From IMG/VR virus record IMGVR_UViG_3300035181_001055, positions 1 through 64,000 of that record: a stretch of 64,000 bases of DNA; one strand, 5' to 3'. Each line of letters opens with the position of its first letter. The first letter of the stretch is position 1. The position numbers were made by a program, and so were the translations under genes. This document shows positions 1-64,000 of this stretch, piece by piece. Origin of the DNA: a virus. The notes beneath the pieces are model-generated. The model was given only the letters and a program-made list of their open reading frames with translations. It had not been told where the DNA came from and did no database searches.

Positions 1-2
1 AA

Positions 3-71
3 CGTCGAGCTAAGAAAATGGCGAAGAAAGGTGCTGCGAATAAGGAGAAAATTGATGAGCGTGGAAATTGA
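3..71 (+). CDS. C-terminal tail of an upstream gene (partial)
   Basis: An open frame enters from the left edge and stops at 69-71, 17 bases past the start of the nuclease gene. The visible tail is Lys/Arg/Ala-rich (RRAKKMAKKGAANKEK). Too little is present to name a product. The overlap suggests translational coupling with the next gene. Confidence 0.4.
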   Translation, partial: RRAKKMAKKGAANKEKIDERGN

Positions 72-411
72 ATCTGTTTATAATTTTACTGCGAAAGTGA
101 TAAATGTTGTTGATGGCGATACGATCGACGTTGATATCGATCTTGGGTTCGGTATCAGAAAGAAAACGCGATTGCGCCTATATGGCATCAGCGTCCCAGA
201 GAAATCTTCATCAGACCCAAAAGAAAAAGAAGTAGCCGATAAAGTTCGCGAGTATTTGAAATCTCACATTGAGGGGAAAACGGTAGAAATTCAGACACTT
301 AAGGAATATGGCAGATACTTTGCTATTGTATATCTTCAAGGTCTAGGGAGCATCAATCAACTAATGGTTGACAAAGGATACGCTGTGCCATATTTCAGCG
401 ACCATAAATGA
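55..411 (+). CDS. Staphylococcal-nuclease-like (thermonuclease family) protein
   Basis: Predicted small SNase-fold nuclease of about 118 residues. The N-terminal strand carries DGDTIDVDID, followed by RLRLYGISVPE and, further on, YGRYFAIVYL. These match the family blocks holding the Ca2+-binding Asp, the first catalytic Arg, the Glu and the second Arg. The usual Asp in the block normally written GIDxPE (D40 of S. aureus nuclease) is Ser here, so activity may be altered. The ATG at 55 is chosen over a GTG at 31 because AAGGAG at 42-47 is spaced correctly for it. Possible roles are host DNA scavenging or recombination; the sequence does not decide. Confidence 0.75.
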   Translation: MSVEIESVYNFTAKVINVVDGDTIDVDIDLGFGIRKKTRLRLYGISVPEKSSSDPKEKEVADKVREYLKSHIEGKTVEIQTLKEYGRYFAIVYLQGLGSINQLMVDKGYAVPYFSDHK

Positions 412-419
412 TTTTCAAT

Positions 420-497
420 CGGTGTGTAGAGCAGTCAGGTAGTCTCGTATGGTTTGGGACCATAAGGTCGTGAGTTCGAATCTCACCACACCGACCA
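420..497 (+). tRNA. tRNA-Pro (anticodon TGG)
   Basis: Acceptor stem CGGTGTG pairs fully with CACACCG. The anticodon stem is TATGG/CCATA with loop TTTGGGA, giving UGG. The T arm has TTCGAAT. Discriminator A is followed by an encoded CCA at 495-497. Confidence 0.92.
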
Positions 498-505
498 ACA
501 AATAA

Positions 506-531
506 GCGCCCATAGCTCAGCGGAGGAGAGC
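506..531 (+). pseudogene. Truncated 5' half of a tRNA-Arg copy
   Basis: GCGCCCATAGCTCAGCG repeats the acceptor and D-arm start of the intact tRNA-Arg at 582. The similarity is then lost and no anticodon, T arm or 3' acceptor follows. It looks like the remnant of a tandem duplication or of recombination at a tRNA. Confidence 0.6.
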
Positions 532-581
532 GATGCTCTGATGGAAAGAGCAACAAACTTCATTTTTATGAATAAAAATAC

Positions 582-657
582 GCGCCCATAGCTCAGCGAA
601 GAGAGCAATGGATTTCTAATCCATGGGTCGGAGGTTTGAATCCTCCTGGGCGCGCCA
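582..657 (+). tRNA. tRNA-Arg (anticodon TCT)
   Basis: Acceptor GCGCCCA pairs with TGGGCGC. The anticodon stem is ATGGA/TCCAT with loop TTTCTAA, giving UCU. Discriminator G is usual for tRNA-Arg and CCA is encoded. It reads AGA, a codon often supplied by phages. Confidence 0.92.
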
Positions 658-669
658 ATAATATCAAAT

Positions 670-746
670 GCCCCTGTAGCCCAATTGGCAGAGGCAAAGG
701 ACTTAAAATCCTTGTGGTGTGGGTTCGAATCCCTCCAGGGGTACCA
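670..746 (+). tRNA. tRNA with anticodon TAA (Leu by codon, but short variable loop)
   Basis: Acceptor GCCCCTG pairs with CAGGGGT with G-T at the end. Anticodon stem AAGGA/TCCTT encloses loop CTTAAAA, so the anticodon is UAA. The variable region is only about 5 nt (714-718), a class I architecture, while bacterial tRNA-Leu are class II with a long arm. The T stem has one mismatch. Discriminator A and CCA are present. The amino-acid identity is therefore less certain than the anticodon. Confidence 0.8.
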
Positions 747-757
747 AGAACAATGAC

Positions 758-1309
758 ATGAGAACATCTCAAATCTGGTTCACTAGTGATACTCACTTTT
801 TCCATAGAAATATCATCAAGTATTGTCCCGCAACTCGCGGACAGTTCTCAGATGAAATTCAGATGACTGGATTCATGGTAGAAGCATGGAATTCTCGCGT
901 AAAAGAGGATGACATTGTGTATCACCTAGGAGATGTTGGATTTGGGAAGACGAGCTATTTGGTAGAAGTTATCAATCTTCTAAATGGCAAAAAGATTCTC
1001 GTCAAAGGTAATCACGACAAAAGACATCTCAAATTCAAATCATTCGTCGATGAATGGGAAGAGATTTACGAAGATATACATGAAATAGAAATCAACGGGA
1101 TCTCTATTACTCTTTGCCATCACCCTCTAAAAAAGTGGAATGATATGCAAAATGGCGCATATCATCTTTACGGACACGTCCACGGAAAGCGCATTGGCAT
1201 AGAAAGAGGACGAATGATGGACGTCGGCGTCGATACTAGAAATGATTTAGCGCCTTGGAGTTGGGAAGAAATTGATAACCATTTGAAAAATCGGGAAATT
1301 GTTCTATGA
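758..1309 (+). CDS. Calcineurin-like metallophosphoesterase
   Basis: A 183-residue protein with the metallophosphoesterase motifs in order: SDTHFFH near the N-terminus, HLGDVGFG, VKGNHDKR, LCHHPL and YGHVHGK. Together these bind two metals. The ATG at 758 lies just after the tRNA cluster; the open frame continues upstream into the tRNA, so 758 is the first sensible start. The substrate is not predictable from sequence; phage relatives are usually annotated only as phosphoesterase. Confidence 0.85.
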   Translation: MRTSQIWFTSDTHFFHRNIIKYCPATRGQFSDEIQMTGFMVEAWNSRVKEDDIVYHLGDVGFGKTSYLVEVINLLNGKKILVKGNHDKRHLKFKSFVDEWEEIYEDIHEIEINGISITLCHHPLKKWNDMQNGAYHLYGHVHGKRIGIERGRMMDVGVDTRNDLAPWSWEEIDNHLKNREIVL

Positions 1310-1330
1310 CTGGTTTCATGAGGAACGAAT

Positions 1331-1597
1331 ATGAAAGTGCTCAAGACAATGTATATGCCTGTATCTAAGCAGAACATCATTGATCGAAGATCGCCTCTAA
1401 TCGTGAAAGTGCAATGCTATGAGCACGATTTGGAGCGAAATTGGGTGGAGCTTAGGTCTGGCCGTGTTCTTCTAGAAGGTCACCATGTTTTTAATACATA
1501 TGAAGAAGCTAAGGAGTATCAGAATGCAGTGATTGATTCTATGATTATGCAACTACGGGCTCGTCAAGACAAATTGAATGAAACCAAAGGGGATTGA
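1331..1597 (+). CDS. Hypothetical protein, 88 aa
   Basis: A small charged soluble protein that I do not recognise. GAGGA sits about 8 bases before the ATG, and the stop lies just before the next gene, whose ribosome site GGGGA overlaps the stop region, so it probably belongs to the same operon. The C-terminus (residues 55-85) is predicted helical and rich in Lys, Glu and Gln. Confidence 0.6.
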   Translation: MKVLKTMYMPVSKQNIIDRRSPLIVKVQCYEHDLERNWVELRSGRVLLEGHHVFNTYEEAKEYQNAVIDSMIMQLRARQDKLNETKGD

Positions 1598-1600
1598 ACA

Positions 1601-2089
1601 ATGGAAAAGATGGCTAATGTAGTGAAACTCAAATGGTTAGAAATTGAACTGTTGTGCAACGATATCGTGCAGCAGCTGAGAGGAAAATATGATGTCGTGG
1701 TTCCAATTTCTCGCGGTGGTTTGTGCCCAGGAACCATCATTGCGAACATGATCGGGGTTTCGAATGTTCGTCCTATTCGATGGCAAACTCGAGACGGAAA
1801 TTGCAAAGATGAGAGTACTTTGCAAGAAATTGCCCAGACGTATGAAAGAATTCTAATTGTTGACGATCTTCTAGATAGTGGAAAGTGTTTGAAAGAAATT
1901 AGTGAAGCGATACGAAAGGTTAGAGCGCCTCACAAGGATGTGGTAGTTACTTACGCTGTTCTATTGAAAAATATCGCTTACGAACAGCATGTTGACGAAA
2001 TGTACAGCATCGTATACGGTCAACGTTTTGACGGTAGAACTGATAAGAGGTGGATTGTTTTCCCTTGGGAAGCTGATGCTCAAAATTGA
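1601..2089 (+). CDS. Phosphoribosyltransferase (xanthine/hypoxanthine type)
   Basis: Residues 84-97 (ILIVDDLLDSGKCL) are the PRPP-binding loop of type I phosphoribosyltransferases, and VVPISRGGL at 33-41 is the dipeptide/substrate-side block seen in Gpt-like enzymes. At 162 aa it has the length of bacterial Gpt. It probably salvages a purine base to a nucleotide, which fits the neighbouring dNTP genes. AAAGGGG precedes the start at 1601. Confidence 0.75.
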   Translation: MEKMANVVKLKWLEIELLCNDIVQQLRGKYDVVVPISRGGLCPGTIIANMIGVSNVRPIRWQTRDGNCKDESTLQEIAQTYERILIVDDLLDSGKCLKEISEAIRKVRAPHKDVVVTYAVLLKNIAYEQHVDEMYSIVYGQRFDGRTDKRWIVFPWEADAQN

Positions 2090-2094
2090 TTGAT

Positions 2095-2102
2095 GATAAA
2101 TA
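2095..2102 (+). promoter_or_regulatory. Late-promoter-like GATAAATA
   Basis: GATAAATA differs by one base from the T4 late promoter TATAAATA. It lies 68 bases before the membrane coiled-coil gene at 2170, the only gene around it that does not look early. Confidence 0.4.
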
Positions 2103-2169
2103 CGAATAGTCAACCATGATACACAATCTTTCTCCTCCTCCTCCTCCTTATTTCTAAGCCGATAAGAAA

Positions 2170-2649
2170 ATGGACCCTAATTTGACGAATTCTTCATACG
2201 TCATTACTCTAGACTCTCACCAGACAATGGTTGTATTTGGCACAATCATTGCAGCTATTGCTAGCGTGGCATGGCCTATAATACAGACCATAAGAAAGTT
2301 CAGCAGCGATAAAAATGCAGCCTTAAAGAAAAATGAAGCCGAAATTACTCTTTATAATCAATTAAAAGAACAACTAGAAACTTACAAGAAATCTCTAGAT
2401 GAAGCTCGCAATGAAAATCAACATTTATGGGAAATTATTAGAGATCTTGAAAACAGACTTAAAAAGGTTGAGCACATCGAATCTGAAATCGAAATTTTAC
2501 AGAAAAAACTAGAAGAAAAAGATGTTGCCTTATCAAGAAAAGATTCAGAAATATTTCAGTTATCTGCGCAGCTGAAAGAAAAAGAAGAGAAAATAAGAGA
2601 TCTAGAAAAACGCGTTGCTTATCTAGAATCTTTTTATCCGCAACAATGA
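2170..2649 (+). CDS. Membrane-anchored coiled-coil protein
   Basis: A 159-residue protein with one hydrophobic segment at about 19-40 followed by a long heptad-rich helix (about 55-155) made of Lys, Glu, Leu and Gln. The short N-terminus without a cleavable signal suggests an inner-membrane protein with a cytoplasmic or periplasmic rod. The shape would suit an i-spanin or a membrane tether, but no o-spanin partner is seen. It is followed directly by an intrinsic terminator. Confidence 0.65.
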   Translation: MDPNLTNSSYVITLDSHQTMVVFGTIIAAIASVAWPIIQTIRKFSSDKNAALKKNEAEITLYNQLKEQLETYKKSLDEARNENQHLWEIIRDLENRLKKVEHIESEIEILQKKLEEKDVALSRKDSEIFQLSAQLKEKEEKIRDLEKRVAYLESFYPQQ

Positions 2650-2678
2650 ATGATTCTATATGAAAATCAAATGAAAAG

Positions 2679-2705
2679 GGGGTCTACAAGACCCCTTAAC
2701 TTTTT
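2679..2705 (+). terminator. Intrinsic terminator / stem-loop of a promoter cassette
   Basis: GGGGTCT (2679-2685) pairs perfectly with AGACCCC (2689-2695) around ACA, followed by TTAACTTTTT. It ends the upstream unit and sits directly before the thyX promoter. Confidence 0.85.
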
Positions 2706-2732
2706 GACAGCTTTGCCGTTCTATACTATAAT
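2704..2732 (+). promoter_or_regulatory. Sigma-70 promoter of the thyX-nrd operon
   Basis: TTGACA at 2704-2709, 17 bp, TATAAT at 2727-2732: a perfect consensus promoter 24 bp before thyX. Confidence 0.9.
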
Positions 2733-2756
2733 TGTGTCCTTTCAAAGGAGAATACT

Positions 2757-3626
2757 ATGACGCATCAATCTGAAATTGCTTACGACTCTCGCTATATTCC
2801 CGTTCTCGACTACGGCTTCGTCGGTCTAATTGATATCATGGGAGATGACAAAGCGATCGACGATGCTGCTCGCACTAGTTATGGCGCTGGCACTCGATCA
2901 GTTAATGATATGCGCGGCCTTATTCGCTATCTTGTTCGTAAGCAGCACACATCGCCACTCGAAATGGTGGAGCTCAAGTTCCATCTGAAAATGCCCATTT
3001 TCGTCATGCGGCAGCATGTTAGACATCGAACAGCTAGTCTCAATGAGTATTCTGGTCGATATAGTATCATGACGGACGAGATGTATATGCCTGACCTTGA
3101 TAGGTTCCAAGGTCAGCATCCCGATAATAAGCAAGCGTCGGCTGACTGCCTGGGCGATGATATTGCCATAACACTGGCAAATCGAATGAAAGAAAGCTAT
3201 GATGTTGCTTACACGAACTACCAAAAATCTATCGAAAGTGGGCTAGCGAGGGAACTAGCTCGTATTCAGTTGCCAGTGGCGAATTATACTGAGTTGTATT
3301 GGAAGATTGATTTGAAAAACTTCTTCAATTATGTTCGATTGCGGAATGATCCCAAGCATGCTCAGCACGAGATTGTTTTGTATGCTGATGCAATGTATAA
3401 GTTGGTTAAACCTCACTTGCCTATTACGTGCGAGGCGTTCGAGGATTACTGGCTAAATGGGACGGCAATGTCGAAGATGGAGATGAATTTGCTAACAGAC
3501 CTATTTGACAATTCGAATTGGCTGAGGATGAAGATCCGCCACCAAGACGAGAAAGCATTGGCAGCCTCATATGGGATGAGCGTCAAGGAATTGAAAGAAT
3601 TCAAGGAAAAAATGGGGCTTGAATGA
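2757..3626 (+). CDS. thyX: FAD-dependent thymidylate synthase ThyX
   Basis: Makes dTMP from dUMP using methylene-tetrahydrofolate, FAD and NADPH. The ThyX signature RHRxxSxNxxSxR is intact at residues 89-101 (R89, H90, R91, S94, N96, S99, R101). At 289 aa it is within or slightly above the usual family size. AAAGGAGAA lies just before the ATG. It is the first gene of a coupled operon: its stop overlaps the dCMP deaminase start (ATGA). Together with dCMP deaminase and ribonucleotide reductase it gives the phage its own dTTP route, unlike T4, which uses a ThyA-type enzyme. Confidence 0.95.
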   Translation: MTHQSEIAYDSRYIPVLDYGFVGLIDIMGDDKAIDDAARTSYGAGTRSVNDMRGLIRYLVRKQHTSPLEMVELKFHLKMPIFVMRQHVRHRTASLNEYSGRYSIMTDEMYMPDLDRFQGQHPDNKQASADCLGDDIAITLANRMKESYDVAYTNYQKSIESGLARELARIQLPVANYTELYWKIDLKNFFNYVRLRNDPKHAQHEIVLYADAMYKLVKPHLPITCEAFEDYWLNGTAMSKMEMNLLTDLFDNSNWLRMKIRHQDEKALAASYGMSVKELKEFKEKMGLE

Positions 3627-4108
3627 ATCGCTGGGATTCTTTGTTCATGGATATCGCAATTCGCATGGCCGAGATGAGTCATGCGAACAAAATGAAAGTT
3701 GGGGCAGTTGCAGTTCGCGATAAACGGGTTATATTATGCGGATTCAATGGCACACCTGAAGGTAAGCCGAATGAATGTGAAAAAAGGGTATATCCGTCAG
3801 TTTCAGATTCTACCGAGGACATCGAGAAAAGGTTCCCATATATAGATGACCAAGGAAATTCTTATTCCTTGGTTACTTTGCCTTCAGTTATGCACGCCGA
3901 AGAAAATATCATTCTGTACAGCAGTAAAAAAGGAATAGCCCTAGAAGGATGTGAAATATTTTGTACACATCAACCCTGTCTAAATTGTGCAAGAATGATA
4001 TATGGCGCTGGATTTAAGCGAGTTGTTTACAAAGAGGATTATCGAAGTAATGAAGGAATTGACTTTCTTCGAGATATGCAAATGTTAGTTGAGAAATATG
4101 TAGGTTGA
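3623..4108 (+). CDS. dCMP deaminase
   Basis: Zinc-dependent deaminase converting dCMP to dUMP, the substrate of the preceding ThyX. HAEEN at 91-95 supplies the zinc ligand and catalytic Glu; PCLNCA at 118-123 supplies the two Cys ligands. Residues 50-90 form the insertion typical of dCMP deaminases. The start overlaps the thyX stop by four bases, so expression is coupled. Confidence 0.92.
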   Translation: MNRWDSLFMDIAIRMAEMSHANKMKVGAVAVRDKRVILCGFNGTPEGKPNECEKRVYPSVSDSTEDIEKRFPYIDDQGNSYSLVTLPSVMHAEENIILYSSKKGIALEGCEIFCTHQPCLNCARMIYGAGFKRVVYKEDYRSNEGIDFLRDMQMLVEKYVG

Positions 4109-4117
4109 GAGGAACAT

Positions 4118-5938
4118 ATGGAGATTACAAAAAAGGTTAAACATCATACAGGAATTTTGATGGATCTTTCGCGGGATTCGTTTTTTGATGAATTAGGCTT
4201 AAGACGTCTGAAAGATTCTTATATGAGATCAGATGAATCAAGTCCTCAAGAAAGATTTGCATATGTTAGTGCGCAATTTGCATCCGATGCTGAACATGCG
4301 CAGCGCCTATATGAGTACTCAAGCAAACACTGGCTTAGTTACTCAACCCCTATCCTTTCATTCGGTCGAAATGCTAAAGGAATGCCTATTTCATGTTTCT
4401 TGAACTACCTGGAAGATACTGCTGATGGACTAGTTAATAACTTAAGCGAAACCTGCTGGCTTAGTATGATAGGCGGCGGTGTCGGAATCCACGTTGCGAT
4501 TCGCGGATGTGATGAAAAATCGGTAGGCGTCATGCCGCATCTGAAAGTATATGACGCCGCGTCGCTGGCATATAAACAAGGGACCACTCGTCGTGGCAGC
4601 TTTGCCGCTTACTTGCCGATTGACCATCCAGACATTATCCAGTTCATTGAGATGCGCAAACCGACGGGCGATCAAAATATGCGCACTTTGAACCTCAACC
4701 ATGCCATTAGTATTTCCGACAAGTTCATGGAGCTAATTGAGCGCTGCATGCTCGATCCTAATGCTGATGATACATGGGAGCTGATCCAGCCTAATAACGG
4801 AAAGGTCGTTGAAACTGTTTCGGCGCGCGAGCTCTGGCAAAGGATTCTCGAAATCAGAATGCAGACTGGCGAGCCTTACCTATGGTTCAATGATACAGCT
4901 AACCGAGCATTGCCTGACTATCAGAAAGCGAAAGGGCTGAAAATTCATGGCAGCAATCTTTGCTCTGAAATCTCTCTCGTGACTTCTCCAGAAAGAACTG
5001 CTGTTTGCTGCCTCAGTTCAGTTAACCTCGAGTACTGGGACGATTGGAAAGATAATAAGCAATTCCTGCCAGACATCCTTGAAATGCTCGACAATGTTCT
5101 AACATACTTTATTGAAAATGCGCCAGAAACTATTGAAAGAGCGAGATACAGCGCTATGAGAGAGCGAAGCGTAGGCGTCGGTGCACTCGGATTTCATGCT
5201 CTTCTTCAAAAGAAAAACATCGCATTCGAAAGCGTTTTGGCAAAGAGCCTTAACATTCAGATTTTTTCTAATATTCGAACTCAGCTAGACGAGGCCAATG
5301 TTGCTTTGGCGGAAAAACGAGGGCCGTGCCCTGATGCAGCAGATGCAGGCGTCATGAAACGATTGACTCATGTCATGGCAATCGCGCCTAATGCTTCTTC
5401 GAGTATCATTATGGGAAATACATCTCCTAGTATCGAGCCTTATGCAGCAAACGCATATCGCCAGGATACTAGTTCTGGCGCTTACTTGACAAAGAATCGT
5501 TTCTTGGATGAGATCATCAAAAAAGAATCCGCTAAACACGGCGAAGGGTGGTATGAAGATACTTGGGCTAGCATCATCGCAAATGATGGGTCTGTACAAC
5601 ACCTGGATTGGATGGACGAAAATACGAAATGGGTTTACAAGACTGCTTTTGAGATTGACCAACGATGGATTATTGAGCATGCTGCCGACCGTCAGGCTTA
5701 CGTGGATCAGGCGCAAAGTGTAAACCTATTCCTTTTACCAGATGTTAACATAAAGTACCTCCATGCAGTCCATTTCATGGCATGGAAGAAGGGTCTGAAA
5801 TCTCTGTACTACTGCCGAAGCACGAAATTGCGAAAGGCTGACAGAGTTGGGCAAAGTGTAGAGCGCAAGAGAATTGAAGATGAAATTGATATGGCATCTC
5901 TCGCTGAAGGAAACGAATGCATCGCTTGTGAAGGATGA
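4118..5938 (+). CDS. nrdA: Ribonucleoside-diphosphate reductase alpha subunit, short form
   Basis: Large subunit of aerobic ribonucleotide reductase. The active-site Cys near MPISCFLN (C93), the central NLCSEISL block with the radical Cys and Glu, and the CCLSSVN block are all present. A C-terminal CxxC (ECIACEG) is the re-reduction pair. At 606 aa it lacks the N-terminal ATP-cone of E. coli NrdA (761 aa), so dATP feedback through that domain is absent. AGAGGAA precedes the start. The stop overlaps the first possible nrdB start. Confidence 0.95.
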   Translation: MEITKKVKHHTGILMDLSRDSFFDELGLRRLKDSYMRSDESSPQERFAYVSAQFASDAEHAQRLYEYSSKHWLSYSTPILSFGRNAKGMPISCFLNYLEDTADGLVNNLSETCWLSMIGGGVGIHVAIRGCDEKSVGVMPHLKVYDAASLAYKQGTTRRGSFAAYLPIDHPDIIQFIEMRKPTGDQNMRTLNLNHAISISDKFMELIERCMLDPNADDTWELIQPNNGKVVETVSARELWQRILEIRMQTGEPYLWFNDTANRALPDYQKAKGLKIHGSNLCSEISLVTSPERTAVCCLSSVNLEYWDDWKDNKQFLPDILEMLDNVLTYFIENAPETIERARYSAMRERSVGVGALGFHALLQKKNIAFESVLAKSLNIQIFSNIRTQLDEANVALAEKRGPCPDAADAGVMKRLTHVMAIAPNASSSIIMGNTSPSIEPYAANAYRQDTSSGAYLTKNRFLDEIIKKESAKHGEGWYEDTWASIIANDGSVQHLDWMDENTKWVYKTAFEIDQRWIIEHAADRQAYVDQAQSVNLFLLPDVNIKYLHAVHFMAWKKGLKSLYYCRSTKLRKADRVGQSVERKRIEDEIDMASLAEGNECIACEG

Positions 5939-5943
5939 ACGAT

Positions 5944-6927
5944 ATGGCAAAAAAGAAACTCAAACTAACTGATGAACGCAACTACTATAAACCTTTCACT
6001 TATCCATGGGCTTTTGAAGCGTTCATGGCAAGTGAGCAGATGCATTGGCTATGGACAGAAGTTCCTATGATTGATGATGTGAGCGACTGGAAGAACAAGC
6101 TGACAGCCGATGAAAAGACATTTTTGACGCACATCCTTCGCTTTTTCACGCAAGGCGATATTGATGTTTCGGGTGCATATGTTAGAAACTATCTGCCTGC
6201 ATTTCCTCAGCCTGAAATTAGAATGATGTTGAGCAGTTTTGCTGCTCGTGAAGCGGTTCACATCGCCGCATACTCGTATCTGATTGAAACGCTGGGTTTA
6301 CCTGAAACGACGTATAACGAATTCTTGCAGTATCAGGAGATGAAAGACAAGCATGAATTCGTTTCTGAGTACGGCAGACAAGATAAAGGGACGATTGCAC
6401 AGCAGATTGCTGTATTCTCTGCTTTCACCGAAGGTATGCAATTGTTCTCGTCCTTTATCATGCTGCTCAACTTTGCACGATTCGGGAAGATGAAAGGCAT
6501 GGGACAAATCATTGCATGGAGCATCGCTGATGAATCGCTGCATTGCGAGTCGATGACTAAACTGTTCCGTGAGTTCATCAAGGAGAATAAAGATATTTGG
6601 ACTGATGATCTCAAGGCACAAATCTACTCCATTGCCGAGAAGATGGTTGACTTGGAAGACAAGTTTATCGACTTGGCATATGGCGTCAACGAGATGGAGG
6701 GCTTGCCGTCGGCTGATGTCAAGAAGTATATTCGTTACATTGCTGACCGACGTTTGATTTCCCTCGGCATGAAAGGCATATTCAAGGTCAAGAAGAACCC
6801 TATGCCTTGGGTCGACGGTATGCTCGGCGCAACCCACACAAACTTCTTTGAGCAACGGGTGGTGGACTACGCCAAGGGCGCGCTAACTGGATCGTGGGAA
6901 GAGATCTGGGCTCAAAAAAACGGTTGA
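5944..6927 (+). CDS. nrdB: Ribonucleoside-diphosphate reductase beta subunit
   Basis: Di-iron, tyrosyl-radical subunit that partners NrdA. EAVHIAAY gives the Glu, His (+3) and Tyr (+7) spacing of E. coli E115/H118/Y122, so the radical Tyr is kept. DESLHCE carries the second Glu/His pair. Two starts are possible: ATG at 5935 overlapping the nrdA stop, or ATG at 5944, which is better spaced from GAAGGA and was chosen. The stop is embedded in the -35 box of the next promoter. Confidence 0.93.
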   Translation: MAKKKLKLTDERNYYKPFTYPWAFEAFMASEQMHWLWTEVPMIDDVSDWKNKLTADEKTFLTHILRFFTQGDIDVSGAYVRNYLPAFPQPEIRMMLSSFAAREAVHIAAYSYLIETLGLPETTYNEFLQYQEMKDKHEFVSEYGRQDKGTIAQQIAVFSAFTEGMQLFSSFIMLLNFARFGKMKGMGQIIAWSIADESLHCESMTKLFREFIKENKDIWTDDLKAQIYSIAEKMVDLEDKFIDLAYGVNEMEGLPSADVKKYIRYIADRRLISLGMKGIFKVKKNPMPWVDGMLGATHTNFFEQRVVDYAKGALTGSWEEIWAQKNG

Positions 6928-6952
6928 CATGCGAGTAGGGTCATGCTATAAT
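6924..6952 (+). promoter_or_regulatory. Sigma-70 promoter overlapping the nrdB stop
   Basis: TTGACA 6924-6929 (its TGA is the nrdB stop), 17 bp, TATAAT 6947-6952 with TGC directly upstream (extended -10). No stem-loop precedes it. Confidence 0.88.
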
Positions 6953-6977
6953 AATGACATAGAAGAAAGAGATTGTC

Positions 6978-7214
6978 ATGACCCTGCTCGACGCAGTCAA
7001 CGGTGTGATTTTGCTGATGGGTGCGGTTTCTGCGTACTGCATCAGCAGTTCGAATCGAAAAACGAAATTTATCGGATTCTTGGTAGCCGCTTTGAGCGAA
7101 CCATTTTGGCTCTATGCAACTCTTAAGACTGGTGACTGGGGAATTTTTCTCTTGTCGCTTTGGTATCTCGGTTGCAATATTCGAGGGGTAATCAACCATA
7201 GAGGAAACGATTGA
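6978..7214 (+). CDS. Small membrane protein, 78 aa
   Basis: Three hydrophobic stretches (about 5-23, 30-47 and 52-68) separated by short polar turns; Trp- and Tyr-rich near the C-terminus. I recall similar small inner-membrane proteins in other myophages but no function. It is the first gene after a strong promoter, and its stop overlaps the TTG start of the next gene. Confidence 0.7.
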   Translation: MTLLDAVNGVILLMGAVSAYCISSSNRKTKFIGFLVAALSEPFWLYATLKTGDWGIFLLSLWYLGCNIRGVINHRGND

Positions 7215-7972
7215 AAGTAGCAATTGCGAGCGATCTTCATCTGGAGTTTTCGGGTCTGCATGAAAATTTCTTCGGAAATCCAGAAAATGCCGACATTCTG
7301 ATCTTGGCAGGCGATACTGTTGAAAGCAGAAATTTGAGCTATTTCAGCTACGTTTTCAGGCGAATCTCTGAAGATTTTGAAAAAGTTTTCATTGTCTTAG
7401 GTAACCATGAATTCTATTTGAATGAAATTCAGAATAGCGTCAGAGAGATGCTTCATCTCGAAGATGAGTTCGATAACATTCGGATTCTGAATAACAAATC
7501 GTTCATTTTACATGATAAAATCATTTTGGTTGGAGGAACGCTATGGACAAATTACAATAAGCTCGATCCTTTCACTATACATGGTGCGAAGAGTCGCTTG
7601 AATGATTATCGACATATTCGTGTTGGCGATCGGCTTATGATTCCTGAAGATTGCATCGAATGGCATAATGAAACGGTCAATTACATCCAGACGATTGCCA
7701 GGAGCAATCAAGACAAGAAAGTGATTGTTGCAACACATCATGCCCCTACTTTCTTGAGCATCAACTCGATGTATAAAGGAGATTATCACGGGAGCGGGTT
7801 GTTTGCCAGCGACTTGAGCAATCTCATTCTCGATGAAGAGAATATTGTATTATGGGCTCATGGTCATACGCATGATGCATGTGAATATGAAGTAGGAAAT
7901 TGCAAAGTTGTTTGCAACCCCAAAGGATATTCGAAATCTGCTGATTATAAATGCAAGGTGGTCGAGGTATGA
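7211..7972 (+). CDS. Calcineurin-like metallophosphoesterase (second)
   Basis: A 253-residue phosphoesterase with SDLHLEF, ILAGDT, VLGNHEFY, ATHHAP and WAHGHTH, all the metal-ligand blocks of the family. It starts at TTG (7211), supported by GAGGAAA at 7201-7207 and by overlap with the previous stop. It is not closely similar to the phosphoesterase at 758. Its stop overlaps the ATG of the ArfA-like gene, suggesting coupled translation. Confidence 0.88.
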   Translation: MKVAIASDLHLEFSGLHENFFGNPENADILILAGDTVESRNLSYFSYVFRRISEDFEKVFIVLGNHEFYLNEIQNSVREMLHLEDEFDNIRILNNKSFILHDKIILVGGTLWTNYNKLDPFTIHGAKSRLNDYRHIRVGDRLMIPEDCIEWHNETVNYIQTIARSNQDKKVIVATHHAPTFLSINSMYKGDYHGSGLFASDLSNLILDEENIVLWAHGHTHDACEYEVGNCKVVCNPKGYSKSADYKCKVVEV

Positions 7973-8100
7973 AAGCAAACAAAATTGCTAAGGACCTGAG
8001 ACATCCTAAGTATCGGATGCGCGTCGTTGTCTCACGCAAAGGCAAAGGCAGCTTCAAGCGAAGGAGCAAGCATGCGAAAAATTTTTCGCTCGATGGTTGA
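7969..8100 (+). CDS. ArfA-like alternative ribosome-rescue peptide
   Basis: A 43-residue basic peptide. Residues 11-35 show the ArfA core pattern: RHPKYRMRV, then RKGKGSFKRRSKH, resembling the E. coli blocks DPLFRQRV and KKGKGSYMRKGKH. ArfA binds ribosomes stalled at mRNA ends and recruits RF2 to release them. A perfect 16-bp palindrome lies inside the last codons (8074-8089), reminiscent of bacterial arfA genes whose mRNA is cut or terminated before the stop. The start overlaps the previous stop (ATGA). The call rests on motif resemblance by eye; a ribosomal-protein-like basic peptide is the alternative. Confidence 0.65.
   Translation: MKANKIAKDLRHPKYRMRVVVSRKGKGSFKRRSKHAKNFSLDG
8074..8089 (+). 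repeat. Perfect palindrome inside the arfA-like gene
   Basis: GCGAAAAA directly followed by TTTTTCGC. It can fold into a short hairpin and lies 8 bp before the next -35 box, in the place where other promoter cassettes here carry their stem-loop. Confidence 0.7.
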
Positions 8101-8124
8101 CATGGCTGGCTGTTTTGCTATAAT
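8097..8124 (+). promoter_or_regulatory. Sigma-70 promoter
   Basis: TTGACA 8097-8102 overlaps the arfA-like stop; 16 bp; TATAAT 8119-8124 with TGC upstream (extended -10). Confidence 0.88.
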
Positions 8125-8153
8125 TATGGCATGTTTGTCCGAGAGGTGTCGTT

Positions 8154-9176
8154 ATGAATGTATCTGGAAGTATCAAAGAACCTGTTTTCAACCCTTTGAC
8201 GTCTGATCGAATTGGTTTGATTAAGGGACTCAACTTCTATTCCAGCAACTACGACTATGCGGAAAGCAAGAAATGGGCGCTCGATTGGGTCAAGAAAAAT
8301 AAGCCCAATATGCTCAGCATACCGTCTGGCTTAAAGGATTCTGATTTCACGAACCTTGGCTTTCTTTGCAGAATGATGGAGCGGGGGTTCTCATTTTCGA
8401 AAGAGGAGATGGAGAAGATTGAAAGGTCTTTTCAAGACCTTTCGAAATTGAAACCCAAGAAGCGAGCGGAATCGGCTGTTCAGGTCAAGCAAAAGACTGC
8501 GTTGCCTAATGTTAAGCCTAACCCTTGCTTGCAGAGCCTGAACGAGGTCATCGATTCTGCAATTGAAGGGAAAGAGCCGCCACCCCTTTCTCTGAACGAC
8601 AAGAAAGACGATGTGAAGAAAATGGTTGAGTATTGCGACCGAACCATTGCAGAAATGACGGAAAGCGAAGAATACTATTCCCCTGACACGATTCGAGTGT
8701 TGCGTCCTCTATTGCGCAAATGCCGAGAACAAGGCATGAACATGCTTAAAGCTCTCGAGCAGAATAAAACTGTCACCATTGCGCCTAAGAAAATCAACCC
8801 TATTGCAATGGTTAAGGGCGTTCGCTTTAAGAAAGAAGAGAAGGCGTTAGGAATCAAATCAGTCCCTGTTACGAGTGTCATCGGCGCTCGCAAGATGTAT
8901 GCATACGATACCCAAACGCGCAAACTTCGTCTATATGTTTCGAATAGCGCCCAAGGGTTCATGTTTTCAGGCACAACTCTGAAGAACTATGACCCCGAGA
9001 AGAGTGTCTGTAAGACGATTCGTAAACCTGAAGCGTTCTTTGCTCAATTTGCTTCTGGTATCACCATGCGTGCAATTAACAATGCCTTCAAAGCCCTTAC
9101 AACTGTCGAGAGCAAAATCGAAAGCGGCGGTCGTTTCAACGAGAATCTCATCATCTTAAAGGTTGCATCAGAATGA
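8154..9176 (+). CDS. Hypothetical phage protein, 340 aa
   Basis: Not recognised. The N-terminal 110 residues look helical, a Lys/Pro-rich linker spans about 103-125, and a mixed alpha/beta C-terminal half follows, with VKGVRFKKEEKALGIKSV and a Tyr-rich segment. GAGAGG precedes the ATG. The stop overlaps the start of the next gene (ATGA), so it heads an operon with the DUF7768-like protein and the ligase. Confidence 0.6.
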   Translation: MNVSGSIKEPVFNPLTSDRIGLIKGLNFYSSNYDYAESKKWALDWVKKNKPNMLSIPSGLKDSDFTNLGFLCRMMERGFSFSKEEMEKIERSFQDLSKLKPKKRAESAVQVKQKTALPNVKPNPCLQSLNEVIDSAIEGKEPPPLSLNDKKDDVKKMVEYCDRTIAEMTESEEYYSPDTIRVLRPLLRKCREQGMNMLKALEQNKTVTIAPKKINPIAMVKGVRFKKEEKALGIKSVPVTSVIGARKMYAYDTQTRKLRLYVSNSAQGFMFSGTTLKNYDPEKSVCKTIRKPEAFFAQFASGITMRAINNAFKALTTVESKIESGGRFNENLIILKVASE

Positions 9177-9670
9177 CATCTAAAATTCCAGCCATACTGA
9201 CCCCTAAGTTCGTTACAGGTGGGAAACCGTCCGACATCACGTTTGCGCCTCGTAAGCCTGGGGTGCCAAACGATGCAGCGACTCCTGCGTTATTGAAGGC
9301 TCAACCGCAGCTAATCCCGTCGGTGTTGAAGAGCCCTCGCAAACATGTTGTTGTGGAGAGTCCTTATGGGACGGAAGATCCTGAAATGAGGGAGAAGTAT
9401 GCGCTGTACTCGAAAAAGTGCACGGAAGACAGCTTGAAGCGGATGGAAGCGCCTTTCAATGCGCAGATGTTCTATGCTTCCATTCTCAATGACAGATTGC
9501 AATCTGAAAAAGATCTGATTCTCATAGCTCACATGAGTTGGATTTCTGCAGCTGAACTTGTTGTTGTTTACACGGACTTCGGCTTGACAGATTCGATGCA
9601 GATGGCAATCAATGTAGCATTGATTAAGCACAAGACAATTGAGTATCGTTCTATCGGAAAGGCTAGCTAA
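9173..9670 (+). CDS. Deoxyribosyltransferase-like (DUF7768-type) protein
   Basis: Residues about 57-165 show the pattern of the DUF7768 / nucleoside deoxyribosyltransferase-like Rossmann family: VVVESPYG, an EAPFNAQMFY block with a Glu and Pro, and VVYTDFGLTDSMQMAI with a conserved YTD-G turn, then IEYRSIG. The first 56 residues are Pro-rich and probably disordered. A role in nucleotide or base handling is plausible; the reaction is unknown. It sits between an unknown gene and DNA ligase. Confidence 0.55.
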   Translation: MTSKIPAILTPKFVTGGKPSDITFAPRKPGVPNDAATPALLKAQPQLIPSVLKSPRKHVVVESPYGTEDPEMREKYALYSKKCTEDSLKRMEAPFNAQMFYASILNDRLQSEKDLILIAHMSWISAAELVVVYTDFGLTDSMQMAINVALIKHKTIEYRSIGKAS

Positions 9671-9673
9671 ATT

Positions 9674-10942
9674 ATGAGCATTCTTGCAATCCTCGAAGAA
9701 TTGGCGGCTGATAACAGCCGAATCTATAAGGAGAGTATTCTCAAACGAGAATACAACAACGAGTTGCTCAGTCGAGTGTTTCGAGCAGCTCTCAATCCTT
9801 ATGTGAACTACTATATTAAGAATATCACCTACAAGCCCATCTGCGCTGGAACTATCAGTTTGGATGAAGCGCTGATTGCATTGGATAAGCTATCCTCGCG
9901 CATTGCGACGGGGAATGAAGCGAGGGATTACCTTTGCAGTGTTCTCGATTCGTGCACCGAAAATGATGCTGAAGTGATCTTTCGTGTCATCGACCGAGAT
10001 CTGAAATGCGGCGTGAATGTCGCGACTGTAAACAAGATTTGGCATAACCTAGTTCCAACATTCGATGTCATGCTGGCTGACACGGATAAGTCGAGGATCG
10101 TTTTCCCTGCTTATGCGCAGATCAAAATGGATGGTGTTCGGTGTCATATCCTTTTTGACGGGGAGTTCGCTCACGCATTCTCACGAAACGGTAAGTTGAT
10201 TGACCACAAGGGTGCGCTTGACAAATCGGCAAGAGCTCTCATGCAGAAGGGAGAAACCTGGGACGGAGAGCTCGTTTGCGTCAATCCCGACATGACGTAT
10301 ATGCCGAGGCAAATTAGCAATGGCATCATCAACAAAGCCATCAAAGGCACCATTACAGAAAAAGAAGCAGAATCAATTACCTTCACCGCATGGGACATTG
10401 TCGATACCACATCGACCATTCCGTATGAGAAACGGTTTAAGAAATTGGAAACCTCGTTTGAGCTGAATGGCGTATTTGCGCCTAAGTTCCGTCTAATCGA
10501 GAATCGAATCGTCTCGAATATGAAGGAAGCGGAAGAATGGTTCAAGGAAGCTCTAATGGAAGGACAAGAAGGCATCATTCTTAAGAACATCCAATCCGTG
10601 TGGCAGCCGAAGCGGGTCAAGGATATGTGTAAGTTCAAGGCCGAGAATGAAGCTGATCTTCGAGTGATTGGATGGGAATATGGCACAGGTAAGAATAAAG
10701 ATCGGTTAGGCAACCTAGTGCTCAGCACAGAAGATGGGTTGCTTACAGTGAGTGTAGGGACTGGATTTTCTGATGCTCAACGAGAAGAGTACACCAAAGA
10801 GATGATGCTTGACAAGATCGTAGCGGTCAAGTATAATATGAAGATTCAGGATGACAATGGCGAGTGGAGTCTATTCTTGCCCAGGTTTGTCGAAATTCGT
10901 TTTGACAAAGAAGAAGCCAATAGTCTAGACGAGCTGCTGTAA
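9674..10942 (+). CDS. ATP-dependent DNA ligase
   Basis: A 422-residue nucleotidyltransferase ligase. K151 in KMDGVR (151-156) is the adenylated lysine. Downstream blocks are DGELVCV, a motif IV EGIILKN and a motif V FKAENEADLRVIGW, followed by an OB-fold with a final EIRFD. It is shorter than T4 gp30 (487 aa). It seals nicks in replication and repair. Only three bases separate its start from the preceding stop. Confidence 0.93.
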   Translation: MSILAILEELAADNSRIYKESILKREYNNELLSRVFRAALNPYVNYYIKNITYKPICAGTISLDEALIALDKLSSRIATGNEARDYLCSVLDSCTENDAEVIFRVIDRDLKCGVNVATVNKIWHNLVPTFDVMLADTDKSRIVFPAYAQIKMDGVRCHILFDGEFAHAFSRNGKLIDHKGALDKSARALMQKGETWDGELVCVNPDMTYMPRQISNGIINKAIKGTITEKEAESITFTAWDIVDTTSTIPYEKRFKKLETSFELNGVFAPKFRLIENRIVSNMKEAEEWFKEALMEGQEGIILKNIQSVWQPKRVKDMCKFKAENEADLRVIGWEYGTGKNKDRLGNLVLSTEDGLLTVSVGTGFSDAQREEYTKEMMLDKIVAVKYNMKIQDDNGEWSLFLPRFVEIRFDKEEANSLDELL

Positions 10943-10948
10943 AGGACA

Positions 10949-10983
10949 TTTTACATTATAAAAGTGCATTTTATAATGTAAAA
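10949..10983. repeat. Perfect 15-bp AT-rich inverted repeat
   Basis: TTTTACATTATAAAA and its exact complement flank a 5-nt GTGCA spacer. TATAAT occurs within the right arm (10972-10977) but no -35 box lies at the right distance. It sits in the 64-bp gap before the QueD-like gene, so an operator, hairpin or factor-dependent promoter are all possible. Confidence 0.75.
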
Positions 10984-11006
10984 AGCAAAAGAAAGGAAAG
11001 GAAGAA

Positions 11007-11930
11007 ATGAGCAAGAGAAGCACGATGTTTTTGAATTACTTGACATGCGTCGATCATGCGTATATCAATGATAATGGTCAAGTGGTGGGTGGCAGTTATC
11101 ATCCGAATTTTCTCGTGAGTGGTGAAGTAGATGAGCATGAGCAAGTCGTGGTCGACTTCTCGACAGTGAAAAAACAGATCAAAGGTGCAATTGATGACCG
11201 AGAGACGGGATTTGATCATAAGCTATGGATCATTCCGAACTATAGCAAGTGCGAATGGGATATAAAGAATGAGCAGATCAAGATCAGGACACCCGCATGT
11301 GAATTGGAGATGCCAGTGAACGCAGTCAAGATCTTCGACAACAACTTCATCGGCTCGCTGCAAGAAACAACGCAAGTAGCGATTCAGCGGCATGTGTGGA
11401 AAGCGTTAAGTGACCAGCAGCCGAAAGCAAACATCGCAGTCGAATGTGATCTGACAACGCAAATGTTCGTGAGGAATCCGAGCACCATGTTCAAGTTCAC
11501 GTATGTGCACGGACTAAAGAACTCAAGTAGCTGGGGCTGCCAGAATCATAGTCATGGTCACCTATCATGGCTAGAAATCGAGCATGACCAATTCTTCAGC
11601 CCAAGCTGCTCCGACTGCAAGAAAACAATCGAAGACGTATTCAACGCCGTGCAAGACCTGACAGGCGCCATCCTGATCTTCAAAGACAACGTAGTAACGA
11701 ACGACGACGAAAAAGTACAAATCCAATACGCAACCGAAAGAGGCGTATGGAAAGCAACATACTACAAAGCATACAATAAGATCAGAATCCTCGACAAAGA
11801 AACAACAATCGAAAACATCACCGACTGGTTCGTAGAACAGAACATCGGCACACTACTACGAGGGCACGTGAAACGAATCTATATCAGCGAAGGACTAAGC
11901 AAAGGCGCAATGAAAGAACTGAGCTACTGA
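11007..11930 (+). CDS. 6-pyruvoyl-tetrahydropterin synthase / QueD-like protein, probably two domains
   Basis: 307 aa, more than twice a QueD monomer. Residues 40-74 carry a family block: GEVDEHEQVVVDFSTVKK and DHKLW. A second region at 164-190 carries FTYVHGL, a Cys and HSHGH, the pattern of the zinc-binding His triad and LHGH motif. The first region also has a degenerate upstream part (His17, His32). Two tandem, partly degenerate PTPS domains is the simplest reading. In phages QueD serves 7-deazaguanine synthesis, but no QueC, QueE or FolE is present here, so the role is open. Confidence 0.5.
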   Translation: MSKRSTMFLNYLTCVDHAYINDNGQVVGGSYHPNFLVSGEVDEHEQVVVDFSTVKKQIKGAIDDRETGFDHKLWIIPNYSKCEWDIKNEQIKIRTPACELEMPVNAVKIFDNNFIGSLQETTQVAIQRHVWKALSDQQPKANIAVECDLTTQMFVRNPSTMFKFTYVHGLKNSSSWGCQNHSHGHLSWLEIEHDQFFSPSCSDCKKTIEDVFNAVQDLTGAILIFKDNVVTNDDEKVQIQYATERGVWKATYYKAYNKIRILDKETTIENITDWFVEQNIGTLLRGHVKRIYISEGLSKGAMKELSY

Positions 11931-11940
11931 TAAGAAAGAC

Positions 11941-11969
11941 TTGACAAGCAACGAGCATCATGCTATATT
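11941..11969 (+). promoter_or_regulatory. Sigma-70 promoter
   Basis: TTGACA 11941-11946, 17 bp, TATATT 11964-11969 with TGC upstream. Confidence 0.8.
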
Positions 11970-11980
11970 ATGAGCCTGTG

Positions 11981-12009
11981 TCACAAAAACTGCGATGAAA
12001 ATTTTGTGA
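11981..12009. repeat. 8-bp inverted repeat in the leader of the 12043 gene
   Basis: TCACAAAA and TTTTGTGA flank 13 nt, beginning 12 bp after the -10 box. The placement fits an operator or a 5' leader hairpin. Confidence 0.5.
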
Positions 12010-12042
12010 TGTAAAATGCCAAAAAAGCAATGAGGTGAGGGA

Positions 12043-12708
12043 ATGAAGAACAAGCAATTCGAAAAGAATGTAGAAACGGCGAAACGGTTTGTGAAGCAGT
12101 GGAAAGCGACGCATCGGCTGACGAAGCGCGGAAATTATGTGCCGCACAGTTATGAAGACGGCGAAAAAGCGCTGAGCTGGTGGGACGACGTCTACTTCCC
12201 GCTAGGGTCGCAACTGGTCATCGTCAACTGGACGCATCCGCGCATGCGCTATCGCGATGCAGTTGCGGACGTGGCATATGACGAAATGGTCAAGCGGCGT
12301 CCGCCGCCGAAGTATGATTCGTTTGAAAAGTCGACGCCAATCTATAAGAAAGTGGGCAATGGCAAGCGCAAGCGAGTCATTGCGCGGCGGCTGGCGCCTT
12401 CATTTTCAAGCTCAGTAAAGGAATGGAATGATGAGTGGCGTCAGCTTAAAAAAGAAATGCTACTCAAATCTGATATTATAATTCGTCCTAGCATGACTGT
12501 CAAGCAGATGTCACATGCTCGCGTCGTCGACATTTGCATGCCAATTGAAGTCAAGAGCCAAGCCGATGTCGAGGATTTGGCTACGTATGTCAGGGCTGTA
12601 TTGACTGGGGTCGCCGCATTCGAGTCATGCTATCCTGCTGACTACAGCTATGGCTGCAATGATTGGGCTCGGGACATGGAATACTTGGACAAGATGCTCG
12701 GGGTGTGA
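12043..12708 (+). CDS. Hypothetical protein, 221 aa
   Basis: Not recognised. Basic, Trp-rich protein with a Lys/Arg cluster near 85-125 (RRPPPKY, then GNGKRKRVIARR) that could bind nucleic acid. The C-terminal 60 residues are acidic and helical. GAGGTGAGGG before the start is a strong ribosome site. It is the first gene of a short operon with two small membrane proteins. Confidence 0.6.
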   Translation: MKNKQFEKNVETAKRFVKQWKATHRLTKRGNYVPHSYEDGEKALSWWDDVYFPLGSQLVIVNWTHPRMRYRDAVADVAYDEMVKRRPPPKYDSFEKSTPIYKKVGNGKRKRVIARRLAPSFSSSVKEWNDEWRQLKKEMLLKSDIIIRPSMTVKQMSHARVVDICMPIEVKSQADVEDLATYVRAVLTGVAAFESCYPADYSYGCNDWARDMEYLDKMLGV

Positions 12709-12713
12709 CTATC

Positions 12714-13043
12714 ATGACGTCGAACCTGATTGGCATTGACTATTACAGCTTGCCGAATTTCGATACCGTGGTCAAGCGCGATGATGGCTATGTTCTCATC
12801 GAGTCTAATTGCTTCAGCTTTGGTTCTTTGTTCAAGGTCAAGTTGATGAATGGCGTCTTCTATACTGATTCATTCGAAGATGCGATTGACATGGCGTATG
12901 AGAGTGGTCAGGTAGTCAAGAGCAAGCGTGGAGAGGCGCTTCAGTTGCATGAAATTGAGGAGCTGGTGAAGACGCATGCTATATGGGAGATTGTCATTAT
13001 TGTTGCTGTTATGCTAGCATTGTTCATTCCTGCTTTGATTTGA
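12714..13043 (+). CDS. Small membrane-anchored protein, 109 aa
   Basis: About 80 soluble residues followed by one C-terminal hydrophobic helix (about 88-107, AIWEIVIIVAVMLALFIPAL), a tail-anchor arrangement. The start at 12714 follows GGGGTG. Function unknown. Confidence 0.6.
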   Translation: MTSNLIGIDYYSLPNFDTVVKRDDGYVLIESNCFSFGSLFKVKLMNGVFYTDSFEDAIDMAYESGQVVKSKRGEALQLHEIEELVKTHAIWEIVIIVAVMLALFIPALI

Positions 13044-13054
13044 TGGGTGCACGT

Positions 13055-13357
13055 ATGAAGTGCGACGATTGCATTTACGCTGGCATTGCGATCGTCTTTA
13101 TCGCACTGCTCTTCTTCGCTTCGCCTCTCATTGCTTCAATCGTCATATGCGTGTTCGGCTTGTCTTTAGTTATCGTCACATGCGTGTATGGTGCGCGCTT
13201 GATAATCTACAGCATCTTGTCTCGCATTGCTTTAGGCGAGACTGAACATTTCGTTATCGGTCTCATCATCACTATCATTGCTTCAATCGCCATCGCGGCA
13301 TTCCTCGCTAGTTGTCATCAAGTGCCCATGTTGCTTGTAAGGTTGCTTGACATCTGA
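13055..13357 (+). CDS. Small polytopic membrane protein, 100 aa
   Basis: Begins MKCDDC and has three hydrophobic helices (about 9-28, 28-50 and 66-86). An ATG at 13043 overlapping the previous stop is an alternative start; 13055 has GGGTG at better spacing. The last codons contain a decayed promoter cassette. Function unknown. Confidence 0.55.
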   Translation: MKCDDCIYAGIAIVFIALLFFASPLIASIVICVFGLSLVIVTCVYGARLIIYSILSRIALGETEHFVIGLIITIIASIAIAAFLASCHQVPMLLVRLLDI

Positions 13358-13366
13358 TGCTATATT
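13347..13366 (+). promoter_or_regulatory. Decayed promoter cassette (8-bp spacer)
   Basis: TTGACA 13347-13352 and TATATT 13361-13366 are only 8 bp apart; other cassettes have 16-17. It looks like an internal deletion of about 8-9 bp. TGC before TATATT still offers an extended -10, so weak activity is possible. Confidence 0.5.
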
Positions 13367-13398
13367 ATGCTTCTTCTACACAACCTCGAAAGGACAAT

Positions 13399-13704
13399 AT
13401 GAAAGTTTACACACAAGATGAGTTCAATGCTCTGCGCGTGATCGATGGCGCTCGTCAGTGCCCTACTGGCGATTACACACAAGTGAAGAACTTCGATTGC
13501 TGCACTTTCGCTGACTATTGCATCTTTGGCGATCATCATACATTCGCCGCAGGGACGAAGTTTGGCGCAGAATGCTATTTCGGTTCTCACAATCGCTTTG
13601 GCACTCGCTGTATCTTTGGCCGAAAGAGTCGCGTTGGCAAGGACAATCACTTCGGCGAAGCTTGCGGCTTTGGCGTCGGGTGCATCATCGATAATGCTGC
13701 TTAA
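13399..13704 (+). CDS. Hexapeptide (CxFGxx) repeat protein, short paralogue
   Basis: 101 aa, beginning MKVYTQDEFNAL. From about residue 33 it consists of ten 6-residue units with Phe, Gly and often Cys (CTFADY, CIFGDH, TKFGAE, CYFGSH and so on). The period and the F-G-x-x-C-x order match the left-handed beta-helix hexapeptide rule [LIV]-G-x-x-[STAV]-x, with Phe and Cys replacing the usual residues. Paralogues at 17529 and 18628 have the same N-terminus but an extra C-terminal domain, missing here, so this copy may be truncated. AAAGGA precedes the start. Confidence 0.7.
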   Translation: MKVYTQDEFNALRVIDGARQCPTGDYTQVKNFDCCTFADYCIFGDHHTFAAGTKFGAECYFGSHNRFGTRCIFGRKSRVGKDNHFGEACGFGVGCIIDNAA

Positions 13705-13729
13705 GTAACCATACGCTTTATAGGGTCAC

Positions 13730-13757
13730 TTGACATCTTCCAAGAACCTGCTATAAT
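13730..13757 (+). promoter_or_regulatory. Early promoter cassette 1
   Basis: TTGACA 13730-13735, 16 bp, TATAAT 13752-13757 with TGC. The preceding stem (13707-13729) is degenerate. The leader CAACAAGCAACG is shared with other cassettes. Confidence 0.85.
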
Positions 13758-13797
13758 ATAGTCAACAAGCAACGAAACATTGAGAAGGATCAATATC

Positions 13798-13992
13798 ATG
13801 TTTAACATCATGTCTCATAAGGAAGTTATGAATCGGTTCGTCAACGGCTTGCTCGACTAGCAGTATGCAGACTTCATCCGCAAGAATGCCGAACGCCTTG
13901 GCAACCGTGTCATCAAGACTGATGCTGATGTGGAGCGTGCGATGAATGAAATGTTCCTTGAATTCGAATTCCTCGAAAGCTTGTTCAACTGA
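13798..13992 (+). pseudogene. Small ORF interrupted by an in-frame TAG
   Basis: AGAAGGA precedes ATG 13798. Codon 21 (13858-13860) is TAG. The same frame continues for 43 more codons with normal phage composition (begins QYADFIRKNAERL) to TGA at 13990-13992. The whole would be a 64-residue protein if the amber were read through. No suppressor tRNA is visible in the window. It is either a nonsense-mutated gene, a readthrough gene or a sequencing error. Confidence 0.6.
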
Positions 13993-14004
13993 TGGTTGCC
14001 ATAG

Positions 14005-14054
14005 ACCCTACTGCTTGCAGGGTTGCTTGACAGCCTGACAACCCCTGCTATAAT
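14005..14054 (+). promoter_or_regulatory. Early stem-loop plus promoter cassette 2
   Basis: ACCCT (14005) pairs with AGGGT (14019). TTGACA 14027-14032, 16 bp, TATAAT 14049-14054 with TGC. Leader CAACAAGCAACGGAAAGGA. Confidence 0.88.
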
Positions 14055-14086
14055 ATACCCAACAAGCAACGGAAAGGAACTACATC

Positions 14087-14605
14087 ATGAAGGTTTTTCG
14101 AGACATCGCTTGCAAGACGGTCGTCGTCATCGACGACTCTGTCTTCTACGGCATCACACGCTACAGCATCGACGAAATTCACAAACTGCAAGAGAAAGGC
14201 TTGCCTCCTAGCGTCATCGAGAAGATCCTTAGATCTTGCACTGGCAAGTCAACTGAGGAAGAAATCCGCGTATTTGCAACTGACGAGGACTTCACTGTTC
14301 GCTATGCCATTGCGAAGAGCGGTCATGCATTGGACATTCTTCTCCACGATGAGTACAGCATGATCCGCGAAGAGGTCGCCAAACATGGCTACGGGCTCGA
14401 CACTCTCGTCAAGGATCCTGTGCCTGGCGTCCGCATTGCTGTCGCCAAACAAGGCTATGGTCTCGATAAGCTGATTAACGATCCTCGCCCTGAAGTCCGC
14501 ATTGCTGTCGCCGAGCAAGGCTACGGTATCGAGACTCTTGCTCTCGATACTGACAAGCACGTCCGTCGAGTTGCAAGGCAGAAGCAAGCAGCCGTGACTG
14601 CCTGA
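14087..14605 (+). CDS. HEAT-like (YGLD-DP-VR) repeat protein, 172 aa
   Basis: After about 65 unique residues come four or five units of roughly 22-24 residues with the pattern YGLDxLxxDPxPxVRxAVAxQG. The period and the DP and VR positions resemble HEAT or leucine-rich-variant repeats, which form helical solenoids for protein binding. A larger paralogue lies at 24428. It is the first gene after cassette 2. The partner is unknown; a host factor is a reasonable guess for an early phage protein. Confidence 0.65.
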   Translation: MKVFRDIACKTVVVIDDSVFYGITRYSIDEIHKLQEKGLPPSVIEKILRSCTGKSTEEEIRVFATDEDFTVRYAIAKSGHALDILLHDEYSMIREEVAKHGYGLDTLVKDPVPGVRIAVAKQGYGLDKLINDPRPEVRIAVAEQGYGIETLALDTDKHVRRVARQKQAAVTA

Positions 14606-14615
14606 ACGAGAATAT

Positions 14616-14665
14616 CCCTACGCCTTGTAGGGTTGCTTGACATCTGCAGCGGATTGAGTTATAAT
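14616..14665 (+). promoter_or_regulatory. Early stem-loop plus promoter cassette 3
   Basis: CCCTAC (14616-14621) pairs with GTAGGG (14627-14632). TTGACA 14637-14642, 17 bp, TATAAT 14660-14665. Confidence 0.88.
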
Positions 14666-14698
14666 AAACTCATCAGAATCGGAAAAGGAATCTTCATC

Positions 14699-14956
14699 AT
14701 GCGTTACGTGATCTCTCACTACAATCCTCGCTCTGGTCGCACCTACGAGACAGAGCCGATGAGCATCGAAGAGGCTGTCAACTACTTCAGCTACACTCTG
14801 CTGGTTGGTGCTTCTTACGAGCATGAGAAAGGCAACAAGAAGATCAACCAGAATCCGAAGAACATCAAAAGCCTTATCGACAATCTGAATAAGGCAAGCA
14901 AGAACGCGTCCAAAGGTGGCTCGTACAAGGTCTATCGCGCTTACGAAGTGATCTGA
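14699..14956 (+). CDS. Hypothetical protein, 85 aa
   Basis: Starts MRYVISHYNPRSGRTYE after AAAAGGA. Basic C-terminal half rich in Asn, Lys and Ser. Not recognised. Its N-terminal MRYxxS pattern recalls the Cys-repeat protein at 15631, but the rest differs. It is followed by a structured non-coding stretch. Confidence 0.6.
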   Translation: MRYVISHYNPRSGRTYETEPMSIEEAVNYFSYTLLVGASYEHEKGNKKINQNPKNIKSLIDNLNKASKNASKGGSYKVYRAYEVI

Positions 14957-15180
14957 GCCTGGAAAAGAAGAAAAAGGTGTTTCTCGAAAATCGCCGAAAA
15001 CGGTGATTTTCTCACCAATAAAATCAACGGGGTAGCATGGGGAAAACGAGGAAATTTTCCTGTCGTAATAGGTAGGTAGTTGCCCCATGTCTAGAACTCT
15101 CCATCTTTTTGTAACCCGTTGATTTTGATGGCGTTTTTCGGTTTCCTAGGCAGCCGAGATTTTCCTGGGGCTCGAGCCAA
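14957..15180 (+). ncRNA. Candidate structured RNA or 3' UTR element
   Basis: No convincing ORF. An 11-bp hairpin with AAAA loop spans 14986-15011. A long-range 12-bp helix joins 15020-15031 to 15115-15126 and encloses a 7-bp helix (15036-15042 with 15083-15089), which in turn encloses a local hairpin (15046-15066). A 10-bp palindrome GGCTCGAGCC lies at 15169-15178. The nesting is consistent with one folded RNA transcribed from cassette 3. The pairings were found by eye; the exact ends are not known. Confidence 0.5.
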
Positions 15181-15182
15181 AG

Positions 15183-15232
15183 ACCCTACTGGTTGCAGGG
15201 TTGCTTGACATCTTCGCTGGCTGCCTTATAAT
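15183..15232 (+). promoter_or_regulatory. Early stem-loop plus promoter cassette 4
   Basis: ACCCT (15183) pairs with AGGGT (15197). TTGACA 15205-15210, 16 bp, TATAAT 15227-15232. Confidence 0.87.
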
Positions 15233-15270
15233 ATACCCAAAAAGCAACGGAAAAAGGAAAGGTGGCAAAA

Positions 15271-15615
15271 ATGTTCGACTTCGAGATCATCGCTGAACGC
15301 AAGATCATCGCCAAGGCCAAGAATGGCAAGAAGAAGACTGAGAAGCAAGTCGTCGAGCTGTTCAGCGTCTTGCCTGCTATTGATGACTACGAGGTCGAGA
15401 AGGAGATTGTCAGTGCTGATGATCCTCTCGAAGCGTATGTCGCAGCGCTTGAGATGCAAGCCGATACTGTCGAGTTCGACGAGCCGATCTACAATCGTCA
15501 GTACAAGATCATCGGCACTCGTAAGACCTTCCCTCTGAAGGAGCGTCTTGAAGAGATCATCGAGAAGGTCGGTGCTTACATCGACGATGGCGGGGCTGTT
15601 CGTCTCGTGTACTAA
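15271..15615 (+). CDS. Hypothetical protein, 114 aa
   Basis: Lys- and Glu-rich, MFDFEIIAERKIIAKAKNG at the start. The ATG at 15271 follows GGAAAGG by 8 bases; a GTG at 15262 is an alternative. Not recognised. It is first after cassette 4 and followed closely by the Cys-repeat gene, probably one mRNA. Confidence 0.6.
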   Translation: MFDFEIIAERKIIAKAKNGKKKTEKQVVELFSVLPAIDDYEVEKEIVSADDPLEAYVAALEMQADTVEFDEPIYNRQYKIIGTRKTFPLKERLEEIIEKVGAYIDDGGAVRLVY

Positions 15616-15630
15616 GTTGAAGGAATTATC

Positions 15631-16014
15631 ATGCGTTATTTTTCTGAAGTGTCGCCGAAAGGCAATAGCTCTTGGAGTGATGTCAGCCAAGCCGAAGCCG
15701 ATGCTCGTCGCAAGGCTCTCGACGATGCTGGATGCGTCGATTGCCTCAACTGTATCAACTGCACCGATTGCGTCAATTGTATCAACTGCACCGACTGCGC
15801 GTCGTGTTCCAACTGCAGCAATTGCGCTAATTGCCTCGACTGTGTCGGGTGCGACGGTTGCTTCGAATGCGACGCTTGCAAGTACTGCGCCAACTGTTTC
15901 AACTGCGTCGGGTGCGACGGTTGCTTCGAATGCGACGCTTGCAAGTACTGCGAAGCCTGCGACGACTGCGACAATCGCGAGAACCTCGTCAATTACATTG
16001 GCTGCGCCGAATAA
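15631..16014 (+). CDS. Cys-x-x triplet-repeat protein
   Basis: 127 aa. After a 34-residue polar N-terminus, Cys occurs at every third position from C35 to C113: 27 consecutive C-x-x units, with Asn, Asp or Gly usually in the third place (CIN, CTD, CVN). One more Cys is near the end. At DNA level a 46-bp segment is repeated with a 63-bp period (15844 and 15907), so the array grows by unequal recombination. AAGGAA precedes the ATG. Metal binding or a three-sided solenoid are both conceivable; the family is not one I can name. A damaged second copy lies at 17.3-17.5 kb. Confidence 0.75.
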   Translation: MRYFSEVSPKGNSSWSDVSQAEADARRKALDDAGCVDCLNCINCTDCVNCINCTDCASCSNCSNCANCLDCVGCDGCFECDACKYCANCFNCVGCDGCFECDACKYCEACDDCDNRENLVNYIGCAE

Positions 16015-16017
16015 ATA
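16010..16017 (+). promoter_or_regulatory. Late-promoter-like AATAAATA before the tRNA pair
   Basis: AATAAATA overlaps the stop of the Cys-repeat gene, 33 bp before tRNA-Thr. One mismatch to the T4 late box; may be chance. Confidence 0.25.
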
Positions 16018-16049
16018 TCAAGCTGTGAACTGATTAGCTGTCACACGTT

Positions 16050-16125
16050 GCCACTTTAGCTCAGTTGGTAGAGCAACCGCCTTGTAAGCGGTAGGTCGTC
16101 CGTTCGAGTCGGACAAGTGGCACCA
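16050..16125 (+). tRNA. tRNA-Thr (anticodon TGT)
   Basis: Acceptor GCCACTT pairs with AAGTGGC. Anticodon stem ACCGC/GCGGT, loop CTTGTAA, anticodon UGU. Discriminator A and CCA are encoded. Confidence 0.93.
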
Positions 16126-16130
16126 TATAC

Positions 16131-16206
16131 GCCACCTTAGCTCAATTGGTAGAGCAGTTGCCTTATAAGCGACAGGTTGTAGGTTCGAATCCTGCAGGTG
16201 GAACCA
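16131..16206 (+). tRNA. tRNA-Ile (anticodon TAT)
   Basis: Closely related to the neighbouring tRNA-Thr. Loop CTTATAA gives anticodon UAU, which reads AUA. Acceptor pairs 2-7 are normal but position 1-72 is G-A, unpaired. D and T arms are regular and CCA is encoded. Confidence 0.85.
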
Positions 16207-16231
16207 CCGTGAATATGATTCAAGTGAAGAT

Positions 16232-16804
16232 ATGAACCCGAAAACGTTCCGCATCATGATTTATCAGCCCTATGGCCCCGAGACGTGGAGTCTGGTGTCC
16301 AAGAACATGTATTCCTTCAACATCCATGCGTCTGATCTTGATGAGGCGACGAACTGGGTTGCACGTATATTCCCTGGCATCGATGTTCATCAAAAGTCTG
16401 ATAGGAACTACAAGGTAGGATGCGCAGATCCCGTTCACATCATCGATTGCGATGCGATCAAGAAGTATGGGTTTGTGGATGGGAAGCGCGTTCCCATCAA
16501 AACTCCTGAAGGCTACTATCGTCGCACGCCTAAGGAAATCGCGAGGGGTCTGTTCAGGATAATCAGCACGATCAACAAGGACTATACCGAATGCTTGCGC
16601 ATCGCCGATTACTCTTCGCGGATGTATGAGAAGTTCAAGCTCGACCATTACCGTGACCGTGCCGCTGTCGCCAAGAAAGCAGCCCAGCTCGCCTCGCCTT
16701 GGATTGCTAACTTGATGACGGAGTACATAACAATTCAACGAAACATCGCGTCGAGCATCGAAGTCATTGAAAGTGCACACGAACATGAACGCGATCGTAT
16801 TTGA
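16232..16804 (+). CDS. Hypothetical protein, 190 aa
   Basis: Soluble alpha/beta protein starting MNPKTFRIMIYQPYG after a weak GTGAAGA. The C-terminal 80 residues look fully helical. Not recognised. It follows the tRNA pair without a visible sigma-70 promoter. Confidence 0.6.
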   Translation: MNPKTFRIMIYQPYGPETWSLVSKNMYSFNIHASDLDEATNWVARIFPGIDVHQKSDRNYKVGCADPVHIIDCDAIKKYGFVDGKRVPIKTPEGYYRRTPKEIARGLFRIISTINKDYTECLRIADYSSRMYEKFKLDHYRDRAAVAKKAAQLASPWIANLMTEYITIQRNIASSIEVIESAHEHERDRI

Positions 16805-16970
16805 TGCTGAGTTGAGTCTGCCGAAAGTCGAGCCGAAAGTCTTGTCTCGTCTAATGAGAGAGGCGAAATTTGACGATGTCGCTGCTGTGCCTATTTCACA
16901 TTCGCTCTTCGAAGTGTTTCGTCGGCTGCACCCTGAATCATACAACGCTGGCCTAGCCACAAACATATGA
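16785..16970 (+). CDS. Small hypothetical protein, 61 aa
   Basis: ATG at 16785 lies inside the end of the preceding gene; GAAAG is the only ribosome-site candidate. It encodes MNAIVFDAELSLPKVEPK and so on. The frame is open for 61 codons and its stop overlaps another small start. Moderate support only. Confidence 0.4.
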   Translation: MNAIVFDAELSLPKVEPKVLSRLMREAKFDDVAAVPISHSLFEVFRRLHPESYNAGLATNI

Positions 16971-17047
16971 TTATGTTCGACACATCTGTTCAAGAGCTAG
17001 AGCATAGCGTCGGTGTCGAAGGTCTGGTGAATCAGCTCAGAGAATGA
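16967..17047 (+). CDS. Very small ORF, 26 aa
   Basis: ATGA overlap with the previous stop; encodes MIMFDTSVQELEHSVGVEGL and six more residues. Supported only by the overlap and position before cassette 5. Confidence 0.25.
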   Translation: MIMFDTSVQELEHSVGVEGLVNQLRE

Positions 17048-17062
17048 CACGTCATCGAAAGA

Positions 17063-17111
17063 CCCTATGATGCGTAGGGGTGCTTGACAGCTCATCAAAT
17101 CCTGCTATAAT
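17063..17111 (+). promoter_or_regulatory. Early stem-loop plus promoter cassette 5
   Basis: CCCTA (17063-17067) pairs with TAGGG (17075-17079). TTGACA 17084-17089, 16 bp, TATAAT 17106-17111 with TGC. Confidence 0.87.
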
Positions 17112-17148
17112 AACCCCATCAGTAACATGAACATTGGAAGTCAATATC

Positions 17149-17319
17149 ATAGAACTCGATTACAAGACTGTAGAAGACGCCGCTCGCTACCAATTCCTGC
17201 GCGATGGCAATATCAGTCGACTCGAATTCGTGGCTGACGAATATGGAGTCCTCGACTTCTATTCAGGAGATGCGCTCGACCAGGAAGTTGACAATCTCAT
17301 TCTCTCGGCTGCTCGATGA
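17149..17319 (+). pseudogene. ORF whose expected start codon is ATA
   Basis: Behind the cassette the leader ends GGAAG, 8 nt, ATA, exactly where every other cassette has ATG. From that ATA the frame reads IELDYKTVEDAARYQFLRDG on to TGA at 17317-17319 (57 codons with the ATA). A TTG at 17134 is in frame but has no ribosome site. The gene is either inactivated at its start codon or starts at a very rare codon. Confidence 0.5.
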
Positions 17320-17500
17320 GGCCGAATGCACCAATTGCATTGATTGCATCGATTGTATCAATTGTGATAACTGTGCCAATTGCATTCAATGCTCATACTG
17401 TGCCGATTGTACAAATTGCGTTAACTGTACTAGCACATTCTCATGCGCTAACTGTACTGTACAAACTGCACCAATAGCACGCTATGTGTTAGTAGCTTAA
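17204..17500 (+). CDS. Cys-x-x triplet-repeat ORF, second and probably decayed copy
   Basis: The supportable part is residues 42-81, where 14 Cys all sit on a 3-residue phase (CTN, CID, CIN, CDN, CAN and so on), with one gap of six. The first 40 residues overlap the preceding ORF in another frame and look like noise. No ribosome site or good start precedes the Cys block, and LLDEAEC here aligns with ALDDAGC of the intact protein at 15631. Probably a fragment fused out of frame. Confidence 0.45.
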   Translation: MAISVDSNSWLTNMESSTSIQEMRSTRKLTISFSRLLDEAECTNCIDCIDCINCDNCANCIQCSYCADCTNCVNCTSTFSCANCTVQTAPIARYVLVA

Positions 17501-17528
17501 CTGTCTAACCTTGAATCAGCCCAACATC

Positions 17529-18137
17529 ATGAAAGCATACACTCAAGATGAATTTGACGCATTGCCAATTGTGGATGAAATTCGTCAATGCCCTTCCGGT
17601 GACTATTCAGCAATCCGCGAGTTCAAAGGACAATGTTCTTTCGCGGCTAGGAGCTGCTTTGGCGCAGGAAGTAAATTCGATAACAGGTGCGAATTCGGAA
17701 ATTTTTGTGATTTCGAAAAGGGATGCATATTCGGATATCGTTGCATCTTTGGTGTATGGTGTGACTTCAAAGAACAATGTGTCTTTGATGAGCATTGTTA
17801 CTTCGGAACGAATTGTATGTTTGGCAAAGAATGCAGCTTTGGACCGCGATGTGATTTTGGTTGGTGCATTTTTCATGAAGGGTGCATTTTCAGCGGTCAT
17901 CGTGCAAAGCAAGGGTATCCAATTTTGACTTTGAAAGGCGCAGGATATGCTAACGGAACCATGAATGCTTTTAACACCGAAGGTGGTCCCTGGATAGAAG
18001 CTGAACTTTTCATGGGCGATCTTAAAGCATTTCGTGATTTTGCTAACAGAGAACACAATGAAATAAACTGCACTCAGTACTTGGCATTCGCCGATATAGT
18101 GGCGGCTGCATGGTGCTCTGAAAAGGATGAGGTCTAA
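17529..18137 (+). CDS. Hexapeptide (CxFGxx) repeat protein, middle paralogue
   Basis: 202 aa. MKAYTQDEFDALPIV matches the N-terminus of the paralogues at 13399 and 18628. Residues about 30-125 are 6-residue units such as CEFGNF, CIFGYR, CYFGTN, CMFGKE. The last 75 residues form a separate domain (GYPILTLKGAGY, EGGPWIEAELF, ADIVAAAWCSE) shared with the 18628 protein. A trimeric left-handed beta-helix is the likely fold. The ribosome site is weak; a TTG at 17511 is an alternative start. Confidence 0.7.
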   Translation: MKAYTQDEFDALPIVDEIRQCPSGDYSAIREFKGQCSFAARSCFGAGSKFDNRCEFGNFCDFEKGCIFGYRCIFGVWCDFKEQCVFDEHCYFGTNCMFGKECSFGPRCDFGWCIFHEGCIFSGHRAKQGYPILTLKGAGYANGTMNAFNTEGGPWIEAELFMGDLKAFRDFANREHNEINCTQYLAFADIVAAAWCSEKDEV

Positions 18138-18141
18138 TACC

Positions 18142-18516
18142 ATGAGTAATCTTGCGAAAAATCTTTCTGTATCCGAAACTGGACGGTGCTTTACTGATGT
18201 GCCGCCTCTGTCAACTATGACAGTTGAGGATTCTATTTCGAATGTGTCAAGTAGCACTGCTTACGAGTATCGAATAGAGGCGCGTTTCGGAACTTCGACC
18301 ATGGTGAATAAGACGTTCGCCGAACAGTCGAGCACACACGCAAACGTCTTTACGGATGCCATACGATCGGCGCGTCGAAAGATTGTCGAAGATGTTTTTG
18401 GCGAGTTTCGTCCTCTGATCTATCAGATCAACGAAGCGATTCACACACGCGATTGGGTTGAGGCCAGCAATCTCACTAGGAAGCTGTACCAGCAGATGTT
18501 CGAGGAAGGTCTGTGA
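18142..18516 (+). CDS. Hypothetical protein, 124 aa
   Basis: Ser/Thr-rich N-terminal half, helical C-terminal half (EFRPLIYQINEAIHTRDWVE). GATGAGG before the ATG. Not recognised. Probably cotranscribed with the hexapeptide-repeat gene before it. Confidence 0.6.
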   Translation: MSNLAKNLSVSETGRCFTDVPPLSTMTVEDSISNVSSSTAYEYRIEARFGTSTMVNKTFAEQSSTHANVFTDAIRSARRKIVEDVFGEFRPLIYQINEAIHTRDWVEASNLTRKLYQQMFEEGL

Positions 18517-18537
18517 AGGAAGTGCAGTGCTGCAGAG

Positions 18538-18589
18538 ACCCTATGTTGTGTGTGGGGGTGCTTGACATCTTGCCAGAACCTGCTATAAT
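18538..18589 (+). promoter_or_regulatory. Early promoter cassette 6 (weak stem)
   Basis: ACCC (18538) can pair with GGGT (18556). TTGACA 18562-18567, 16 bp, TATAAT 18584-18589 with TGC; leader AAGCAACGGAA. Confidence 0.85.
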
Positions 18590-18627
18590 ATACCCAATAA
18601 GCAACGGAACATTGGAAAGGTAGTATC

Positions 18628-19437
18628 ATGCACGTTTTCACTCAAGCAGAGTTCAACTCACTCCCCATCGTCAACGGATATCGTCAGTGTCCGTCTGGCG
18701 ATTATTCTGAAATCGTCACATTCGATAGAAGAAACGTATTCGCTGATGGATGCGTTTTCGCCGAACAATCTGTGTTCGGCGAATATTGCGAGTTTGGGAA
18801 GAACTGCATCTTCTCTGTTTGCTGCGAGTTCGGCTCTGGCTGCATTTTCCGCGCAAATTCCAAGTTCGGCAATTGGTGCGTATTCGCCGACGGATGTGTC
18901 TTTGACCACGACTGCGTGTTTGGCGGCGAGTGCTCGTTTAGTGAATTTTCAAAGTTCGGCGAAGCGTGCGTATTCGGATCGAAGTGCGTATCCGGCAGAG
19001 AGTGCATCTTCGGCGAGCAATGCCGATTCAGCACATCGAATCAATTTGGTGACTTGTGCGAATTTGCGGACGAATGCGTTTTTGGTCAATGGTGTCGATT
19101 CAGCGCATTGTGCAGCTTCGGGCATCAGTGCCAATTTGACAATCATTGCAAGTTCGGGATTGATTCTACTTTCGGTCAGAAATGCGTCTTCAATGGTCGC
19201 GTTGCACGTTCTAGTAACCCTGTAATGGTCTTGTCTTGCATAGGCAGCAACGGCTTAACAATCTATGCATTTGATGTTGAGGGCGGTCCGATCTTCGAGT
19301 TCAACGATTTCACTGGAAACTCAAACGAGTTCCTCGAGGAAGTCACCAAGTGCAGCGATCCTCTAAATCTAGCACAGTGCTTCGGTTTTGTTAGTCTTGT
19401 TGCATCCGTTTGGTTCTCTGAAACAACTCAAAATTGA
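18628..19437 (+). CDS. Hexapeptide (CxFGxx) repeat protein, long paralogue
   Basis: 269 aa, MHVFTQAEFNSLPIV at the start. About 27 six-residue units run from residue 33 to 193, many with both Cys and Phe-Gly (CEFGKN, CIFSVC, CEFGSG, CVFGGE). The C-terminal 75 residues repeat the domain of the 17529 protein (NPVMVLSCIGS, EGGPIFEFNDF, SVWFSET). Eighteen residues per turn would give roughly nine helical turns. GGAAAGG precedes the ATG, driven by cassette 6. Confidence 0.75.
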   Translation: MHVFTQAEFNSLPIVNGYRQCPSGDYSEIVTFDRRNVFADGCVFAEQSVFGEYCEFGKNCIFSVCCEFGSGCIFRANSKFGNWCVFADGCVFDHDCVFGGECSFSEFSKFGEACVFGSKCVSGRECIFGEQCRFSTSNQFGDLCEFADECVFGQWCRFSALCSFGHQCQFDNHCKFGIDSTFGQKCVFNGRVARSSNPVMVLSCIGSNGLTIYAFDVEGGPIFEFNDFTGNSNEFLEEVTKCSDPLNLAQCFGFVSLVASVWFSETTQN

Positions 19438-19472
19438 AGCTTCTCAATCTCGTTTCAATAAATGAAAAAATC

Positions 19473-19697
19473 ATGAACAATGCAGTCAAATTCAAATGGG
19501 ATGGAACTGTCGAGGACGAATCGGGTCTTGCCACTTACGAAATCGGGACTTCGTCTTACTCGATTCGTTTCCCTGCCTTCCGTTCTGCTAGTCTCGCATA
19601 TATGGCTCTTTCCGATGTGTACCAACAAGGGTACGAGGAAGGCATTCGCAAAGCGAAATCTGAGGTGCAAGCAGCCCTCTCAAAAATTTCAGCTTGA
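19473..19697 (+). CDS. Hypothetical protein, 74 aa
   Basis: MNNAVKFKWDGTVEDESG at the start; helical, charged C-terminus. The ATG at 19473 lacks a clear ribosome site, and a TTG at 19434 is in frame. Not recognised. Confidence 0.5.
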   Translation: MNNAVKFKWDGTVEDESGLATYEIGTSSYSIRFPAFRSASLAYMALSDVYQQGYEEGIRKAKSEVQAALSKISA

Positions 19698-19711
19698 ACT
19701 TAGGCTAGGAT

Positions 19712-19924
19712 ATGATGAATAACGATGAAGAGCTGAAGAATTCGCTGATCAGAAAAAAGCTATATGCTATCATCAATATCTTACTTTTATTGGATGAGTA
19801 TCAGCTCCAATACACCGTCATCGACTTTCTTCTAAAGCGCGCAGCAGACTTGATCGAGCAACTCCCTTCATACGAACAACAATTCTACATCAACACGCTA
19901 CGCAAGCAAACTGGCAACATCTGA
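19712..19924 (+). CDS. Small helical protein of the LP-QQ-YI family, copy 1
   Basis: 70 aa, predicted all-helical. The C-terminal pattern AADLIEQLP, then QQFYINTLRKQTG, is shared with the proteins at 20034 and 20505. TAGGA precedes ATGATG; the second ATG at 19715 is equally possible. It lies upstream of cassette 7, so the family members sit in separate units. Confidence 0.6.
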   Translation: MMNNDEELKNSLIRKKLYAIINILLLLDEYQLQYTVIDFLLKRAADLIEQLPSYEQQFYINTLRKQTGNI

Positions 19925-19948
19925 CGCGAGGTCGTCGGCGCGTCGAAA

Positions 19949-20000
19949 GACCCTACTAGCAGTAGGGTCGGTTGACATCAGCGTCATCTGGCTCTATAAT
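19949..20000 (+). promoter_or_regulatory. Early stem-loop plus promoter cassette 7
   Basis: GACCCTACT (19949-19957) pairs perfectly with AGTAGGGTC (19961-19969). TTGACA 19972-19977, 17 bp, TATAAT 19995-20000. Confidence 0.92.
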
Positions 20001-20033
20001 AAACCCATCAGCAACGAAAACAGGAGTTACATG

Positions 20034-20237
20034 ATGAGCAACGTGGAAAAGATGTCGTACTCGCAAGTCCGTGAGGAGCTCACCAAACTGATTGACGGAT
20101 CGGTTGACAAGAACCAGTCCTATATCCCAGCAACCCTCTTCCTCCGAGGGCTCGCCGCTGAGCTGATTGCTCACCTTCCAGCAGACCAGCAACAAGTCTA
20201 CATCAACGCAATCCGCAGTCAAGTCGACTACATCTGA
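20034..20237 (+). CDS. Small helical protein of the LP-QQ-YI family, copy 2
   Basis: 67 aa starting MSNVEKMSYSQVREEL. Contains LAAELIAHLPADQQQVYI and a final RSQVDYI, the family signature. The ATG at 20034 is 7 nt after ACAGGAG and aligns with the MSNAYEK start of copy 3; ATG 20031 is the alternative. Confidence 0.65.
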   Translation: MSNVEKMSYSQVREELTKLIDGSVDKNQSYIPATLFLRGLAAELIAHLPADQQQVYINAIRSQVDYI

Positions 20238-20247
20238 CGCACTGAAA

Positions 20248-20298
20248 GACCCTACTGCTAGTAGGGTCGGTTGACAGCTTGACTGACCCTGCTATAAT
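20248..20298 (+). promoter_or_regulatory. Early stem-loop plus promoter cassette 8
   Basis: GACCCTACT (20248-20256) pairs with AGTAGGGTC (20260-20268). TTGACA 20271-20276, 16 bp, TATAAT 20293-20298 with TGC. Confidence 0.92.
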
Positions 20299-20329
20299 AT
20301 AGTCAACAGCAACGGAAGAAAGTAACATC

Positions 20330-20491
20330 ATGCAAGGCATGGTTCGGATAATTGTCGGGCTGCTGATCGTCATGGGCGCCGTCGGCACCATCGATGCCGA
20401 CCCTTCTGCGCCTTTGGCTGCGACCGTCTTGGTTTCCGTCATAGGGTTTGCAATCGCAGCCTGGGGCGTTTCTGCAATGAAATCTAAATGA
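20330..20491 (+). CDS. Small two-helix membrane protein, 53 aa
   Basis: MQGMVRIIVGLLIVMGAVGT then a short IDADPS loop and a second hydrophobic helix ending WGVSAMKSK. The sequence type, with the IDADPSA loop between helices, is one I recall from many phages without a known role. GGAAGAAAG precedes the ATG. Confidence 0.7.
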   Translation: MQGMVRIIVGLLIVMGAVGTIDADPSAPLAATVLVSVIGFAIAAWGVSAMKSK

Positions 20492-20504
20492 CTGGAGTTA
20501 TATT

Positions 20505-20696
20505 ATGAGCAACGCGTATGAGAAAGCTCGCAACGAGCTGGTTAAGCTGGTCAACACTTCGTTTGAGAACAATAAGTCTTTTTCTCGAGTCGCAGGCTAC
20601 CTCGAAATGCTTGCTGCGGATCTGATTGCAGACCTTCCTGCTGAAAAGCGTCAGCGCTATATCGATAAGATTCGCAGCCAAATCGGCAAGGTCTAA
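20505..20696 (+). CDS. Small helical protein of the LP-QQ-YI family, copy 3
   Basis: 63 aa, MSNAYEKARNELVKLV. Contains LAADLIADLPAEKRQRYI and RSQIGKV, aligning along its whole length with copy 2. CTGGAG precedes the ATG. Follows the small membrane gene in one unit. Confidence 0.65.
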   Translation: MSNAYEKARNELVKLVNTSFENNKSFSRVAGYLEMLAADLIADLPAEKRQRYIDKIRSQIGKV

Positions 20697-20731
20697 TACA
20701 GGTCAAGTAACCTTAGAAGTTGCATGGTCAC

Positions 20732-20760
20732 TTGACCCCCTCAGAAATCTGCTATAGAAT
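20732..20760 (+). promoter_or_regulatory. Decayed early promoter cassette 9
   Basis: TTGACC 20732-20737 and TATAGAAT around 20753-20760 with about 15 bp between them. The stem-loop arms before it are largely lost. Confidence 0.5.
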
Positions 20761-20793
20761 ACCCGCTAGCATTGAAACCATTGAGGCATCATT

Positions 20794-20898
20794 ATGCCTT
20801 AAACTATCAAGCTCGCAGCCAACGAACGCATCATTACCATCGTCTTTGAAGAGCGATTTTGCTCTTCTTTTTCAACCACAACGGAGAACACATCATGA
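20794..20898 (+). pseudogene. Remnant gene reading Met-Pro-stop
   Basis: At the position of the cassette's gene the sequence is ATG CCT TAA. The frame continues open after the TAA for 31 codons to TGA at 20896-20898 and crosses a perfect terminator. It looks like a dead gene behind a dying promoter; a two-codon minigene is the exotic alternative. Confidence 0.4.
20848..20872 (+). terminator. Intrinsic terminator
   Basis: GAAGAGC (20848-20854) pairs perfectly with GCTCTTC (20861-20867) around GATTTT, followed by TTTTT. Confidence 0.88.
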
Positions 20899-21194
20899 AA
20901 CTTTTCGCAATCCGAAACACTAGCCGAGGTCAGTACGTTTCCGCAATCTATCGGGAAAATGTTAACCACACTCCTCTTTTCCAATATGCTCGCTTGTACT
21001 TTCGCCGAGCCGACGCTTCTCGTCTAGCAAACATTCTGAATGCTAAAGAGGGCAAAGACATTTTCAATATCGTCGAAATCGAAATCACTGAGAAATCTCC
21101 TGGCAAGCGTAAACCAAGCGAAACAGCAAACGAGCTTTCAAGCGCTCGAGCAAGCGCCAATAATCATAAGTCTCAACTCCCACCTCAATCATGA
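20895..21194 (+). CDS. Hypothetical protein, 99 aa
   Basis: MKLFAIRNTSRGQYVSAIYR at the start, basic, with a disordered Ser/Ala/Gln-rich tail from about residue 72. CGGAG precedes the ATG. No promoter is seen between the terminator just upstream and this start, so read-through or an unseen promoter would be needed. Confidence 0.55.
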   Translation: MKLFAIRNTSRGQYVSAIYRENVNHTPLFQYARLYFRRADASRLANILNAKEGKDIFNIVEIEITEKSPGKRKPSETANELSSARASANNHKSQLPPQS

Positions 21195-21197
21195 TGA

Positions 21198-21354
21198 ATG
21201 ACAAAAATTCGAAGCCCTCCTTCCTAATGTAACTTGTAAGAACAACGAAGAGTGCAGCATCGAATGGGTCGAGATTTTCGATACGTATGATGCTGCTCGT
21301 GACCTCGCCGAGAAGCTTAACAACATCATCTATGACGAAAGCGTAGTAATCTGA
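21198..21354 (+). pseudogene. Gene frameshifted in an A5 run
   Basis: ATG ACA AAA at 21198 is followed by one extra A (21203-21207 is A5). Removing it gives one clean frame reading MTKFEALLPNVTCKNN to VVI and TGA at 21352-21354, 51 codons. As it stands, translation ends after nine codons. WVEIFDTYDAARDLAEKLNN matches the C-terminal pattern of the proteins at 21369 and 22065, so this is a damaged member of that family, a slippage site or a sequencing error. Confidence 0.6.
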
Positions 21355-21368
21355 AAGAGAGACGACCA

Positions 21369-21650
21369 ATGACCAAGCACGAATTCTTATCGATTGTTGA
21401 CAAGCTCGATCGTTATGATTACACAAAGGCAAGTGTAATCTCGATCAAATCTGTCGATGGCGAGATTGTTCTCGCGTCAGAAGATCAAGGCGAGCAATTT
21501 AAGGTCTGCCTGATCAAAGTCGATGGCAGCGGATTCGAACACATCTACACCACGGCTTCTTATGAAGAGGCTCGCCAATTAGTGGATGATCTTAACGACT
21601 GGCTCAGCGAAGAAGATTGGGATCTGACTAAAGAGACTTTTGAGCTCTAA
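21369..21650 (+). CDS. Small acidic protein of the EARQL family, copy A
   Basis: 93 aa, MTKHEFLSIVDKLDRYDY. The C-terminal half has YTTASYEEARQLVDDLNDWL, the family mark shared with the GTG-start gene at 22065 and the frameshifted gene before it. Function unknown; strongly acidic, as small phage inhibitors of host enzymes often are, but that is only a general tendency. Confidence 0.6.
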   Translation: MTKHEFLSIVDKLDRYDYTKASVISIKSVDGEIVLASEDQGEQFKVCLIKVDGSGFEHIYTTASYEEARQLVDDLNDWLSEEDWDLTKETFEL

Positions 21651-21661
21651 CGGAAAGTTGT

Positions 21662-22030
21662 ATGCCAATCGTCACTCATTTTGCTGAAAGCGAAATACTA
21701 GCATGCACCAAATCAGAGAATCCTGTTATCTCTGAATTGCTCGACGAGGTAAATTCTAAATCGACTGTAAGATGGCTGATTAAAGATTACCTTGTTGCTA
21801 GAAAAAAGAGCAATGGAATTTTCTTCAGACGAAAAAACAAAGAAGTAGCAATGTACCATGAATTGTATGTTGCTACTATCGAGCCCGAATTCCAAGTCAT
21901 CAATTTCTACCAAGAGGGCTCGGAAAGCACTATCAATACAATTGTTCCGTCTGATGTTGTTGTGTCGTACTTGATGGGATTCCTGGCTTCTTTCAATAAA
22001 CGACTGACGAAACAATCGGATTGTTTCTGA
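21662..22030 (+). CDS. Hypothetical protein, 122 aa
   Basis: MPIVTHFAESEILACTKSEN at the start; mixed alpha/beta with a hydrophobic C-terminal helix (SDVVVSYLMGFLASF). CGGAAAG precedes the ATG. Not recognised. Confidence 0.55.
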   Translation: MPIVTHFAESEILACTKSENPVISELLDEVNSKSTVRWLIKDYLVARKKSNGIFFRRKNKEVAMYHELYVATIEPEFQVINFYQEGSESTINTIVPSDVVVSYLMGFLASFNKRLTKQSDCF

Positions 22031-22064
22031 AAGGCGCAACTCTTTCTCATGAAAGGAGTTAATT

Positions 22065-22358
22065 GTGGAAAACAACAAATTCTTGGCAAAGATTAACGAA
22101 TTCAATCCAAGCGATTACTTCAGAGCTGGGATTGTTCCGCTCTATTACGATTCCGAGAGCGGACTATTTGAGATATCCAAAACGCCAGACGACGGCGATA
22201 TTTTCTTGGTATATCTGGTCAAAAAACATGACGAAGGCGTTGAGTGCGTCGACACCGTGAAAACTTACAAAGAAGCGAAGCAGCTTTTTGACAATCTCAG
22301 GGATTGGCTAATTGAAAATGAGTTTGAAATCTTAATTGATGACGATGAGTGGCGCTGA
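22065..22358 (+). CDS. Small acidic protein of the EARQL family, copy B
   Basis: 97 aa. Starts at GTG 22065, placed by AAGGAG at 22053-22058. FLAKINEFNPSDYFRAGIV and TVKTYKEAKQLFDNLRDWL align with the protein at 21369. Acidic tail EILIDDDEW. Its end overlaps possible starts of the next gene. Confidence 0.65.
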   Translation: MENNKFLAKINEFNPSDYFRAGIVPLYYDSESGLFEISKTPDDGDIFLVYLVKKHDEGVECVDTVKTYKEAKQLFDNLRDWLIENEFEILIDDDEWR

Positions 22359-22365
22359 CGAGAAT

Positions 22366-22674
22366 ATGATGAAAATTGATGGCAAAATTGATGACATTGA
22401 CGCGTTTGCTGAAAGTCTTGGAAAAGACCCGTGCATACGTCTGTATATCTTCAAGCACAGAAAAGCCGATTCGGCTCTGTGGTACAAAACCACTGTTGGA
22501 GCATCTTCAGACAGCTATAAAGAGTGCATAATGGTCCTTCCTTATCTAAACGAAGAATGGACTGAAGACAAAATTGCATTTGACACACTCGACAAAGCAA
22601 TTGAGTTTTGCAATTACTTGTCTATAACACTCGAAAGAGACGAGTTTGATAATGCGCGAGAAATGACAGCATAG
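22366..22674 (+). CDS. Hypothetical acidic protein, 102 aa
   Basis: MMKIDGKIDDIDAFAESLG at the start; FDTLDKAIEFCNYLSITLE near the end suggests a distant member of the same family as 21369 and 22065. Several ATGs (22336, 22345, 22366, 22369) are in frame; 22366 lies just after the previous stop. Ends with TAG. Confidence 0.5.
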   Translation: MMKIDGKIDDIDAFAESLGKDPCIRLYIFKHRKADSALWYKTTVGASSDSYKECIMVLPYLNEEWTEDKIAFDTLDKAIEFCNYLSITLERDEFDNAREMTA

Positions 22675-22710
22675 ATATCCGATGAGAATGATTGCGCGAA
22701 AGGAGAGACG

Positions 22711-23019
22711 ATGAATAAGTTAGACACTGTTGTTCAGCAGTTCTTTGTTCTGGCAGAAGAAGCAGCTCGTAATGGCGGGTTTCGTGTTTCTGCCGACGGG
22801 ACGACTGTCAATCAGATTGCTGGCGAGATCAGCAACCAAACTCGTCTCCCTTTCGGCGAAGTCTCGAAGAAACTCGATGAAGTTGGCAAGAAGGTAACCA
22901 AGTCCAAGGATTGGCACAAGTGGCTGCGAGAAATTCAGCCTAAGGATGTTCGCAAGAATGCTCGATTCAGAGCTCGTGATATTGCTCGCGCTGCTTGCAT
23001 CGTTTCAATGAAGGGATAA
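22711..23019 (+). CDS. Hypothetical protein, 102 aa
   Basis: MNKLDTVVQQFFVLAEEAAR; helical, with a basic segment in the second half (KVTKSKDWHKWLRE, then KDVRKNARFRARD) that could contact nucleic acid. AAAGGAGAG gives a strong ribosome site. Not recognised. Confidence 0.6.
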   Translation: MNKLDTVVQQFFVLAEEAARNGGFRVSADGTTVNQIAGEISNQTRLPFGEVSKKLDEVGKKVTKSKDWHKWLREIQPKDVRKNARFRARDIARAACIVSMKG

Positions 23020-23047
23020 TGACAAGCTAGACTTGCTCGCCGTTAGA

Positions 23048-23098
23048 AACCCTGCTCGATGCAGGGTTATTGACATCGGCAGCATAGCCTGCTATAAT
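23048..23098 (+). promoter_or_regulatory. Early stem-loop plus promoter cassette 10
   Basis: AACCCTGC (23048-23055) pairs perfectly with GCAGGGTT (23061-23068). TTGACA 23070-23075, 17 bp, TATAAT 23093-23098 with TGC. Confidence 0.92.
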
Positions 23099-23131
23099 AT
23101 TCCTGACAGCAACGGAAACAAGGAGCACATC

Positions 23132-23242
23132 ATGGTTGGTTCCTTGGTTATCGACGAACGCGTTTTCAAGAGCGAAGCTCGATCCATCAGTTTCGCGTCC
23201 GAGATGCAATATCGCGGATTCAAATTTTGCATCGTTGATTGA
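23132..23242 (+). CDS. Small protein, 36 aa
   Basis: MVGSLVIDERVFKSEARSIS at the start, with AAGGAG 8 bases before the ATG and a full promoter cassette. Short, but expression signals are as good as any here. Function unknown. Confidence 0.55.
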   Translation: MVGSLVIDERVFKSEARSISFASEMQYRGFKFCIVD

Positions 23243-23286
23243 GTTGAACTTGTAAGCACTAAATGGACTGCTGAGGTAATTATTAT

Positions 23287-23457
23287 ATGCTAGCTCCTGT
23301 CTTTATCGCTCGCAAAGGTTATGTGGTGCTTTGGTCATGGGGCAACTATCGCTATACCATCGACGTTGGGAATCAAGAAACCATGTTGATGGAAAATGTT
23401 GACTTCGAAGATGCATTGAAAATGCTAGAAGAAGTGGCATCTAAGCAAATCCACTGA
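23287..23457 (+). CDS. Small protein, 56 aa
   Basis: MLAPVFIARKGYVVLWSWGN, then a helix ending in LEEVASKQIH. GAGG lies 11 bases before the ATG. The first half is beta-like and hydrophobic. Function unknown. Confidence 0.5.
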   Translation: MLAPVFIARKGYVVLWSWGNYRYTIDVGNQETMLMENVDFEDALKMLEEVASKQIH

Positions 23458-23479
23458 GACGAACTCGAAAGGGAATGAG

Positions 23480-23971
23480 ATGAAGCGACGCACGAATGCT
23501 ACTTCTGGATGGGTTAACTTCCCTGTAAATGATCCTGCGTGGACCAGCACTAATGAAGGCGGCATGGTCGTGAAGCTCGTTGTTTTCGGCGACGAAGAGT
23601 TTTACGACAAGTTCGTCATGTGCTGCGGCGCACAGGTTTACGACATTAGCAATGAAGTTCTTGTCGGCGACGATAAACCTTCGAATGCTAAGAATTCTTG
23701 CTCTTATGACGAAGACGATGCATGGATTTCAAATCACTTTCCTCATATATTCGACGGGTTTATTGAAAGCTCGAGCATCGAGAAATACACTTCTCGTGAT
23801 TACTTAGCTGCGATCGTCTTCGGCACTACTGGATGGTCTGGCGCTAAAGATGGCGAGTACTGGAAGTGCACATTCAACGATTTGACTGAGCAAGGCAAAG
23901 TGCTTTACAAGCAGATTGAAGCGCTCTATCCAGGCGCCGAAATCCATCTCTTAACGTACTTGGATACTTAA
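23480..23971 (+). CDS. Hypothetical protein, 163 aa
   Basis: MKRRTNATSGWVNFPVNDPA at the start; acidic, with Cys at 48-49 and an aromatic-rich middle. AAAGGGAATGAG precedes the ATG. Not recognised. Confidence 0.6.
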   Translation: MKRRTNATSGWVNFPVNDPAWTSTNEGGMVVKLVVFGDEEFYDKFVMCCGAQVYDISNEVLVGDDKPSNAKNSCSYDEDDAWISNHFPHIFDGFIESSSIEKYTSRDYLAAIVFGTTGWSGAKDGEYWKCTFNDLTEQGKVLYKQIEALYPGAEIHLLTYLDT

Positions 23972-23998
23972 GATTCGTTCATTTTGAAAGGAGAGATT

Positions 23999-24349
23999 AT
24001 GAAGACATTTCAAAGCGGAAATGAAACAATCACAATCCCTGACATTTCGGTAATCAAAATCGATAACCCGATCGTATTTCGAATCGAAGAGGGCGAATGG
24101 TCTGGAGTGATGTTCACAATCTCCGACATGCATTTCGATGATGAAAAAGAAAGTTTGCTTCATTACTTTTTCAATATTGTCGATGGCGATCAGCCATCTA
24201 CCGTGACACCCGATGATATCGAGAAAATCGTTGGCAATTTCATTCTGTCAATTATCAACGACCAGGTTATGAAAAAATGCTCCTCCGCCTATGATTGGAA
24301 AATCATTTGCAAAGATGACGAAAACCAAGAAAAGCGCGAAAAGGAATGA
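23999..24349 (+). CDS. Hypothetical protein, 116 aa
   Basis: MKTFQSGNETITIPDISVIK; beta-rich first half, helical second half, very acidic with a Lys/Glu tail. AAAGGAG precedes the ATG. Not recognised. Confidence 0.6.
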   Translation: MKTFQSGNETITIPDISVIKIDNPIVFRIEEGEWSGVMFTISDMHFDDEKESLLHYFFNIVDGDQPSTVTPDDIEKIVGNFILSIINDQVMKKCSSAYDWKIICKDDENQEKREKE

Positions 24350-24427
24350 AGATGAAATGATCAAGACGCAAACACAGATGGATCTGATCGTTTGTGCAAT
24401 CGAACTCATTCGTTGAGGAGAGTTAGA

Positions 24428-25123
24428 GTGAAAGTCTTCTTCACCAGCAAAGGCAAAAAAGTCATCATCGTCTATTGCGACATTGTTATTGATAACAAAT
24501 TCTACTTTTACGAGGATATTCACGACCTCGTGAAAAACAAAAAGCTGACAGCTGAAGAATACGACGAGATCATGTCCGCATTTTCAGGTATGCCTGAAAC
24601 TGATGAGACCATCAACGAGTATGCTCGCAGCGAAGACCTTGATGTTCGCCGCATTTTGGCACAACTTGGGTATGCGCCCGAAATTCTGGTCAATGACCCT
24701 GATCATGCGGTTCGAACTGAAGTCGCTAATAATGGAGACTACCTTGAAAAGCTGATTAACGATCCACACCCCGTTGTGCGTTCAAAGGTTGCCGAACTGG
24801 GTTATAGGCTTGATATCTTGGTTAACGATCCAAGCCATATCGTTCGAGAAGTTGTTGCTGAGCAAGAATATGGGCTCGAAAAGCTGGTACACGACCCGTC
24901 ACCTTATGTTCGCGCTGCTGTTGCTGAGCAAGAATATGGGCTCGAAAAGCTGGTACACGACCCGTCACCTTATGTTCGCGCTGCTGTTGCTGAGCAAGAA
25001 TATGGCCTTGACATCCTTAAAAATGATGAACATCCTTATGTTCAAAAGGCAGTAGAGAAAGCGATCTTGAAACAAAAACAAAATAATGTTTCTGAAAATG
25101 AAGAAAGGGATAAAAATGTTTGA
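24428..25123 (+). CDS. HEAT-like repeat protein, 231 aa
   Basis: Starts at GTG 24428, placed by AGGAG at 24416-24420. After about 65 residues come seven units of about 22-24 residues with DPxxxVRxxVAExxYGLDxLV, the same repeat as the 14087 protein. Two adjacent units are identical at the DNA level with a 66-bp period. Its end overlaps the clpP-like start. Probably a solenoid protein-binding scaffold. Confidence 0.65.
   Translation: MKVFFTSKGKKVIIVYCDIVIDNKFYFYEDIHDLVKNKKLTAEEYDEIMSAFSGMPETDETINEYARSEDLDVRRILAQLGYAPEILVNDPDHAVRTEVANNGDYLEKLINDPHPVVRSKVAELGYRLDILVNDPSHIVREVVAEQEYGLEKLVHDPSPYVRAAVAEQEYGLEKLVHDPSPYVRAAVAEQEYGLDILKNDEHPYVQKAVEKAILKQKQNNVSENEERDKNV
24854..25004 (+). repeat. Tandem 66-bp direct repeat in the HEAT-like gene
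   Basis: Copies at 24854-24919 and 24920-24985 are identical, followed by a partial third copy to about 25004. Each encodes 22 residues, so copy number can change without breaking the frame. Confidence 0.85.
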
Positions 25124-25730
25124 AAAGATTAGATATGAGGGGCACCACCATATTTCACCAGATGATGCTACTTTACCCTTGCCGAAGGCACGCGATTTGT
25201 TTTTCACCAAGCAAGTCGATCAATCTAGCATTGCTGAGCTCTCACAATCAATCGTCACGATCAACAAGAATGACGAATACCTGCGTAAGTTGTACCCAGT
25301 ATATGACTTAAGCTATAATCCTGCACCGATCAAAATCTATATTGACAGCTACGGCGGTTCCGTATATCAATGCTTCGGTCTCCTTTCCATCATGGATAAC
25401 TCAAAGACGCCGATTCATACCATCGTCACTGGCACAGCTATGTCGTGTGGATTCATGATGGCGATCCATGGACATAAACGGTTCGCCATGCGAAACTCGA
25501 CGTTGATGTTCCATCAAGTCGGTAGCGTGGTTTGGGGAAAGCTGAAAGACATGGAAGAAGAAATTGCTGAGGCACAACGCCTGCAGAAACGACTCATGGA
25601 AATGACCGTGAAGCGCACAAAGATCAGTCTGGCGAAGCTGGAAGAGAATTACAAGACGAAAACGGACTGGTACATGGATGCTGACGAAGCTCTAGCTAAC
25701 GGCGTCATCGACAAGATTCTAGGCGTTTGA
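25116..25730 (+). CDS. clpP: ClpP-like serine protease
   Basis: 204 aa with the ClpP core: SYGGSV at 78-83, nucleophile S110 in GTAMSCG, H133 in MFHQVG, and D184 in the KTDWYM block, forming the catalytic triad. GAAAGGGA precedes ATG 25116. No Clp ATPase is encoded in the window, so it would act alone, on small peptides, or with a host ClpX or ClpA. It lies in the early block next to a HEAT-like protein, far from head genes, so a prohead protease role is unlikely. Confidence 0.85.
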   Translation: MFEKIRYEGHHHISPDDATLPLPKARDLFFTKQVDQSSIAELSQSIVTINKNDEYLRKLYPVYDLSYNPAPIKIYIDSYGGSVYQCFGLLSIMDNSKTPIHTIVTGTAMSCGFMMAIHGHKRFAMRNSTLMFHQVGSVVWGKLKDMEEEIAEAQRLQKRLMEMTVKRTKISLAKLEENYKTKTDWYMDADEALANGVIDKILGV

Positions 25731-25794
25731 CATGAGCTTGTCGCTCTGATTGACGCGTCGCACGCGCGCACGAAGCTCGCAACATCAAAAAATA

Positions 25795-25844
25795 ACCTTA
25801 CTAGCGGTAAGGTCGGTTGACAGCGGCTGAAAATAGTCTATAAT
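25795..25844 (+). promoter_or_regulatory. Early stem-loop plus promoter cassette 11
   Basis: ACCTTAC (25795-25801) pairs with GTAAGGT (25807-25813). TTGACA 25817-25822, 16 bp, TATAAT 25839-25844. The stem differs in sequence from the others but compensates: CCTT pairs with AAGG. Confidence 0.9.
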
Positions 25845-25882
25845 AAACTCATCAGTAACGGAAACAGTGGAAAGCAAATATC

Positions 25883-26128
25883 ATGAGCTACAAAGTTGTC
25901 CTTACTCATATCAACAACATCGAAATCGGCGACACGGTCGAGATCGACGGCGTGCTGAAAACAGTCGGAAAAGAGGACATCAAGCCCGATTCTTTCCTCG
26001 GTCGCACCCTCTTCGGCGACTGCTTTTCTCTCGGATGTGAACCAGTTCGAAAAGTCATTTTTCCTAACCAACCAAAAAAAGTCACAAAGCCTTCTTCTTT
26101 CAAGCGCATTGTTCATCGTCTGAAGTAA
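25883..26128 (+). CDS. Hypothetical protein, 81 aa
   Basis: MSYKVVLTHINNIEIGDTVE; a small beta-barrel-like start with a basic C-terminus (QPKKVTKPSSFKRIVHRLK). GGAAAG precedes the ATG. I have seen similar small proteins in phages but cannot assign a role. Confidence 0.6.
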   Translation: MSYKVVLTHINNIEIGDTVEIDGVLKTVGKEDIKPDSFLGRTLFGDCFSLGCEPVRKVIFPNQPKKVTKPSSFKRIVHRLK

Positions 26129-26133
26129 TCATC

Positions 26134-26604
26134 ATGAAAAAAGCAATCTTGACTATCGGCATAAGCGCCAGCGGTAAGTCCACTTGGGCTGCAGAATACT
26201 GCGCCAAAAACGAAGGCACTCAAGAAATCAATCGCGACTATATTCGCAAGTGCCTTTACACCATGGAAACTGGCAAACCGTTCACATGGAGCGAATGGAA
26301 ATGGGAACCTAAAGTCACATTGACTCAGCGCGAAATGATCGAGCGCGCAGCTAAAAGTCAGCGAGTAAAAACTATCATCATTTCCGATACTAACCTCAAT
26401 CTCAACCGCATCAAAGAAATGCGCGAGTGGCTCGAAAGTATCGGATTTGAAGTTGAGTACAAGATTTTTCGCGTCGATTACGAAGAGGCAGTTAAACGAG
26501 ACGCCAAGCGCAACGATAGCGTCGGGTCTCTTGTGATCGAGAGACAGCTCGAACACTTCAACGAACTCATGAAATCGTTCAAAGAACTCGAGGCGGTATC
26601 GTGA
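26134..26604 (+). CDS. Polynucleotide-kinase-like P-loop kinase
   Basis: 156 aa. GISASGKST (9-17) is the P-loop; EINRDYIRK and SDTNLNLNRIKEM match the substrate and R-helix blocks of the T4 Pnk kinase domain. T4 Pnk (301 aa) also has a 3'-phosphatase domain, absent here. Expected activity is 5'-phosphorylation of RNA or DNA ends for repair of cleaved tRNA or nicks. No RNA ligase is seen in the window, though the ATP-dependent DNA ligase is. Confidence 0.75.
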   Translation: MKKAILTIGISASGKSTWAAEYCAKNEGTQEINRDYIRKCLYTMETGKPFTWSEWKWEPKVTLTQREMIERAAKSQRVKTIIISDTNLNLNRIKEMREWLESIGFEVEYKIFRVDYEEAVKRDAKRNDSVGSLVIERQLEHFNELMKSFKELEAVS

Positions 26605-26864
26605 ATCTGATCAAATGCAAAGTTTGTGGTGAGGGCTACGTAATCGACTGCGAAGATCAGTTCGAAGCAGACTACATGGGGTTCAAAGAGAATCTGACCT
26701 TGCACTATAAAACATGCGATTTTTGCGACTCCGAATTCGTCGATGAAGAGGATATGCGCAAAAATAAGAAGAAGATGCTCGATTTCAAGCATGATGTTTT
26801 GAAAAGAATTATCATTGATGGAATCAAACCCGCCGCCACTACAAACGATCTAAATCGGAAATGA
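26601..26864 (+). CDS. MqsA-like zinc-finger protein without HTH domain
   Basis: 87 aa from GTG 26601, overlapping the previous stop. CKVCGEGY at the start and CDFCDSEFVDEED near residues 39-51 give two CxxC pairs spaced as in the N-terminal zinc domain of the antitoxin MqsA, followed by the MLDFK helix. MqsA has a C-terminal DNA-binding HTH domain; here the protein ends before it. It could neutralise an MqsR-type toxin or be a general zinc-ribbon protein. Confidence 0.55.
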   Translation: MNLIKCKVCGEGYVIDCEDQFEADYMGFKENLTLHYKTCDFCDSEFVDEEDMRKNKKKMLDFKHDVLKRIIIDGIKPAATTNDLNRK

Positions 26865-26865
26865 A

Positions 26866-27255
26866 ATGGGATACGATTATCACAAAGATGGCACGACGCC
26901 TCTTGATGAGAGCATTTTTGTCTTCGGCAGTAATCTTGCTGGCATACATGGTGCGGGGGCTGCTAAAGTTGCTTTACGGCTCTTTGGCGCTAAGTATGGC
27001 ATTGGGGAAGGGCTAGTCGGCAGATCGTATGCGATCCCGACGAAGGACGAAGAGATCATGACACTCCCTCTTGAAGAGATCTCGAAATCGGTCACTCGTT
27101 TTTCAGATTTCGCTAGATCGAATCCCGAGATGAAATTCTGGGTTACGAAAATCGGATGTGGGCTCGCTGGGTATAATGACGAACAGATTGCCCCTATGTT
27201 CAAAGGAGCACCTAGCAATTGCAACATGCCACTCGATTGGAAGAGGTTTTTATGA
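26866..27255 (+). CDS. Macro-domain-like conserved phage protein
   Basis: 129 aa. FVFGSNLAGIHGAGAA near residue 18 is a Gly-rich loop, followed by SYAIPTKD, TLPLEEI, a WVTKIGCGLAGY block and IAPMFKGA. This order is familiar from a widespread phage family related to macro (ADP-ribose-binding) domains. It may bind or remove ADP-ribose; not proven. It starts right after the previous stop. Confidence 0.65.
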   Translation: MGYDYHKDGTTPLDESIFVFGSNLAGIHGAGAAKVALRLFGAKYGIGEGLVGRSYAIPTKDEEIMTLPLEEISKSVTRFSDFARSNPEMKFWVTKIGCGLAGYNDEQIAPMFKGAPSNCNMPLDWKRFL

Positions 27256-27455
27256 AAGAGAGCAAGCTGGTCATAAGGACGTATGTGAGCACATGGAGCA
27301 ACGTTATGAAGAAGGTTCGAGAGATCAACAGAATGGCGATGAAGCACAAGCTGAAGGAGAGCTCGGTCATCATCGAAGACGACGTCCAATATGTCCCGAA
27401 CGGAAGGCGGAAGACCATCAAAGGGGCGAAGCTCACATGGGCATACATCGTGTAG
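27252..27455 (+). CDS. Hypothetical basic protein, 67 aa
   Basis: MKESKLVIRTYVSTWSNVMK; strongly basic (pI clearly above 9). ATGA overlap with the preceding stop and GAAGAGG upstream. Not recognised. Confidence 0.55.
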   Translation: MKESKLVIRTYVSTWSNVMKKVREINRMAMKHKLKESSVIIEDDVQYVPNGRRKTIKGAKLTWAYIV

Positions 27456-27471
27456 GGGTATTTTGAAACGG

Positions 27472-27500
27472 TTTGTAGCGGCGAAAATCTTGCCTATAAT
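27472..27500 (+). promoter_or_regulatory. Weak sigma-70 promoter
   Basis: TATAAT 27495-27500 with a poor -35 (TTTGTA, 17 bp away). The leader AACAACGAAGGAG resembles the cassette leaders. Confidence 0.55.
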
Positions 27501-27533
27501 ATCCACATGAACAACGAAGGAGAGGGGTCATCC

Positions 27534-27620
27534 ATGAAAGTAATGATCATCCACAAATCCAGAAACGCGGTTACATGGTCCGCGTGTGTCACTACTAAAA
27601 TCCACTGCTTTGAGGTATAA
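27534..27620 (+). CDS. 28-aa leader-like ORF
   Basis: MKVMIIHKSRNAVTWSACVT and eight more residues, behind GGAGAGGGG. It ends 2 nt before the kinase gene, so it may be a real micropeptide or serve translational coupling. Confidence 0.45.
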   Translation: MKVMIIHKSRNAVTWSACVTTKIHCFEV

Positions 27621-27622
27621 AT

Positions 27623-28201
27623 ATGCGAATCGGATTCACAGGTGCACATCGAACTGGTAAAACTACACTGGCAAAAGATATCGCAGATTCTCTGAAGATC
27701 AAATTCTATCCGACTAAAGTTAGCGAAGCGCCGATTTGGAAAGCAATTCGCTCAAGCCCATCAGACAGCTTCACTTTTGCCGAACGCCTCGAAATTCAAT
27801 CACACTTGGCCCATTACCTGGATGGTCAATATGGAAACATCAAAGAAAAAGCCTATGTCGTGGACAGGACTCCTCTTGACATTCTTGGGTATCTATTTGC
27901 TAATTTGGATAGTACGTGCAGTGATCTATGGACCGCCAAAACGAGATCTTTGATCGAGCAAGTCATCGAATCGTGCGAGAAAAATTTTTCGAAGATCTTT
28001 CTCGTTCAGCCAGGAATCCACGTAAGGGATGACGACGGCAAGAGCGGCAAAACGTTCATGAGCTATCCTTACCAACTGGCGATCAGCAACAACATTCTTG
28101 CTTTCGGACATAAGTACCTAGGAGACGGAAAATTCATCGTCATCCCCGAAGAGATGACCTCGCTTGATGAGCGTGTTCGATATGCGCTAGATTGGATTTA
28201 A
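27623..28201 (+). CDS. P-loop nucleotide kinase (AAA_28 / NadR-like)
   Basis: 192 aa. GAHRTGKTT (6-14) is a Walker A; VVDRTPLDILGY in the middle is the Asp-Arg block of nucleoside and nucleoside-monophosphate kinases of the NadR/AAA_28 type. The sequence does not resemble T4 gp1 closely. A dNMP or ribosylnicotinamide kinase role is possible. It is the last gene of the rightward early block, directly before a tRNA. Confidence 0.65.
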   Translation: MRIGFTGAHRTGKTTLAKDIADSLKIKFYPTKVSEAPIWKAIRSSPSDSFTFAERLEIQSHLAHYLDGQYGNIKEKAYVVDRTPLDILGYLFANLDSTCSDLWTAKTRSLIEQVIESCEKNFSKIFLVQPGIHVRDDDGKSGKTFMSYPYQLAISNNILAFGHKYLGDGKFIVIPEEMTSLDERVRYALDWI

Positions 28202-28206
28202 TCAAC

Positions 28207-28282
28207 GGGCCAGTAGCTTAAAGGTCAGAGCGTCCGACTCATAATCGGTTGGTTGCAGGTTCGAGTCCTGCCTGGCCCACCA
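28207..28282 (+). tRNA. tRNA with anticodon CAT, probably Ile2 (lysidine-type)
   Basis: Acceptor GGGCCAG pairs with CTGGCCC; loop CTCATAA. The anticodon arm and the following bases (CCGACTCATAATCGGTTGG) resemble E. coli tRNA-Ile2 more than elongator tRNA-Met, and C4-G69 and C5-G68, features used by TilS, are present. It is not an initiator: pair 1-72 is G-C. CCA is encoded. Confidence 0.85.
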
Positions 28283-28287
28283 AAAAG

Positions 28288-28310
28288 AAAGCCCTCTTTA
28301 CGAGGGCTTT
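28288..28310 (-). terminator. Intrinsic terminator of the leftward late operon
   Basis: AAAGCCCTC (28288-28296) pairs perfectly with GAGGGCTTT (28302-28310). Read leftward it is followed by a T-rich run (TTTCTTTTTG). It overlaps the last codons of the GIY-YIG-like gene. Confidence 0.88.
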
Positions 28311-28753
28311 GCTATTGCTGATCTTTCTTCTATGCCTCGAACGAGATGACAATGGTGCTTGCCTGATATATTCCCGTTATAGTAGAGCATCTCGCCGTTC
28401 TCGTCGACTTTCTCAAGCACGCCCAGCATATACTGAAGCTTAACTTCCATGTAGTTCACGTCGCGATCTAGCTTATGCAAGCTCAGTATGCGACGTTCGA
28501 ATCTGTCTCCGCCATGCTCTTTGACCAATCGCTTGATCTCGTCACATGAGCTATAGTACTTGCGCCAATCGCTTTCGACTGTCACGCGTCGAGCCTTTCC
28601 TTTGACCTTTCGCTTACTCCAGAAGAACTTCTTGCCTATGTAGCGTTTTCCGTTGACCTTGTCGACTAGCTCGTAAACGAACCCAGCATAGTCGCCGCAA
28701 TCGAGAAAAGGCTCGCCATTGAAAAGCCAAGGGTTATCGTATTCGACTGTCAT
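28298..28753 (-). CDS. GIY-YIG-like protein
   Basis: 151 aa. FVYELVDKVNGKRYIGKKFF carries a degenerate GIY (FVY) and an intact YIG at the usual distance; a Glu in NYMEVKLQ could be the catalytic metal ligand. It could be a nuclease or a structural relative. It is the last gene of the leftward late operon and its start overlaps the tail-tube-like stop. The stop codon is inside the terminator stem. Confidence 0.6.
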   Translation of the reverse strand: MTVEYDNPWLFNGEPFLDCGDYAGFVYELVDKVNGKRYIGKKFFWSKRKVKGKARRVTVESDWRKYYSSCDEIKRLVKEHGGDRFERRILSLHKLDRDVNYMEVKLQYMLGVLEKVDENGEMLYYNGNISGKHHCHLVRGIEERSAIAKPS

Positions 28754-29370
28754 GCGGTTCTGCTCACTGCAGTGTCATTCCCGCTCGAAGCCCAGTACTT
28801 GTAACTAAGAGTAACAGTCACGGTTTGTACAGCATTCATTGTGCTGTAACTCAAATCAACAACGCCGATGTTTATCGGGTAAGCTTCGTATAAGTCAACG
28901 AAATATGCATCGTTCCCTTCGATGTCAATCGTAGTTATTCGAACATCGCTAGTGAATTCATTATAGTAGTTGACAGTATTGCTCCCGATGTTTATCGCAG
29001 CATTCTGCCATATATCAAAATACTCTCTTGTTGAATAATCAGTGTCAGCATAGAAACTGAATGTGACAGGGTCATAGCTTTGAGAATAAGGAACTCTGTA
29101 AGGCGCAGCGAGTTGCTTATGATCGTATGTCAGAAGCGTTCTTTGAGGAAGAGAACAGCTATGGCACATTACATTTATATTCCCATTCCTGTTCAGATTC
29201 GCCTCTTGTGACTTTATATTTGACGCAGCGCTATCGCTATTGACGCCAGGGAGATCAGGGGAAGCATTGAAGCCTTGAGGCAATGAAAATTCAACGCGAT
29301 AACGGCTAGGTCTAGCAAACCCCTTGTTGAATCTCGAAATGAAGGATTTTAAGCTATAGTCTCTGCTCAT
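28750..29370 (-). CDS. Tail-tube-family protein (gp19/gp54/gp3-like)
   Basis: 206 aa from ATG 29370, 7 nt after GGAGGA; a TTG at 29385 is in frame but lies in the ribosome site. NKGFARPSRYRVEFSLP, CSLPQRTLLTYDHK, APYRVPYSQSYDPVTFSFYA and YEAYPINIGVVDLSY followed by TVTVTLSYKYW are typical of the T4 gp19 tube fold. In T4 the leftward order is 4-2-3, so this position favours the tube-terminator role of gp3; gp54 is an alternative. The main gp19 tube gene is probably elsewhere. Confidence 0.65.
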   Translation of the reverse strand: MSRDYSLKSFISRFNKGFARPSRYRVEFSLPQGFNASPDLPGVNSDSAASNIKSQEANLNRNGNINVMCHSCSLPQRTLLTYDHKQLAAPYRVPYSQSYDPVTFSFYADTDYSTREYFDIWQNAAINIGSNTVNYYNEFTSDVRITTIDIEGNDAYFVDLYEAYPINIGVVDLSYSTMNAVQTVTVTLSYKYWASSGNDTAVSRTA

Positions 29371-29924
29371 CTTGCATTCCTCCAAACAACATTTGCCGAA
29401 GCTTTCTGGAATTGTTGCGTCGGAAGAAACGCGACATTTTCCCAGCTCTCATAGCTTACTTTGATAATCTTGCTCTTTATATGATTTGTCAAGTATCTCT
29501 TCAAACAAGGTTGGAAAAGTTTTTGCTTTACAGTTCCTTTTAGAATTTTGTAACTAACTCTCATATATGCGCCATTAGTGGTGCTTTCTTCTTTTAGTTT
29601 CAGCAAAGCATCCATTATCTTTGCTCTGAGTTGAGGCGGCAGATAGTGAAGATTTAATGCCAAAAATCCGTCATTATACAAATCAATAGGTATAGCAAGA
29701 GGGAATTTGTCCCAGTAAGGCAATGTGTCTTTCAATTTTGGATCGTAGATGAAATGAAACATTCCGCCGATAAATGGGTCTCTGATAGGGTTGAAAGTAT
29801 TTTCAGGGAATGCGTTCGCAGAGCTCTTTATCTGGTTATAGAACCATTTGAGACTATTGTTGGCAAGTTTTTTTCCATTCCCGCCGCTCTTATTAACCTT
29901 ATCTTCTATCGTTTCCTTTTTCAT
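29367..29924 (-). CDS. 2: Probable DNA end protector, gp2-like
   Basis: 185 aa. MFHFIYDPKLKDTLPYWD and PLAIPIDLYNDGFLALNL followed by HYLPPQLRAKIMDALL are blocks I associate with the gp2 family of T4-type phages. Gene order supports it: it follows gp4 on the same strand, as in T4. In T4, gp2 protects packaged DNA ends from host RecBCD. It is shorter than T4 gp2 (274 aa). Start and stop both overlap neighbours, so the operon is tightly coupled. Confidence 0.55.
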   Translation of the reverse strand: MKKETIEDKVNKSGGNGKKLANNSLKWFYNQIKSSANAFPENTFNPIRDPFIGGMFHFIYDPKLKDTLPYWDKFPLAIPIDLYNDGFLALNLHYLPPQLRAKIMDALLKLKEESTTNGAYMRVSYKILKGTVKQKLFQPCLKRYLTNHIKSKIIKVSYESWENVAFLPTQQFQKASANVVWRNAR

Positions 29925-30375
29925 TTCGTTTAGCTAATCCCAATTCGTATTCTGTTAAAATGATGAACTCAAATCCGTTCTTCTTAGCCCATTCGCGAGC
30001 AGCTTTCCATTTATCTTGATTGATTTGATATGTCAAACACTCTTGTATATAAGTCTTTTCTTTCTTTCTGCCTCGAATAGGCGCTTGAGTTTGCGAATAA
30101 GGTTTTATTTCTATTGCTAAATTCTGTATTGATCCATCAGCTTTCTTGATTTGGACGAAGAAATCAATGAAGTATCGACGAACTCTCTTATCAACTTCAC
30201 TATAGTATTGAATCGGATATATTTCGCTGCCCCATTTCAGAACACTCGGATTTGTGTCACACCAAACCATGAATTTTCTTTCCCATAGGCTTCTGAACAC
30301 TACATCTTTATAATCACCGACGTATTTTTCTGGATGAAGTACGGCGTATCTGCCTTGATAGTAATTATGCGCCAA
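29899..30375 (-). CDS. 4: Head completion protein gp4
   Basis: 158 aa, close to T4 gp4 (150). FRSLWERKFMVWCDTNPSVL, the RRYFIDFFVQIK strand and AIEIKPYSQT match the gp4 family, whose fold is TnsA-like: Glu in ERKF, Asp in FIDF and E-x-K in EIKP are the nuclease-like residues. gp4 completes filled heads before tail joining. First gene of the leftward late operon, 47 bp downstream of a leftward late box. Confidence 0.88.
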   Translation of the reverse strand: MAHNYYQGRYAVLHPEKYVGDYKDVVFRSLWERKFMVWCDTNPSVLKWGSEIYPIQYYSEVDKRVRRYFIDFFVQIKKADGSIQNLAIEIKPYSQTQAPIRGRKKEKTYIQECLTYQINQDKWKAAREWAKKNGFEFIILTEYELGLAKRNEKGNDRR

Positions 30376-30394
30376 TGGAAATTTCCTCTCGCCT

Positions 30395-30402
30395 CATAAA
30401 TA
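30395..30402 (+). promoter_or_regulatory. Late promoter (CATAAATA) for the baseplate operon
   Basis: CATAAATA, one mismatch from the T4 late box, 33 bp before gp48. Start site expected about 30408. Confidence 0.65.
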
Positions 30403-30421
30403 TCATGTGAAATTATACAGA

Positions 30422-30429
30422 TATTTATC
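30422..30429 (-). promoter_or_regulatory. Late promoter (GATAAATA) for the gp4 operon
   Basis: The minus strand reads GATAAATA from 30429 to 30422, 47 bp before the gp4 start. It faces the rightward promoter at 30395, so the two 5' ends overlap. Confidence 0.6.
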
Positions 30430-30435
30430 ACAATC

Positions 30436-31191
30436 ATGGCAAACTACAAATACCCAGCAAATGTAGGCGATGATGTTTTCCAGGCTTGCATTCAATTCAG
30501 TGAATGGGAGCGCCAAGATAGAAAATCATCTAAGCCCGCTAACACATACACTCTATATATGCCAGAAAGACTGGTTAACCCGAATACGGTTAGCTGGGAT
30601 GCTGAGAAACTAGGCGTTATAGCAGGGATTGGCACACAGATGTTGCACGGGAAAGAAGGCGCAATGGATGGATTGCGTCAATTGGGCGACGCTGCTATAT
30701 GGAGAGGAGGCTTCAATTTAGCTAGCACTTTGGGGCAAATGCTAGGAAGTGGAGCTTCAGCTGAGACGCTTATGGGCGCAGCAGCCCAGAAGATTCCGAA
30801 CCCCTACTTGACGATGATATTTCGTGGAGTTGATTTCAGAACTTTTGAGTTCTCTTTCAAGCTATATCCGCACAGTCAAGCGGACACGCAAACGATTTAC
30901 GACATGATTAAATCTCTCAGAAAGGCTTCACTCCCGCCAGGAAAAGGCGGAGCCAATGAAGCAATCTTAGGCTATCCAAACGAATTTACGATTGAGTACC
31001 AATTCGAGGGGAAACCTAATAAATGGCTCAATAAATTCAAACGATGCGTTCTTGTTGGGATCGATACAGACTACACAGGGTCTGGCATGTGGAGCATGAC
31101 GCGCGACGGATTCCCAGCAGAGATTTCCCTGAACTTGAGATTCACTGAAATCGAAATCGTCTTGCGAGATGATGTTGAGGAGGGATACTGA
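30436..31191 (+). CDS. 48: Baseplate tail-tube cap gp48
   Basis: 251 aa. NPYLTMIFRGVDFRTFEFSF, KLYPHSQADTQTIYDMIKSL, YPNEFTIEYQFEG and the FPAEISLNLRFTEIEIV ending match T4-type gp48, the protein between baseplate hub and tube. It is shorter than T4 gp48 (364 aa), as in more distant T4-type phages. A Gly/Ala-rich hydrophobic stretch lies at about 75-115. No clear ribosome site precedes the ATG. The stop overlaps gp53. Confidence 0.85.
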   Translation: MANYKYPANVGDDVFQACIQFSEWERQDRKSSKPANTYTLYMPERLVNPNTVSWDAEKLGVIAGIGTQMLHGKEGAMDGLRQLGDAAIWRGGFNLASTLGQMLGSGASAETLMGAAAQKIPNPYLTMIFRGVDFRTFEFSFKLYPHSQADTQTIYDMIKSLRKASLPPGKGGANEAILGYPNEFTIEYQFEGKPNKWLNKFKRCVLVGIDTDYTGSGMWSMTRDGFPAEISLNLRFTEIEIVLRDDVEEGY

Positions 31192-31730
31192 TGGCTTTTT
31201 TCAAGTACTTCCCAAGAATAGATTACTCTCTGGACGGTCAGAATAGCCGCGTCGTAAACATATCGACAGCTTTTATGCTGAAAAGAACAAAAATTGATGA
31301 CTCTTTTGTATTCCAAAAATACACAGTCCAAGATGGAGAATTGCCTGAAAGCGTTTCAGAAAATATCTACAAAACGCCGAAATATTACTGGACAATTCTC
31401 TTAGTAAATAATATCGTAGATCCTATGACTGAATGGCTGATGGATAGTACAACACTAGAGAATTTCGTTGAAGCGAAGTACGCAGACGGTTTAACAGGAA
31501 TCCATCACTTTTATGATACCGCCAATAACAGAATATGCGATGATGTTGATGATAAAAATCTAAGATTGTTAGTGGGAACTAGTTCATTTCCGAGCGAAAT
31601 AATGCCAGTAACGAACTATCAATATGAAATCGACATGAATGAGCAGCGAAGACAAATCACTGTTATAACCCCTAAAGCGATTTCTCGATTCGCAGATGAC
31701 TATCAACGCATGCTTGAGAGTAAACAATGA
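31191..31730 (+). CDS. 53: Baseplate wedge protein gp53
   Basis: 179 aa (T4 196). Begins MAFFKYFPRIDYSLDG. The block PESVSENIYKTPKYYWTILL with NNIVDP and EWLMD is the LysM-like wedge motif of gp53. It completes the wedge by bridging neighbouring arms in T4. Overlaps gp48 by one base and the hub gene by four. Confidence 0.9.
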   Translation: MAFFKYFPRIDYSLDGQNSRVVNISTAFMLKRTKIDDSFVFQKYTVQDGELPESVSENIYKTPKYYWTILLVNNIVDPMTEWLMDSTTLENFVEAKYADGLTGIHHFYDTANNRICDDVDDKNLRLLVGTSSFPSEIMPVTNYQYEIDMNEQRRQITVITPKAISRFADDYQRMLESKQ

Positions 31731-32947
31731 TAAATGAAAAAAGCTCAATACCAGGAGACTTAGCAAAATTTGAAGTCAAAATTGACGGCAATGACATAAG
31801 CGAATCAGTTGTTAGCGTTACAGTTTTCCAAGACATTTTCAGTCCCACATGGACAGCTTCAATTGACTTGAATGACACAAATAACATGATGATGAATTTG
31901 CCTATAAAACCTGGGAGCGAAGTTTCCGTTTCAGTCAAAACAGACATGAAAAGCGAGACTGATGATGAAAAAACATTCAATTTCATAGTATTCAATATTG
32001 GCAACAAACAATTCGTGAATGCGATGCATCAGACTTATACCATAAGCTGCGTTTCAGAAGATTTCATGAAGAATCAAGGGACTCGCGTTCAGCAAAGCTA
32101 TAAGAATAAGAGTCCAGATCAAATTTGCAGTTCAATGATAAGCGAGTATATAGGCGGATCAGTTGACACAGATGCTGCTGATAATCAAGTTAGCATTATA
32201 ATAAGCAATCTTAGCCCATTTACTGCGGCACATCAACTTTGCAAGGTCGCAATATCGAATGGCGCAGCTGATATGATGTTTTTCATGCAAGACGACGGAA
32301 AATATACTATGAAGAGCATAGAAAAGTTATATAATGAAGATTCTATGTTCAGATTCATAATGAGACCGAACCACAAGCGAGATGACGCGGGTAATCTAGA
32401 AGAAGATTACAATCTGTGCATAACTAATTACCATTTTGAGCATTATGACGCCATGAGCAATATTAGTAGTGGGTTATATGCTAGCAAACTTGTTCAATTC
32501 AACTTCATAGATAAGACATGGACTGAAGAGAAATTCAAATTCGGCGATGATGTGAGCGAAGATGCTGCAAAGAAACCATGGGAAAGTGATATGTTCGAAC
32601 AAGAGAATTCTAATGTTTCATTTTTGCCAAAACACCCAGGATTGACCGATGACGGTGAAACTGTATTTGATAGCGCAAAAAATTGGTCTGGCAGTCGTAA
32701 AAGTAGCCTTATGAAATTAGAGCAAGATAAGCTGATCATCCAGTTGCCAGGAGGTGTTAAGGGATGGAGAGCTCTGGGTCATACTATCGATATAGACTTA
32801 CCTTCTCAGCAAGATTACCAAGACGAAGAACTCGATAAACAGTTCAAAGGTAAATATTTGGTAATCGCAATAAGTCATTATTTCGGTAAGCACGCTTACT
32901 TTATAAATTACGAGCTTATCAAAAAACGCCATGAAGTGAAGATGTAA
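31727..32947 (+). CDS. 27: Baseplate hub protein, gp27-like
   Basis: 406 aa, near T4 gp27 (391). ISESVVSVTVFQDIFSPTWT and the later YTISCVSEDFMKNQ, CKVAISNGAADMMFFMQDDG and KGKYLVIAISHYFGKHAYF fit the hub fold with two tube-like domains. It sits between gp53 and gp5, the expected place for the spike's trimeric socket. ATGA overlap with gp53. Confidence 0.8.
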   Translation: MINEKSSIPGDLAKFEVKIDGNDISESVVSVTVFQDIFSPTWTASIDLNDTNNMMMNLPIKPGSEVSVSVKTDMKSETDDEKTFNFIVFNIGNKQFVNAMHQTYTISCVSEDFMKNQGTRVQQSYKNKSPDQICSSMISEYIGGSVDTDAADNQVSIIISNLSPFTAAHQLCKVAISNGAADMMFFMQDDGKYTMKSIEKLYNEDSMFRFIMRPNHKRDDAGNLEEDYNLCITNYHFEHYDAMSNISSGLYASKLVQFNFIDKTWTEEKFKFGDDVSEDAAKKPWESDMFEQENSNVSFLPKHPGLTDDGETVFDSAKNWSGSRKSSLMKLEQDKLIIQLPGGVKGWRALGHTIDIDLPSQQDYQDEELDKQFKGKYLVIAISHYFGKHAYFINYELIKKRHEVKM

Positions 32948-33882
32948 TGAATAATCGTCAATTAAAGAATAATGCTTTTAGCTTCGGTGAATTTGTTTGG
33001 TGGATCGGAGTAGTAGAGGATAGAAAAGACCCCGAAAAACTAGGCAGACTTCGGGTTAGAATCTATGGGTACCACACCGCAGACACAGGCAAGATGCCGA
33101 AAGACGACCTTTTTTGGGCTATGCCTATGCAGCCTATCATAAGCTCAGCTATGAGCGGCATTGGTTTTAGCCCAACAGGAATCGTAGAAGGGACAACAGT
33201 CGTAGGATTCTTTGCTGATGGTCATTTTGCGCAACATCCAATCGTGATTGGAACGCTCGGAGGCAAGCCGCAAGAAAATCAATTAAACGGGGATGGGTTC
33301 AAAGACCCTAATGGCAAGTATCCTAAGTATCCTAAAGGCGAGCAAGATACTAATAGGCTCGCAAGAAATGAGAATATTTCTGAAACCATTGTTCAACAGA
33401 AAAAAGACTCAGTTGAAACTGCCGATGTTGCATTTGGCGGAACATGGAAAGAGCCAGAAACGCCTTATGCTGCAAAATACCCCTATAATCATGTCCGAGA
33501 AAGCGAAAGTGGTCATATCGAAGAATTTGATGATACTGAAGGCGCCGAGCGCATCCATAGATATCATAGAAAAGGCACTTTCGAAGAAGTTCATCCCGAC
33601 GGCACAGTTGTTCACAAAGTAGTAAAAGATCAGTATGAAGTCGTAATGGGCGACGATTACTTGCTCATAAAAGGAGATTGCAAAGTCAATATTGTTGGAA
33701 ATAGCAGTGTTTTGATAAATGGGGATTCCGATATTGAAATAAACGGAGATTGTAAAGAAACTATTCATGGCGATTACAAACTCACTGTTGATGGAGATTG
33801 GAATATCGAAGTTGGCGGAGACCAGACATCCGACACAAGCGGAACTGAAAAGAGGACAGCAAGTTTGATATTGCTGAACTGA
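32947..33882 (+). CDS. 5: Central spike gp5 without lysozyme domain
   Basis: 311 aa against 575 in T4. Residues 13-110 are the OB-fold (WWIGVVEDRKDPEKLGRLRV, PIVIGTLGG). Residues about 220-295 are the octad beta-helix with repeats of the VxINGDxx type (SSVLINGDSDIEINGDCK). Between them are about 100 residues with no lysozyme motif. The spike therefore punctures but cannot digest peptidoglycan itself. The PAAR protein at 40392 would cap it. Confidence 0.88.
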   Translation: MNNRQLKNNAFSFGEFVWWIGVVEDRKDPEKLGRLRVRIYGYHTADTGKMPKDDLFWAMPMQPIISSAMSGIGFSPTGIVEGTTVVGFFADGHFAQHPIVIGTLGGKPQENQLNGDGFKDPNGKYPKYPKGEQDTNRLARNENISETIVQQKKDSVETADVAFGGTWKEPETPYAAKYPYNHVRESESGHIEEFDDTEGAERIHRYHRKGTFEEVHPDGTVVHKVVKDQYEVVMGDDYLLIKGDCKVNIVGNSSVLINGDSDIEINGDCKETIHGDYKLTVDGDWNIEVGGDQTSDTSGTEKRTASLILLN

Positions 33883-33886
33883 ACAC

Positions 33887-33894
33887 CATAAATA
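33887..33894 (+). promoter_or_regulatory. Late promoter (CATAAATA)
   Basis: Between gp5 and the 33926 structural gene, 32 bp before the start. Confidence 0.6.
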
Positions 33895-33925
33895 TTTCAT
33901 CGCAACCAAATAAGGAGGCACATTT

Positions 33926-34354
33926 ATGCCAAGCGCAACAACAAGTAATTATCTTTACAACAAACAGATGAACTACCTGCTCAAAAATACATCATGGACG
34001 CCTCCTTCTTCTTTGTGGGTGGCTCTTTTCACAACCGTCCCGAGCCTGGATGGGACAGGGGGCGTTGAAGTTTCGACTTCAGGCACAAACTATGGACGAA
34101 TCGAAATCCAGGCTGCTAACGGGTGGCAAGGACCAAGCGGTTCAAACCAAGAGTATAGCAACATCTCGGATTTGACTTTTCAAGTGCCTACAGCGAACTG
34201 GGGAACCATCCAAGGCGCAGGTCTTTATGACGCGCAAACAGGCGGAAATTTGATGTATGTTGCTTATCTAACAACTGCAAAAGTCGTCAACAACGGCGAC
34301 GGCGCGCCGAAGATTCTAGCAGGACAGCTAAGAATTACGCGCGCGACCTGCTAA
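33926..34354 (+). CDS. Phage tail/fibre structural protein, 142 aa
   Basis: SNYLYNKQMNYLLKNTSWTP, SLWVALFTTVPSLDGTGGVE and TNYGRIEIQ match a family common in phage tail-fibre clusters (a short beta-rich protein of the VALFTT, GTEVS, YGR type). AGGAGG precedes the ATG. It likely forms or attaches a small fibre. Confidence 0.65.
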   Translation: MPSATTSNYLYNKQMNYLLKNTSWTPPSSLWVALFTTVPSLDGTGGVEVSTSGTNYGRIEIQAANGWQGPSGSNQEYSNISDLTFQVPTANWGTIQGAGLYDAQTGGNLMYVAYLTTAKVVNNGDGAPKILAGQLRITRATC

Positions 34355-34365
34355 CATAAGACTAA

Positions 34366-36210
34366 ATGGCTGGTTATAAACAAACCGTCATAAAAGACGG
34401 GGCTGCAGCGTTCTGGACATTTGACGGCGATATGGTTGATTCGGGGAGCAGAACGCTACTAGCAAATCCCCTCACAATCATCGATGAAATAGACAACCAG
34501 AATCCTGCGATATTGCATGTTCAGAGCGCTTCGGGTCCTCACGGATATCGAATGGGCATGCCTAGCATGATTCAACTAGAGCAGACGGATCAAGCTAGCA
34601 TTTGCTTTGGCTACTATGGGTATCAACCATCTAGTCCCGATTCAGGTTGGGCTAAAGCATTCTTAGAAGTTCCGCATACGAGCACATTTCAATTTCCTCA
34701 TTATGGAAGTTTTACAGTTGAATTCATGCTGCGAAAAGATCCAGAAGACGCATATGCTGCAACTCTCGGATATGATAATTACTCATTTTCACGCCCCATA
34801 CTAAAAAAAGATGGTGTTATAAACATTGATTACTATCTTGCATCAACATGGGAACCAACTGAATATTTCAGGTTCTGGTTTCCCAGTGGCCAGACGCGAA
34901 GCATAAATGCTAGTAGTGGTGGCTGGTTGAGCAGAAATATTCACGTTGTTGTTATTTGGTTGGTTGAGCCGTCAGATCAAGGCTCATATAAAGCAACTGA
35001 AAAAATATTTTTTGATTCTAGGCTTGTTCATACAGCAACAACTACATACTTCGATACATTCCCAAATACGAATATTGCCAGCTCCTGGGAAATTGGCGGA
35101 ACAATAAGCGCACCCACTAGCTTTTGGAATGACAGAAATACATCTCCACTTTATTTAGATCAAATTGCTGTTTATGACGTAGCATTGACATTGGATCAAG
35201 TTGGGAATCACTATAAAAAGATTTATCAATATGATAATATGATCGTAAATGACAGGTCAGTTGACTACTTCCCTATGGACGAGGACGATAGTTTAGTTGA
35301 CTGGACAATTCATAATAGCGCGGGCGGAGCTCCAGGCGAATATATTGGCGACATTCATACTATAAAAAGAGGGTTAGTCGGGCCAGATAATATTCCTTGG
35401 TCAAAATCACCTTACTTCATCGGAAAATCAATTGCATATTTCAGAAGAAATAACTCACCTACTGGATATCCCATTCCTTGGTTCGGGACGAACGGGGACT
35501 ACAGCATCGAATTTTGGTTCAATACACAATCAGCAGACAGAGGCGTTTTGTTCGCGATGCAGCAAGAAAGACCACCCTTCCAAGGTGTTCAGATTTCTAT
35601 AAATTGGGCGAATGGAAATTACAAGAATGGTGCAATCGAATTTAGAGAAAGCGAAAATTTCAATATAATCTCATTAGATCAAGACGAGAATCATATACCT
35701 TATAGATTCAATGACGGTAAATGGCATCACATAGTTGTTCAAAGAGAAGGTACTACATTGAGGTTATGGATTGATAGCATTTTACATGGTGAACTTGACA
35801 ATATCCCCTCTTATGGTGTAGACGTTTCAGGCGTAATGTACTTGCTAGGAAGCAAACCAGGTGATCTATACGTCAATGGATACGCGTGTAAATTTGCTCG
35901 ATACGGATATGCTTTGCAAGAGCAACAAATAAAAGCGCATTATACTTACTCAATCATATTCAAAATTAGAGGGCAAGTTACTTTACAAGGCGTCCCGACA
36001 CAAGCAACGATTAGAGTTTATAAGAATTATACAGGCGAATTAATAAGAGAAATTGAAAGCGACAGTCAAACAGGTAACTATGAGTTAGATTTATTAAATA
36101 ATAGCAAGATTGACTTACTAGTGTTTAATAAAAATGACAGAAGTGTTCGTTATAGAGCTTATGGACCTATAACGCCTAGCGAGTATGATGATATTGCAAT
36201 TCTTGTCTGA
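34366..36210 (+). CDS. Tail fibre/adhesin with two LamG-type domains
   Basis: 614 aa. Two concanavalin-like (LamG) domains: one around residues 60-290 (SFTVEFMLRKD, LYLDQIAVYDVALT) and one around 330-525 (DYSIEFWFNT, KWHHIVVQREGTTLRLWID). The last 85 residues form a small beta-sandwich (FKIRGQVTLQGVPTQATIRV, TGNYELDLL) like carboxypeptidase-regulatory domains, repeated at the end of the 57072 adhesin. Likely binds cell-surface sugar. Confidence 0.75.
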   Translation: MAGYKQTVIKDGAAAFWTFDGDMVDSGSRTLLANPLTIIDEIDNQNPAILHVQSASGPHGYRMGMPSMIQLEQTDQASICFGYYGYQPSSPDSGWAKAFLEVPHTSTFQFPHYGSFTVEFMLRKDPEDAYAATLGYDNYSFSRPILKKDGVINIDYYLASTWEPTEYFRFWFPSGQTRSINASSGGWLSRNIHVVVIWLVEPSDQGSYKATEKIFFDSRLVHTATTTYFDTFPNTNIASSWEIGGTISAPTSFWNDRNTSPLYLDQIAVYDVALTLDQVGNHYKKIYQYDNMIVNDRSVDYFPMDEDDSLVDWTIHNSAGGAPGEYIGDIHTIKRGLVGPDNIPWSKSPYFIGKSIAYFRRNNSPTGYPIPWFGTNGDYSIEFWFNTQSADRGVLFAMQQERPPFQGVQISINWANGNYKNGAIEFRESENFNIISLDQDENHIPYRFNDGKWHHIVVQREGTTLRLWIDSILHGELDNIPSYGVDVSGVMYLLGSKPGDLYVNGYACKFARYGYALQEQQIKAHYTYSIIFKIRGQVTLQGVPTQATIRVYKNYTGELIREIESDSQTGNYELDLLNNSKIDLLVFNKNDRSVRYRAYGPITPSEYDDIAILV

Positions 36211-36236
36211 GTAGAGAGCCTGGAGATGAGAAGGAG

Positions 36237-36401
36237 ATGGCAAGCTATTCAAATAATTACATTGCCGCTCCTTCTAAAAGTAGCTATGAATTAGAACATA
36301 ATAGAAGAATCAAGTCAATTCATATAAACCAGCACATGATGCTTATAGCTCAGTGCTGGTTTTATTTTGCTCATGAATTTAAGGGAAAACTAGCCAACTG
36401 A
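36237..36401 (+). CDS. Small ORF, 54 aa, containing a terminator-like hairpin
   Basis: AGAAGGAG 3 nt before the ATG is among the best ribosome sites here. Encodes MASYSNNYIAAPSKSSYELE and 34 more residues ending GKLAN; composition is plausible. The coding region contains a perfect 10-bp stem followed by TTTTATTTT. Either the ORF is real and leaky termination reduces downstream fibre expression, or the ORF is chance. Confidence 0.5.
   Translation: MASYSNNYIAAPSKSSYELEHNRRIKSIHINQHMMLIAQCWFYFAHEFKGKLAN
36326..36368 (+). terminator. Intrinsic terminator-like hairpin inside a small ORF
   Basis: AAACCAGCAC (36326-36335) pairs perfectly with GTGCTGGTTT (36353-36362), 17-nt loop, followed by TATTTT. 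Confidence 0.65.
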
Positions 36402-36402
36402 T

Positions 36403-38778
36403 ATGGCATCACAGAATTACACGCCTTCAGCTAACATATCTATTGACTTCAACTGTCAATACAACCCTCCTGTGGGTCTTGTTAGCGTCGATTTCCCAGA
36501 TACGCCTTGCCCCGATCTCGGCGTCATCGGATTCAATGAAGGCTCAGTTATATCGTTTGATTTATCATTTGACAGCTCATATGATGCTAATTCAGGCGAA
36601 TCTTCATTCGTCGAAGTCAACACTTATGCTATTCTTGGCAATTTTAACGGCCAAGATGGTCAAGCACAAATTGTAGACAATCTAGTTATTAGCGTTACTT
36701 TCGACTTGTCTGCAAATGAGGGGGCATCTCTCGATGTAACTATTTCGATTCCACCTTCGGCATACATTGACGCCAACTTTATAGCAGGCGAAAATAATTA
36801 TGCTGATTTGTTGAAATCAACTCTCTTAGCCCCAGACATCCAAAGTGGGGAAGAGTTAACTGTCGTATTCAACACTAATCCGTCCATTGATTTGGGGACA
36901 ATACCCGCATTCAATGGAGAAATTCTCGACGCAAATGTTTATACGTATGCGTTGTTCTACGGCGTCTCTTTAAGCGGAGAAAACTCGCTTGTCGATTTAG
37001 AAGTCGGCGAACCTGGCTTGATATCATCAGACGCATTCGGAGGTGAATGTCATTACTCAGACATTCTAACCGACCCGAGGGTTATTCTAGATAATCTCGG
37101 AGGCGAAAATCTTCTAGCAGATGTTGCTACATCCCCTTCATTCGATTTATCTGCAATCAGCGCCAGATCGGGAGAAATTCTCGAAAGCGTCGATCTAGTA
37201 ACGTATCGCCTTTTCGTCTTAGATTATTTTGCAGGCGAAAATGCAAGTTTCGACATAACTTACATTCAGAATAGTGGGTCGCCTAGCGACGATTTTAGCG
37301 GAGAAACTCTAAGCGCATCGCTCAGTACAACCGATGCTTTGCCGTTCATATCCTATAGCGGCGAAACAGGATCATCAAATTTAAGCACTTCTTATCTGCT
37401 TGATTTCGATGCATATGATGGAAATTCTATTTCTCTTGATATTCAGCTTTTTGCGCCAATTCATTTTGACGCAAGCGGATATTCGGGTGAAATTGTTACC
37501 GTACCGTATATAAACTACTCCACCAATCTAGGCGAATTCGCTTACAGCGGTGAAGTATATTACTGGGATTTAGCGACATATCCAGCAACCGCGCTCCTTT
37601 TTAATTCGAACTCGGGCGATAATGCATCCGCATCTATACAGACATCCGAGCAGATCGGCAGTTTTAACACACAAGATGGACAATCAGTATCAATCGACCA
37701 TCTCGATTCTCTAGAAAACTACAGATTCCCATCAGGTGAGAATCTACTGCTGACTCTTAACACGGAAGTAGTTTTCGAATTGGCGCCGCTTTCAGGCGAA
37801 AATTTAATCCCATCGTTGGAGACGAGGCCGAGTGAAGGTATAGGGAGATTGTTGCCTCTCTCAGGCGAGACGATCACGATTGATGCGCTTAAAACGATTC
37901 AGCATCATAATCTTTATGTAGTGTTCTGGCATGACACATATGTTCAAGTTGATATTGACAGCCAAACATATTTTGACCTTACTGTCGATTCTTGCTGCGG
38001 CGGTCCTAGAGCTCTTAAGGCACAAGAATTTAGAATCGAAATGGACTTTGCTGAGTATCCAGACCAAGTCCATTTCGGCGATCATACAGTATTCCATGTA
38101 GAACTAAGCTGCAGACCCAGGTTCCAGATTGATTTTATAAGCGGCGAAAATTTCAAAACATTTGACAATGTCGTTTATATCGCACAAGATGATTATGATA
38201 ACCCGCAAATGTATTTCAGAAGTGCAGAATCGTTTGCGCTTGTTTCGTTCGAGAGCAAATTCATTCATCGCCTATGTAAGGGATTTTTCATCCCTAATGG
38301 AAACAATATTCAAGTTGAGCTCATGGACGTTCTTGATGAAAGCTGCTATGTCGATCGAATTTATACAGGCGAGAAATTCAGCACAGTTCTGTGCATTACT
38401 TGCAACGCCAGACATATAAATTACTCAGGAGAGACTCTGCTTTTTGACTTCGTTATCGATAGATGGGAGCTATACGCGGTGGGCGGCGAAAGACTTGATT
38501 TTTCTCTTTCGACTACAGTTAGCCTCAAAGGTCTAAATCCTTCAGGCGGATCAAATGTATTTGTTAAGTTCTACGAGCCAGATTGGATAGGCGCTGGCGG
38601 CGAGATTGCAACAGTTTCTTTAGAGCTCGACGTTCAAGTTGAATTCGTCGATGACGGTTGCCTTGAAAATGAATACATATACATGAATGCTGATGGCGAT
38701 CCAATACCTGAAAAATTCACACCAGTACCGATTGAACTGTATCCGTATCAACATGATATAAAAGCAAGGTGTTTCTGA
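36403..38778 (+). CDS. Large SGE-repeat fibre protein
   Basis: 791 aa, acidic. About 25 units of roughly 20-30 residues each carry a turn of the form (Y/F/L)-SGE-(N/T/I) followed by a short strand (SGENSLVDLEVG, GGENLLADVATS, SGETLSASLST). A Cys-containing segment lies at about 520-680. The regular turns suggest a beta-solenoid or repeated beta-hairpin rod. The ribosome site is weak. Overlaps the next gene by one base. Confidence 0.6.
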   Translation: MASQNYTPSANISIDFNCQYNPPVGLVSVDFPDTPCPDLGVIGFNEGSVISFDLSFDSSYDANSGESSFVEVNTYAILGNFNGQDGQAQIVDNLVISVTFDLSANEGASLDVTISIPPSAYIDANFIAGENNYADLLKSTLLAPDIQSGEELTVVFNTNPSIDLGTIPAFNGEILDANVYTYALFYGVSLSGENSLVDLEVGEPGLISSDAFGGECHYSDILTDPRVILDNLGGENLLADVATSPSFDLSAISARSGEILESVDLVTYRLFVLDYFAGENASFDITYIQNSGSPSDDFSGETLSASLSTTDALPFISYSGETGSSNLSTSYLLDFDAYDGNSISLDIQLFAPIHFDASGYSGEIVTVPYINYSTNLGEFAYSGEVYYWDLATYPATALLFNSNSGDNASASIQTSEQIGSFNTQDGQSVSIDHLDSLENYRFPSGENLLLTLNTEVVFELAPLSGENLIPSLETRPSEGIGRLLPLSGETITIDALKTIQHHNLYVVFWHDTYVQVDIDSQTYFDLTVDSCCGGPRALKAQEFRIEMDFAEYPDQVHFGDHTVFHVELSCRPRFQIDFISGENFKTFDNVVYIAQDDYDNPQMYFRSAESFALVSFESKFIHRLCKGFFIPNGNNIQVELMDVLDESCYVDRIYTGEKFSTVLCITCNARHINYSGETLLFDFVIDRWELYAVGGERLDFSLSTTVSLKGLNPSGGSNVFVKFYEPDWIGAGGEIATVSLELDVQVEFVDDGCLENEYIYMNADGDPIPEKFTPVPIELYPYQHDIKARCF

Positions 38779-40157
38779 TGGCAACATGCTACGAAGAAAT
38801 TTCTAATTTACTTACAACTAAATCGATTGATGATATCGATCAGATATTTCCGAATACAAGGACCAATTTTTCGATTGGGGCTGGTAACAAGCACATTTTT
38901 GTTTTCAAAACATCTAAACAAGATACGGTAAAATTTTCAACTGAGCTATATCCGTCAGGATCAAATACCAGCATAAAAATGATAATTAACATTTTTTCAT
39001 ATGATGAAAACACGAAGTCTCTAATTGATCTAGGATCAACTCTCATTGAAGAGATGTTTCAAGATTTTCAAAAAGACTTAACGGCTGGCACATTCTTTAT
39101 GTGTGTCACAAATTATTTCTCAACCATTGATGCGTATATAACTGGAATATTTTCAGGATTTGAGTCATGGGCTAAAATATCAGCAGTTTTCAGCGAAGGA
39201 TCATCCGTAATAACTACGGTTACACAAAAAAGACCCGAAAGAGTTTGCACTCGACCAATTTTCTATGATTTGATTGATGGCAACTTGCCGCCAGGAATCT
39301 CTCTTCTGAGTACTGGCAGACTTTATGGCACATTGCCTAATCTAGACTGCTGCGATGAAAACGCTAATTTGAGCCCTAGCGCAGATTGGTTTGGACAATA
39401 TCCGACAGGAGAGTGGCATCCATGGGGAAGACAATGGCGCTTCAAAGTTAGAATCACATTGCCTGGATTCCCATTAGCTATTGATGAAAGATGGTTCTGT
39501 ATACGTGTTTATAACAACTGGGATATTGAAAAAGAAAATTTTAAGAAACAGTTGCCATTTAGCAAAACATATGATGTTATAGTTGAGCCTGAAAATGATA
39601 TTGTGTTGGAGAGTCAATGCTTAGAATGCGATATAAAGACGCCTTCAGCAGAGAGAAAAATAATTGAATTGAAGGCTCTATGCGATCCATGCAATCCTGG
39701 ATCGCCTGATGACGCATCATTAGCCACGGGGCTGCAAATACCAGATAAAGATTATGACGAGAGAAATGACGCACAGACTATCAAGATACCTAACGGAATT
39801 GATGTCTCTTCAGATAATCTGATTTCATGGTATATGAAAACAGCACAGAAGAGCCAAAAAGAAATAGACACGCCAACTAAAGAGCTTATGAAAAAGCTCA
39901 TAAATAGTAGAATTTTCATAAATCTTCTTATAAAGAAAAGAATAATAGAAGCAGATTCTGATAAGCTAACTAGACTCGAAAATGTTAGAATCACTTTGCG
40001 AGACAATAAAGGACGCATACAATTGCGTCAGAGCGTTCTATTAGACGGGAGAAACAAGTCTGATATTGATTATGAATTTCTTATGAACGTGAATAAGTTA
40101 AATCAATCGTTGCCTATGGAATTCATTATCTTCTCAGGGGAGTATTCGTGCATATGA
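38778..40157 (+). CDS. Virion structural protein with Ig-like segment
   Basis: 459 aa from ATG 38778, overlapping the previous stop. Residues about 160-190 read FYDLIDGNLPPGISLLSTG then RLYGTLP, the signature of putative-Ig (He_PIG-type) domains seen in phage tail proteins. Cys pairs in the second half (QCLECD, CDPCNPG). The position between a fibre gene and PAAR suggests a tail or baseplate component. Start at 38769 possible but less likely. Confidence 0.6.
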   Translation: MATCYEEISNLLTTKSIDDIDQIFPNTRTNFSIGAGNKHIFVFKTSKQDTVKFSTELYPSGSNTSIKMIINIFSYDENTKSLIDLGSTLIEEMFQDFQKDLTAGTFFMCVTNYFSTIDAYITGIFSGFESWAKISAVFSEGSSVITTVTQKRPERVCTRPIFYDLIDGNLPPGISLLSTGRLYGTLPNLDCCDENANLSPSADWFGQYPTGEWHPWGRQWRFKVRITLPGFPLAIDERWFCIRVYNNWDIEKENFKKQLPFSKTYDVIVEPENDIVLESQCLECDIKTPSAERKIIELKALCDPCNPGSPDDASLATGLQIPDKDYDERNDAQTIKIPNGIDVSSDNLISWYMKTAQKSQKEIDTPTKELMKKLINSRIFINLLIKKRIIEADSDKLTRLENVRITLRDNKGRIQLRQSVLLDGRNKSDIDYEFLMNVNKLNQSLPMEFIIFSGEYSCI

Positions 40158-40369
40158 GCTTAAAAGATGAGTGCAAACCATGCACAACTGAAAAAATCAC
40201 AAAAGAATATAAAGAGTTGCCGACGTCTCTTTGTTGCGCGGACGATAAGAAAAATATACAACCAAGTAAACCCGCAATCAAAAAGAAAACTATATATTGC
40301 CTTAGAACATATGTAAGAAATATAACAAATCAGAAGTATTGCTTAGTTCCTCCTCGAGGATGCATATAA
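40148..40369 (+). CDS. Small Cys/Lys-rich protein, 73 aa
   Basis: Starts at GTG 40148 (5 nt after AGGGGAG) or ATG 40154 overlapping the previous stop. Contains DECKPCTTEK, SLCCADDKKN and YCLVPPRGC. Six Cys in 73 residues suggest metal or disulfide stabilisation. Directly before PAAR, so perhaps a spike or hub accessory. Confidence 0.5.
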   Translation: MHMSLKDECKPCTTEKITKEYKELPTSLCCADDKKNIQPSKPAIKKKTIYCLRTYVRNITNQKYCLVPPRGCI

Positions 40370-40372
40370 ATA
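40365..40372 (+). promoter_or_regulatory. Late promoter (TATAAATA, perfect)
   Basis: Exact T4 late box, 20 bp before the PAAR gene and overlapping the previous stop. Confidence 0.75.
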
Positions 40373-40391
40373 TGAGATAAAGGAGAAAAAG

Positions 40392-40679
40392 ATGGGAATG
40401 CCAGCATGTAGACTCGGCGACATTTGTACAGGACATGGATGTTTTCCGCCTCGCCCTTGTATAAGCGGGAGCGAAAACGTCTTAGTTAACGGCAGACCTC
40501 AGCATAGAGTCGGCGACGCATGGGCTGCTCATTGTTGCCTTCTCTGCCACCCAGGAGCTCTCGCTTCAGGGAGCTCAACAGTAATTGTAAATGGTTTAGG
40601 CGCAGGAAGAATCGGTGACCCTGTTTCATGCGGAAGCATAGTAATGACTGGGTCTGAAAATGTTATCATAGGTGGATAA
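40392..40679 (+). CDS. 5.4: PAAR-domain spike tip protein (gp5.4-like)
   Basis: 95 aa. MPACRLGDICTGHGCFPPRP, SGSENVLVNGRP, HRVGDAW, then GSSTVIVNGLGAGRIGDP and a closing SENVIIGG: the double repeat of PAAR proteins. Cys and His residues would bind the single metal of the cone. It sharpens the end of gp5. AAAGGAGA precedes the ATG. One-base overlap with gp25. Confidence 0.93.
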   Translation: MGMPACRLGDICTGHGCFPPRPCISGSENVLVNGRPQHRVGDAWAAHCCLLCHPGALASGSSTVIVNGLGAGRIGDPVSCGSIVMTGSENVIIGG

Positions 40680-41068
40680 TGGAAGAAATCATTCTTTATA
40701 AAGACCTAGATCTTTCTTTAGTTCCTCATCCTTTAACAGGGGATATCTATCCAAAGACGAACGCCGATGCTGTTAAAAGAGCACTACTTCATTTGATGTC
40801 TTGGGAAAAATGGGACGTCCCATTCTCATCTATGCACCACAATCATTTAAGAGAAGATCTCTTCGATCTTCCGAGCAATCCAGTCAAATCAAGCATCCGC
40901 TCTAAAATTGAATGGCTTATAAAGACATTCGAGCCAAGGGTTAAAATTAGTGAAATAGATGTTGAATTATCACAAGATGAAACTTCTTATGTAATAACCA
41001 TAATGTACATAATCCAAAGTTTGCTGATCAATGATAACATTAGCTTCTACATTCAGAGAGTCAGGTAA
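40679..41068 (+). CDS. 25: Baseplate wedge protein gp25
   Basis: 129 aa (T4 132). DLDLSLVPHPLTGDIYPKTN, AVKRALLHLM, WDVPFSSM and LREDLFDLPSN, IEWLIKTFEPRVKISEI are the gp25 motifs, including the EPR-like core. It joins sheath to baseplate and starts sheath assembly. gp6 follows immediately. Confidence 0.93.
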   Translation: MEEIILYKDLDLSLVPHPLTGDIYPKTNADAVKRALLHLMSWEKWDVPFSSMHHNHLREDLFDLPSNPVKSSIRSKIEWLIKTFEPRVKISEIDVELSQDETSYVITIMYIIQSLLINDNISFYIQRVR

Positions 41069-42883
41069 ATGAAATCATTTCCCATAGATGGTTTGGATTT
41101 CGACGAAATAAAATCAAATTTCATCGAATTTCTTAAACAAGACGCAGCGTACAAAGATTACAATTTTGACGCTAGCGGAATAAGTTCTCTTATTAACATC
41201 TTCGCCTACAATGCGCATTACATTGGATACTACGTGAAAATGCTTTTGAATGAGAGCTTCATTGATAGCGCAACACAGCGCGAAACATTGCTTAGCAAAG
41301 CGAAGTTGAATGGGTATATCCCGAAAGGTGTAAGAAGCGCTAGAGCTCGTGTCATTCTGACATGCGACGCTGATATCTCGCAAGATCCTGAGAAAAAAAG
41401 CGTCATAATCCCTCGAGGGAGCTATTTCTCAGGTGCAAATACAAATAATGATAGCAGAACATTCTATGTAATCGACGATGTTATATGTTACAATAGAGAA
41501 GAATATAATGGCCCTAATAATGTTCGATTCGTTCGCTATACTTCTCCTGAATTCACTGTTTATGAAGGAGTGATGAAAAAATGGAGATTCGTAGTAAATT
41601 CGTCAGAAATCAATCAGCGATTTATCATAAAAGACGCAACAGTTGATATTGACACACTTCGAATAGACGTATATAATGATTCAAATAGCACAGAAAAAAC
41701 AGAATTCAAGTTAGCTAGCAATCTTTTTGATTTGCAACCTGATAGTAAAGTTTTCTATATAAGCACCAATGAAGACGGTTACTACGAAATATTTTTCGGT
41801 AATGATCAATTTGGAGCTAAATTAGGAAACGGAAATATGATTGAAGCCAGCTACCTTAGCTCAAAAGGAGAATCTGGCAATGGATGCAAAACCATGACGT
41901 ATGTTCAGCCGCCACAGTCCATATACACTAGAAATACCACTGCATTCTTTTCCATATTCTCAACCAATGTGACAGAAGTTAGTAATGGTGGTATGGATGA
42001 AGAAACCATAGATGATTTAAGATTCAATATACCAAATCATTACCGTCGTCAGAATAGAATTGTAACTGAAAGTGATTATAGAAGTATATTGTTAAATGAG
42101 TTTAGAAATATTGATAGCATAAATGTGTGGGGTGGCGAAAAAAATTATACACGAGAATATGGAACTGTTTTTATTTGCATAAAACCAAAGTACGGATTGA
42201 CTCTAAGCGGCTACGCTCGAGAGGAAATTGAGCAGATACTAACGAAATATGGCGTTGTAGGAATTCAGCAAAAGATTGTTGATCCAGAATATTTGAAATT
42301 GGATATAAACCTATTTGTAAAGTATAACTCATCAGTCACGTATAAAAGCATAGGTGAAATCGAAAGTCTGGTATATGATATGGCTGTATCATATGGAAAA
42401 GAAAAACTCGATAAGTTTGACGCAGGGTTAAGTGAAGTTGACTTCTTGGACTATATTCGTCAAAGCGAGCCATCAATAACGAGAATTTACAGCACGAAAA
42501 CGATGTCTAAAGACGTTACAATCATATATCGTGCATCAACTGAACATATAGTTATTTTTGGAAACAAGATTGTTCAAGGAAGTTTGAAGAGCTCAGTGTT
42601 TACTTACGGAATGAACAAATGCAGTATATCTGATGACGGGAGCGGCAGTCTTTGGGTGATGAGCAACGGAGATAAGCTGATTAATAAACCGATCGGGACA
42701 ATTGATTATGAAAACGGGATCGTTAAATTTATACTTGACATCGACATTATTAGCGACACCGATTACAATAAAACTAGAGGGTTGATTGAGTTCACAGCAA
42801 ATCCAGCTCTAAATGATATCGATACTTATTTGAATAATATAATCATATTCAACAATGTCAATGTGAATGTAACTTATGCGTAA
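41069..42883 (+). CDS. 6: Baseplate wedge protein gp6
   Basis: 604 aa (T4 660). LDFDEIKSNFIEFLKQDAAY, NIFAYNAHYIGYYVKMLLNE, SKAKLNGYIPKGVRSARARV and the RIVTESDYRSILLNEF block belong to the gp6/J family that forms the inner baseplate iris. Follows gp25 without spacing and overlaps the next gene by eight bases. Confidence 0.92.
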   Translation: MKSFPIDGLDFDEIKSNFIEFLKQDAAYKDYNFDASGISSLINIFAYNAHYIGYYVKMLLNESFIDSATQRETLLSKAKLNGYIPKGVRSARARVILTCDADISQDPEKKSVIIPRGSYFSGANTNNDSRTFYVIDDVICYNREEYNGPNNVRFVRYTSPEFTVYEGVMKKWRFVVNSSEINQRFIIKDATVDIDTLRIDVYNDSNSTEKTEFKLASNLFDLQPDSKVFYISTNEDGYYEIFFGNDQFGAKLGNGNMIEASYLSSKGESGNGCKTMTYVQPPQSIYTRNTTAFFSIFSTNVTEVSNGGMDEETIDDLRFNIPNHYRRQNRIVTESDYRSILLNEFRNIDSINVWGGEKNYTREYGTVFICIKPKYGLTLSGYAREEIEQILTKYGVVGIQQKIVDPEYLKLDINLFVKYNSSVTYKSIGEIESLVYDMAVSYGKEKLDKFDAGLSEVDFLDYIRQSEPSITRIYSTKTMSKDVTIIYRASTEHIVIFGNKIVQGSLKSSVFTYGMNKCSISDDGSGSLWVMSNGDKLINKPIGTIDYENGIVKFILDIDIISDTDYNKTRGLIEFTANPALNDIDTYLNNIIIFNNVNVNVTYA

Positions 42884-44504
42884 TCCATTATACCCTAAGA
42901 TAGAAAGCAGAATTCCTAATTTTATAACAGAGGAATATCCTGCTGCGCATAAATTAATAGTCGATTTTTACAAATGGCTGGAAGAAGACGAAAATTTCGT
43001 TCGCGTCCTAACAGAATTTAGAGAAGGCCAGGAAGTAAACAATCAAATCGAGCCTTACATTGACTATATCATATCTGAGCTAGGATGGATATTTGATCGC
43101 CCGTTAACTATTAGCAAAAGCGCATTAGTTTCATCGCTAAGAGATTTCTATCTGAGTAGAGGAAATGAAAATAGTTTCAAATACCTTTTCAGGGTTTTAT
43201 TTGGAGAAGAAGTAAGCATAAATTACCCAAGAAATCGACTATTCACTCTAAGTGATGCTAACTACAGCATAGATCATTGGATTTTGACATCCGCAAATAA
43301 TCTCGGAACTGCTTTGTTTGATGAAATTGTCGGAGGAGACTCATTAAGCATAACGGTAACAGGTATGAGAAGCGGCACATCGCTTTCAATAGAGAAAGTA
43401 ATTCCGTTCATATATGACAGCAAACAGTATTTGAAAATAATGGTCAATGAAACAAACCTAGATTTCATACCAAATGAAACCGTCGAAATATCTAATGGCG
43501 AAAACTATGTTCTTGAAACAATTTTTGCATGCACAAAAATAAACATCAAGAACTCTGGCACTTTGTATAATCCAGGAGATATTATTTCAGTTCAAGGATC
43601 AGAGATAAAAGGATTTGCTAAAGTAAAGAGCATCTATGGAGGCGGAATATCAAGCGTCTCAATCATTAACCCAGGGTCAGGCTATACTGTAGGCGATCAA
43701 ATAAAAACCAGTTTCGTTGAAGAAGGATGGGGATTCTTCGCGACTGTCAGTGAAGTTGGAGCTAATGGCGAAATACAAGACGTAAAAATATGGAGTCCTG
43801 GCTACGATTATGTCAAGATACCAATTTTAACAATAACGTCGTTAGGCGGTCATGGCGCTTCTATTTCAGCTCATAGCGAAAATATCGGCGGAATAAAAAC
43901 AGCAGATATAATCGATCAATATTGGAAATATAACATACCAAATCCAACAGCTGTAGTTAATAGCGCAACTGGAACAGGAGCAGAAATAGATGTTGACATA
44001 AGCGGTTGTGTGAGCAGAGACACATCATCATATAAGAATACTAATGGATTTCTAGAAACTAACTGTATACTACATGATAGCGATTATTTCCAAAATTTCT
44101 CATATGAAGTTCATAGCAAAGTTGCGTCTGTAAGGTTCAATGATGCAGTAGATGACTTGCTGCACCCAGTAGGTTATAAGAGATACAATGTTTATCTGGA
44201 CGAATTATCAATCGCATTCCCGCAAATTGAAGGGTTTAGCGAAATCATAATAATCAAGAATCTCACACTGCCTTCTCTAAATACACAGGCTCCTCAATCT
44301 TATCTATATGATTGGGCATTTATTGACCAATCGAAGAAAAGCACAATTTTCAGCATAAATAATCTAGAGATGTTGAAATTTTCACCGAATCTAACTTATC
44401 AAAATAGCAATTTCGGTTCATTGACAACAGATGTATTCAACGTGCGGAATGACACAGTTGAATCTAGAACTATTGATCCTGAAATTTCTATCACAACGGT
44501 CTGA
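42876..44504 (+). CDS. Baseplate wedge component in the gp7 position
   Basis: 542 aa. AAHKLIVDFYKWLEEDENFV, SLRDFYLSRGNENSFKYLFR and VLFGEEVSINYPR are familiar from a virion protein placed after gp6 in distant T4-type phages (cyanophage-like). The middle holds three NPGSGYT-type beta repeats. It occupies the place of T4 gp7 but is half its length and not obviously homologous. Confidence 0.65.
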   Translation: MRNPLYPKIESRIPNFITEEYPAAHKLIVDFYKWLEEDENFVRVLTEFREGQEVNNQIEPYIDYIISELGWIFDRPLTISKSALVSSLRDFYLSRGNENSFKYLFRVLFGEEVSINYPRNRLFTLSDANYSIDHWILTSANNLGTALFDEIVGGDSLSITVTGMRSGTSLSIEKVIPFIYDSKQYLKIMVNETNLDFIPNETVEISNGENYVLETIFACTKINIKNSGTLYNPGDIISVQGSEIKGFAKVKSIYGGGISSVSIINPGSGYTVGDQIKTSFVEEGWGFFATVSEVGANGEIQDVKIWSPGYDYVKIPILTITSLGGHGASISAHSENIGGIKTADIIDQYWKYNIPNPTAVVNSATGTGAEIDVDISGCVSRDTSSYKNTNGFLETNCILHDSDYFQNFSYEVHSKVASVRFNDAVDDLLHPVGYKRYNVYLDELSIAFPQIEGFSEIIIIKNLTLPSLNTQAPQSYLYDWAFIDQSKKSTIFSINNLEMLKFSPNLTYQNSNFGSLTTDVFNVRNDTVESRTIDPEISITTV

Positions 44505-44512
44505 GGGACATT

Positions 44513-46072
44513 ATGCCAGCAAAATTTAGTCAAAATATTCGTAGTTTTACAAGCAACAGCTTTTTGAATTCCCTGCGCTCTAAAAAGCCAGACGCATGGG
44601 CTTCAGGTATGACGGTGACTGCTGGAAAAGTAGTCTATTACGACAAAGCAAAGTATGCAGCTACAACTTCAGGGATAACAGGCGGGAATCCCCCAACACA
44701 TCTTAGCGGCATTCAAAGCGACGGCGGCGTTAATTGGGTCTTTGTTGAAGCTATGCCATTCAATAATAGCTTCCAGGGCAATCTATATTTGTTCACTGGC
44801 AAGAAAACCGCATGGCAAGATGAAAATAACCCACCAATTCCTGTAACAACTGATGCGCAAGATTACACAACACTAAATGATATCATTGGACTAAAAGGAA
44901 TTTCGAGCGATAATATCAAATTGGGCGTTGCTAGAAATAACTGGACAAGTGGAGCTGTATACTCACAGTATGACAGTAACAAAGATCCTTTCGATCCTAC
45001 AGCATATACCAATCCATTTTTCGTTGTCACCGATGAGCTCAACATTTACAAATGTCTAAACAATAATAACAATTCGCCATCAACAAGCAAACCGACTGGC
45101 ACTAGCACTTCGATTATAAACCTTTCTGACGGATACTCATGGAAGTACATGGGATCTGTTAGCAGCCAAGATGCTGCTAATTTCTTAACAAGCGATTTCA
45201 TCCCTATTGAATACAAATCATATGACGATGGCTCTGAACAATGGAATGTACAGCAAACCGCAAAAGTAAAGAGTATTAGCACTTTCAAAATTCTATTGCA
45301 AACAGGGACTTTTTCCTCTCCAGTTGTAACTGTTGTAGGCGCAGGGAGCAACGCGAATGCATTCGCAACTAAAACACCAACAAATACAATTAATCAAGTC
45401 TTGCTAACTGATCCTGGAAGCGGGTACGACTCTGAGACTTATGCAGTTGTTGAAGAAAGCGGCTCTAGTGGGTCAGGTGCAATTGTAACAGTTTCGGCGA
45501 TAGATCCCACCACTGGAGCAATCCAAACATTCACTGTCAACAATCCAGGCAGCGGCTATACAAACGGAGCCATCGCTTTAATCACAGGTGATGGGACTGG
45601 CGCGACAGCAACAGCGACAGTTGCCGCTGACGGATCTATTCAATCCGTTAATATAACAAATGGCGGCACTGGTTATACAACAGCTAAAGTGTGGATCATC
45701 CCTGGGAGCGCAGGAGCTGTTGCGAAAGCAGTTTTGGCGCCAATGAATGGGCATGGTAGCAATATCACATGTGAACTAGGAGCATCAACAGCTATCATTA
45801 GTGCAACTCTCGAGAGCGACAGCCCTTATTTCCCAAACGGAGCTTCGAACGCATTTCGTCAAATAGGTATCATAACTGATATTGAGGATTCTTCTGGATT
45901 CGCATACTCTCCTTACTACATAGGACCAGCTCATCCTGATTTCACAAATAACTCTAGCACTCTAAATAAAATTGTTGCTGGGAAAGGGTATATCATTTAC
46001 TTGAGCAATATTATGAGCGTTACTCGAACAGACGGGCAAGAAGAGCATATAAAAGTTGCAATTGTATTCTGA
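44513..46072 (+). CDS. 8: Baseplate wedge protein gp8 with repeat insertion
   Basis: 519 aa against 334 in T4. N-terminal LGVARNNWTSGAVYSQYDSN, NPFFVVTDELNIYKCLNN, GYSWKYMGSV and C-terminal SDSPYFPNGASNAFRQIGII, YLSNIMSVTR, EHIKVAIVF match gp8. Residues about 265-420 are an inserted Gly/Thr/Ser-rich block with DPGSGYDSET, NPGSGYTNGA, NGGTGYTTAK repeats, also found in the 42876 protein. gp8 in T4 contacts gp7, gp10 and gp6. Confidence 0.82.
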   Translation: MPAKFSQNIRSFTSNSFLNSLRSKKPDAWASGMTVTAGKVVYYDKAKYAATTSGITGGNPPTHLSGIQSDGGVNWVFVEAMPFNNSFQGNLYLFTGKKTAWQDENNPPIPVTTDAQDYTTLNDIIGLKGISSDNIKLGVARNNWTSGAVYSQYDSNKDPFDPTAYTNPFFVVTDELNIYKCLNNNNNSPSTSKPTGTSTSIINLSDGYSWKYMGSVSSQDAANFLTSDFIPIEYKSYDDGSEQWNVQQTAKVKSISTFKILLQTGTFSSPVVTVVGAGSNANAFATKTPTNTINQVLLTDPGSGYDSETYAVVEESGSSGSGAIVTVSAIDPTTGAIQTFTVNNPGSGYTNGAIALITGDGTGATATATVAADGSIQSVNITNGGTGYTTAKVWIIPGSAGAVAKAVLAPMNGHGSNITCELGASTAIISATLESDSPYFPNGASNAFRQIGIITDIEDSSGFAYSPYYIGPAHPDFTNNSSTLNKIVAGKGYIIYLSNIMSVTRTDGQEEHIKVAIVF

Positions 46073-46073
46073 G

Positions 46074-46081
46074 AATAAATA
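46074..46081 (+). promoter_or_regulatory. Late promoter (AATAAATA)
   Basis: One mismatch from the late box, 31 bp before the 1928-aa gene. Confidence 0.55.
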
Positions 46082-46112
46082 AAATCAAAGTATTTCAGAA
46101 AGTCAGTCAATT

Positions 46113-49100
46113 ATGTCAATAAACGTTAACAAACAACCTTATTTCGATGATTTCGACGGCAACAAGAATTTTGTTAGCATTCTTTTTAAGCCGTCGAAGC
46201 CAGTGCAAACGCGCGAGTTGAATCAAATTCAAAGCATACAACATCATCAGCTCGAAAGATTTGCTGACCATGTTTTCAAGCACGGAGCTCTAATTAACGG
46301 GAATGCCCCTAAGAAGCTCGATACACCTTATGTTACGTTAGAAGCGAATAGCCCGTGGGACAACTCTCCTCTGAACCTCGATAGACTAAACGGAAAAGTT
46401 CTTAGAGGAAGAACTAGCCAAATCGAGGCGATTTTGGTCAAATCTGTCCCGATGACAGGCAATGACCCGAATACAATATATGTCAATTACACTCTAACTG
46501 CAGTTGACCAAAAAACGCATGTTTTCTTGAATGGAGAAGTAATCGACATCGTTGATAATAACGGCATTGTCACATATAGCTGTAAAGTTCGTTGCCCAAC
46601 GTGTGCAGGAAGCAATGATCCTCTTGCAAATTTGCCACCTACTGGAAAAGGGACTCTATGGAGCATACCTGAAAGCACTTACTATGTTAGCGGATATTTC
46701 GTCGATGTTGGACCCGACATCTTAGTAGCGGAAAAATACTCAACCGATAAAGAAAGTTATACTATCGGGTTTGACGTAGTTTTCGATATCGTAACAGCTG
46801 ACGACGATCCTAGTCTATATGATAATGCGCTAGGTTATCCGAATTATTCTGCTAGCGGTGCAGATCGAGCGAGAATTCGTTTGATTCCTGCTGTTCGTTC
46901 AACTAATTATTCAGACGGAGAAAATTTCGTAACGCTTGCTCGAGTCATTAAAGGCATTACCCAATATGTTACAACGAAAACAGATTATGCTGCTCTCATG
47001 GACACGCTTGCCGAAAGAACTTACGACCAAAGTGGGAATTATACTGTAATACCATTCCAAGTAAAATTCTTTGAGCATCTTAAAAAGAGCGCTGACGACC
47101 CTAACGGATATTTCACCGTCGACGAAGGTGGGAATGATAATTTGATGGTTGGAATCGTTAGCCCTGGGAAAGCGTATGTAAAAGGCTATCAAGTAGAACG
47201 AATTTCAGAGTCAATGGTTTTTCTTGACAAGGCAAGAGAAACGAAGAAGCTTCGCAATCAATTCAATAGATTCAGCAGTCTAAACTATGTACTTGTAACC
47301 CTTGACAATAATAGCTCATTTGCTCCAATTGGGTTATCAGGGTCTGGAATTTTCACTAATGAATCTGTTGATCTTTATGATGGAGCTATAAGCGGAAATC
47401 TCCCTACAGGAGCCATCATCGGAAAAATGAAAGTTTATGATGTTGAATATGATTCAACTGTAAGCGGCGTCGATCGTTATCGTCTATATGTCGCTAATAT
47501 TAGTATGAATCCAACAAAGACATATGACATGGTCAAGAGTCTCCATTATACAGGGGCAGTTTATTTTGCAGCATCAACTGTAAATGATGATTTGACAAAT
47601 AACCCCAAAATTTACAATAGTAACTCAACAGCTCTTATTTGGGATATTGGATGCTCTAATGTCAAGAGCTTGCATGACGCTGACAACCCAACAGTTAGCA
47701 GCATAAGTTATACGAGACGTCAGAAATTTAGCGCAACTCTAGATTCATCAGGAAGCTATACATTCAATGCAGGAACAAATGAAGTTTTTGATTCAGCTAA
47801 TCCGACGTATACTCTGTGCGGCGTAGTTGGAAGCAACGGCGCATTTACGAAACTCCCGCTATCAAATCTAACGATAACACCGAGTTCTATTCAAATCAAT
47901 GCCCCTTCGTATGCAGGAAAGACTTTTATACTATTCCATGGCGTCATAACCAGCAATGCAATTGAAAAGACAAAAACGCTGGTTAATAAAGTTGACACGG
48001 GGTTGCATCTAATTCAAGGGGCATTAACTCTGACGAAATCAGACCTATTCAAGTTGACAAGCATAACTACTTACAATCCAAATTCGCCTAACAATAAGAC
48101 AGATGTCACTAATTATTTTACATGGACAACGGGGCAAACCGACGATGCTTATGTGCCTATCGTTGCTACAGCAAATTCAAACGCTCCTAGTTGGGACGCT
48201 AACAATAGATTTGAAGTGACTTATACTTACTACGAACACAGCCCAGGCGATTTCTTTATTGTTGACAGCTACAGAAATATCATCGACGATACAAGCACAG
48301 AATACGGATACGAGGATATCCCTTACTATAAGTCATCATCTGGCGTAACATACGACATGAGGACATCATTTGATTTCCGCCCTCTAATTCTAGACACATC
48401 GCCAGTCGACGCAAAACAGCCTTCATTTAACGGCATCTATAAGGCGGACATTGAATATTATCTCCCGCGTATTGACATGATCGTCATTAACAAAGATGGC
48501 GACATTTTTCAGAAAAAAGGCATTAGTAGCGAATCTCCTGTTCCGCCAAGAATCGAAAGCGGAGACGAAATGGCGATTTACCAAGTTAATATGAAGCCTT
48601 TCGTGTATGATATCAAAAAAGATGTGACAATAAAGTTTATTGAGAATAAACGCTATACGATGCGCGACATTGGTCGGATAGAAGAGCGCATATCAAATAT
48701 TGAGTATCAGACTGTATTCTCTCTCTTAGAGAAACAATCAGCCGATATGTCTATTAAAGACGCAAATGGATTTGATAGATTCAAAAACGGATTCATTGTC
48801 GACAACTTCATGAATTATCAAGCTGCTGATTTAGGCAGCAATGAGTTCAGGGCAGCTCTCGACAGAAAAGCAGCAGAACTTCGCCCATCGTACACTATGT
48901 TCAATACAAAATTTGATCTCGATGAAGCTGTCACTAAAAATGCCAGAGTTCTAGGCACGATAGCATTGATTGATTACGATAGCGTAACTTTGAACGGCCA
49001 GCCATATGCAAGTAAACATATTTCTGTCAACCCATACTCAATATATGAGAAAAAAGGAAAAATGGTCTTGTCGCCAAACAATGATAGCTGGTGCGACGTT

Positions 49101-51899
49101 AATCGTGAACCTAATATGGTTGTCAGCGTTGATACTGGCATCGACGCTATCAATAAGATAGCTCAAAAATCTGGAGTCTTAGGAACGGAATGGGGCGCCT
49201 GGGGCGTGATGAACACGACTATTAGTAGTCGCACAACCTCTGAGCCATGGTCCTCGTCGTCTACAAAAAACTGGACATCTTCATCCATCACAGGAAGTTG
49301 GTCAAATGGCAGCATTGGCGGATATTCTGTACATAATATCGGAGGAACAACGACAACTACAGTTGGAGGGACGCAGACAACTACAGTCACAACAACAACT
49401 CAAGTTCTGAAACGTGACGGCATTCGCACTACATTTGATACGAGAACAAGAGCGTATGATTTAGGAGACAGAGTAACCGATATCAACATTATACCTTATA
49501 TGAGGTCTATAAATGTTGAGTTTCACGCCACTGGAATGAAACCCAATACGAGACTCTATGCTTTCTTTGACGGCGTCGATGTCACAAGCGATTGCAGACC
49601 TCTTTCGAACGGGTCTGAATACGGAAGCAGCTTGGTTGTTGACAGTGACGGGAATGTGTCTGGTGTATTCAGAATCCCTAGCGGTCGTTTCTTCAATGGG
49701 CAGAAAACATTCAGATTAACTAACGATCCTAAGGATAGCCGCGACCCTGATTTGCTAATGACAAGCGCAGAAGCAATTTACTGGGCTGGAGGCGTTGATA
49801 TTAGCAAACAATCAACAACAATGAATGTCATAACGCCGACATTCGTTGACACTGCGGTTTCTGAAACAACTCAGAACGTAAACACAACAGTAAGCACTGC
49901 AAGATCTCAAAATTGGAGCGTAACATCATCAGCAATAGATTGGCAAAATTCCACACAAGTAACGAAACGGACACCGCCTCCTCCGCCTCCTCCGCCTCCA
50001 GCCGTATACCCGCATCCTGGTTTCATTCTTCCTCCGCAGCAGCCGCTACCGATTTCGATCCAGTATTCAATGTTTAGGTGCGCCGACCCGCTAGCACAGA
50101 CATTCCACATTGATGCTGATTGCTTTATAACTGAAGTTGATTTATGGTTCCATTCAGTTTCTGAATCTGATGTCATTTTTGTTCAGATAAAGAACACAGA
50201 GAATGGGTACCCAGGAGAAGTTGTCTTAGGAGAAACTATACTGAATTGGGATAAAATTAATGCAGATACTTCTGGAGTTGCCTCAACTCGTGTAACATTC
50301 CCCTATCCGATTTTTGTCGAAGGTGGGAAAGACTACGCGCTCATAGTCGGCGGAAACACCCCTGATACTAGAGTTTGGATTTCTGTTCTAGGCCAAGAAG
50401 ATGTCACGAGACCAGGATTCATAATTGACAAGCAACCTTCTCTCGGATCTCTTTTCAAATCTCAGAACAACTCAACTTGGACCGCGAGTCAGGATGAGGA
50501 TTTGAAATATGCCATGTATTGTGCATACTTCAAATATGATGAAATGACTCTTGGTCTCAAGAATTCAAAACTACTAGACGAAACTATTGTTTTCAATCCA
50601 TTTGAAACACAGCAAGGAAGCCGAAAAGTTCGAGTACATGCTAATAATCACGGCGCAGCAGTTGGCGATAAAACGAACTTCAAAATTGGCGAGTTCACAT
50701 GGCTCAATGTTTCGCCTACTAGCGGTCAGTTAGTCGAAGGTCAAACGATTGTTTCTGCCACAGGGTCAGCAATAGTAAAAGAAGTTAAAACTAAACAAGA
50801 CAATACCGTCGATTGTGAGCTGTCAGAAATAAAAGGACATTTTGTAGCAGGACAATCTTTTAGCGCTCAGAGCATAACTCCTAAGTTGAATGATGAGTAC
50901 CTCATAACTAACTTCACTCAAATACCTATAAAAATAGGACCTAGCAATGTGGTGAATGGGGTAATAAACCAAGATTTCAATATAGATATAAATGGAATAC
51001 CACTTGATGAATTGAATGATGAATTGACTATTCTCGCTGTTGATAGCGCAGATAGCTTTATAGTTGAAGTTAATACGCCCGCATCATCGACTGGATTTGC
51101 TGGTGGCAATGTCATTATCAACTCGAATCAGCGCTACGAAATGTTCAACGTCAGCGGAAGCTTTATGTCAAATGGAACAGATTATTCATGGAGTTTGAGC
51201 GGCATTGGACACAAATGCAATGGCCTATTCGAATCGCAAGATTACGTTCGACTCGATCCTAAAGTATTTACATTAGGACAAGACGCATTCGTTGGTCAGC
51301 CATACAAATTCGCAAACAGCTTGAATGAAACAAGAAAGCTTGCAGGCGATTCGAGTATAAAGATAACTGGAAATTTCAAAACAAAAAATCCCTTGGTAAG
51401 TCCCGTCATTAATTTAGACACTTTCAATATGGTAGGTGTTGCAAACAGAGTCGAATTTATTGACCCTTCGTCATATTCGGTTGAGCCAAACGCTCTCAAT
51501 CAGCTGGTTCCAGAAACTGACCCGATGAACGGAAGCGAAGCATTCAAATATGTGACACGCACGCTTACACTTCAAAACCCAGCACTTGACGCAAAAATTC
51601 TAGTAGATGCATATAAGCCTGTTGATTCCGACTTTGATATATACGTGAAGGTTCTCAATCCGTGGGAGAGAGTTGACATCGATACGAAGCCGTGGATTCT
51701 AATTGAAAATGTATGGAAAGATTTCATTAGCACGAGCCTGGATGACTTCCGTGAAGTTGAATTCAATATAGCGGACTTGATGCCGACTGTTTTTGGTAGC
51801 AACGAATTCAGCTCATTTAAGGTAAAAATTGTCGGAAGAGCTAAGAACCCTGCTAATCCTCCATTGTTCAAGAACTTCCGCGCATTGGCAGTGACATGA
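46113..51899 (+). CDS. Giant baseplate/tail protein (DUF4815-type)
   Basis: 1928 aa, the largest gene. The start (NKQPYFDDFDGNKNFVSILF, QTRELNQIQSIQHHQLERFA, FKHGALINGN) matches DUF4815, found in large baseplate-wedge or fibre-base proteins of cyanophage-like T4 relatives. A low-complexity Thr/Ser stretch (about 1030-1100) and a nine-proline hinge (about 1290) separate the N-terminal part from a C-terminal region with ADPLAQTFHID and beta-sandwich blocks. It probably replaces gp10/gp7 functions and carries the fibres. Confidence 0.7.
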   Translation: MSINVNKQPYFDDFDGNKNFVSILFKPSKPVQTRELNQIQSIQHHQLERFADHVFKHGALINGNAPKKLDTPYVTLEANSPWDNSPLNLDRLNGKVLRGRTSQIEAILVKSVPMTGNDPNTIYVNYTLTAVDQKTHVFLNGEVIDIVDNNGIVTYSCKVRCPTCAGSNDPLANLPPTGKGTLWSIPESTYYVSGYFVDVGPDILVAEKYSTDKESYTIGFDVVFDIVTADDDPSLYDNALGYPNYSASGADRARIRLIPAVRSTNYSDGENFVTLARVIKGITQYVTTKTDYAALMDTLAERTYDQSGNYTVIPFQVKFFEHLKKSADDPNGYFTVDEGGNDNLMVGIVSPGKAYVKGYQVERISESMVFLDKARETKKLRNQFNRFSSLNYVLVTLDNNSSFAPIGLSGSGIFTNESVDLYDGAISGNLPTGAIIGKMKVYDVEYDSTVSGVDRYRLYVANISMNPTKTYDMVKSLHYTGAVYFAASTVNDDLTNNPKIYNSNSTALIWDIGCSNVKSLHDADNPTVSSISYTRRQKFSATLDSSGSYTFNAGTNEVFDSANPTYTLCGVVGSNGAFTKLPLSNLTITPSSIQINAPSYAGKTFILFHGVITSNAIEKTKTLVNKVDTGLHLIQGALTLTKSDLFKLTSITTYNPNSPNNKTDVTNYFTWTTGQTDDAYVPIVATANSNAPSWDANNRFEVTYTYYEHSPGDFFIVDSYRNIIDDTSTEYGYEDIPYYKSSSGVTYDMRTSFDFRPLILDTSPVDAKQPSFNGIYKADIEYYLPRIDMIVINKDGDIFQKKGISSESPVPPRIESGDEMAIYQVNMKPFVYDIKKDVTIKFIENKRYTMRDIGRIEERISNIEYQTVFSLLEKQSADMSIKDANGFDRFKNGFIVDNFMNYQAADLGSNEFRAALDRKAAELRPSYTMFNTKFDLDEAVTKNARVLGTIALIDYDSVTLNGQPYASKHISVNPYSIYEKKGKMVLSPNNDSWCDVNREPNMVVSVDTGIDAINKIAQKSGVLGTEWGAWGVMNTTISSRTTSEPWSSSSTKNWTSSSITGSWSNGSIGGYSVHNIGGTTTTTVGGTQTTTVTTTTQVLKRDGIRTTFDTRTRAYDLGDRVTDINIIPYMRSINVEFHATGMKPNTRLYAFFDGVDVTSDCRPLSNGSEYGSSLVVDSDGNVSGVFRIPSGRFFNGQKTFRLTNDPKDSRDPDLLMTSAEAIYWAGGVDISKQSTTMNVITPTFVDTAVSETTQNVNTTVSTARSQNWSVTSSAIDWQNSTQVTKRTPPPPPPPPPAVYPHPGFILPPQQPLPISIQYSMFRCADPLAQTFHIDADCFITEVDLWFHSVSESDVIFVQIKNTENGYPGEVVLGETILNWDKINADTSGVASTRVTFPYPIFVEGGKDYALIVGGNTPDTRVWISVLGQEDVTRPGFIIDKQPSLGSLFKSQNNSTWTASQDEDLKYAMYCAYFKYDEMTLGLKNSKLLDETIVFNPFETQQGSRKVRVHANNHGAAVGDKTNFKIGEFTWLNVSPTSGQLVEGQTIVSATGSAIVKEVKTKQDNTVDCELSEIKGHFVAGQSFSAQSITPKLNDEYLITNFTQIPIKIGPSNVVNGVINQDFNIDINGIPLDELNDELTILAVDSADSFIVEVNTPASSTGFAGGNVIINSNQRYEMFNVSGSFMSNGTDYSWSLSGIGHKCNGLFESQDYVRLDPKVFTLGQDAFVGQPYKFANSLNETRKLAGDSSIKITGNFKTKNPLVSPVINLDTFNMVGVANRVEFIDPSSYSVEPNALNQLVPETDPMNGSEAFKYVTRTLTLQNPALDAKILVDAYKPVDSDFDIYVKVLNPWERVDIDTKPWILIENVWKDFISTSLDDFREVEFNIADLMPTVFGSNEFSSFKVKIVGRAKNPANPPLFKNFRALAVT

Positions 51900-52096
51900 G
51901 AGAAGAAGTCGTAAAAGATAACAGAGACTATGTTCGTATAGACGGCAGTTTTATTGTTAATAGAAACGATAAAGACTACCGCGCAGCTTTGTTGAGAAGA
52001 AAAACGAGCAATAGACTCGAGTCAATCGAAAAGAGAGTTGATAGTTTAGAATCTAAACTAGACCAAATCATCAAACTACTGAGCGAGAAAATCTAA
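51896..52096 (+). CDS. Small coiled-coil protein, 66 aa
   Basis: A basic first half (VKDNRDYVRIDG, RRKTSNRLE) and a C-terminal heptad helix (LESIEKRVDSLESKLDQIIK). ATGA overlaps on both sides place it strictly in the fibre operon. Likely a trimerisation or chaperone piece for the fibre. Confidence 0.65.
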   Translation: MREEVVKDNRDYVRIDGSFIVNRNDKDYRAALLRRKTSNRLESIEKRVDSLESKLDQIIKLLSEKI

Positions 52097-53100
52097 TGGC
52101 AACTCAAAGAACAGTTTTACCTAGCGATACGTTTAATTCATGGAGATTGACGACTAATCAGATCAGTTCAGATTTGGTTAGCACAGAATCAAATATCAAT
52201 AACAGCATCGGGAATTTAAGTTCTCTAACTACTTTTGTTAAGAGTAGTTTGGTTGATGCAACAAATGAGCTAGTTGCAAATATCGGTTCTCTTTCATCAT
52301 TAACAACTACTAGCAAAAGCAATGTCGTTTCCGCGATAAATGAACTCGTCTCTAGCTTAAATAATCTCAATTCGGTTTTATCTAATGAAATAGGAACATT
52401 ATCTTCGCTCTCAACTAGCGATAAAACCTCTCTGACTGCAGCTATTAACGAAGTTAACACCAATAGCATTTCTCGGGATGGTTCTCTTTCAACATTAAGT
52501 ACCACAGCAAAAGATAATCTAGTAAACGCAATTAATGAAGTCGACGCTCTAGCTTCAAGCACATCAACAAAGGTTGGTGATCTTACTAGCCTCTCTACTA
52601 CAGATAAAACTAGCGTAGTAAATGCGATTAATGAAGTCAACACCAACAGTATTTCTCGGGATGGAACTCTCTCATCTCTGAATACTACAGCTAAAGACAA
52701 TCTCGTGAATGCAATTAACGAAGTTAATACTAACAGCATTTCTCGTGACGGAAGTCTTTCAGCATTAAACACCACAGCTAAAGATAATCTAGTAAACGCA
52801 ATCAATGAAGTTGATTCTTTAGCTTCAAGCACATCAACAAAGGTCGGCGATCTTAGCAATCTATCAACTACAGACAAAACCAGCACAGTTAATGCAATTA
52901 ATGAGGTCAATACTAATAGTATTTCACGCGACGGCTCTCTTTCAACATTAAATACTACAGCAAAAGACAACTTAGTTAATGCAGTAAATGAATTGCTTAG
53001 CAAAATCGGTAACTTGACTTTGCTTCAAACAACTGATAAAAATAATTTGGTTGAAGCTATCAATGAACTGAAAGCAAATCAAACTTCACACGGATGGTAA
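52096..53100 (+). CDS. Fibre shaft with AINEVN repeats
   Basis: 334 aa almost entirely of about nine imperfect units of 22-36 residues: SLSTLNTTAKDNLVNAINEV alternating with STSTKVGDLTSLSTTDKTSV. This TAKxxLVxAINEV repeat is common in phage fibre proteins and forms trimeric, partly helical rods. The DNA is repetitive too, so length may vary. No C-terminal tip domain is present. Confidence 0.75.
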   Translation: MATQRTVLPSDTFNSWRLTTNQISSDLVSTESNINNSIGNLSSLTTFVKSSLVDATNELVANIGSLSSLTTTSKSNVVSAINELVSSLNNLNSVLSNEIGTLSSLSTSDKTSLTAAINEVNTNSISRDGSLSTLSTTAKDNLVNAINEVDALASSTSTKVGDLTSLSTTDKTSVVNAINEVNTNSISRDGTLSSLNTTAKDNLVNAINEVNTNSISRDGSLSALNTTAKDNLVNAINEVDSLASSTSTKVGDLSNLSTTDKTSTVNAINEVNTNSISRDGSLSTLNTTAKDNLVNAVNELLSKIGNLTLLQTTDKNNLVEAINELKANQTSHGW

Positions 53101-53104
53101 TTGA

Positions 53105-54502
53105 ATGGCAAAATTTCCTGTCAAATTTTACTACGGCGGCGGAACTTTTTTTGGAACAACCCAAAACGATTACCCTAAGCTGACCAATAGCCCAGGGAGT
53201 TTGATCTCTCTTCTCGACGCTGTTCTTGTTAACGGCTACGGAGACAAGACTGTAACATCATTGGTTGTTGATGCTAATAGAAAAGCAACCATAACAGCAA
53301 CAAATCACGGATATAATGTCCCAGCTCGTTTTGAAATATATGGCGCAGAACAAGCAGACATAAACGGCGAATGGGAAGTTGAATCGGTTCCTGATGCAAA
53401 CACCATTACTTTCACTGCACCTGCGAGTTTAGCGAATACTACCATAACAGGCAATGTGCATATACACGTTCCGCCTCTAGGGTGGGATAAAGTATTCAGT
53501 GACACAAACCGCGCAGTTTATCGCGCGCGAGTTGGGAATGGGCATTTTCTGTATATTGATGATAACGGAACTAATGGCGCATTGCCTGGAGCTTCAAAAG
53601 TTAGGCCATTTGAATATATGGGCAGCATCAACGAAGCTAGCAGCAACAGCTGGATGGCCTATGGGGACAGCTTAAAAAATTCAATCGTATTTACTAATTC
53701 AACTGGATCATCTATTGCTGCAAATCAAGCTGTCTGTTGGATGCATTACATAGACCCGAGTAATCAAGGTCCAACTGGAACATCAACTGACATTGGATGG
53801 ACGATCATTGGGTGCGATAGGTTCTTCTATCTTTATATCCAAAATATGTTCGGAAACAATACCGATCCTCACAGAACGCCATATATGTTTGGAGATTTCC
53901 CAAGTATCAAACTTGATGACAGGAAAAATGTAATCATCAAAGGCGCAGAATGTTTTGATCCCATATGGGCATATAATAATGATTATGGAAGAAAATCTGG
54001 CCGCCACTTTATTTTTCAAAAAGCAATCACAGGAAATTTTCTAGCTAGTGGATTTACACAAAATACTGGAAACAAATACTGGACATTAATGCCGCCAGGA
54101 TATGGGTTTAAAATTAATGATTGGGATTACCCAATAGGCTCATTCGATGGCCCAAGTATTGCACGAGGCCCAAATCCAGCATCAGGTGGCTATATTTTCA
54201 TGGGGCCTTGCTATCTATACGAAGATTATGAAGGGAATGAATTCGCTTCAGGAATGGCTTATTCTGTTCTCAGAGGATTTGCGCCTGGATTATATGTTGT
54301 ACCCACGAATTTTCTGACCACTGATTACACAAAAGCTCTTATTAAGCAAAATCAGCTACTGAATGATTCAAAAAATAGAAGATATATGGCTATGGGGGTT
54401 TACGGCAACTGGGCGAGCAGCTATTACGGCAGAATAGCATTCCATTTCATTAGTGTGGATGAAGATTGGTATGCAATAGACGGGACGGCACAACAACTAT
54501 GA
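53105..54502 (+). CDS. Receptor-binding/tail protein paralogue 1
   Basis: 465 aa. YPKLTNSPGSLISLLDAVLV then NGYGDKTVTSLVVD, ATNHGYNVPARFEIYGAEQADI and PPLGWDKVFSDTNRAVYRAR are the marks of a family common in phage tails (SLI-LDA-LVNGFG, GW-K-FS-TN-AVYR). The same blocks recur in the two following genes. A distal Cys/aromatic-rich half varies, as expected for receptor contact. Confidence 0.7.
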   Translation: MAKFPVKFYYGGGTFFGTTQNDYPKLTNSPGSLISLLDAVLVNGYGDKTVTSLVVDANRKATITATNHGYNVPARFEIYGAEQADINGEWEVESVPDANTITFTAPASLANTTITGNVHIHVPPLGWDKVFSDTNRAVYRARVGNGHFLYIDDNGTNGALPGASKVRPFEYMGSINEASSNSWMAYGDSLKNSIVFTNSTGSSIAANQAVCWMHYIDPSNQGPTGTSTDIGWTIIGCDRFFYLYIQNMFGNNTDPHRTPYMFGDFPSIKLDDRKNVIIKGAECFDPIWAYNNDYGRKSGRHFIFQKAITGNFLASGFTQNTGNKYWTLMPPGYGFKINDWDYPIGSFDGPSIARGPNPASGGYIFMGPCYLYEDYEGNEFASGMAYSVLRGFAPGLYVVPTNFLTTDYTKALIKQNQLLNDSKNRRYMAMGVYGNWASSYYGRIAFHFISVDEDWYAIDGTAQQL

Positions 54503-55791
54503 CAGCTTTTCTAATCAAACACTACTGGCATACTCCAGGAATGGGGTCAATGAATGCAAATAAAGCGCCAAAGCTATCAAATAGCGCAGGTAGCCTTATC
54601 ACAGTTCTTGACGCGGTTCTTGTCAACGGCTTCGGCAGCGCGATAGTTTCAATGTCAATCCATCCAACAGACGTTAACAAAGCAGTCATTACTGAAAATA
54701 ACCATGGCTACTCGTTAACAACACGAATAAAGGTGGATGGCTGCGATAACACCGCATTCAATACTGAGTTTGAAATTATTGATATTCCAGACGCAAACAC
54801 ATATGTTATCGACGTGACTGGATTGCATTCGCAAGCTGCTGGGACGCCTGTCACGACGAGTAGCAACATTACTGTGATAATTCCAAGTCTAGGCTGGACC
54901 AAAGAGTTTAGTGGGACAAATTTAGCTGTATATAGAACGAAAGGCGGGAATCGTCGTTATCTTTGGTTAGATGATTCCGAAAGTACAAACGGATTCGCTA
55001 AAGTCCGCGGCGCTTGGGGAGCACAAGGGGCAAATGAAAGTAATTTGATTTCCCCATTCCCGAGCTTCGACCAAGCGGCGTCGGGTTCTCCGCCTAGGTG
55101 GTATCATCGAATTGATTCAGGCAATACAGGGTCTTGGGGCACTACAACCGATATTGGCTGGACAATCATTGGAACAGATAGGTTTTTCTTTCTGAGCACC
55201 CATTACTACAGCGGTCAGAATATTGTATGCAACACCGATTGCTCAAGAAATGTTTATGTATTCGGAGATGTCAACGTTTACAATCAATCTGACACATCGG
55301 CCACAGTGCTAGCTGGCGGTCAGAATTCTCCTCCTGGTGACTGGATCCAAATAAACTACACATCTACCTTCAGCTCTTGGCTTCAAGGCTATGACTATCG
55401 TCAAACTTTTTCAGGGACTTGGGGCAATCTGCAAGCACCGACCCGTTTTAGAATGGCGCCACCTTTCGCTGATTGCGTAAATTGGTCCAATGGCGGTGTT
55501 GGCTTAGGCAGAGGATTATTTAACTTGAATCCTTTTCTCGATCAGATCCCAATTGGTCAACCCGTAATTTTAACGGACGACGTAACTAATAGCATCAGAG
55601 CAGAGTTGCCAGGAATGGCTGTCACACCAGTATACTTGAATGGAATCTATCAGCAAAACAACATCATAAATGTCAATGGCGTAAGATACATGTATATGGC
55701 CACTAAGTATACATCAGGCGCAAACACTGTTGACGGGCATTTTCTTGTTCAGATTGACGGCGATATGCACACATTGAAAGGGACGATGTAA
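54499..55791 (+). CDS. Receptor-binding/tail protein paralogue 2
   Basis: 430 aa from ATG 54499, overlapping the previous stop. APKLSNSAGSLITVLDAVLV, NGFGSAIVS, SLGWTKEFSGTNLAVYRTKG and DIGWTIIGTDRFFFLS align with paralogues 1 and 3; the distal part differs. Confidence 0.7.
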   Translation: MTAFLIKHYWHTPGMGSMNANKAPKLSNSAGSLITVLDAVLVNGFGSAIVSMSIHPTDVNKAVITENNHGYSLTTRIKVDGCDNTAFNTEFEIIDIPDANTYVIDVTGLHSQAAGTPVTTSSNITVIIPSLGWTKEFSGTNLAVYRTKGGNRRYLWLDDSESTNGFAKVRGAWGAQGANESNLISPFPSFDQAASGSPPRWYHRIDSGNTGSWGTTTDIGWTIIGTDRFFFLSTHYYSGQNIVCNTDCSRNVYVFGDVNVYNQSDTSATVLAGGQNSPPGDWIQINYTSTFSSWLQGYDYRQTFSGTWGNLQAPTRFRMAPPFADCVNWSNGGVGLGRGLFNLNPFLDQIPIGQPVILTDDVTNSIRAELPGMAVTPVYLNGIYQQNNIINVNGVRYMYMATKYTSGANTVDGHFLVQIDGDMHTLKGTM

Positions 55792-57062
55792 TGCCACAAG
55801 ACACATCAGTTAAATTCTTCTTCGGAAATCCTTTTTATCGAATTCACACAAATGCCCCTAAACTTTCAATGAATGCAGGCGGTCTAATAGCTATTCTAGA
55901 CGCATGTTTGGTTAACGGATTTGGGCAAGTTACGGCAACGTCCTTGACGATTGACGCATACGGTATCGCAACCTTAACAACTTCAGCTGCACACGGGTAT
56001 CAAAGACCAGAAACTAGAATACTCATACAAGGCGCAGACCAGACTGCACTGAATAGAGAATGGATCATCAAAGACATACCGACGTCAACCACTTTGCGAT
56101 TTGATGCTTCTGGTCTGAATCTAGAGAATAGTACAGCAACAGGAACAATTACTTGCGCGATTGCGCCACTTGGATGGACAAAAGAATATTCTGGAACAAA
56201 TTTAGCCGTTTATCGCGCGAAAGGCGGCAACCGCCCTTATCTCTATATTGACGACACATCATCATTCAGCAGAGTTCGAGGCTATAGGAGCATGACCTCT
56301 TTGACAAACGGAACAGATCCATTTCCGACAGATATTCAAATGAGCGGAGGAGGATATTGGAATCATTTTTGCAATTCTTACTACTACGGCAATTCTAGCT
56401 CTGGGACAGATTTATCATGGCATCTTGTTGGAGATGATAGATTTTTTTATCTAGGATGCACTTTTTATTGTCACGACGGATGCTATGATAAGTATCGTCA
56501 GCAATTATACAGATCATGCTATTTCTTCGGGGAATTTCCTTCATATAAAACAAATGATATCAATAATTTGGCAATTCAACACGCTCGCGGACAAGTTTCT
56601 TCTAACTACGGGAATGCACATGATGGTACAATTCAAGATGAATTTTATTTTTGGGCAAATTATCAAGGAAAACATCTGATAGGAAGAGCTGACAACACTC
56701 CATACTCACAGGCAAGATTCACTCTTTCCGCGCCTCTTGGATATCTTACAAACTCGTCAACAACAAACGATAGCATTGCGAGTCGATATTCAACACTGTC
56801 TAAAAGAAATATAATAACAGGCGGAGGGATTCATTTCGCATATCCAACCGCAATTATTTCAGAGACTGAAGGGATTCGCGGCTATATGCCAGGACTTTAT
56901 TTTTCCGCTCAATCCTGTTACTGGGGAGATTCCGTTTTCTACGAAGATACGATATTCACAGACAGCGCAGGGAGAAAATTTTTCGTGGCACCTCATGCTA
57001 ATGGCTCTTACCAAGGCACATTCTATTTCATAAGAATAGATACGAATTGGAGAAGTATCTGA
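55791..57062 (+). CDS. Receptor-binding/tail protein paralogue 3
   Basis: 423 aa. APKLSMNAGGLIAILDACLV, NGFGQVTATSLTIDAYG, LGWTKEYSGTNLAVYRAKGG and LSWHLVGDDRFFYLG match paralogues 1 and 2. One-base overlap (TAATG) with the preceding gene. Cys- and Tyr-rich middle (YYCH-type). Last of three tandem copies. Confidence 0.7.
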   Translation: MPQDTSVKFFFGNPFYRIHTNAPKLSMNAGGLIAILDACLVNGFGQVTATSLTIDAYGIATLTTSAAHGYQRPETRILIQGADQTALNREWIIKDIPTSTTLRFDASGLNLENSTATGTITCAIAPLGWTKEYSGTNLAVYRAKGGNRPYLYIDDTSSFSRVRGYRSMTSLTNGTDPFPTDIQMSGGGYWNHFCNSYYYGNSSSGTDLSWHLVGDDRFFYLGCTFYCHDGCYDKYRQQLYRSCYFFGEFPSYKTNDINNLAIQHARGQVSSNYGNAHDGTIQDEFYFWANYQGKHLIGRADNTPYSQARFTLSAPLGYLTNSSTTNDSIASRYSTLSKRNIITGGGIHFAYPTAIISETEGIRGYMPGLYFSAQSCYWGDSVFYEDTIFTDSAGRKFFVAPHANGSYQGTFYFIRIDTNWRSI

Positions 57063-57071
57063 GGAATTAAC

Positions 57072-59114
57072 ATGAGCATTTCTTTTGCCGCACCATCTCA
57101 AGATAGTCTTCAATCATATGTCTCATTGGAGATTTTATTTGATACGCCATTAAAACTCATCAATTTCTCAAAATATGTTCTCAACAGAGAATATTATAAT
57201 AGCGGGTGTTCATTCGCACCTGGTTTAACTTTTACAACTTCATCCGTATATCAAGGATCAGTCTATTTCGATGGAAATGACGGATTAGGTTTTAATAATT
57301 CGTCGGCTTTTAATTTTGGGTCATCAGATTTCTGTATAGAAGCTTGGGTTAAAGTTGACGCGGGCAGTGGAGGATTTCGCTGTATAGCATCAACTATTAG
57401 AAACACTGCAAATTCTGTTGCAGGAGGAGGAGCTCTTGTAGCGGGAATAGGGGGGTGGGGGAGCTCAGGCGACGAATCAAGTGGGGGCGCTATAACTACC
57501 CCAGGAGATTCAGGAACTCTCGGTCAAGGGGGATCGGGTCATGGATCGCGCGCTGGCGGCGGAGGCGGAGGCGGAGGAGGAGGGTATTATGGCGGCGGCG
57601 CTGGGTGTGCTGGCGGAAGCATATATGGAGGATATTGTTCAGGTGGTGGCGGAGGTGGGTCAAATTTCATTTCAAGCAGTTTTTCAAATGCAATTTCTAA
57701 AAAAGGAAGCGAGTCATTCGCTCTCAGTGACGGTTCAATATCCACAGGAAATCCAGGAGACGGCTATGCTAGAATCACGCGTTCGAGCGATAACACAGTA
57801 ACTAATTTTTCATACACTGGATCACCACAATCTTTCTCAGTTCCAGCTGACGATGATTACACGATTGAAGTATGGGGAGCTCAGGGTGAAGGATCAACCG
57901 CTGTCACACCAGTTGATGGCGGGAAAGGCGGATATTGTTCAGGGAATATTTTTCTCACTGCAAATACAGTCCTAAACATATACGTCGGCGGACAAAATGG
58001 ATACAATGGCGGAGGCGCTGGCGGCCTTTGCAGTGGCAAAAATAGCGGTTCTGAAAGCGGCGGGAATGGCGGCGGCGCGACAGATGTTAGATTAAATGGA
58101 AACGCGCTTTCTGATAGAATTATTGTTGCTGGGGGTGGCGGCGGGACAGGCGGAGCAGGAAGTGTATATATTGCTCAAGGAATCACGCCTATAGGTGCTG
58201 GCGGAGCAGCGGGAGAAAATGGGCATAGTGCGGGTAACCCAAACGGCTGGGCTCTCTTTGTCGATGAGACCGCTAAATGTTTCTGGGCATATATAACATA
58301 TACTGATGGTAGTTATGATATGATAAGAGAGAATGCTGATCAGCTCGACACGTCTGTTTGGAATCATGTAGCCTTAGTTAGGTTTGGGCCAACAATATCA
58401 TTGTACAGAAACGGCATACAAACAGGTAGTGTTTCATGCGGAACAAAATCGTTGATGACAAACTCATCAGGATATTGCTATATTGGGTGTTATAGAGACG
58501 ATGAAGGACAGCAAATCACAGGACTACTCGCTTCACTTAAAGGAAACTTAAACGATGTCCGCATCACAATAGGAAACGCCAGATATACCAGCAATTTCAC
58601 GCCACCTAGTGCTTTCGGAACATCAATCCATACTATCAATCTAAGCATCGGCGATGCCCTAACATATACAGCCCCTTACCCAAATTTCAACCAACAGCAG
58701 AAGCCGTTTGGACAGAAGTTTAAACTATCATATACAGATCCTTATCCGAATCTCAACCCGTATCAATTTACGTCATTTAATCAAAAGTTCATTACAACTA
58801 GAACTGATGAAACGCAATCGTCTCCTAAATCCTCAATTGTCGTAAGCGGAAATAGAGCATCAGGTCCTCAGGATTTTGCTGGATTTGGAAAAATTTATGG
58901 AACTGTTACAGAAACAACATTGCCAATCGCATGCCAACTGAGACTCTATGATAACAGTAGCGGAGCATTGATCGCAGAAACCAAGAGTGACGCAAACGGG
59001 AAATATAATTTTGAGAACTTGAAAATGTCGAAAACATATACGCTGGTGGCATATGATCCAACAAAAAACTATAACAGTATTATAAGAGATTTGATAAAAC
59101 CAGAGAGAATGTAA
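57072..59114 (+). CDS. Adhesin: glycine-rich domain nested in a LamG domain
   Basis: 680 aa. Residues about 55-112 (SVYFDGNDGLGF, DFCIEAWVKVD) and about 388-515 (NGWALFVDE, VWNHVALVRFGPTISLYRNG) are the two halves of one LamG fold. Between them lies a Gly-rich region: 113-236 with a ten-Gly run, YYGGGAG and DGYARI, and 243-385 with FSYTGSPQSFSVPADDDYTI, VWGAQG, GGATDVR and IIVAGGGG. The last 85 residues are a regulatory-like beta domain as in the 34366 protein. Likely a receptor-binding tip. Confidence 0.72.
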   Translation: MSISFAAPSQDSLQSYVSLEILFDTPLKLINFSKYVLNREYYNSGCSFAPGLTFTTSSVYQGSVYFDGNDGLGFNNSSAFNFGSSDFCIEAWVKVDAGSGGFRCIASTIRNTANSVAGGGALVAGIGGWGSSGDESSGGAITTPGDSGTLGQGGSGHGSRAGGGGGGGGGGYYGGGAGCAGGSIYGGYCSGGGGGGSNFISSSFSNAISKKGSESFALSDGSISTGNPGDGYARITRSSDNTVTNFSYTGSPQSFSVPADDDYTIEVWGAQGEGSTAVTPVDGGKGGYCSGNIFLTANTVLNIYVGGQNGYNGGGAGGLCSGKNSGSESGGNGGGATDVRLNGNALSDRIIVAGGGGGTGGAGSVYIAQGITPIGAGGAAGENGHSAGNPNGWALFVDETAKCFWAYITYTDGSYDMIRENADQLDTSVWNHVALVRFGPTISLYRNGIQTGSVSCGTKSLMTNSSGYCYIGCYRDDEGQQITGLLASLKGNLNDVRITIGNARYTSNFTPPSAFGTSIHTINLSIGDALTYTAPYPNFNQQQKPFGQKFKLSYTDPYPNLNPYQFTSFNQKFITTRTDETQSSPKSSIVVSGNRASGPQDFAGFGKIYGTVTETTLPIACQLRLYDNSSGALIAETKSDANGKYNFENLKMSKTYTLVAYDPTKNYNSIIRDLIKPERM

Positions 59115-59126
59115 TCCTGTCATTGC

Positions 59127-59134
59127 CATAAATA
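59127..59134 (+). promoter_or_regulatory. Late promoter (CATAAATA)
   Basis: 26 bp before the gp13 gene. Confidence 0.6.
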
Positions 59135-59159
59135 AAAACAAGAATACAAGGATCTAAGT

Positions 59160-59903
59160 ATGGCAATAATATACTCAAGACAACAGTTCGCTGAATACTG
59201 CTTAAGAAAACTTGGCGCGCCAGTCATTGAAATCAACGTCGCCGACGAGCAAGTAGACGATTGCATCGATGATGCGCTGCAAAAATTTTGGGAATTCCAT
59301 GGCGACGGAGCTCAAAGGAATTTCTTAACAGTTACTTTGACTGCTCAGGATATAGCGAACAAGTATATCACTATACCAGATAATATCATAACAATCATTA
59401 AAGTTCTTCCGCTTGACGCAAATGGCCTAAGTAGTGTTAATCTCGAGTATCAGTTCTTCTTGACCGAGATCATGAACGCAAGAAGAATTATGAGCGACGG
59501 CATTAGCGGCTATGTCATAACTGAACAGTATCTTCAAACTATAAACGAGTTCTTCAATCGCGAAAAGATGATTCGTTGGAACAAACATTCCAATCTTCTT
59601 TTTTTGGATACTGACTGGTCGACATTGAAAGTAGGAGACAATATTGTAATTGAAGCATACGCGATTCTCGATCCTGATGATTTCGATGATGTATGGAATG
59701 ATATGTGGCTGAAAGCATATGCAACTGCGCTTATGAAGCGTCAATGGGGTCAGAATATGCTCAAGTACGACGGGTTCCAGTTGCCAGCGGGCATAACACT
59801 GAATGGCAGACAGCTTTTCGATGACGCGAACGCCGAGATTCAAAAACTCGAGGATGATCTGCAAAATATTTGGCAGCTCCCGATTGACTTCATGGTGGGA
59901 TAA
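59160..59903 (+). CDS. 13: Neck protein gp13
   Basis: 247 aa (T4 309). SRQQFAEYCLRKLGAPVIEI, DEQVDDCIDDALQKFWEFHG and KAYATALMKRQWGQNMLKYD match gp13, which seals the portal with gp14. Directly followed by gp14, as in T4. Confidence 0.9.
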   Translation: MAIIYSRQQFAEYCLRKLGAPVIEINVADEQVDDCIDDALQKFWEFHGDGAQRNFLTVTLTAQDIANKYITIPDNIITIIKVLPLDANGLSSVNLEYQFFLTEIMNARRIMSDGISGYVITEQYLQTINEFFNREKMIRWNKHSNLLFLDTDWSTLKVGDNIVIEAYAILDPDDFDDVWNDMWLKAYATALMKRQWGQNMLKYDGFQLPAGITLNGRQLFDDANAEIQKLEDDLQNIWQLPIDFMVG

Positions 59904-60548
59904 ATGGCAACTAATCCATATTTCAACCACCTGAAAAATAAATCTGAACAGTCTTTCTATGAAGACATAGTGATTGAGAGTATCAAGAATGCAGGGATAG
60001 ACGTCTTTTATATTCCTAGAGAATATCTAGAAATTGACCCAGTTCTTGGCGAACCTAACCAATCGAGATTCAATTCTGCATTCAGTATTGAAGTTTATTT
60101 ACAAGAAGTGACTGGTTACGGCGGCGAAGGCGACTTGATGTCGAAATTCGGATTGCAGATGACAGACACTGCTACATTTATGATGAGCAGAAAGAGATTC
60201 AATGACTTGAACATCCCTAATAGAATCAGACCTCGAGAAGGTGATCTGATTTACGTAGGTGACACTGAAAATTCAGGCTATGGCTCATTCACGAACAGCT
60301 TTTTTGAAATAAAGTACGTTGAGCATGAATCGCCTTTTTGGCAATTAGGAAGATACTTTGTGTTTGAATTGAAATGTCAATTGTTCACATACTCGTATGA
60401 GAAATTCAATACTGGTAATTCCGCAATTGATAATCTGAACAATAACGACAACGCAGCCGATCTTTCGGTGGCGATAAACAGTGCTCTTGAAACTAAGAAG
60501 AGCACTCTAATTGATTTCACAGAAAAGAATCCTTTCGGTGACCTATAA
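59904..60548 (+). CDS. 14: Neck protein gp14
   Basis: 214 aa (T4 256). NPYFNHLKNKSEQSFYEDIV, NAGIDVFYIPREYLEIDPVL, GEGDLMSKFGLQMTDTATFM and RPREGDLIYVGDTENSGYGS are typical gp14 blocks. One base separates it from gp13; one-base overlap with gp15. Confidence 0.92.
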   Translation: MATNPYFNHLKNKSEQSFYEDIVIESIKNAGIDVFYIPREYLEIDPVLGEPNQSRFNSAFSIEVYLQEVTGYGGEGDLMSKFGLQMTDTATFMMSRKRFNDLNIPNRIRPREGDLIYVGDTENSGYGSFTNSFFEIKYVEHESPFWQLGRYFVFELKCQLFTYSYEKFNTGNSAIDNLNNNDNAADLSVAINSALETKKSTLIDFTEKNPFGDL

Positions 60549-61273
60549 TGCCACGTCCAGTATTTTATTACAATACAATCAAGAATTTGATTGTCACTTT
60601 TGGAACTGTCTTTGATGACATCAGATTTATCAACGATGAGGGGATCGAAATAAAAGTCCCTATACATTATGCGCCGAAAGAAAAATTCGTTTCATATTTC
60701 ACTGAAAAGCCAGACTTTGACCAACTCGACATTGAAATTCAGTTACCAAGAATGGCATTTGAAATCAGCGGTCTTAATTTTGCATCTAATAGATTCGTCA
60801 ATCCTTTGAGCAGAATTAAGGATCCAACGATAGATGAAAAGAAGTACATGTTCAGCAGAATTCCGTATGATTTTCAATTCAATCTATATGTTGCCACTAA
60901 GAAATTTGAAGATAGCTTGAAAATTGTCGAGCAAATAGTTCCGTTCTTCACACCTGAATTGAATGTGACGATAAAGGATAAAGATGATTTTAGTCTTCAA
61001 ACTGACGTGCCTATCGTTTTGAATAGTGTCAGCTTCGATATCCAATATGAAGGATCTTATGACACGAAAAGAACTATCATGTGGACACTAGGATTCACAC
61101 TCAAAGGATGGCTATACGGAGATGTGAAGCAACAAAATGTCATCAAGGAAACGATAACAAATCTCACGCAGCTTGACATCAACAATAAATTTGAGACTTT
61201 GATAAGTGAAGTTGTGCCTAGAACTGCAAGCGAAAATGATCCGCACGAAATTGTGGATAGAACGGTCGAATGA
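60548..61273 (+). CDS. 15: Tail terminator / sheath stabiliser gp15
   Basis: 241 aa (T4 272). VFYYNTIKNLIVTFGTVFDD, VPIHYAPKEKFVSYF, LPRMAFEISGLNFASNRFVN and RRIMWTLGF-like WTLGFTLKGWLYGDV match gp15, the hexamer capping tube and sheath. Overlaps gp16 by four bases. Confidence 0.93.
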   Translation: MPRPVFYYNTIKNLIVTFGTVFDDIRFINDEGIEIKVPIHYAPKEKFVSYFTEKPDFDQLDIEIQLPRMAFEISGLNFASNRFVNPLSRIKDPTIDEKKYMFSRIPYDFQFNLYVATKKFEDSLKIVEQIVPFFTPELNVTIKDKDDFSLQTDVPIVLNSVSFDIQYEGSYDTKRTIMWTLGFTLKGWLYGDVKQQNVIKETITNLTQLDINNKFETLISEVVPRTASENDPHEIVDRTVE

Positions 61274-61746
61274 TGGATAAGATTTCACAAGCGCTAGGAA
61301 CTGCTACTGGTGTAGAAAATGATGTTGAAGCTTCAACAAATGTAGCACCATATGTAAAGAATGAAGTTATAGATTTGCCAGATAAATATCAAGAAATTAA
61401 AAACAATCTAGGTGAAGATTATGACTTTGCGAGAAGTAACTTAAGAAAAGTGCTAGAACATGCGATGTCACTGCTACCTAATGCAATATCATTAGCACGT
61501 GAAGCAGAAAGTCCAAGGATTTACGAAAGCACATCGGTTTTTATTAAAACGATTGCTGATATAAATAAAGATCTGCTTGAAATATCTGAACGTAATTTGA
61601 AACAAGGTTCTGGTAATAATAAAATCAATAGTCCACAAGAACAATCAGGTGTCGTAAATAATAACGCGATATTCGTTGGTACAACTGATGATTTATTCGC
61701 AAAATTACTTCAAGTTAGCAACGTAATTGATGATGGAAGTTTTTAG
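61270..61746 (+). CDS. 16: Terminase small subunit gp16
   Basis: 158 aa (T4 164). DLPDKYQEIKNNLGEDYDFA, RSNLRKVLEHAMSLLPNAIS, AESPRIYESTSVFIKTIADI and NKDLLEI match T4-type gp16, a ring-forming helical protein regulating the packaging motor. In T4 genes 16 and 17 overlap; here they are separated by about 713 bp of non-coding DNA. Confidence 0.9.
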   Translation: MMDKISQALGTATGVENDVEASTNVAPYVKNEVIDLPDKYQEIKNNLGEDYDFARSNLRKVLEHAMSLLPNAISLAREAESPRIYESTSVFIKTIADINKDLLEISERNLKQGSGNNKINSPQEQSGVVNNNAIFVGTTDDLFAKLLQVSNVIDDGSF

Positions 61747-61852
61747 ATCTAATAAGAACCTAGACCCTTGCGTCAAATGTTTTTAAAGATCTAGATATTT
61801 CAAGCGATTTAATAGCGTTAGATCTTATCTACACTAGCTAATGTTACAAGTT

Positions 61853-61914
61853 AGCGACTCGCTTCACTCGTCGCTGCGTTCGTTGAATTGACTCGCTTCA
61901 CTCGTCAATTCAAC
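61853..61914. repeat. Twin hairpins with an identical 11-nt loop
   Basis: AGCGAC/GTCGCT (61853-61858 with 61870-61875) and GTTGAATTGAC/GTCAATTCAAC (61882-61892 with 61904-61914) both enclose TCGCTTCACTC. The stems differ, the loops are identical. Confidence 0.8.
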
Positions 61915-62368
61915 TCACGCATGATTTTTATTTGTGCTAAATTTTATCTAGAATTAATTTAATACATAGTATTCCACGGGGAGAGTTACATATCTCTCTG
62001 GCTCCCGTTACCTCGAATGCGCACCAACGCATTCATCGCCTGTGATTCATGATCGACATTCGTTTTGAACGCATGCCTACTGATGAATCCTGCCGTCTCA
62101 ATGTTCTTGACTTTTGCGGATCAGTCTTGAGCATCTACCAGCAAATGCTGTCGGCACCTTTGTCGCCCGTATGGGCCAAGATAAGTAGCAAGAACCAGTA
62201 CTACACTACTTACCTACCGCTTTCTGTCAACAACTGATAACCGTGGTCGTTGATCGCTTAGCTGCTGCCTTAGGCTTACTTGCGGTCTCCCTAATAGGCT
62301 TGTGACTTGAGGGAGTATCACTTAAGCATGATGATCGTACGCGCGTGCGCGCGACTGGTTTGTATCTT
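61853..62368 (-). ncRNA. Candidate large structured early RNA between genes 16 and 17
   Basis: A leftward consensus promoter starts near 62368. The 713-bp region 61747-62459 has no convincing gene. Hairpins visible on the minus strand include an 8-bp pair at 62181-62188 with 62206-62213, GCCC-ATAC-GGGC, CAGC-ATTT-GCTG, a 7-bp GAATGCG/CGCATTC stem, an ACGGG/CCCGT stem at about 61976-62008, and the twin hairpins at the left end. Size, density of short helices and phage context recall large ornate RNAs such as GOLLD or ROOL, but I cannot show homology. The 3' end is a guess. Confidence 0.5.
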
Positions 62369-62374
62369 CTTCAT

Positions 62375-62403
62375 ATTATATTGACATCTCTCCGCGATGT
62401 CAA
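62375..62403 (-). promoter_or_regulatory. Leftward consensus sigma-70 promoter
   Basis: Minus strand: TTGACA (62403-62398), 17 bp, TATAAT (62380-62375). Perfect consensus. The -35 and spacer form the palindrome TTGACATC/GATGTCAA, so a repressor site is possible. Confidence 0.85.
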
Positions 62404-62413
62404 CCTTTTTTTT
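62381..62413 (+). terminator. Rightward intrinsic terminator overlapping the leftward promoter
   Basis: TTGACATC (62381-62388) pairs perfectly with GATGTCAA (62396-62403), 7-nt loop, then CC and eight Ts. It would stop transcripts coming from gp16. Confidence 0.85.
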
Positions 62414-62421
62414 GCGTCACT

Positions 62422-62429
62422 TATAAATA
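62422..62429 (+). promoter_or_regulatory. Late promoter (TATAAATA, perfect) of terminase large subunit
   Basis: Exact T4 late box 30 bp before gp17 and just after the terminator, giving gp17 its own late transcript. Confidence 0.75.
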
Positions 62430-62459
62430 CGAAAGTGTTTAACAATTTTCGTGATCACG

Positions 62460-64000
62460 ATGGCCGCTGTTTCTGATGTTCAGATTGATAGGACAGATCT
62501 ATGTTATAACGGGAATATCAAACTAAAGAAATCTGGTGTTAGCATCCCGTTCACGCAAGAACAAGTCGAAGAATATATCCGTTGCAAACGTGATATTGTA
62601 TATTTCATCAAGAATTATGTCAAGATCGTTTCTCTTGATCATGGACTAGTTCCGTTTGAATTGTATGATTTTCAAGAGGAAATGGTCAACACATTTCGAG
62701 ATAATCGTTATGTGATTTGTTTGCTTGCTCGACAGATGGGTAAAACGACAACGGTTGCTGCTTACTTGCTGTATGAGGCCATTTTCAAGAAAAATATGCG
62801 AATGGCGGTTTTAGCTAACAAAGGCGACACTGCTATAGAAATTCTCGATCGAATAAAGAAGATGTTTGAAGAACTGCCGTGGTTCTTAAAGCCAGGAGTT
62901 CAAGAATGGAATAAGAAATCGATTGAATTGAGTAATGGTTCGAAAATCATTTCTGCCGCAACAAGCTCAAGCTCCATTCGCGGTCAATCGATGAACATCA
63001 TATATCTCGATGAGCTTGCGTTCATTCAAAATGACGTCGAGTTCTTTGCTTCAACATACCCTGTCATTTCTTCAGGTAAGACGACTAAGGTTCTTATCAC
63101 ATCTACGCCTAACGGCATGAACCTTTTCTACAAGTTATGGGCTGACGCTGAAGCTGGTCGAAATAGTTTTGTTCCTAGGAAGTACTCTTGGCGTTACCAT
63201 CCGCATAGAGATGAAAAATGGAAAGAAGAAACGCTCAGAAACATTTCTCAGAAACAATTTGATCAAGAATATGAGCTGGAATTTTTTGGCAGCTCGGATA
63301 CACTTATAAGTGGCAACAAACTTCAGCAATTAACATTCATCGATCCTATTAAAACTGATACTATATTCAATGTTTATGAAGAGCCTGTTGAAGGGAAGAG
63401 TTATGTAGTGACAATTGATGTTTCTGAAGGGATTGGGAAAGACTATAGCGTAATCAATGTTTTCGACATTTCAATTCAGCCTTACAAGCAAGTCGCCGTT
63501 TACCGAAACAATATCATACCACCTTTGATGCTCGTTGATGTGGCGTATAAAATTTTGACTATGTATAATGAAGCTTATTGCATAGTTGAGTCGAATAGTA
63601 TCGGCAAAATTGTTGCTGACGGTCTTTACTTCGACCTAGAGTATGAGAATATGCTCACGTCAAAAGCAAAAGACGGAGAGAATGTGGTAAGCATCAGCGG
63701 AGAAGTTGTTGGGTTGAGGCAAACTAAAAAAACGAAGTTGATTGGTTGTAGTGCATTGAAAACTATGATTGAAAGCGGCACATTAGTAGTTACTGACTTC
63801 ATGACTGTGCAAGAACTTAGCACATTTGTTAAGCGTCATCATACATATCAAGCTGAGGACGGCAAAACAGATGACATAGTCATGACTTTGGTTTCGTTTT
63901 GCTGGTTCACCACTCAACCGTATTTCGAAGAACTGACTGATGTTAACGTTCGAGCTCTTATAAAGAGCAATTATATGAAAATGGAAGAAAACAATCATCT
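62460..64000 (+). CDS. 17: Terminase large subunit gp17 (partial at right edge)
   Basis: 513 codons visible; T4 gp17 is 610 aa. FELYDFQEEMV precedes Walker A ARQMGKTT (90-97); Walker B is IIYLDELAF with D184 and E185; STPNG is the coupling motif. The nuclease domain begins TIDVSEGIGKDYS, with the first catalytic Asp, and DDIVMTLV carries later acidic residues. It packages DNA into the prohead with gp16. No good ribosome site precedes ATG 62460. The frame runs off the window. Confidence 0.95.
   Translation, partial: MAAVSDVQIDRTDLCYNGNIKLKKSGVSIPFTQEQVEEYIRCKRDIVYFIKNYVKIVSLDHGLVPFELYDFQEEMVNTFRDNRYVICLLARQMGKTTTVAAYLLYEAIFKKNMRMAVLANKGDTAIEILDRIKKMFEELPWFLKPGVQEWNKKSIELSNGSKIISAATSSSSIRGQSMNIIYLDELAFIQNDVEFFASTYPVISSGKTTKVLITSTPNGMNLFYKLWADAEAGRNSFVPRKYSWRYHPHRDEKWKEETLRNISQKQFDQEYELEFFGSSDTLISGNKLQQLTFIDPIKTDTIFNVYEEPVEGKSYVVTIDVSEGIGKDYSVINVFDISIQPYKQVAVYRNNIIPPLMLVDVAYKILTMYNEAYCIVESNSIGKIVADGLYFDLEYENMLTSKAKDGENVVSISGEVVGLRQTKKTKLIGCSALKTMIESGTLVVTDFMTVQELSTFVKRHHTYQAEDGKTDDIVMTLVSFCWFTTQPYFEELTDVNVRALIKSNYMKMEENNH

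What the first reader, a model, noticed from the sequence alone, without database searches (positions are those of the whole stretch)
15631..16014. Protein made of 27 consecutive Cys-x-x triplets
Cys sits at every third residue from 35 to 113, with small or polar residues in between. I know no characterised phage family with this design. The array could bind many metal ions, act as a redox sponge, or form a three-residue-per-side helix. The embedded 63-bp DNA repeat shows recent expansion.
Basis: partly seen in the sequence, partly recalled or inferred. Interest (0 to 1): 0.75.

Follow-up and report, generated by a model that had tools for sequence, protein, structure and literature searches.

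The report
Phage cysteine-every-third-residue repeat protein
A phage gene encodes a small protein with a cysteine at every third residue 27 times in a row; it belongs to a large, unstudied phage family whose array replaces pentapeptide-type solenoids in otherwise shared proteins, so it is probably a very thin solenoid rod with a cysteine core rather than a metal sponge.

Summary
ORF 15631-16014 has 27 uninterrupted Cys-x-x triplets (C35-C113), a conserved N-terminal cap and a 63-bp tandem duplication. It is not unique. It matches phrog_15341 (unknown function), and relatives occur in Campylobacter and Flavobacterium phages, in many environmental phages and in bacterial genomes. Cys is strictly conserved while the residues between vary, and most rare interruptions keep the three-residue phase.

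The new result is modular exchange. One C-terminal domain follows CxxCxx arrays in 14 of 33 bacterial-genome loci and pentapeptide repeats in 15. A second follows CxxCxx arrays elsewhere and CxFGxx hexad arrays in this window; in relatives the CxxC and CxFGxx genes are neighbours. So the array most likely sits where other proteins have a solenoid.

A right-handed, 12-residue-per-turn beta-helix like Tenebrio antifreeze protein is the best geometric guess, supported by an AlphaFold model of moderate confidence and a profile match to 1EZG. A second AlphaFold job left the array unresolved. Odd and even Cys counts are equally common, so obligate full disulfide pairing is unlikely. The biological role is inferred only: a rigid scaffold for target-binding caps. 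A second copy in the window is broken by frameshifts.

The parts
15631..16014 (+). CxxCxx protein, 127 aa, intact copy
   Evidence: phrog_15341 E 3e-17
15631..15732 (+). N-terminal cap (residues 1-34), conserved MRYxSxxSxxGNxSWSxxSQxEADxRxxALDxAG
   Evidence: alignment A6; AF2 pLDDT about 80 for residues 1-30
15733..15972 (+). 27 consecutive Cys-x-x triplets
15837..15970 (+). 63-bp (7-triplet) tandem duplication inside the array
   Evidence: TRF; exact 45-bp core at 15844 and 15907
17134..17500 (+). second CxxCxx copy (12-13 triplets), apparently broken: cap-like part in another frame, array in frame 2 (17327-17437), last triplets in a third frame
17511..18137 (+). CxFGxx hexad-array protein (probably starting at ATG 17529) with the C-terminal domain shared with CxxCxx proteins elsewhere
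   Evidence: phrog_20532 E 0.0092; A3 vs A4 hhalign E 4.2e-6
18628..19437 (+). longer CxFGxx hexad-array protein with the same C-terminal domain
   Evidence: phrog_7964 E 2.7e-5 and phrog_20532 E 0.012; 31% identical to the 17511 protein
13357..13704 (+). short CxFGxx-type protein without the C-terminal domain

Best explanation
The gene encodes a cytoplasmic tripeptide-repeat solenoid: an N-terminal cap (short beta strands plus a helix), then a coil in which every third residue, Cys, points into a very narrow core. Each Cys-x-x triplet would form one side of the coil, four sides (12 residues) per turn, as in Tenebrio antifreeze protein and analogous to pentapeptide repeats, where five residues form one side. 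Because the unit is a side and not a whole turn, the array can grow or shrink by any number of triplets, which replication slippage keeps doing. Cys is kept because almost nothing else fits such a core (rare replacements are mainly Ser, some Gly or Ala); it need not be oxidised or metal-bound. The array serves as a rigid rod or display surface that phages exchange with pentapeptide and hexad solenoids while keeping the same C-terminal domains; the varied outward residues and caps probably bind a host or phage protein during infection. SHOWN: gene, array, conservation of Cys, family breadth, domain exchange, linkage to CxFGxx genes. PREDICTED: solenoid, 12-residue turn. INFERRED: reduced core, binding role.
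For: Domain exchange 1: the 'WHTC...TTHCRAGW' C-terminal domain (phrog_31265) follows CxxCxx arrays in 14 and pentapeptide repeats in 15 of 33 bacterial-genome loci; Pfam PF00805 confirmed at E 2e-20 to 5e-43 in the seven tested. Domain exchange 2: phrog_20532/7964 domain behind CxxCxx arrays (L073, L103) and behind the window's CxFGxx arrays; profile-profile Prob 86.9, E 4.2e-6. CxxC gene close to the CxFGxx gene in the window and in L250-L256 and L261. AF2 of the window protein: E--E--E pattern, array pLDDT roughly 55-71; best structural match 1EZG, Z 6.3, 78 of 82 residues aligned, next unrelated row 4.3. Profiles against PDB sequences: 1EZG best, E 8.3e-6 and 1.2e-4. In the beetle fold residues 2, 5, 8, 11 of 12 point inward (PMC8038014). 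18 of 23 interruptions keep the phase (p 1.3e-5). Cys purifying selection. No strongly hydrophobic N-terminus in the set.
Against: The second AF2 job (53 sequences) gave pLDDT under 50 over most of the array although its caps were about 90-98. The 1EZG profile hit carries a large composition bias, so it may reflect Cys spacing alone. A 12-residue periodicity of aromatics is weak once a Markov null is used (z 1.2; sign test 29:20, p 0.25). TmAFP folds with disulfides, which a reducing cytoplasm would not favour. The window protein itself lacks the exchanged C-terminal domains; the inference runs through its relatives. No functional data of any kind.
Confidence: 0.52

Rival explanations
1. Polythiol metal or Fe-S binder, or redox/thiol sink: the protein chelates Zn, Cu or Fe or soaks up oxidants or electrophiles during infection, and the Cys are there for their chemistry.
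For: Extreme and strictly conserved Cys content (2,822 regular steps in 122 arrays); CxxC is a common metal-binding spacing (general knowledge).
Against: The same terminal domains are attached to pentapeptide and CxFGxx solenoids without such a core. Interruptions keep phase and are mostly Ser, more like core packing than ligand loss. No redox-partner gene found: no Trx, Grx or radical SAM in the record, though the record may be incomplete.
Confidence: 0.2
2. Disulfide-ladder solenoid: as the best explanation, but Cys are oxidised in pairs across the core as in beetle antifreeze protein, formed after lysis or in an oxidising compartment.
For: 1EZG is the closest structure by fold and by profile and is disulfide-stabilised (PMC8038014).
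Against: Odd and even Cys counts are equally common (43 versus 39). No signal-like N-terminus. In the window array all four inward positions would be Cys, against two in the beetle protein.
Confidence: 0.13
3. DNA-mimic inhibitor like the pentapeptide proteins MfpA and Qnr, acting on gyrase or a DNA-binding defence protein.
For: The window protein is acidic (22 acidic, 8 basic residues); architecture shared with pentapeptide proteins; MfpA mimics DNA (PMC8145042).
Against: Charge is not conserved: about 77% of family arrays are net negative, with a weak mean of -0.14 per triplet and a range up to +0.9; many arrays are rich in Arg.
Confidence: 0.08
4. Substrate of a Cys-modifying enzyme (thioether-forming radical SAM, ranthipeptide-like).
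For: A radical-SAM gene lies about 0.8 kb downstream of the CxxC gene in Campylobacter phage CPt10.
Against: No radical-SAM match in the window's record; not seen next to the CP220 gene.
Confidence: 0.03

Closest known systems
phrog_15341 (PHROGs v4, unknown function); Campylobacter phage proteins such as CP220 gp032 and CPt10_1641
   Same: N-cap plus CxxCxx array; window protein E 3e-17, CP220 protein E 2.8e-53
   Different: nothing structural; the window protein is a diverged member; function unknown for all
Pentapeptide repeat proteins (PF00805), e.g. MfpA, Qnr
   Same: repeat unit proposed to be one side of a four-sided right-handed helix; CxxCxx relatives share the WHTC C-terminal domain with some of them
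   Different: three residues per unit instead of five, Cys instead of Leu/Phe plus Ala in the core; no Pfam match
Tenebrio molitor antifreeze protein (PF02420; 1EZG)
   Same: inward residue every third position, half of them Cys; best fold and profile match
   Different: no TCT ice-binding motif, Cys at all inward positions, not secreted, no evidence of ice binding; resemblance most likely convergent
Hexapeptide left-handed beta-helix-like CxFGxx phage proteins of the same window
   Same: adjacent genes; C-terminal domain homologous to that of some CxxCxx relatives
   Different: six-residue unit with Cys and Phe
Metallothioneins
   Same: very Cys-rich small protein
   Different: no CxC or CC motifs, strict CxxCxx period, N-cap; no family match

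Membership tests
phrog_15341 | HMM match over N-cap and array | tested here: met
   E 3e-17, residues 12-126
Pentapeptide repeat proteins (PF00805) | five-residue A(D/N)LXX repeats | tested here: not met
   no Pfam match for the window protein or for CxxC relatives
Pentapeptide repeat proteins (PF00805) | C-terminal domain found in some phage/prophage members (WHTC domain) | tested here: inconclusive
   shared by many CxxCxx relatives but the window protein itself ends after the array
Beetle antifreeze proteins (PF02420) | 12-residue TCTxSxNCxxAx consensus | tested here: not met
   no Pfam match; no TCT motifs in the sequence
Beetle antifreeze proteins (PF02420) | right-handed 12-residue beta-helix | tested here: inconclusive
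   AF2 moderate, VIA Z 6.3 to 1EZG; second AF2 job without confidence in the array
Beetle antifreeze proteins (PF02420) | disulfide between Cys 2 and Cys 8 of each coil | not testable with these tools
   no oxidation-state data; Cys count parity is random
Metallothionein | CxC / CC metal-cluster motifs | tested here: not met
   all array Cys are exactly three apart; no Pfam match
Radical-SAM modified Cys peptides | maturase gene nearby | tested here: not met
   no PF04055 match in the 126.8-kb record; record may be incomplete

The most novel reading that the evidence does not exclude
A phage-borne class of tripeptide-repeat solenoids: an exceptionally thin beta-helix with a reduced all-Cys core, one residue inward per side, freely exchanged with pentapeptide and hexapeptide solenoids on the same caps, and reached independently by beetle antifreeze proteins.
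Probability: 0.45. Interest if true: 0.75.

Novelty: new variant of a known kind. Interest (0 to 1): 0.56.

Why it matters
The family is common (363 viral stretches for one sub-family alone), has no Pfam or NCBIfam entry and no solved structure found here, and is a clean natural experiment on how short a solenoid side can be. If the array folds with reduced Cys it would show a thiol-packed protein core in a reducing cytoplasm; if it needs metal it would be one of the densest natural thiol ligands. Either result is reachable with one small protein.

Tried and rejected
Even-number-of-Cys signal was a regex artefact (non-overlapping matches); corrected to 43 odd, 39 even. A 12-residue aromatic periodicity looked strong against simple shuffles (1.33x, z 4.4) but is weak against a Markov null; treated as suggestive only. 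Foldseek against PDB gave no significant hit for either model, and VIA-align gave none for the WHTC-containing model, so the WHTC domain's function stays open. DNA-level search of phages listed only tRNA matches near the top. Many hits of the raw TGY pattern are out-of-frame or low-complexity and were not counted as family members. Direct BLASTP of window CxFGxx proteins with L103/L073 was insignificant; only profile comparison showed the shared domain. Literature searches found no paper on CxxCxx phage arrays; the CP220/CPt10 paper has no mention of cysteine or antifreeze in its main text. In one search six interruptions came from antisense-like frames; the count was redone without them.

Full report
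OBSERVATION. The ORF 15631-16014 (+) reads 127 aa: a 34-residue N-terminal part, then Cys at 35, 38 ... 113 without a break, then a short tail. The run is far beyond chance: no eight-Cys run in 100 dinucleotide shuffles of the window. The array holds a 63-bp and a 27-bp tandem repeat, so it has grown by duplication. The window is part of a 126.8-kb virus record with baseplate, ribonucleotide reductase and DNA ligase genes and six tRNA genes, that is, a myovirus-type phage; two tRNA genes follow the ORF directly.

SECOND COPY. A second array lies at 17327-17437. Its cap-like part is in a different frame (17134-17319) and its last triplets fall in a third frame, so this copy looks broken by at least two frameshifts. 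L002, a close relative of L001, also has a stop codon inside its array. Intact copies exist in related contigs.

FAMILY. Pfam and NCBIfam have no match. PHROGs phrog_15341, unknown function, matches both window arrays (E 3e-17, 1e-10) and the relatives. tblastn finds Campylobacter phages (CP220, CPt10 and others) and Flavobacterium phage FL-1. One sub-family alone has 363 viral stretches and members in Spirosoma, Dyadobacter, Phyllobacterium, Bosea and Kaistia genomes.

SELECTION. Between the window and L001, Cys codons show 9 identical, 7 synonymous and 1 changed; the codons between them 6, 5 and 21 (Fisher p 5.5e-5). Over 122 arrays there are 2,822 regular three-residue steps; of 23 credible interruptions 18 keep the three-residue phase (p 1.3e-5), and the replacing residue is mostly Ser. 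So the Cys positions are selected and behave as equivalent to one another; the residues between vary widely.

DOMAIN EXCHANGE (the main new evidence). Many relatives continue into a C-terminal domain with HTC...TTHCRAGW (phrog_31265). In 33 bacterial-genome loci with this domain, 14 have a CxxCxx array before it, 15 have pentapeptide repeats and 4 something else or are truncated; Pfam confirms PF00805 in the seven pentapeptide members tested. A second C-terminal domain (phrog_20532/7964) follows CxxCxx arrays in L073 and L103 and CxFGxx hexad arrays in this window (17511, 18628); the two versions align by profile at E 4.2e-6. In L250-L256 and L261, as in the window, CxxC genes stand 0.2-4.4 kb from the CxFGxx gene. 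CxxCxx arrays thus occupy the slot of known solenoids, and the shared domains do not require a Cys-triplet core. The window protein itself ends after its array, so for it the argument runs through its relatives.

STRUCTURE. AlphaFold2 of the window protein gives a cap at pLDDT about 80 and an array at roughly 55-71 with a bridge at every third residue. VIA-align ranks Tenebrio antifreeze protein 1EZG first (Z 6.3, 78 aligned), then weaker matches including pentapeptide proteins (Z about 3). Profiles of two alignments find 1EZG as best PDB sequence (E 8.3e-6, 1.2e-4), with strong composition bias. In that fold positions 2, 5, 8 and 11 of each 12-residue coil point inward (PMC8038014), which is exactly a three-residue period. 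A second AlphaFold job on a relative resolved both caps (about 90-98) but not the array. The 12-residue turn is therefore a reasoned prediction, not a result.

MECHANISM. I favour a solenoid whose unit is one side of three residues. It explains why any number of triplets is tolerated (odd and even counts 43:39), why a 7-triplet duplication is harmless, why replacements stay in phase and are mainly small residues, and why the array can be swapped with pentapeptide arrays. Random parity argues against obligate pairing of every Cys. The partner is unknown; paralogue expansion, variable outward residues and conserved caps point to a protein-binding scaffold used during infection. This last step is inference. 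Metal or redox chemistry is the main rival and is not excluded.

VERDICT. Observation confirmed. The protein is a member of a large uncharacterised phage family; the new points are the exchange with pentapeptide and hexad solenoids and the resulting tripeptide-solenoid model.

Noticed in passing
window 17134-17500: Second CxxCxx gene looks broken by at least two frameshifts directly upstream of a CxFGxx hexad gene.
   Followed up: partly
window 14087-14605 and 24392-25123 (repeats 14375-14532, 24853-25043): Proteins with about 22-residue repeats (DPxPEVRxAVAxQGYGLDxL; the first matches phrog_20647) carrying 66-bp tandem duplications, the copies at 24853-25005 being 100% matching; another repeat-protein family expanding in the same phage.
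   Followed up: no
window 13357-13704, 17511-18137, 18628-19437: Three CxFGxx hexad-array proteins with cap MKxYTQxEFDALPxVDGxRQCPxGDYS; 27 relatives in viral contigs.
   Followed up: partly
window 52444-52970: 270-bp tandem repeat within coding sequence in the structural-gene half of the window.
   Followed up: no
L002:5001-5400: In-frame TGA inside the CxxCxx array where the close relative L001 has GGA; the triplets continue in frame after it.
   Followed up: no
L261 (12.8 kb): Five separate CxxCxx genes around one CxFGxx gene, a local repertoire.
   Followed up: no
L231, L248: The WHTC domain also follows a leucine-rich-looking stretch (L231) and an Ala/Trp-rich array (L248); neither has a Pfam match.
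   Followed up: no

Follow-up and report, generated by a model that had tools for sequence, protein, structure and literature searches.

A predicted pseudoknotted non-coding RNA between the terminase genes of a phage and its relatives

What occupies the 713 bp that separate the terminase genes terS and terL in the T4-like phage of the viral record IMGVR_UViG_3300035181_001055? The window analyzed here is a 64,000-nt stretch of this record (positions 1 to 64,000). Among 80 IMG/VR relatives of its terL, terS and terL mostly abut or overlap (0–45 nt), and gaps of about 250 nt are present in four, each containing a 46-aa ORF. The window terL itself is ordinary by its PHROG match. An initial annotation of this DNA had described the split as devoid of a convincing gene, and our comparison agrees: the longest ORF inside is 62 aa, and a conserved coding frame, looked for in the relatives, is absent. 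A series of very small protein genes overlooked in annotation is hardly credible as an explanation, since ORFs of up to 62 aa do exist but no frame is common to the window gap and its relatives, and indels do not come in threes.

As judged from comparative sequence analysis, the minus strand of the gap carries the gene for a conserved non-coding RNA of about 400 nt, which has several domains and a pseudoknot and is served by a sigma-70 promoter of its own (Table 1). We regard the existence of this RNA as nearly certain. The contig L001, whose terL is 95% identical, carries the same element; its core is 93.3% identical to the window over 387 positions, while the flanks are 61–63% identical. A pattern scan with a conserved loop recovered a homolog in L085 (69.5% over 440 nt), which likewise lies antisense in the terS-terL interval, and a second scan recovered L090, which is 97% identical to L085 and is cut by the contig end, so that its neighbors on that side are not readable. 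This group, subtype A, therefore comprises four sequences (window, L001, L085, and L090), one truncated, forming two close pairs. The initial annotation had postulated a dedicated minus-strand RNA of about 500 nt; a structured RNA is upheld by conservation and covariation, but the conserved part is shorter, approximately 390–420 nt, running from about 62368 to 61950–61976. Its start is placed from the promoter. No clear minus-strand terminator was found before terS, and the 3′ end is therefore uncertain.

Table 1 Features of the terS-terL region in window coordinates
Feature	Position	Strand	Observation
terS (gp16-like)	61270..61746	+	PHROG 735 terminase small subunit, E 7e-20
Two strong hairpins with a repeated loop, outside the conserved RNA	61856..61921	+	Stems vary with compensation in L001
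Predicted structured non-coding RNA, conserved core	61960..62368	-	Homologs in L001 (91%), L085 (70%) and L090 (72%); covariation
Hairpin P9, last conserved RNA element	61976..62008	-	3/5 inner pairs double-compensated
Hairpin P8	62014..62035	-	5/9 pairs double-compensated
Hairpin P7	62044..62089	-	GAUUCAU/AUGAAUC to GACUCAU/AUGAGUC
AUCAGUA within P7, possible alternative partner of the P4 loop	62078..62084	-	Altered in L090 together with leader and loop
Domain P6 (UGCCG/CGGCA) with two inner hairpins	62091..62156	-	Inner hairpins: four double-compensated pairs
Hairpin P4	62181..62213	-	Two double-compensated pairs
P4 hairpin loop ACUGGUU	62193..62199	-	Partner of the leader; alternatively (62194-62200) pairs with 62078-62084
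Domain P3 (CCGC/GCGG) with inner hairpin UCAACGAC/GUUGUUGA	62217..62285	-	Inner hairpin: two double-compensated pairs
Hairpin P2 with nearly invariant 17-nt loop	62287..62315	-	CUCCCU/AGGGAG to CCCCCU/AGGGGG
5′ leader strand AACCAGU of the pseudoknot	62354..62360	-	Pairs with loop 62193-62199 in 4/4 sequences
Sigma-70 promoter TTGACA-17-TATAAT of the RNA	62375..62403	-	Exact match
TATAAATA, T4-type late promoter candidate for terL	62422..62429	+	Upstream of terL; count not above chance
terL (gp17-like), leaves the window at its edge	62460..63998	+	PHROG terminase large subunit; ATG at 62460

Searches of the 126.7-kb record, itself probably incomplete, by blast, nhmmer, and covariance model detected no second copy of subtype A, and the other long gaps of this record contain small ORFs or tRNAs. 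A further tRNA cluster with a sigma-70-like promoter lies near the end of the record (G000:124300-124974). Scanning 84,980 genomes of bacteria and archaea for the pattern returned ten matches, none homologous, and hence no prophage or host copy was found in that set; similar DNA among phage and plasmid records amounted to chance matches only. The surroundings of the RNA differ among its carriers. In L001, the interval from the RNA to terL (L001:3483-4279) contains a truncated 250-aa terL paralog together with a weak RNA fragment (E 0.07), as if the RNA-terL block had been tandemly duplicated and then decayed. The corresponding interval of L085 (L085:7530-8384) encodes a protein of 284 aa that looks secreted and has a weak PEP-CTERM sorting motif, which is odd for a phage structural region. 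On the other side, short strong hairpins with GAA/UUC-type loops stand between the RNA and terS in the window (61856-61921) and in L164, L165, L166, and L171, and are perhaps the end of the terS mRNA; for the window hairpins, the 3′ end of the terS mRNA or a boundary element is likely.

The decisive evidence for the RNA is comparative. In a structure of 88 pairs across the four sequences, listed by hand and chosen with the same sequences in view, 97.8% of cells are paired and 21 pairs are double-compensated. None of 500 shuffles reached this score, and structures slid along the alignment were only 32–43% paired. RNAalifold predicted 117 pairs from three sequences, 23 of them changed on both sides. 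Because the four sequences form two close pairs, the covariation counts few independent events. The initial annotation had pointed to the density of short stems in this region and named covariance in relatives as a check; the stems gain their weight from that comparison, and folding energy by itself stands out only moderately (z −4.4 for 581 nt with the two strong downstream hairpins, −2.3 for the 409-nt core, and −0.9 to −3.7 across members), weak as proof of an RNA and not relied on here. Compensated pairs alone do not tell the strands apart, which would also suit a pac site, an origin, or another DNA element whose palindromes mimic RNA stems; packaging in T4 starts near gene 16. However, the subtype-A alignment holds 27 G-U cells and only 5 A-C cells, which identifies the minus strand as the RNA strand, and together with the promoter conserved in L001 and a covarying long-range pseudoknot this makes a DNA element very improbable.

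The pseudoknot joins the 5′ leader to the loop of P4, and this loop has a second possible partner in P7. Among the 11 differences between L090 and L085, three are a C>U change in the leader, a G>A change in the P4 loop, and a C>U change in P7; these matched changes indicate that both alternative helices are kept. A rough simulation gave 4e-4 for the leader-loop pair alone, a pair that was found by looking. Within one molecule, the leader-loop and P7-loop helices are mutually exclusive. The covariation of the P4 loop with both partners suggests that the RNA switches between two folds, or that one helix forms within the molecule and the other between molecules. For ROOL, covariation revealed a loop-junction contact that turned out to be intermolecular (PMC12286853).

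The perfect minus-strand sigma-70 promoter noticed in the initial annotation is an exact consensus match, and both hexamers are identical in L001, while the 17-nt spacer is only 47% identical. Exact promoters of this kind number 17 in the window against 0.07 expected, so the promoter of the RNA belongs to a real set; the other 16 all lie within the first 42 kb, indicating that the phage uses such promoters as a set. Fifteen exact promoters fall in approximately 23 kb (window 2704-25844) and mark the early region, and many of them begin with TTGACA(T/G)C and finish with TGCTATAAT. A perfect inverted repeat, TTGACATC-7-GATGTCAA (window 62381-62403), overlaps the −35 box and is operator-like, although it is not kept in L001. 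The timing of the RNA may differ among relatives: no sigma-70 consensus was found for the RNA of L085 or L090, and the RNA strand of L085 bears the T4-late-like TATAAATA, with three copies upstream of the RNA on the same strand (L085:7268-7507, minus strand) and five in the locus against 0.8 expected. Late expression is therefore possible in L085, as far as promoter motifs can tell, and the label "early" given in the initial annotation is supported by the promoter in the window and L001 only.

Is this a known RNA? The window gap matched none of the 4227 Rfam 15 models, GOLLD and ROOL included, either at gathering thresholds or at E up to 10. The related subtypes described below likewise gave no match: A, B, and C had none at gathering score, and A and B had no credible match at permissive thresholds. 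Membership in the GOLLD/ROOL class, raised as one possibility in the initial annotation together with the Rfam search, is thus not supported. The ROOL covariance model found no match, nor did that of GOLLD; GOLLD is usually located near tRNA genes, and no tRNA lies within 33 kb upstream in the window. There was also no Rfam match to a known packaging RNA of the phi29 pRNA type, no tmRNA or tRNA found by ARAGORN in the gap or related loci, and no match to the covariance models of group I or II introns, RNase P RNA, or 6S RNA. We found no description of RNAs in the terS-terL gap in the open-access literature searched, and the paper on Ps15, a Stenotrophomonas phage of Menderavirus, does not mention a non-coding RNA.

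The closest parallels are nevertheless large phage RNAs. ROOL, found in phages and prophages, is likewise large and elaborately folded with pseudoknots, has no known protein partner, and shows covarying loop contacts (PMC12286853), but the solved ROOL has 659 nt against about 400 nt here, and the present RNA sits between terminase genes and not beside tRNAs. GOLLD is also a large phage RNA of unknown function; many GOLLD RNAs exceed 800 nt, about twice the length of the present RNA, and GOLLD rises at lysis (PMC12286853), in contrast to the early-type promoter found here. We conclude that the RNA family is real and apparently undescribed: its kind, the large structured phage RNAs, is known, and the family is new. 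The phi29 pRNA offers a third comparison. This RNA of 174 nt has an early promoter and assembles into rings by pairing of its loops. It resembles the present RNA as a phage RNA tied to packaging functions and made from an early promoter; it differs in phage and size, and related subtypes here have copies far from packaging genes.

The terS-terL gap is not confined to subtype A. The closest cultured relatives by terL (52–54%) are Stenotrophomonas phages of the genus Menderavirus, Xanthomonas phage X1, Acidovorax phage ACP17, and Variovorax phage V45v66, and each has a gap of approximately 500–660 bp with no annotated gene, the V45v66 record being without any annotation and having small ORFs readable in its gap. 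Two further structured RNAs, both antisense to terL, were recognized there: subtype B, common to Menderavirus and X1, and subtype C, common to ACP17 and V45v66. Gaps with RNAs are present in L087, L132, L128, L131, L164, L165, L166, and L171; a scan for subtype B provided the additional terS-terL copies in the last four, all antisense. Across ten B sequences, core helices are compensated, one from CGUCG/CGACG to CGUUG/CAACG and another from ACCUG/CAGGU to ACCAG/CUGGU and ACCCG/CGGGU. B and C are probably related, as nhmmer aligns them at the right place and strand (E 0.002 and 0.04) and a CUAAU-hairpin-GURAG motif common to both is seen by eye. Neither has been described previously, as far as we found.

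Subtypes B and C also occur away from the terminase genes. Second B copies are present at 115 kb in Ps15 and X1, a second C copy at 44 kb in V45v66, and L163 and L170 carry B away from terL. The neighbors of the RNAs differ, and no common protein partner was found beside them. Proteins without a Pfam match follow the second RNA copies in L163:4893-5918 and L170:3-557, and by eye they resemble PD-(D/E)XK nucleases.

In the terL tree, the phages with the gap form one clade (ten rows, 100/100 support), and none of the thirteen rows outside it shows such a gap; L085 and L165 were left out because their terL genes are cut or split. The sampled members of this T4-like clade are Stenotrophomonas, Xanthomonas, Acidovorax, and Variovorax phages and environmental contigs, all with an unannotated antisense RNA in the gap, and the cultured ones infect beta- and gammaproteobacteria. 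The gap RNAs thus fall into three sequence subtypes, the window belonging to A. A resembles B and C in gap, strand, and terL clade, in its similar length, and in being structured; neither nhmmer nor a covariance model of the P2-P4 domain of A detected a link between them. A common ancestor of A and B/C is suggested by position, strand, length, and clade; alternatively, one RNA may have replaced another at a favored site.

What would such an RNA do? In our favored reading, the host RNA polymerase would make it at the start of infection, and it would fold on its own into a pseudoknotted body and act in trans as a structural RNA, rather than serve as an mRNA or simply regulate terS and terL as an antisense transcript. 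The P4 loop would switch between folds, or pair both within its own molecule and with another one, in the manner of large phage RNAs that self-assemble. Taken as a whole, this is probably the best explanation. For its central part, a free-standing RNA acting in trans, we see a somewhat better than even case: the RNA has its own promoter, selection acts on its structure, and the extra copies that subtypes B and C have at other genomic sites point to action in trans. Self-association has precedent in large phage RNAs (PMC12286853), and by this analogy the present RNA may self-associate, although we hold that step only tentatively.

A rival is regulation in cis, in which leftward early transcription would keep terS and terL silent at that stage, either through interference or through an antisense tail that reaches terS, and the structure would only stabilize the transcript. 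Every terS-terL copy is antisense, no clear terminator precedes terS, and terL has a late-promoter candidate of its own. However, selection acts on the folded RNA inside the gap and not on an overlap with the genes, and the second copies are not antisense to terminase genes, which leaves this explanation with a low probability. The initial annotation had noted that the RNA would be antisense to gp16 read-through; this is correct as geometry, but as a function it is opposed by the second B and C copies, which point to trans action.

A part or regulator of the DNA-packaging motor, comparable to phi29 pRNA, would explain why the RNA stays between the two terminase genes, a position that is strict in the whole clade, and pRNA too comes from an early promoter and forms rings by loop pairing. 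Such a role is nevertheless of quite low probability, because second B and C copies lie far from terminase genes, terL is ordinary, and A has no detectable similarity to B/C while terL stays more than 50% identical; T4-type packaging motors are not known to need RNA. One form of the trans-acting reading is a decoy or inhibitor of a host or defense protein, made early to protect the phage. The early promoter, the fast change between subtypes, and several copies per genome, as expected in an arms race, are consistent with it; against it, the Rfam searches gave no match that would liken the RNA to one from a host, and we consider it rather unlikely.

The list of large structured phage RNAs is short, with GOLLD and ROOL still awaiting a function; the present work adds one new family. 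The finding also reveals a gene that repeated annotation of the same genomes had passed over. Since the RNA occurs in cultured phages (Stenotrophomonas Menderavirus, ACP17, and V45v66), has a fixed site, and exists in more than one copy, deletion, RNA-seq, and structural work are feasible now. All subtypes might descend from one ancestral RNA gene. They would then constitute a new superfamily of large phage RNAs that self-assemble, with duplicates at other loci and with one loop that pairs by turns inside its own molecule and with a second molecule. We regard this as unlikely on present data; if true, an ancestral RNA gene would mark the clade and would have been kept between the terminase genes throughout its history.
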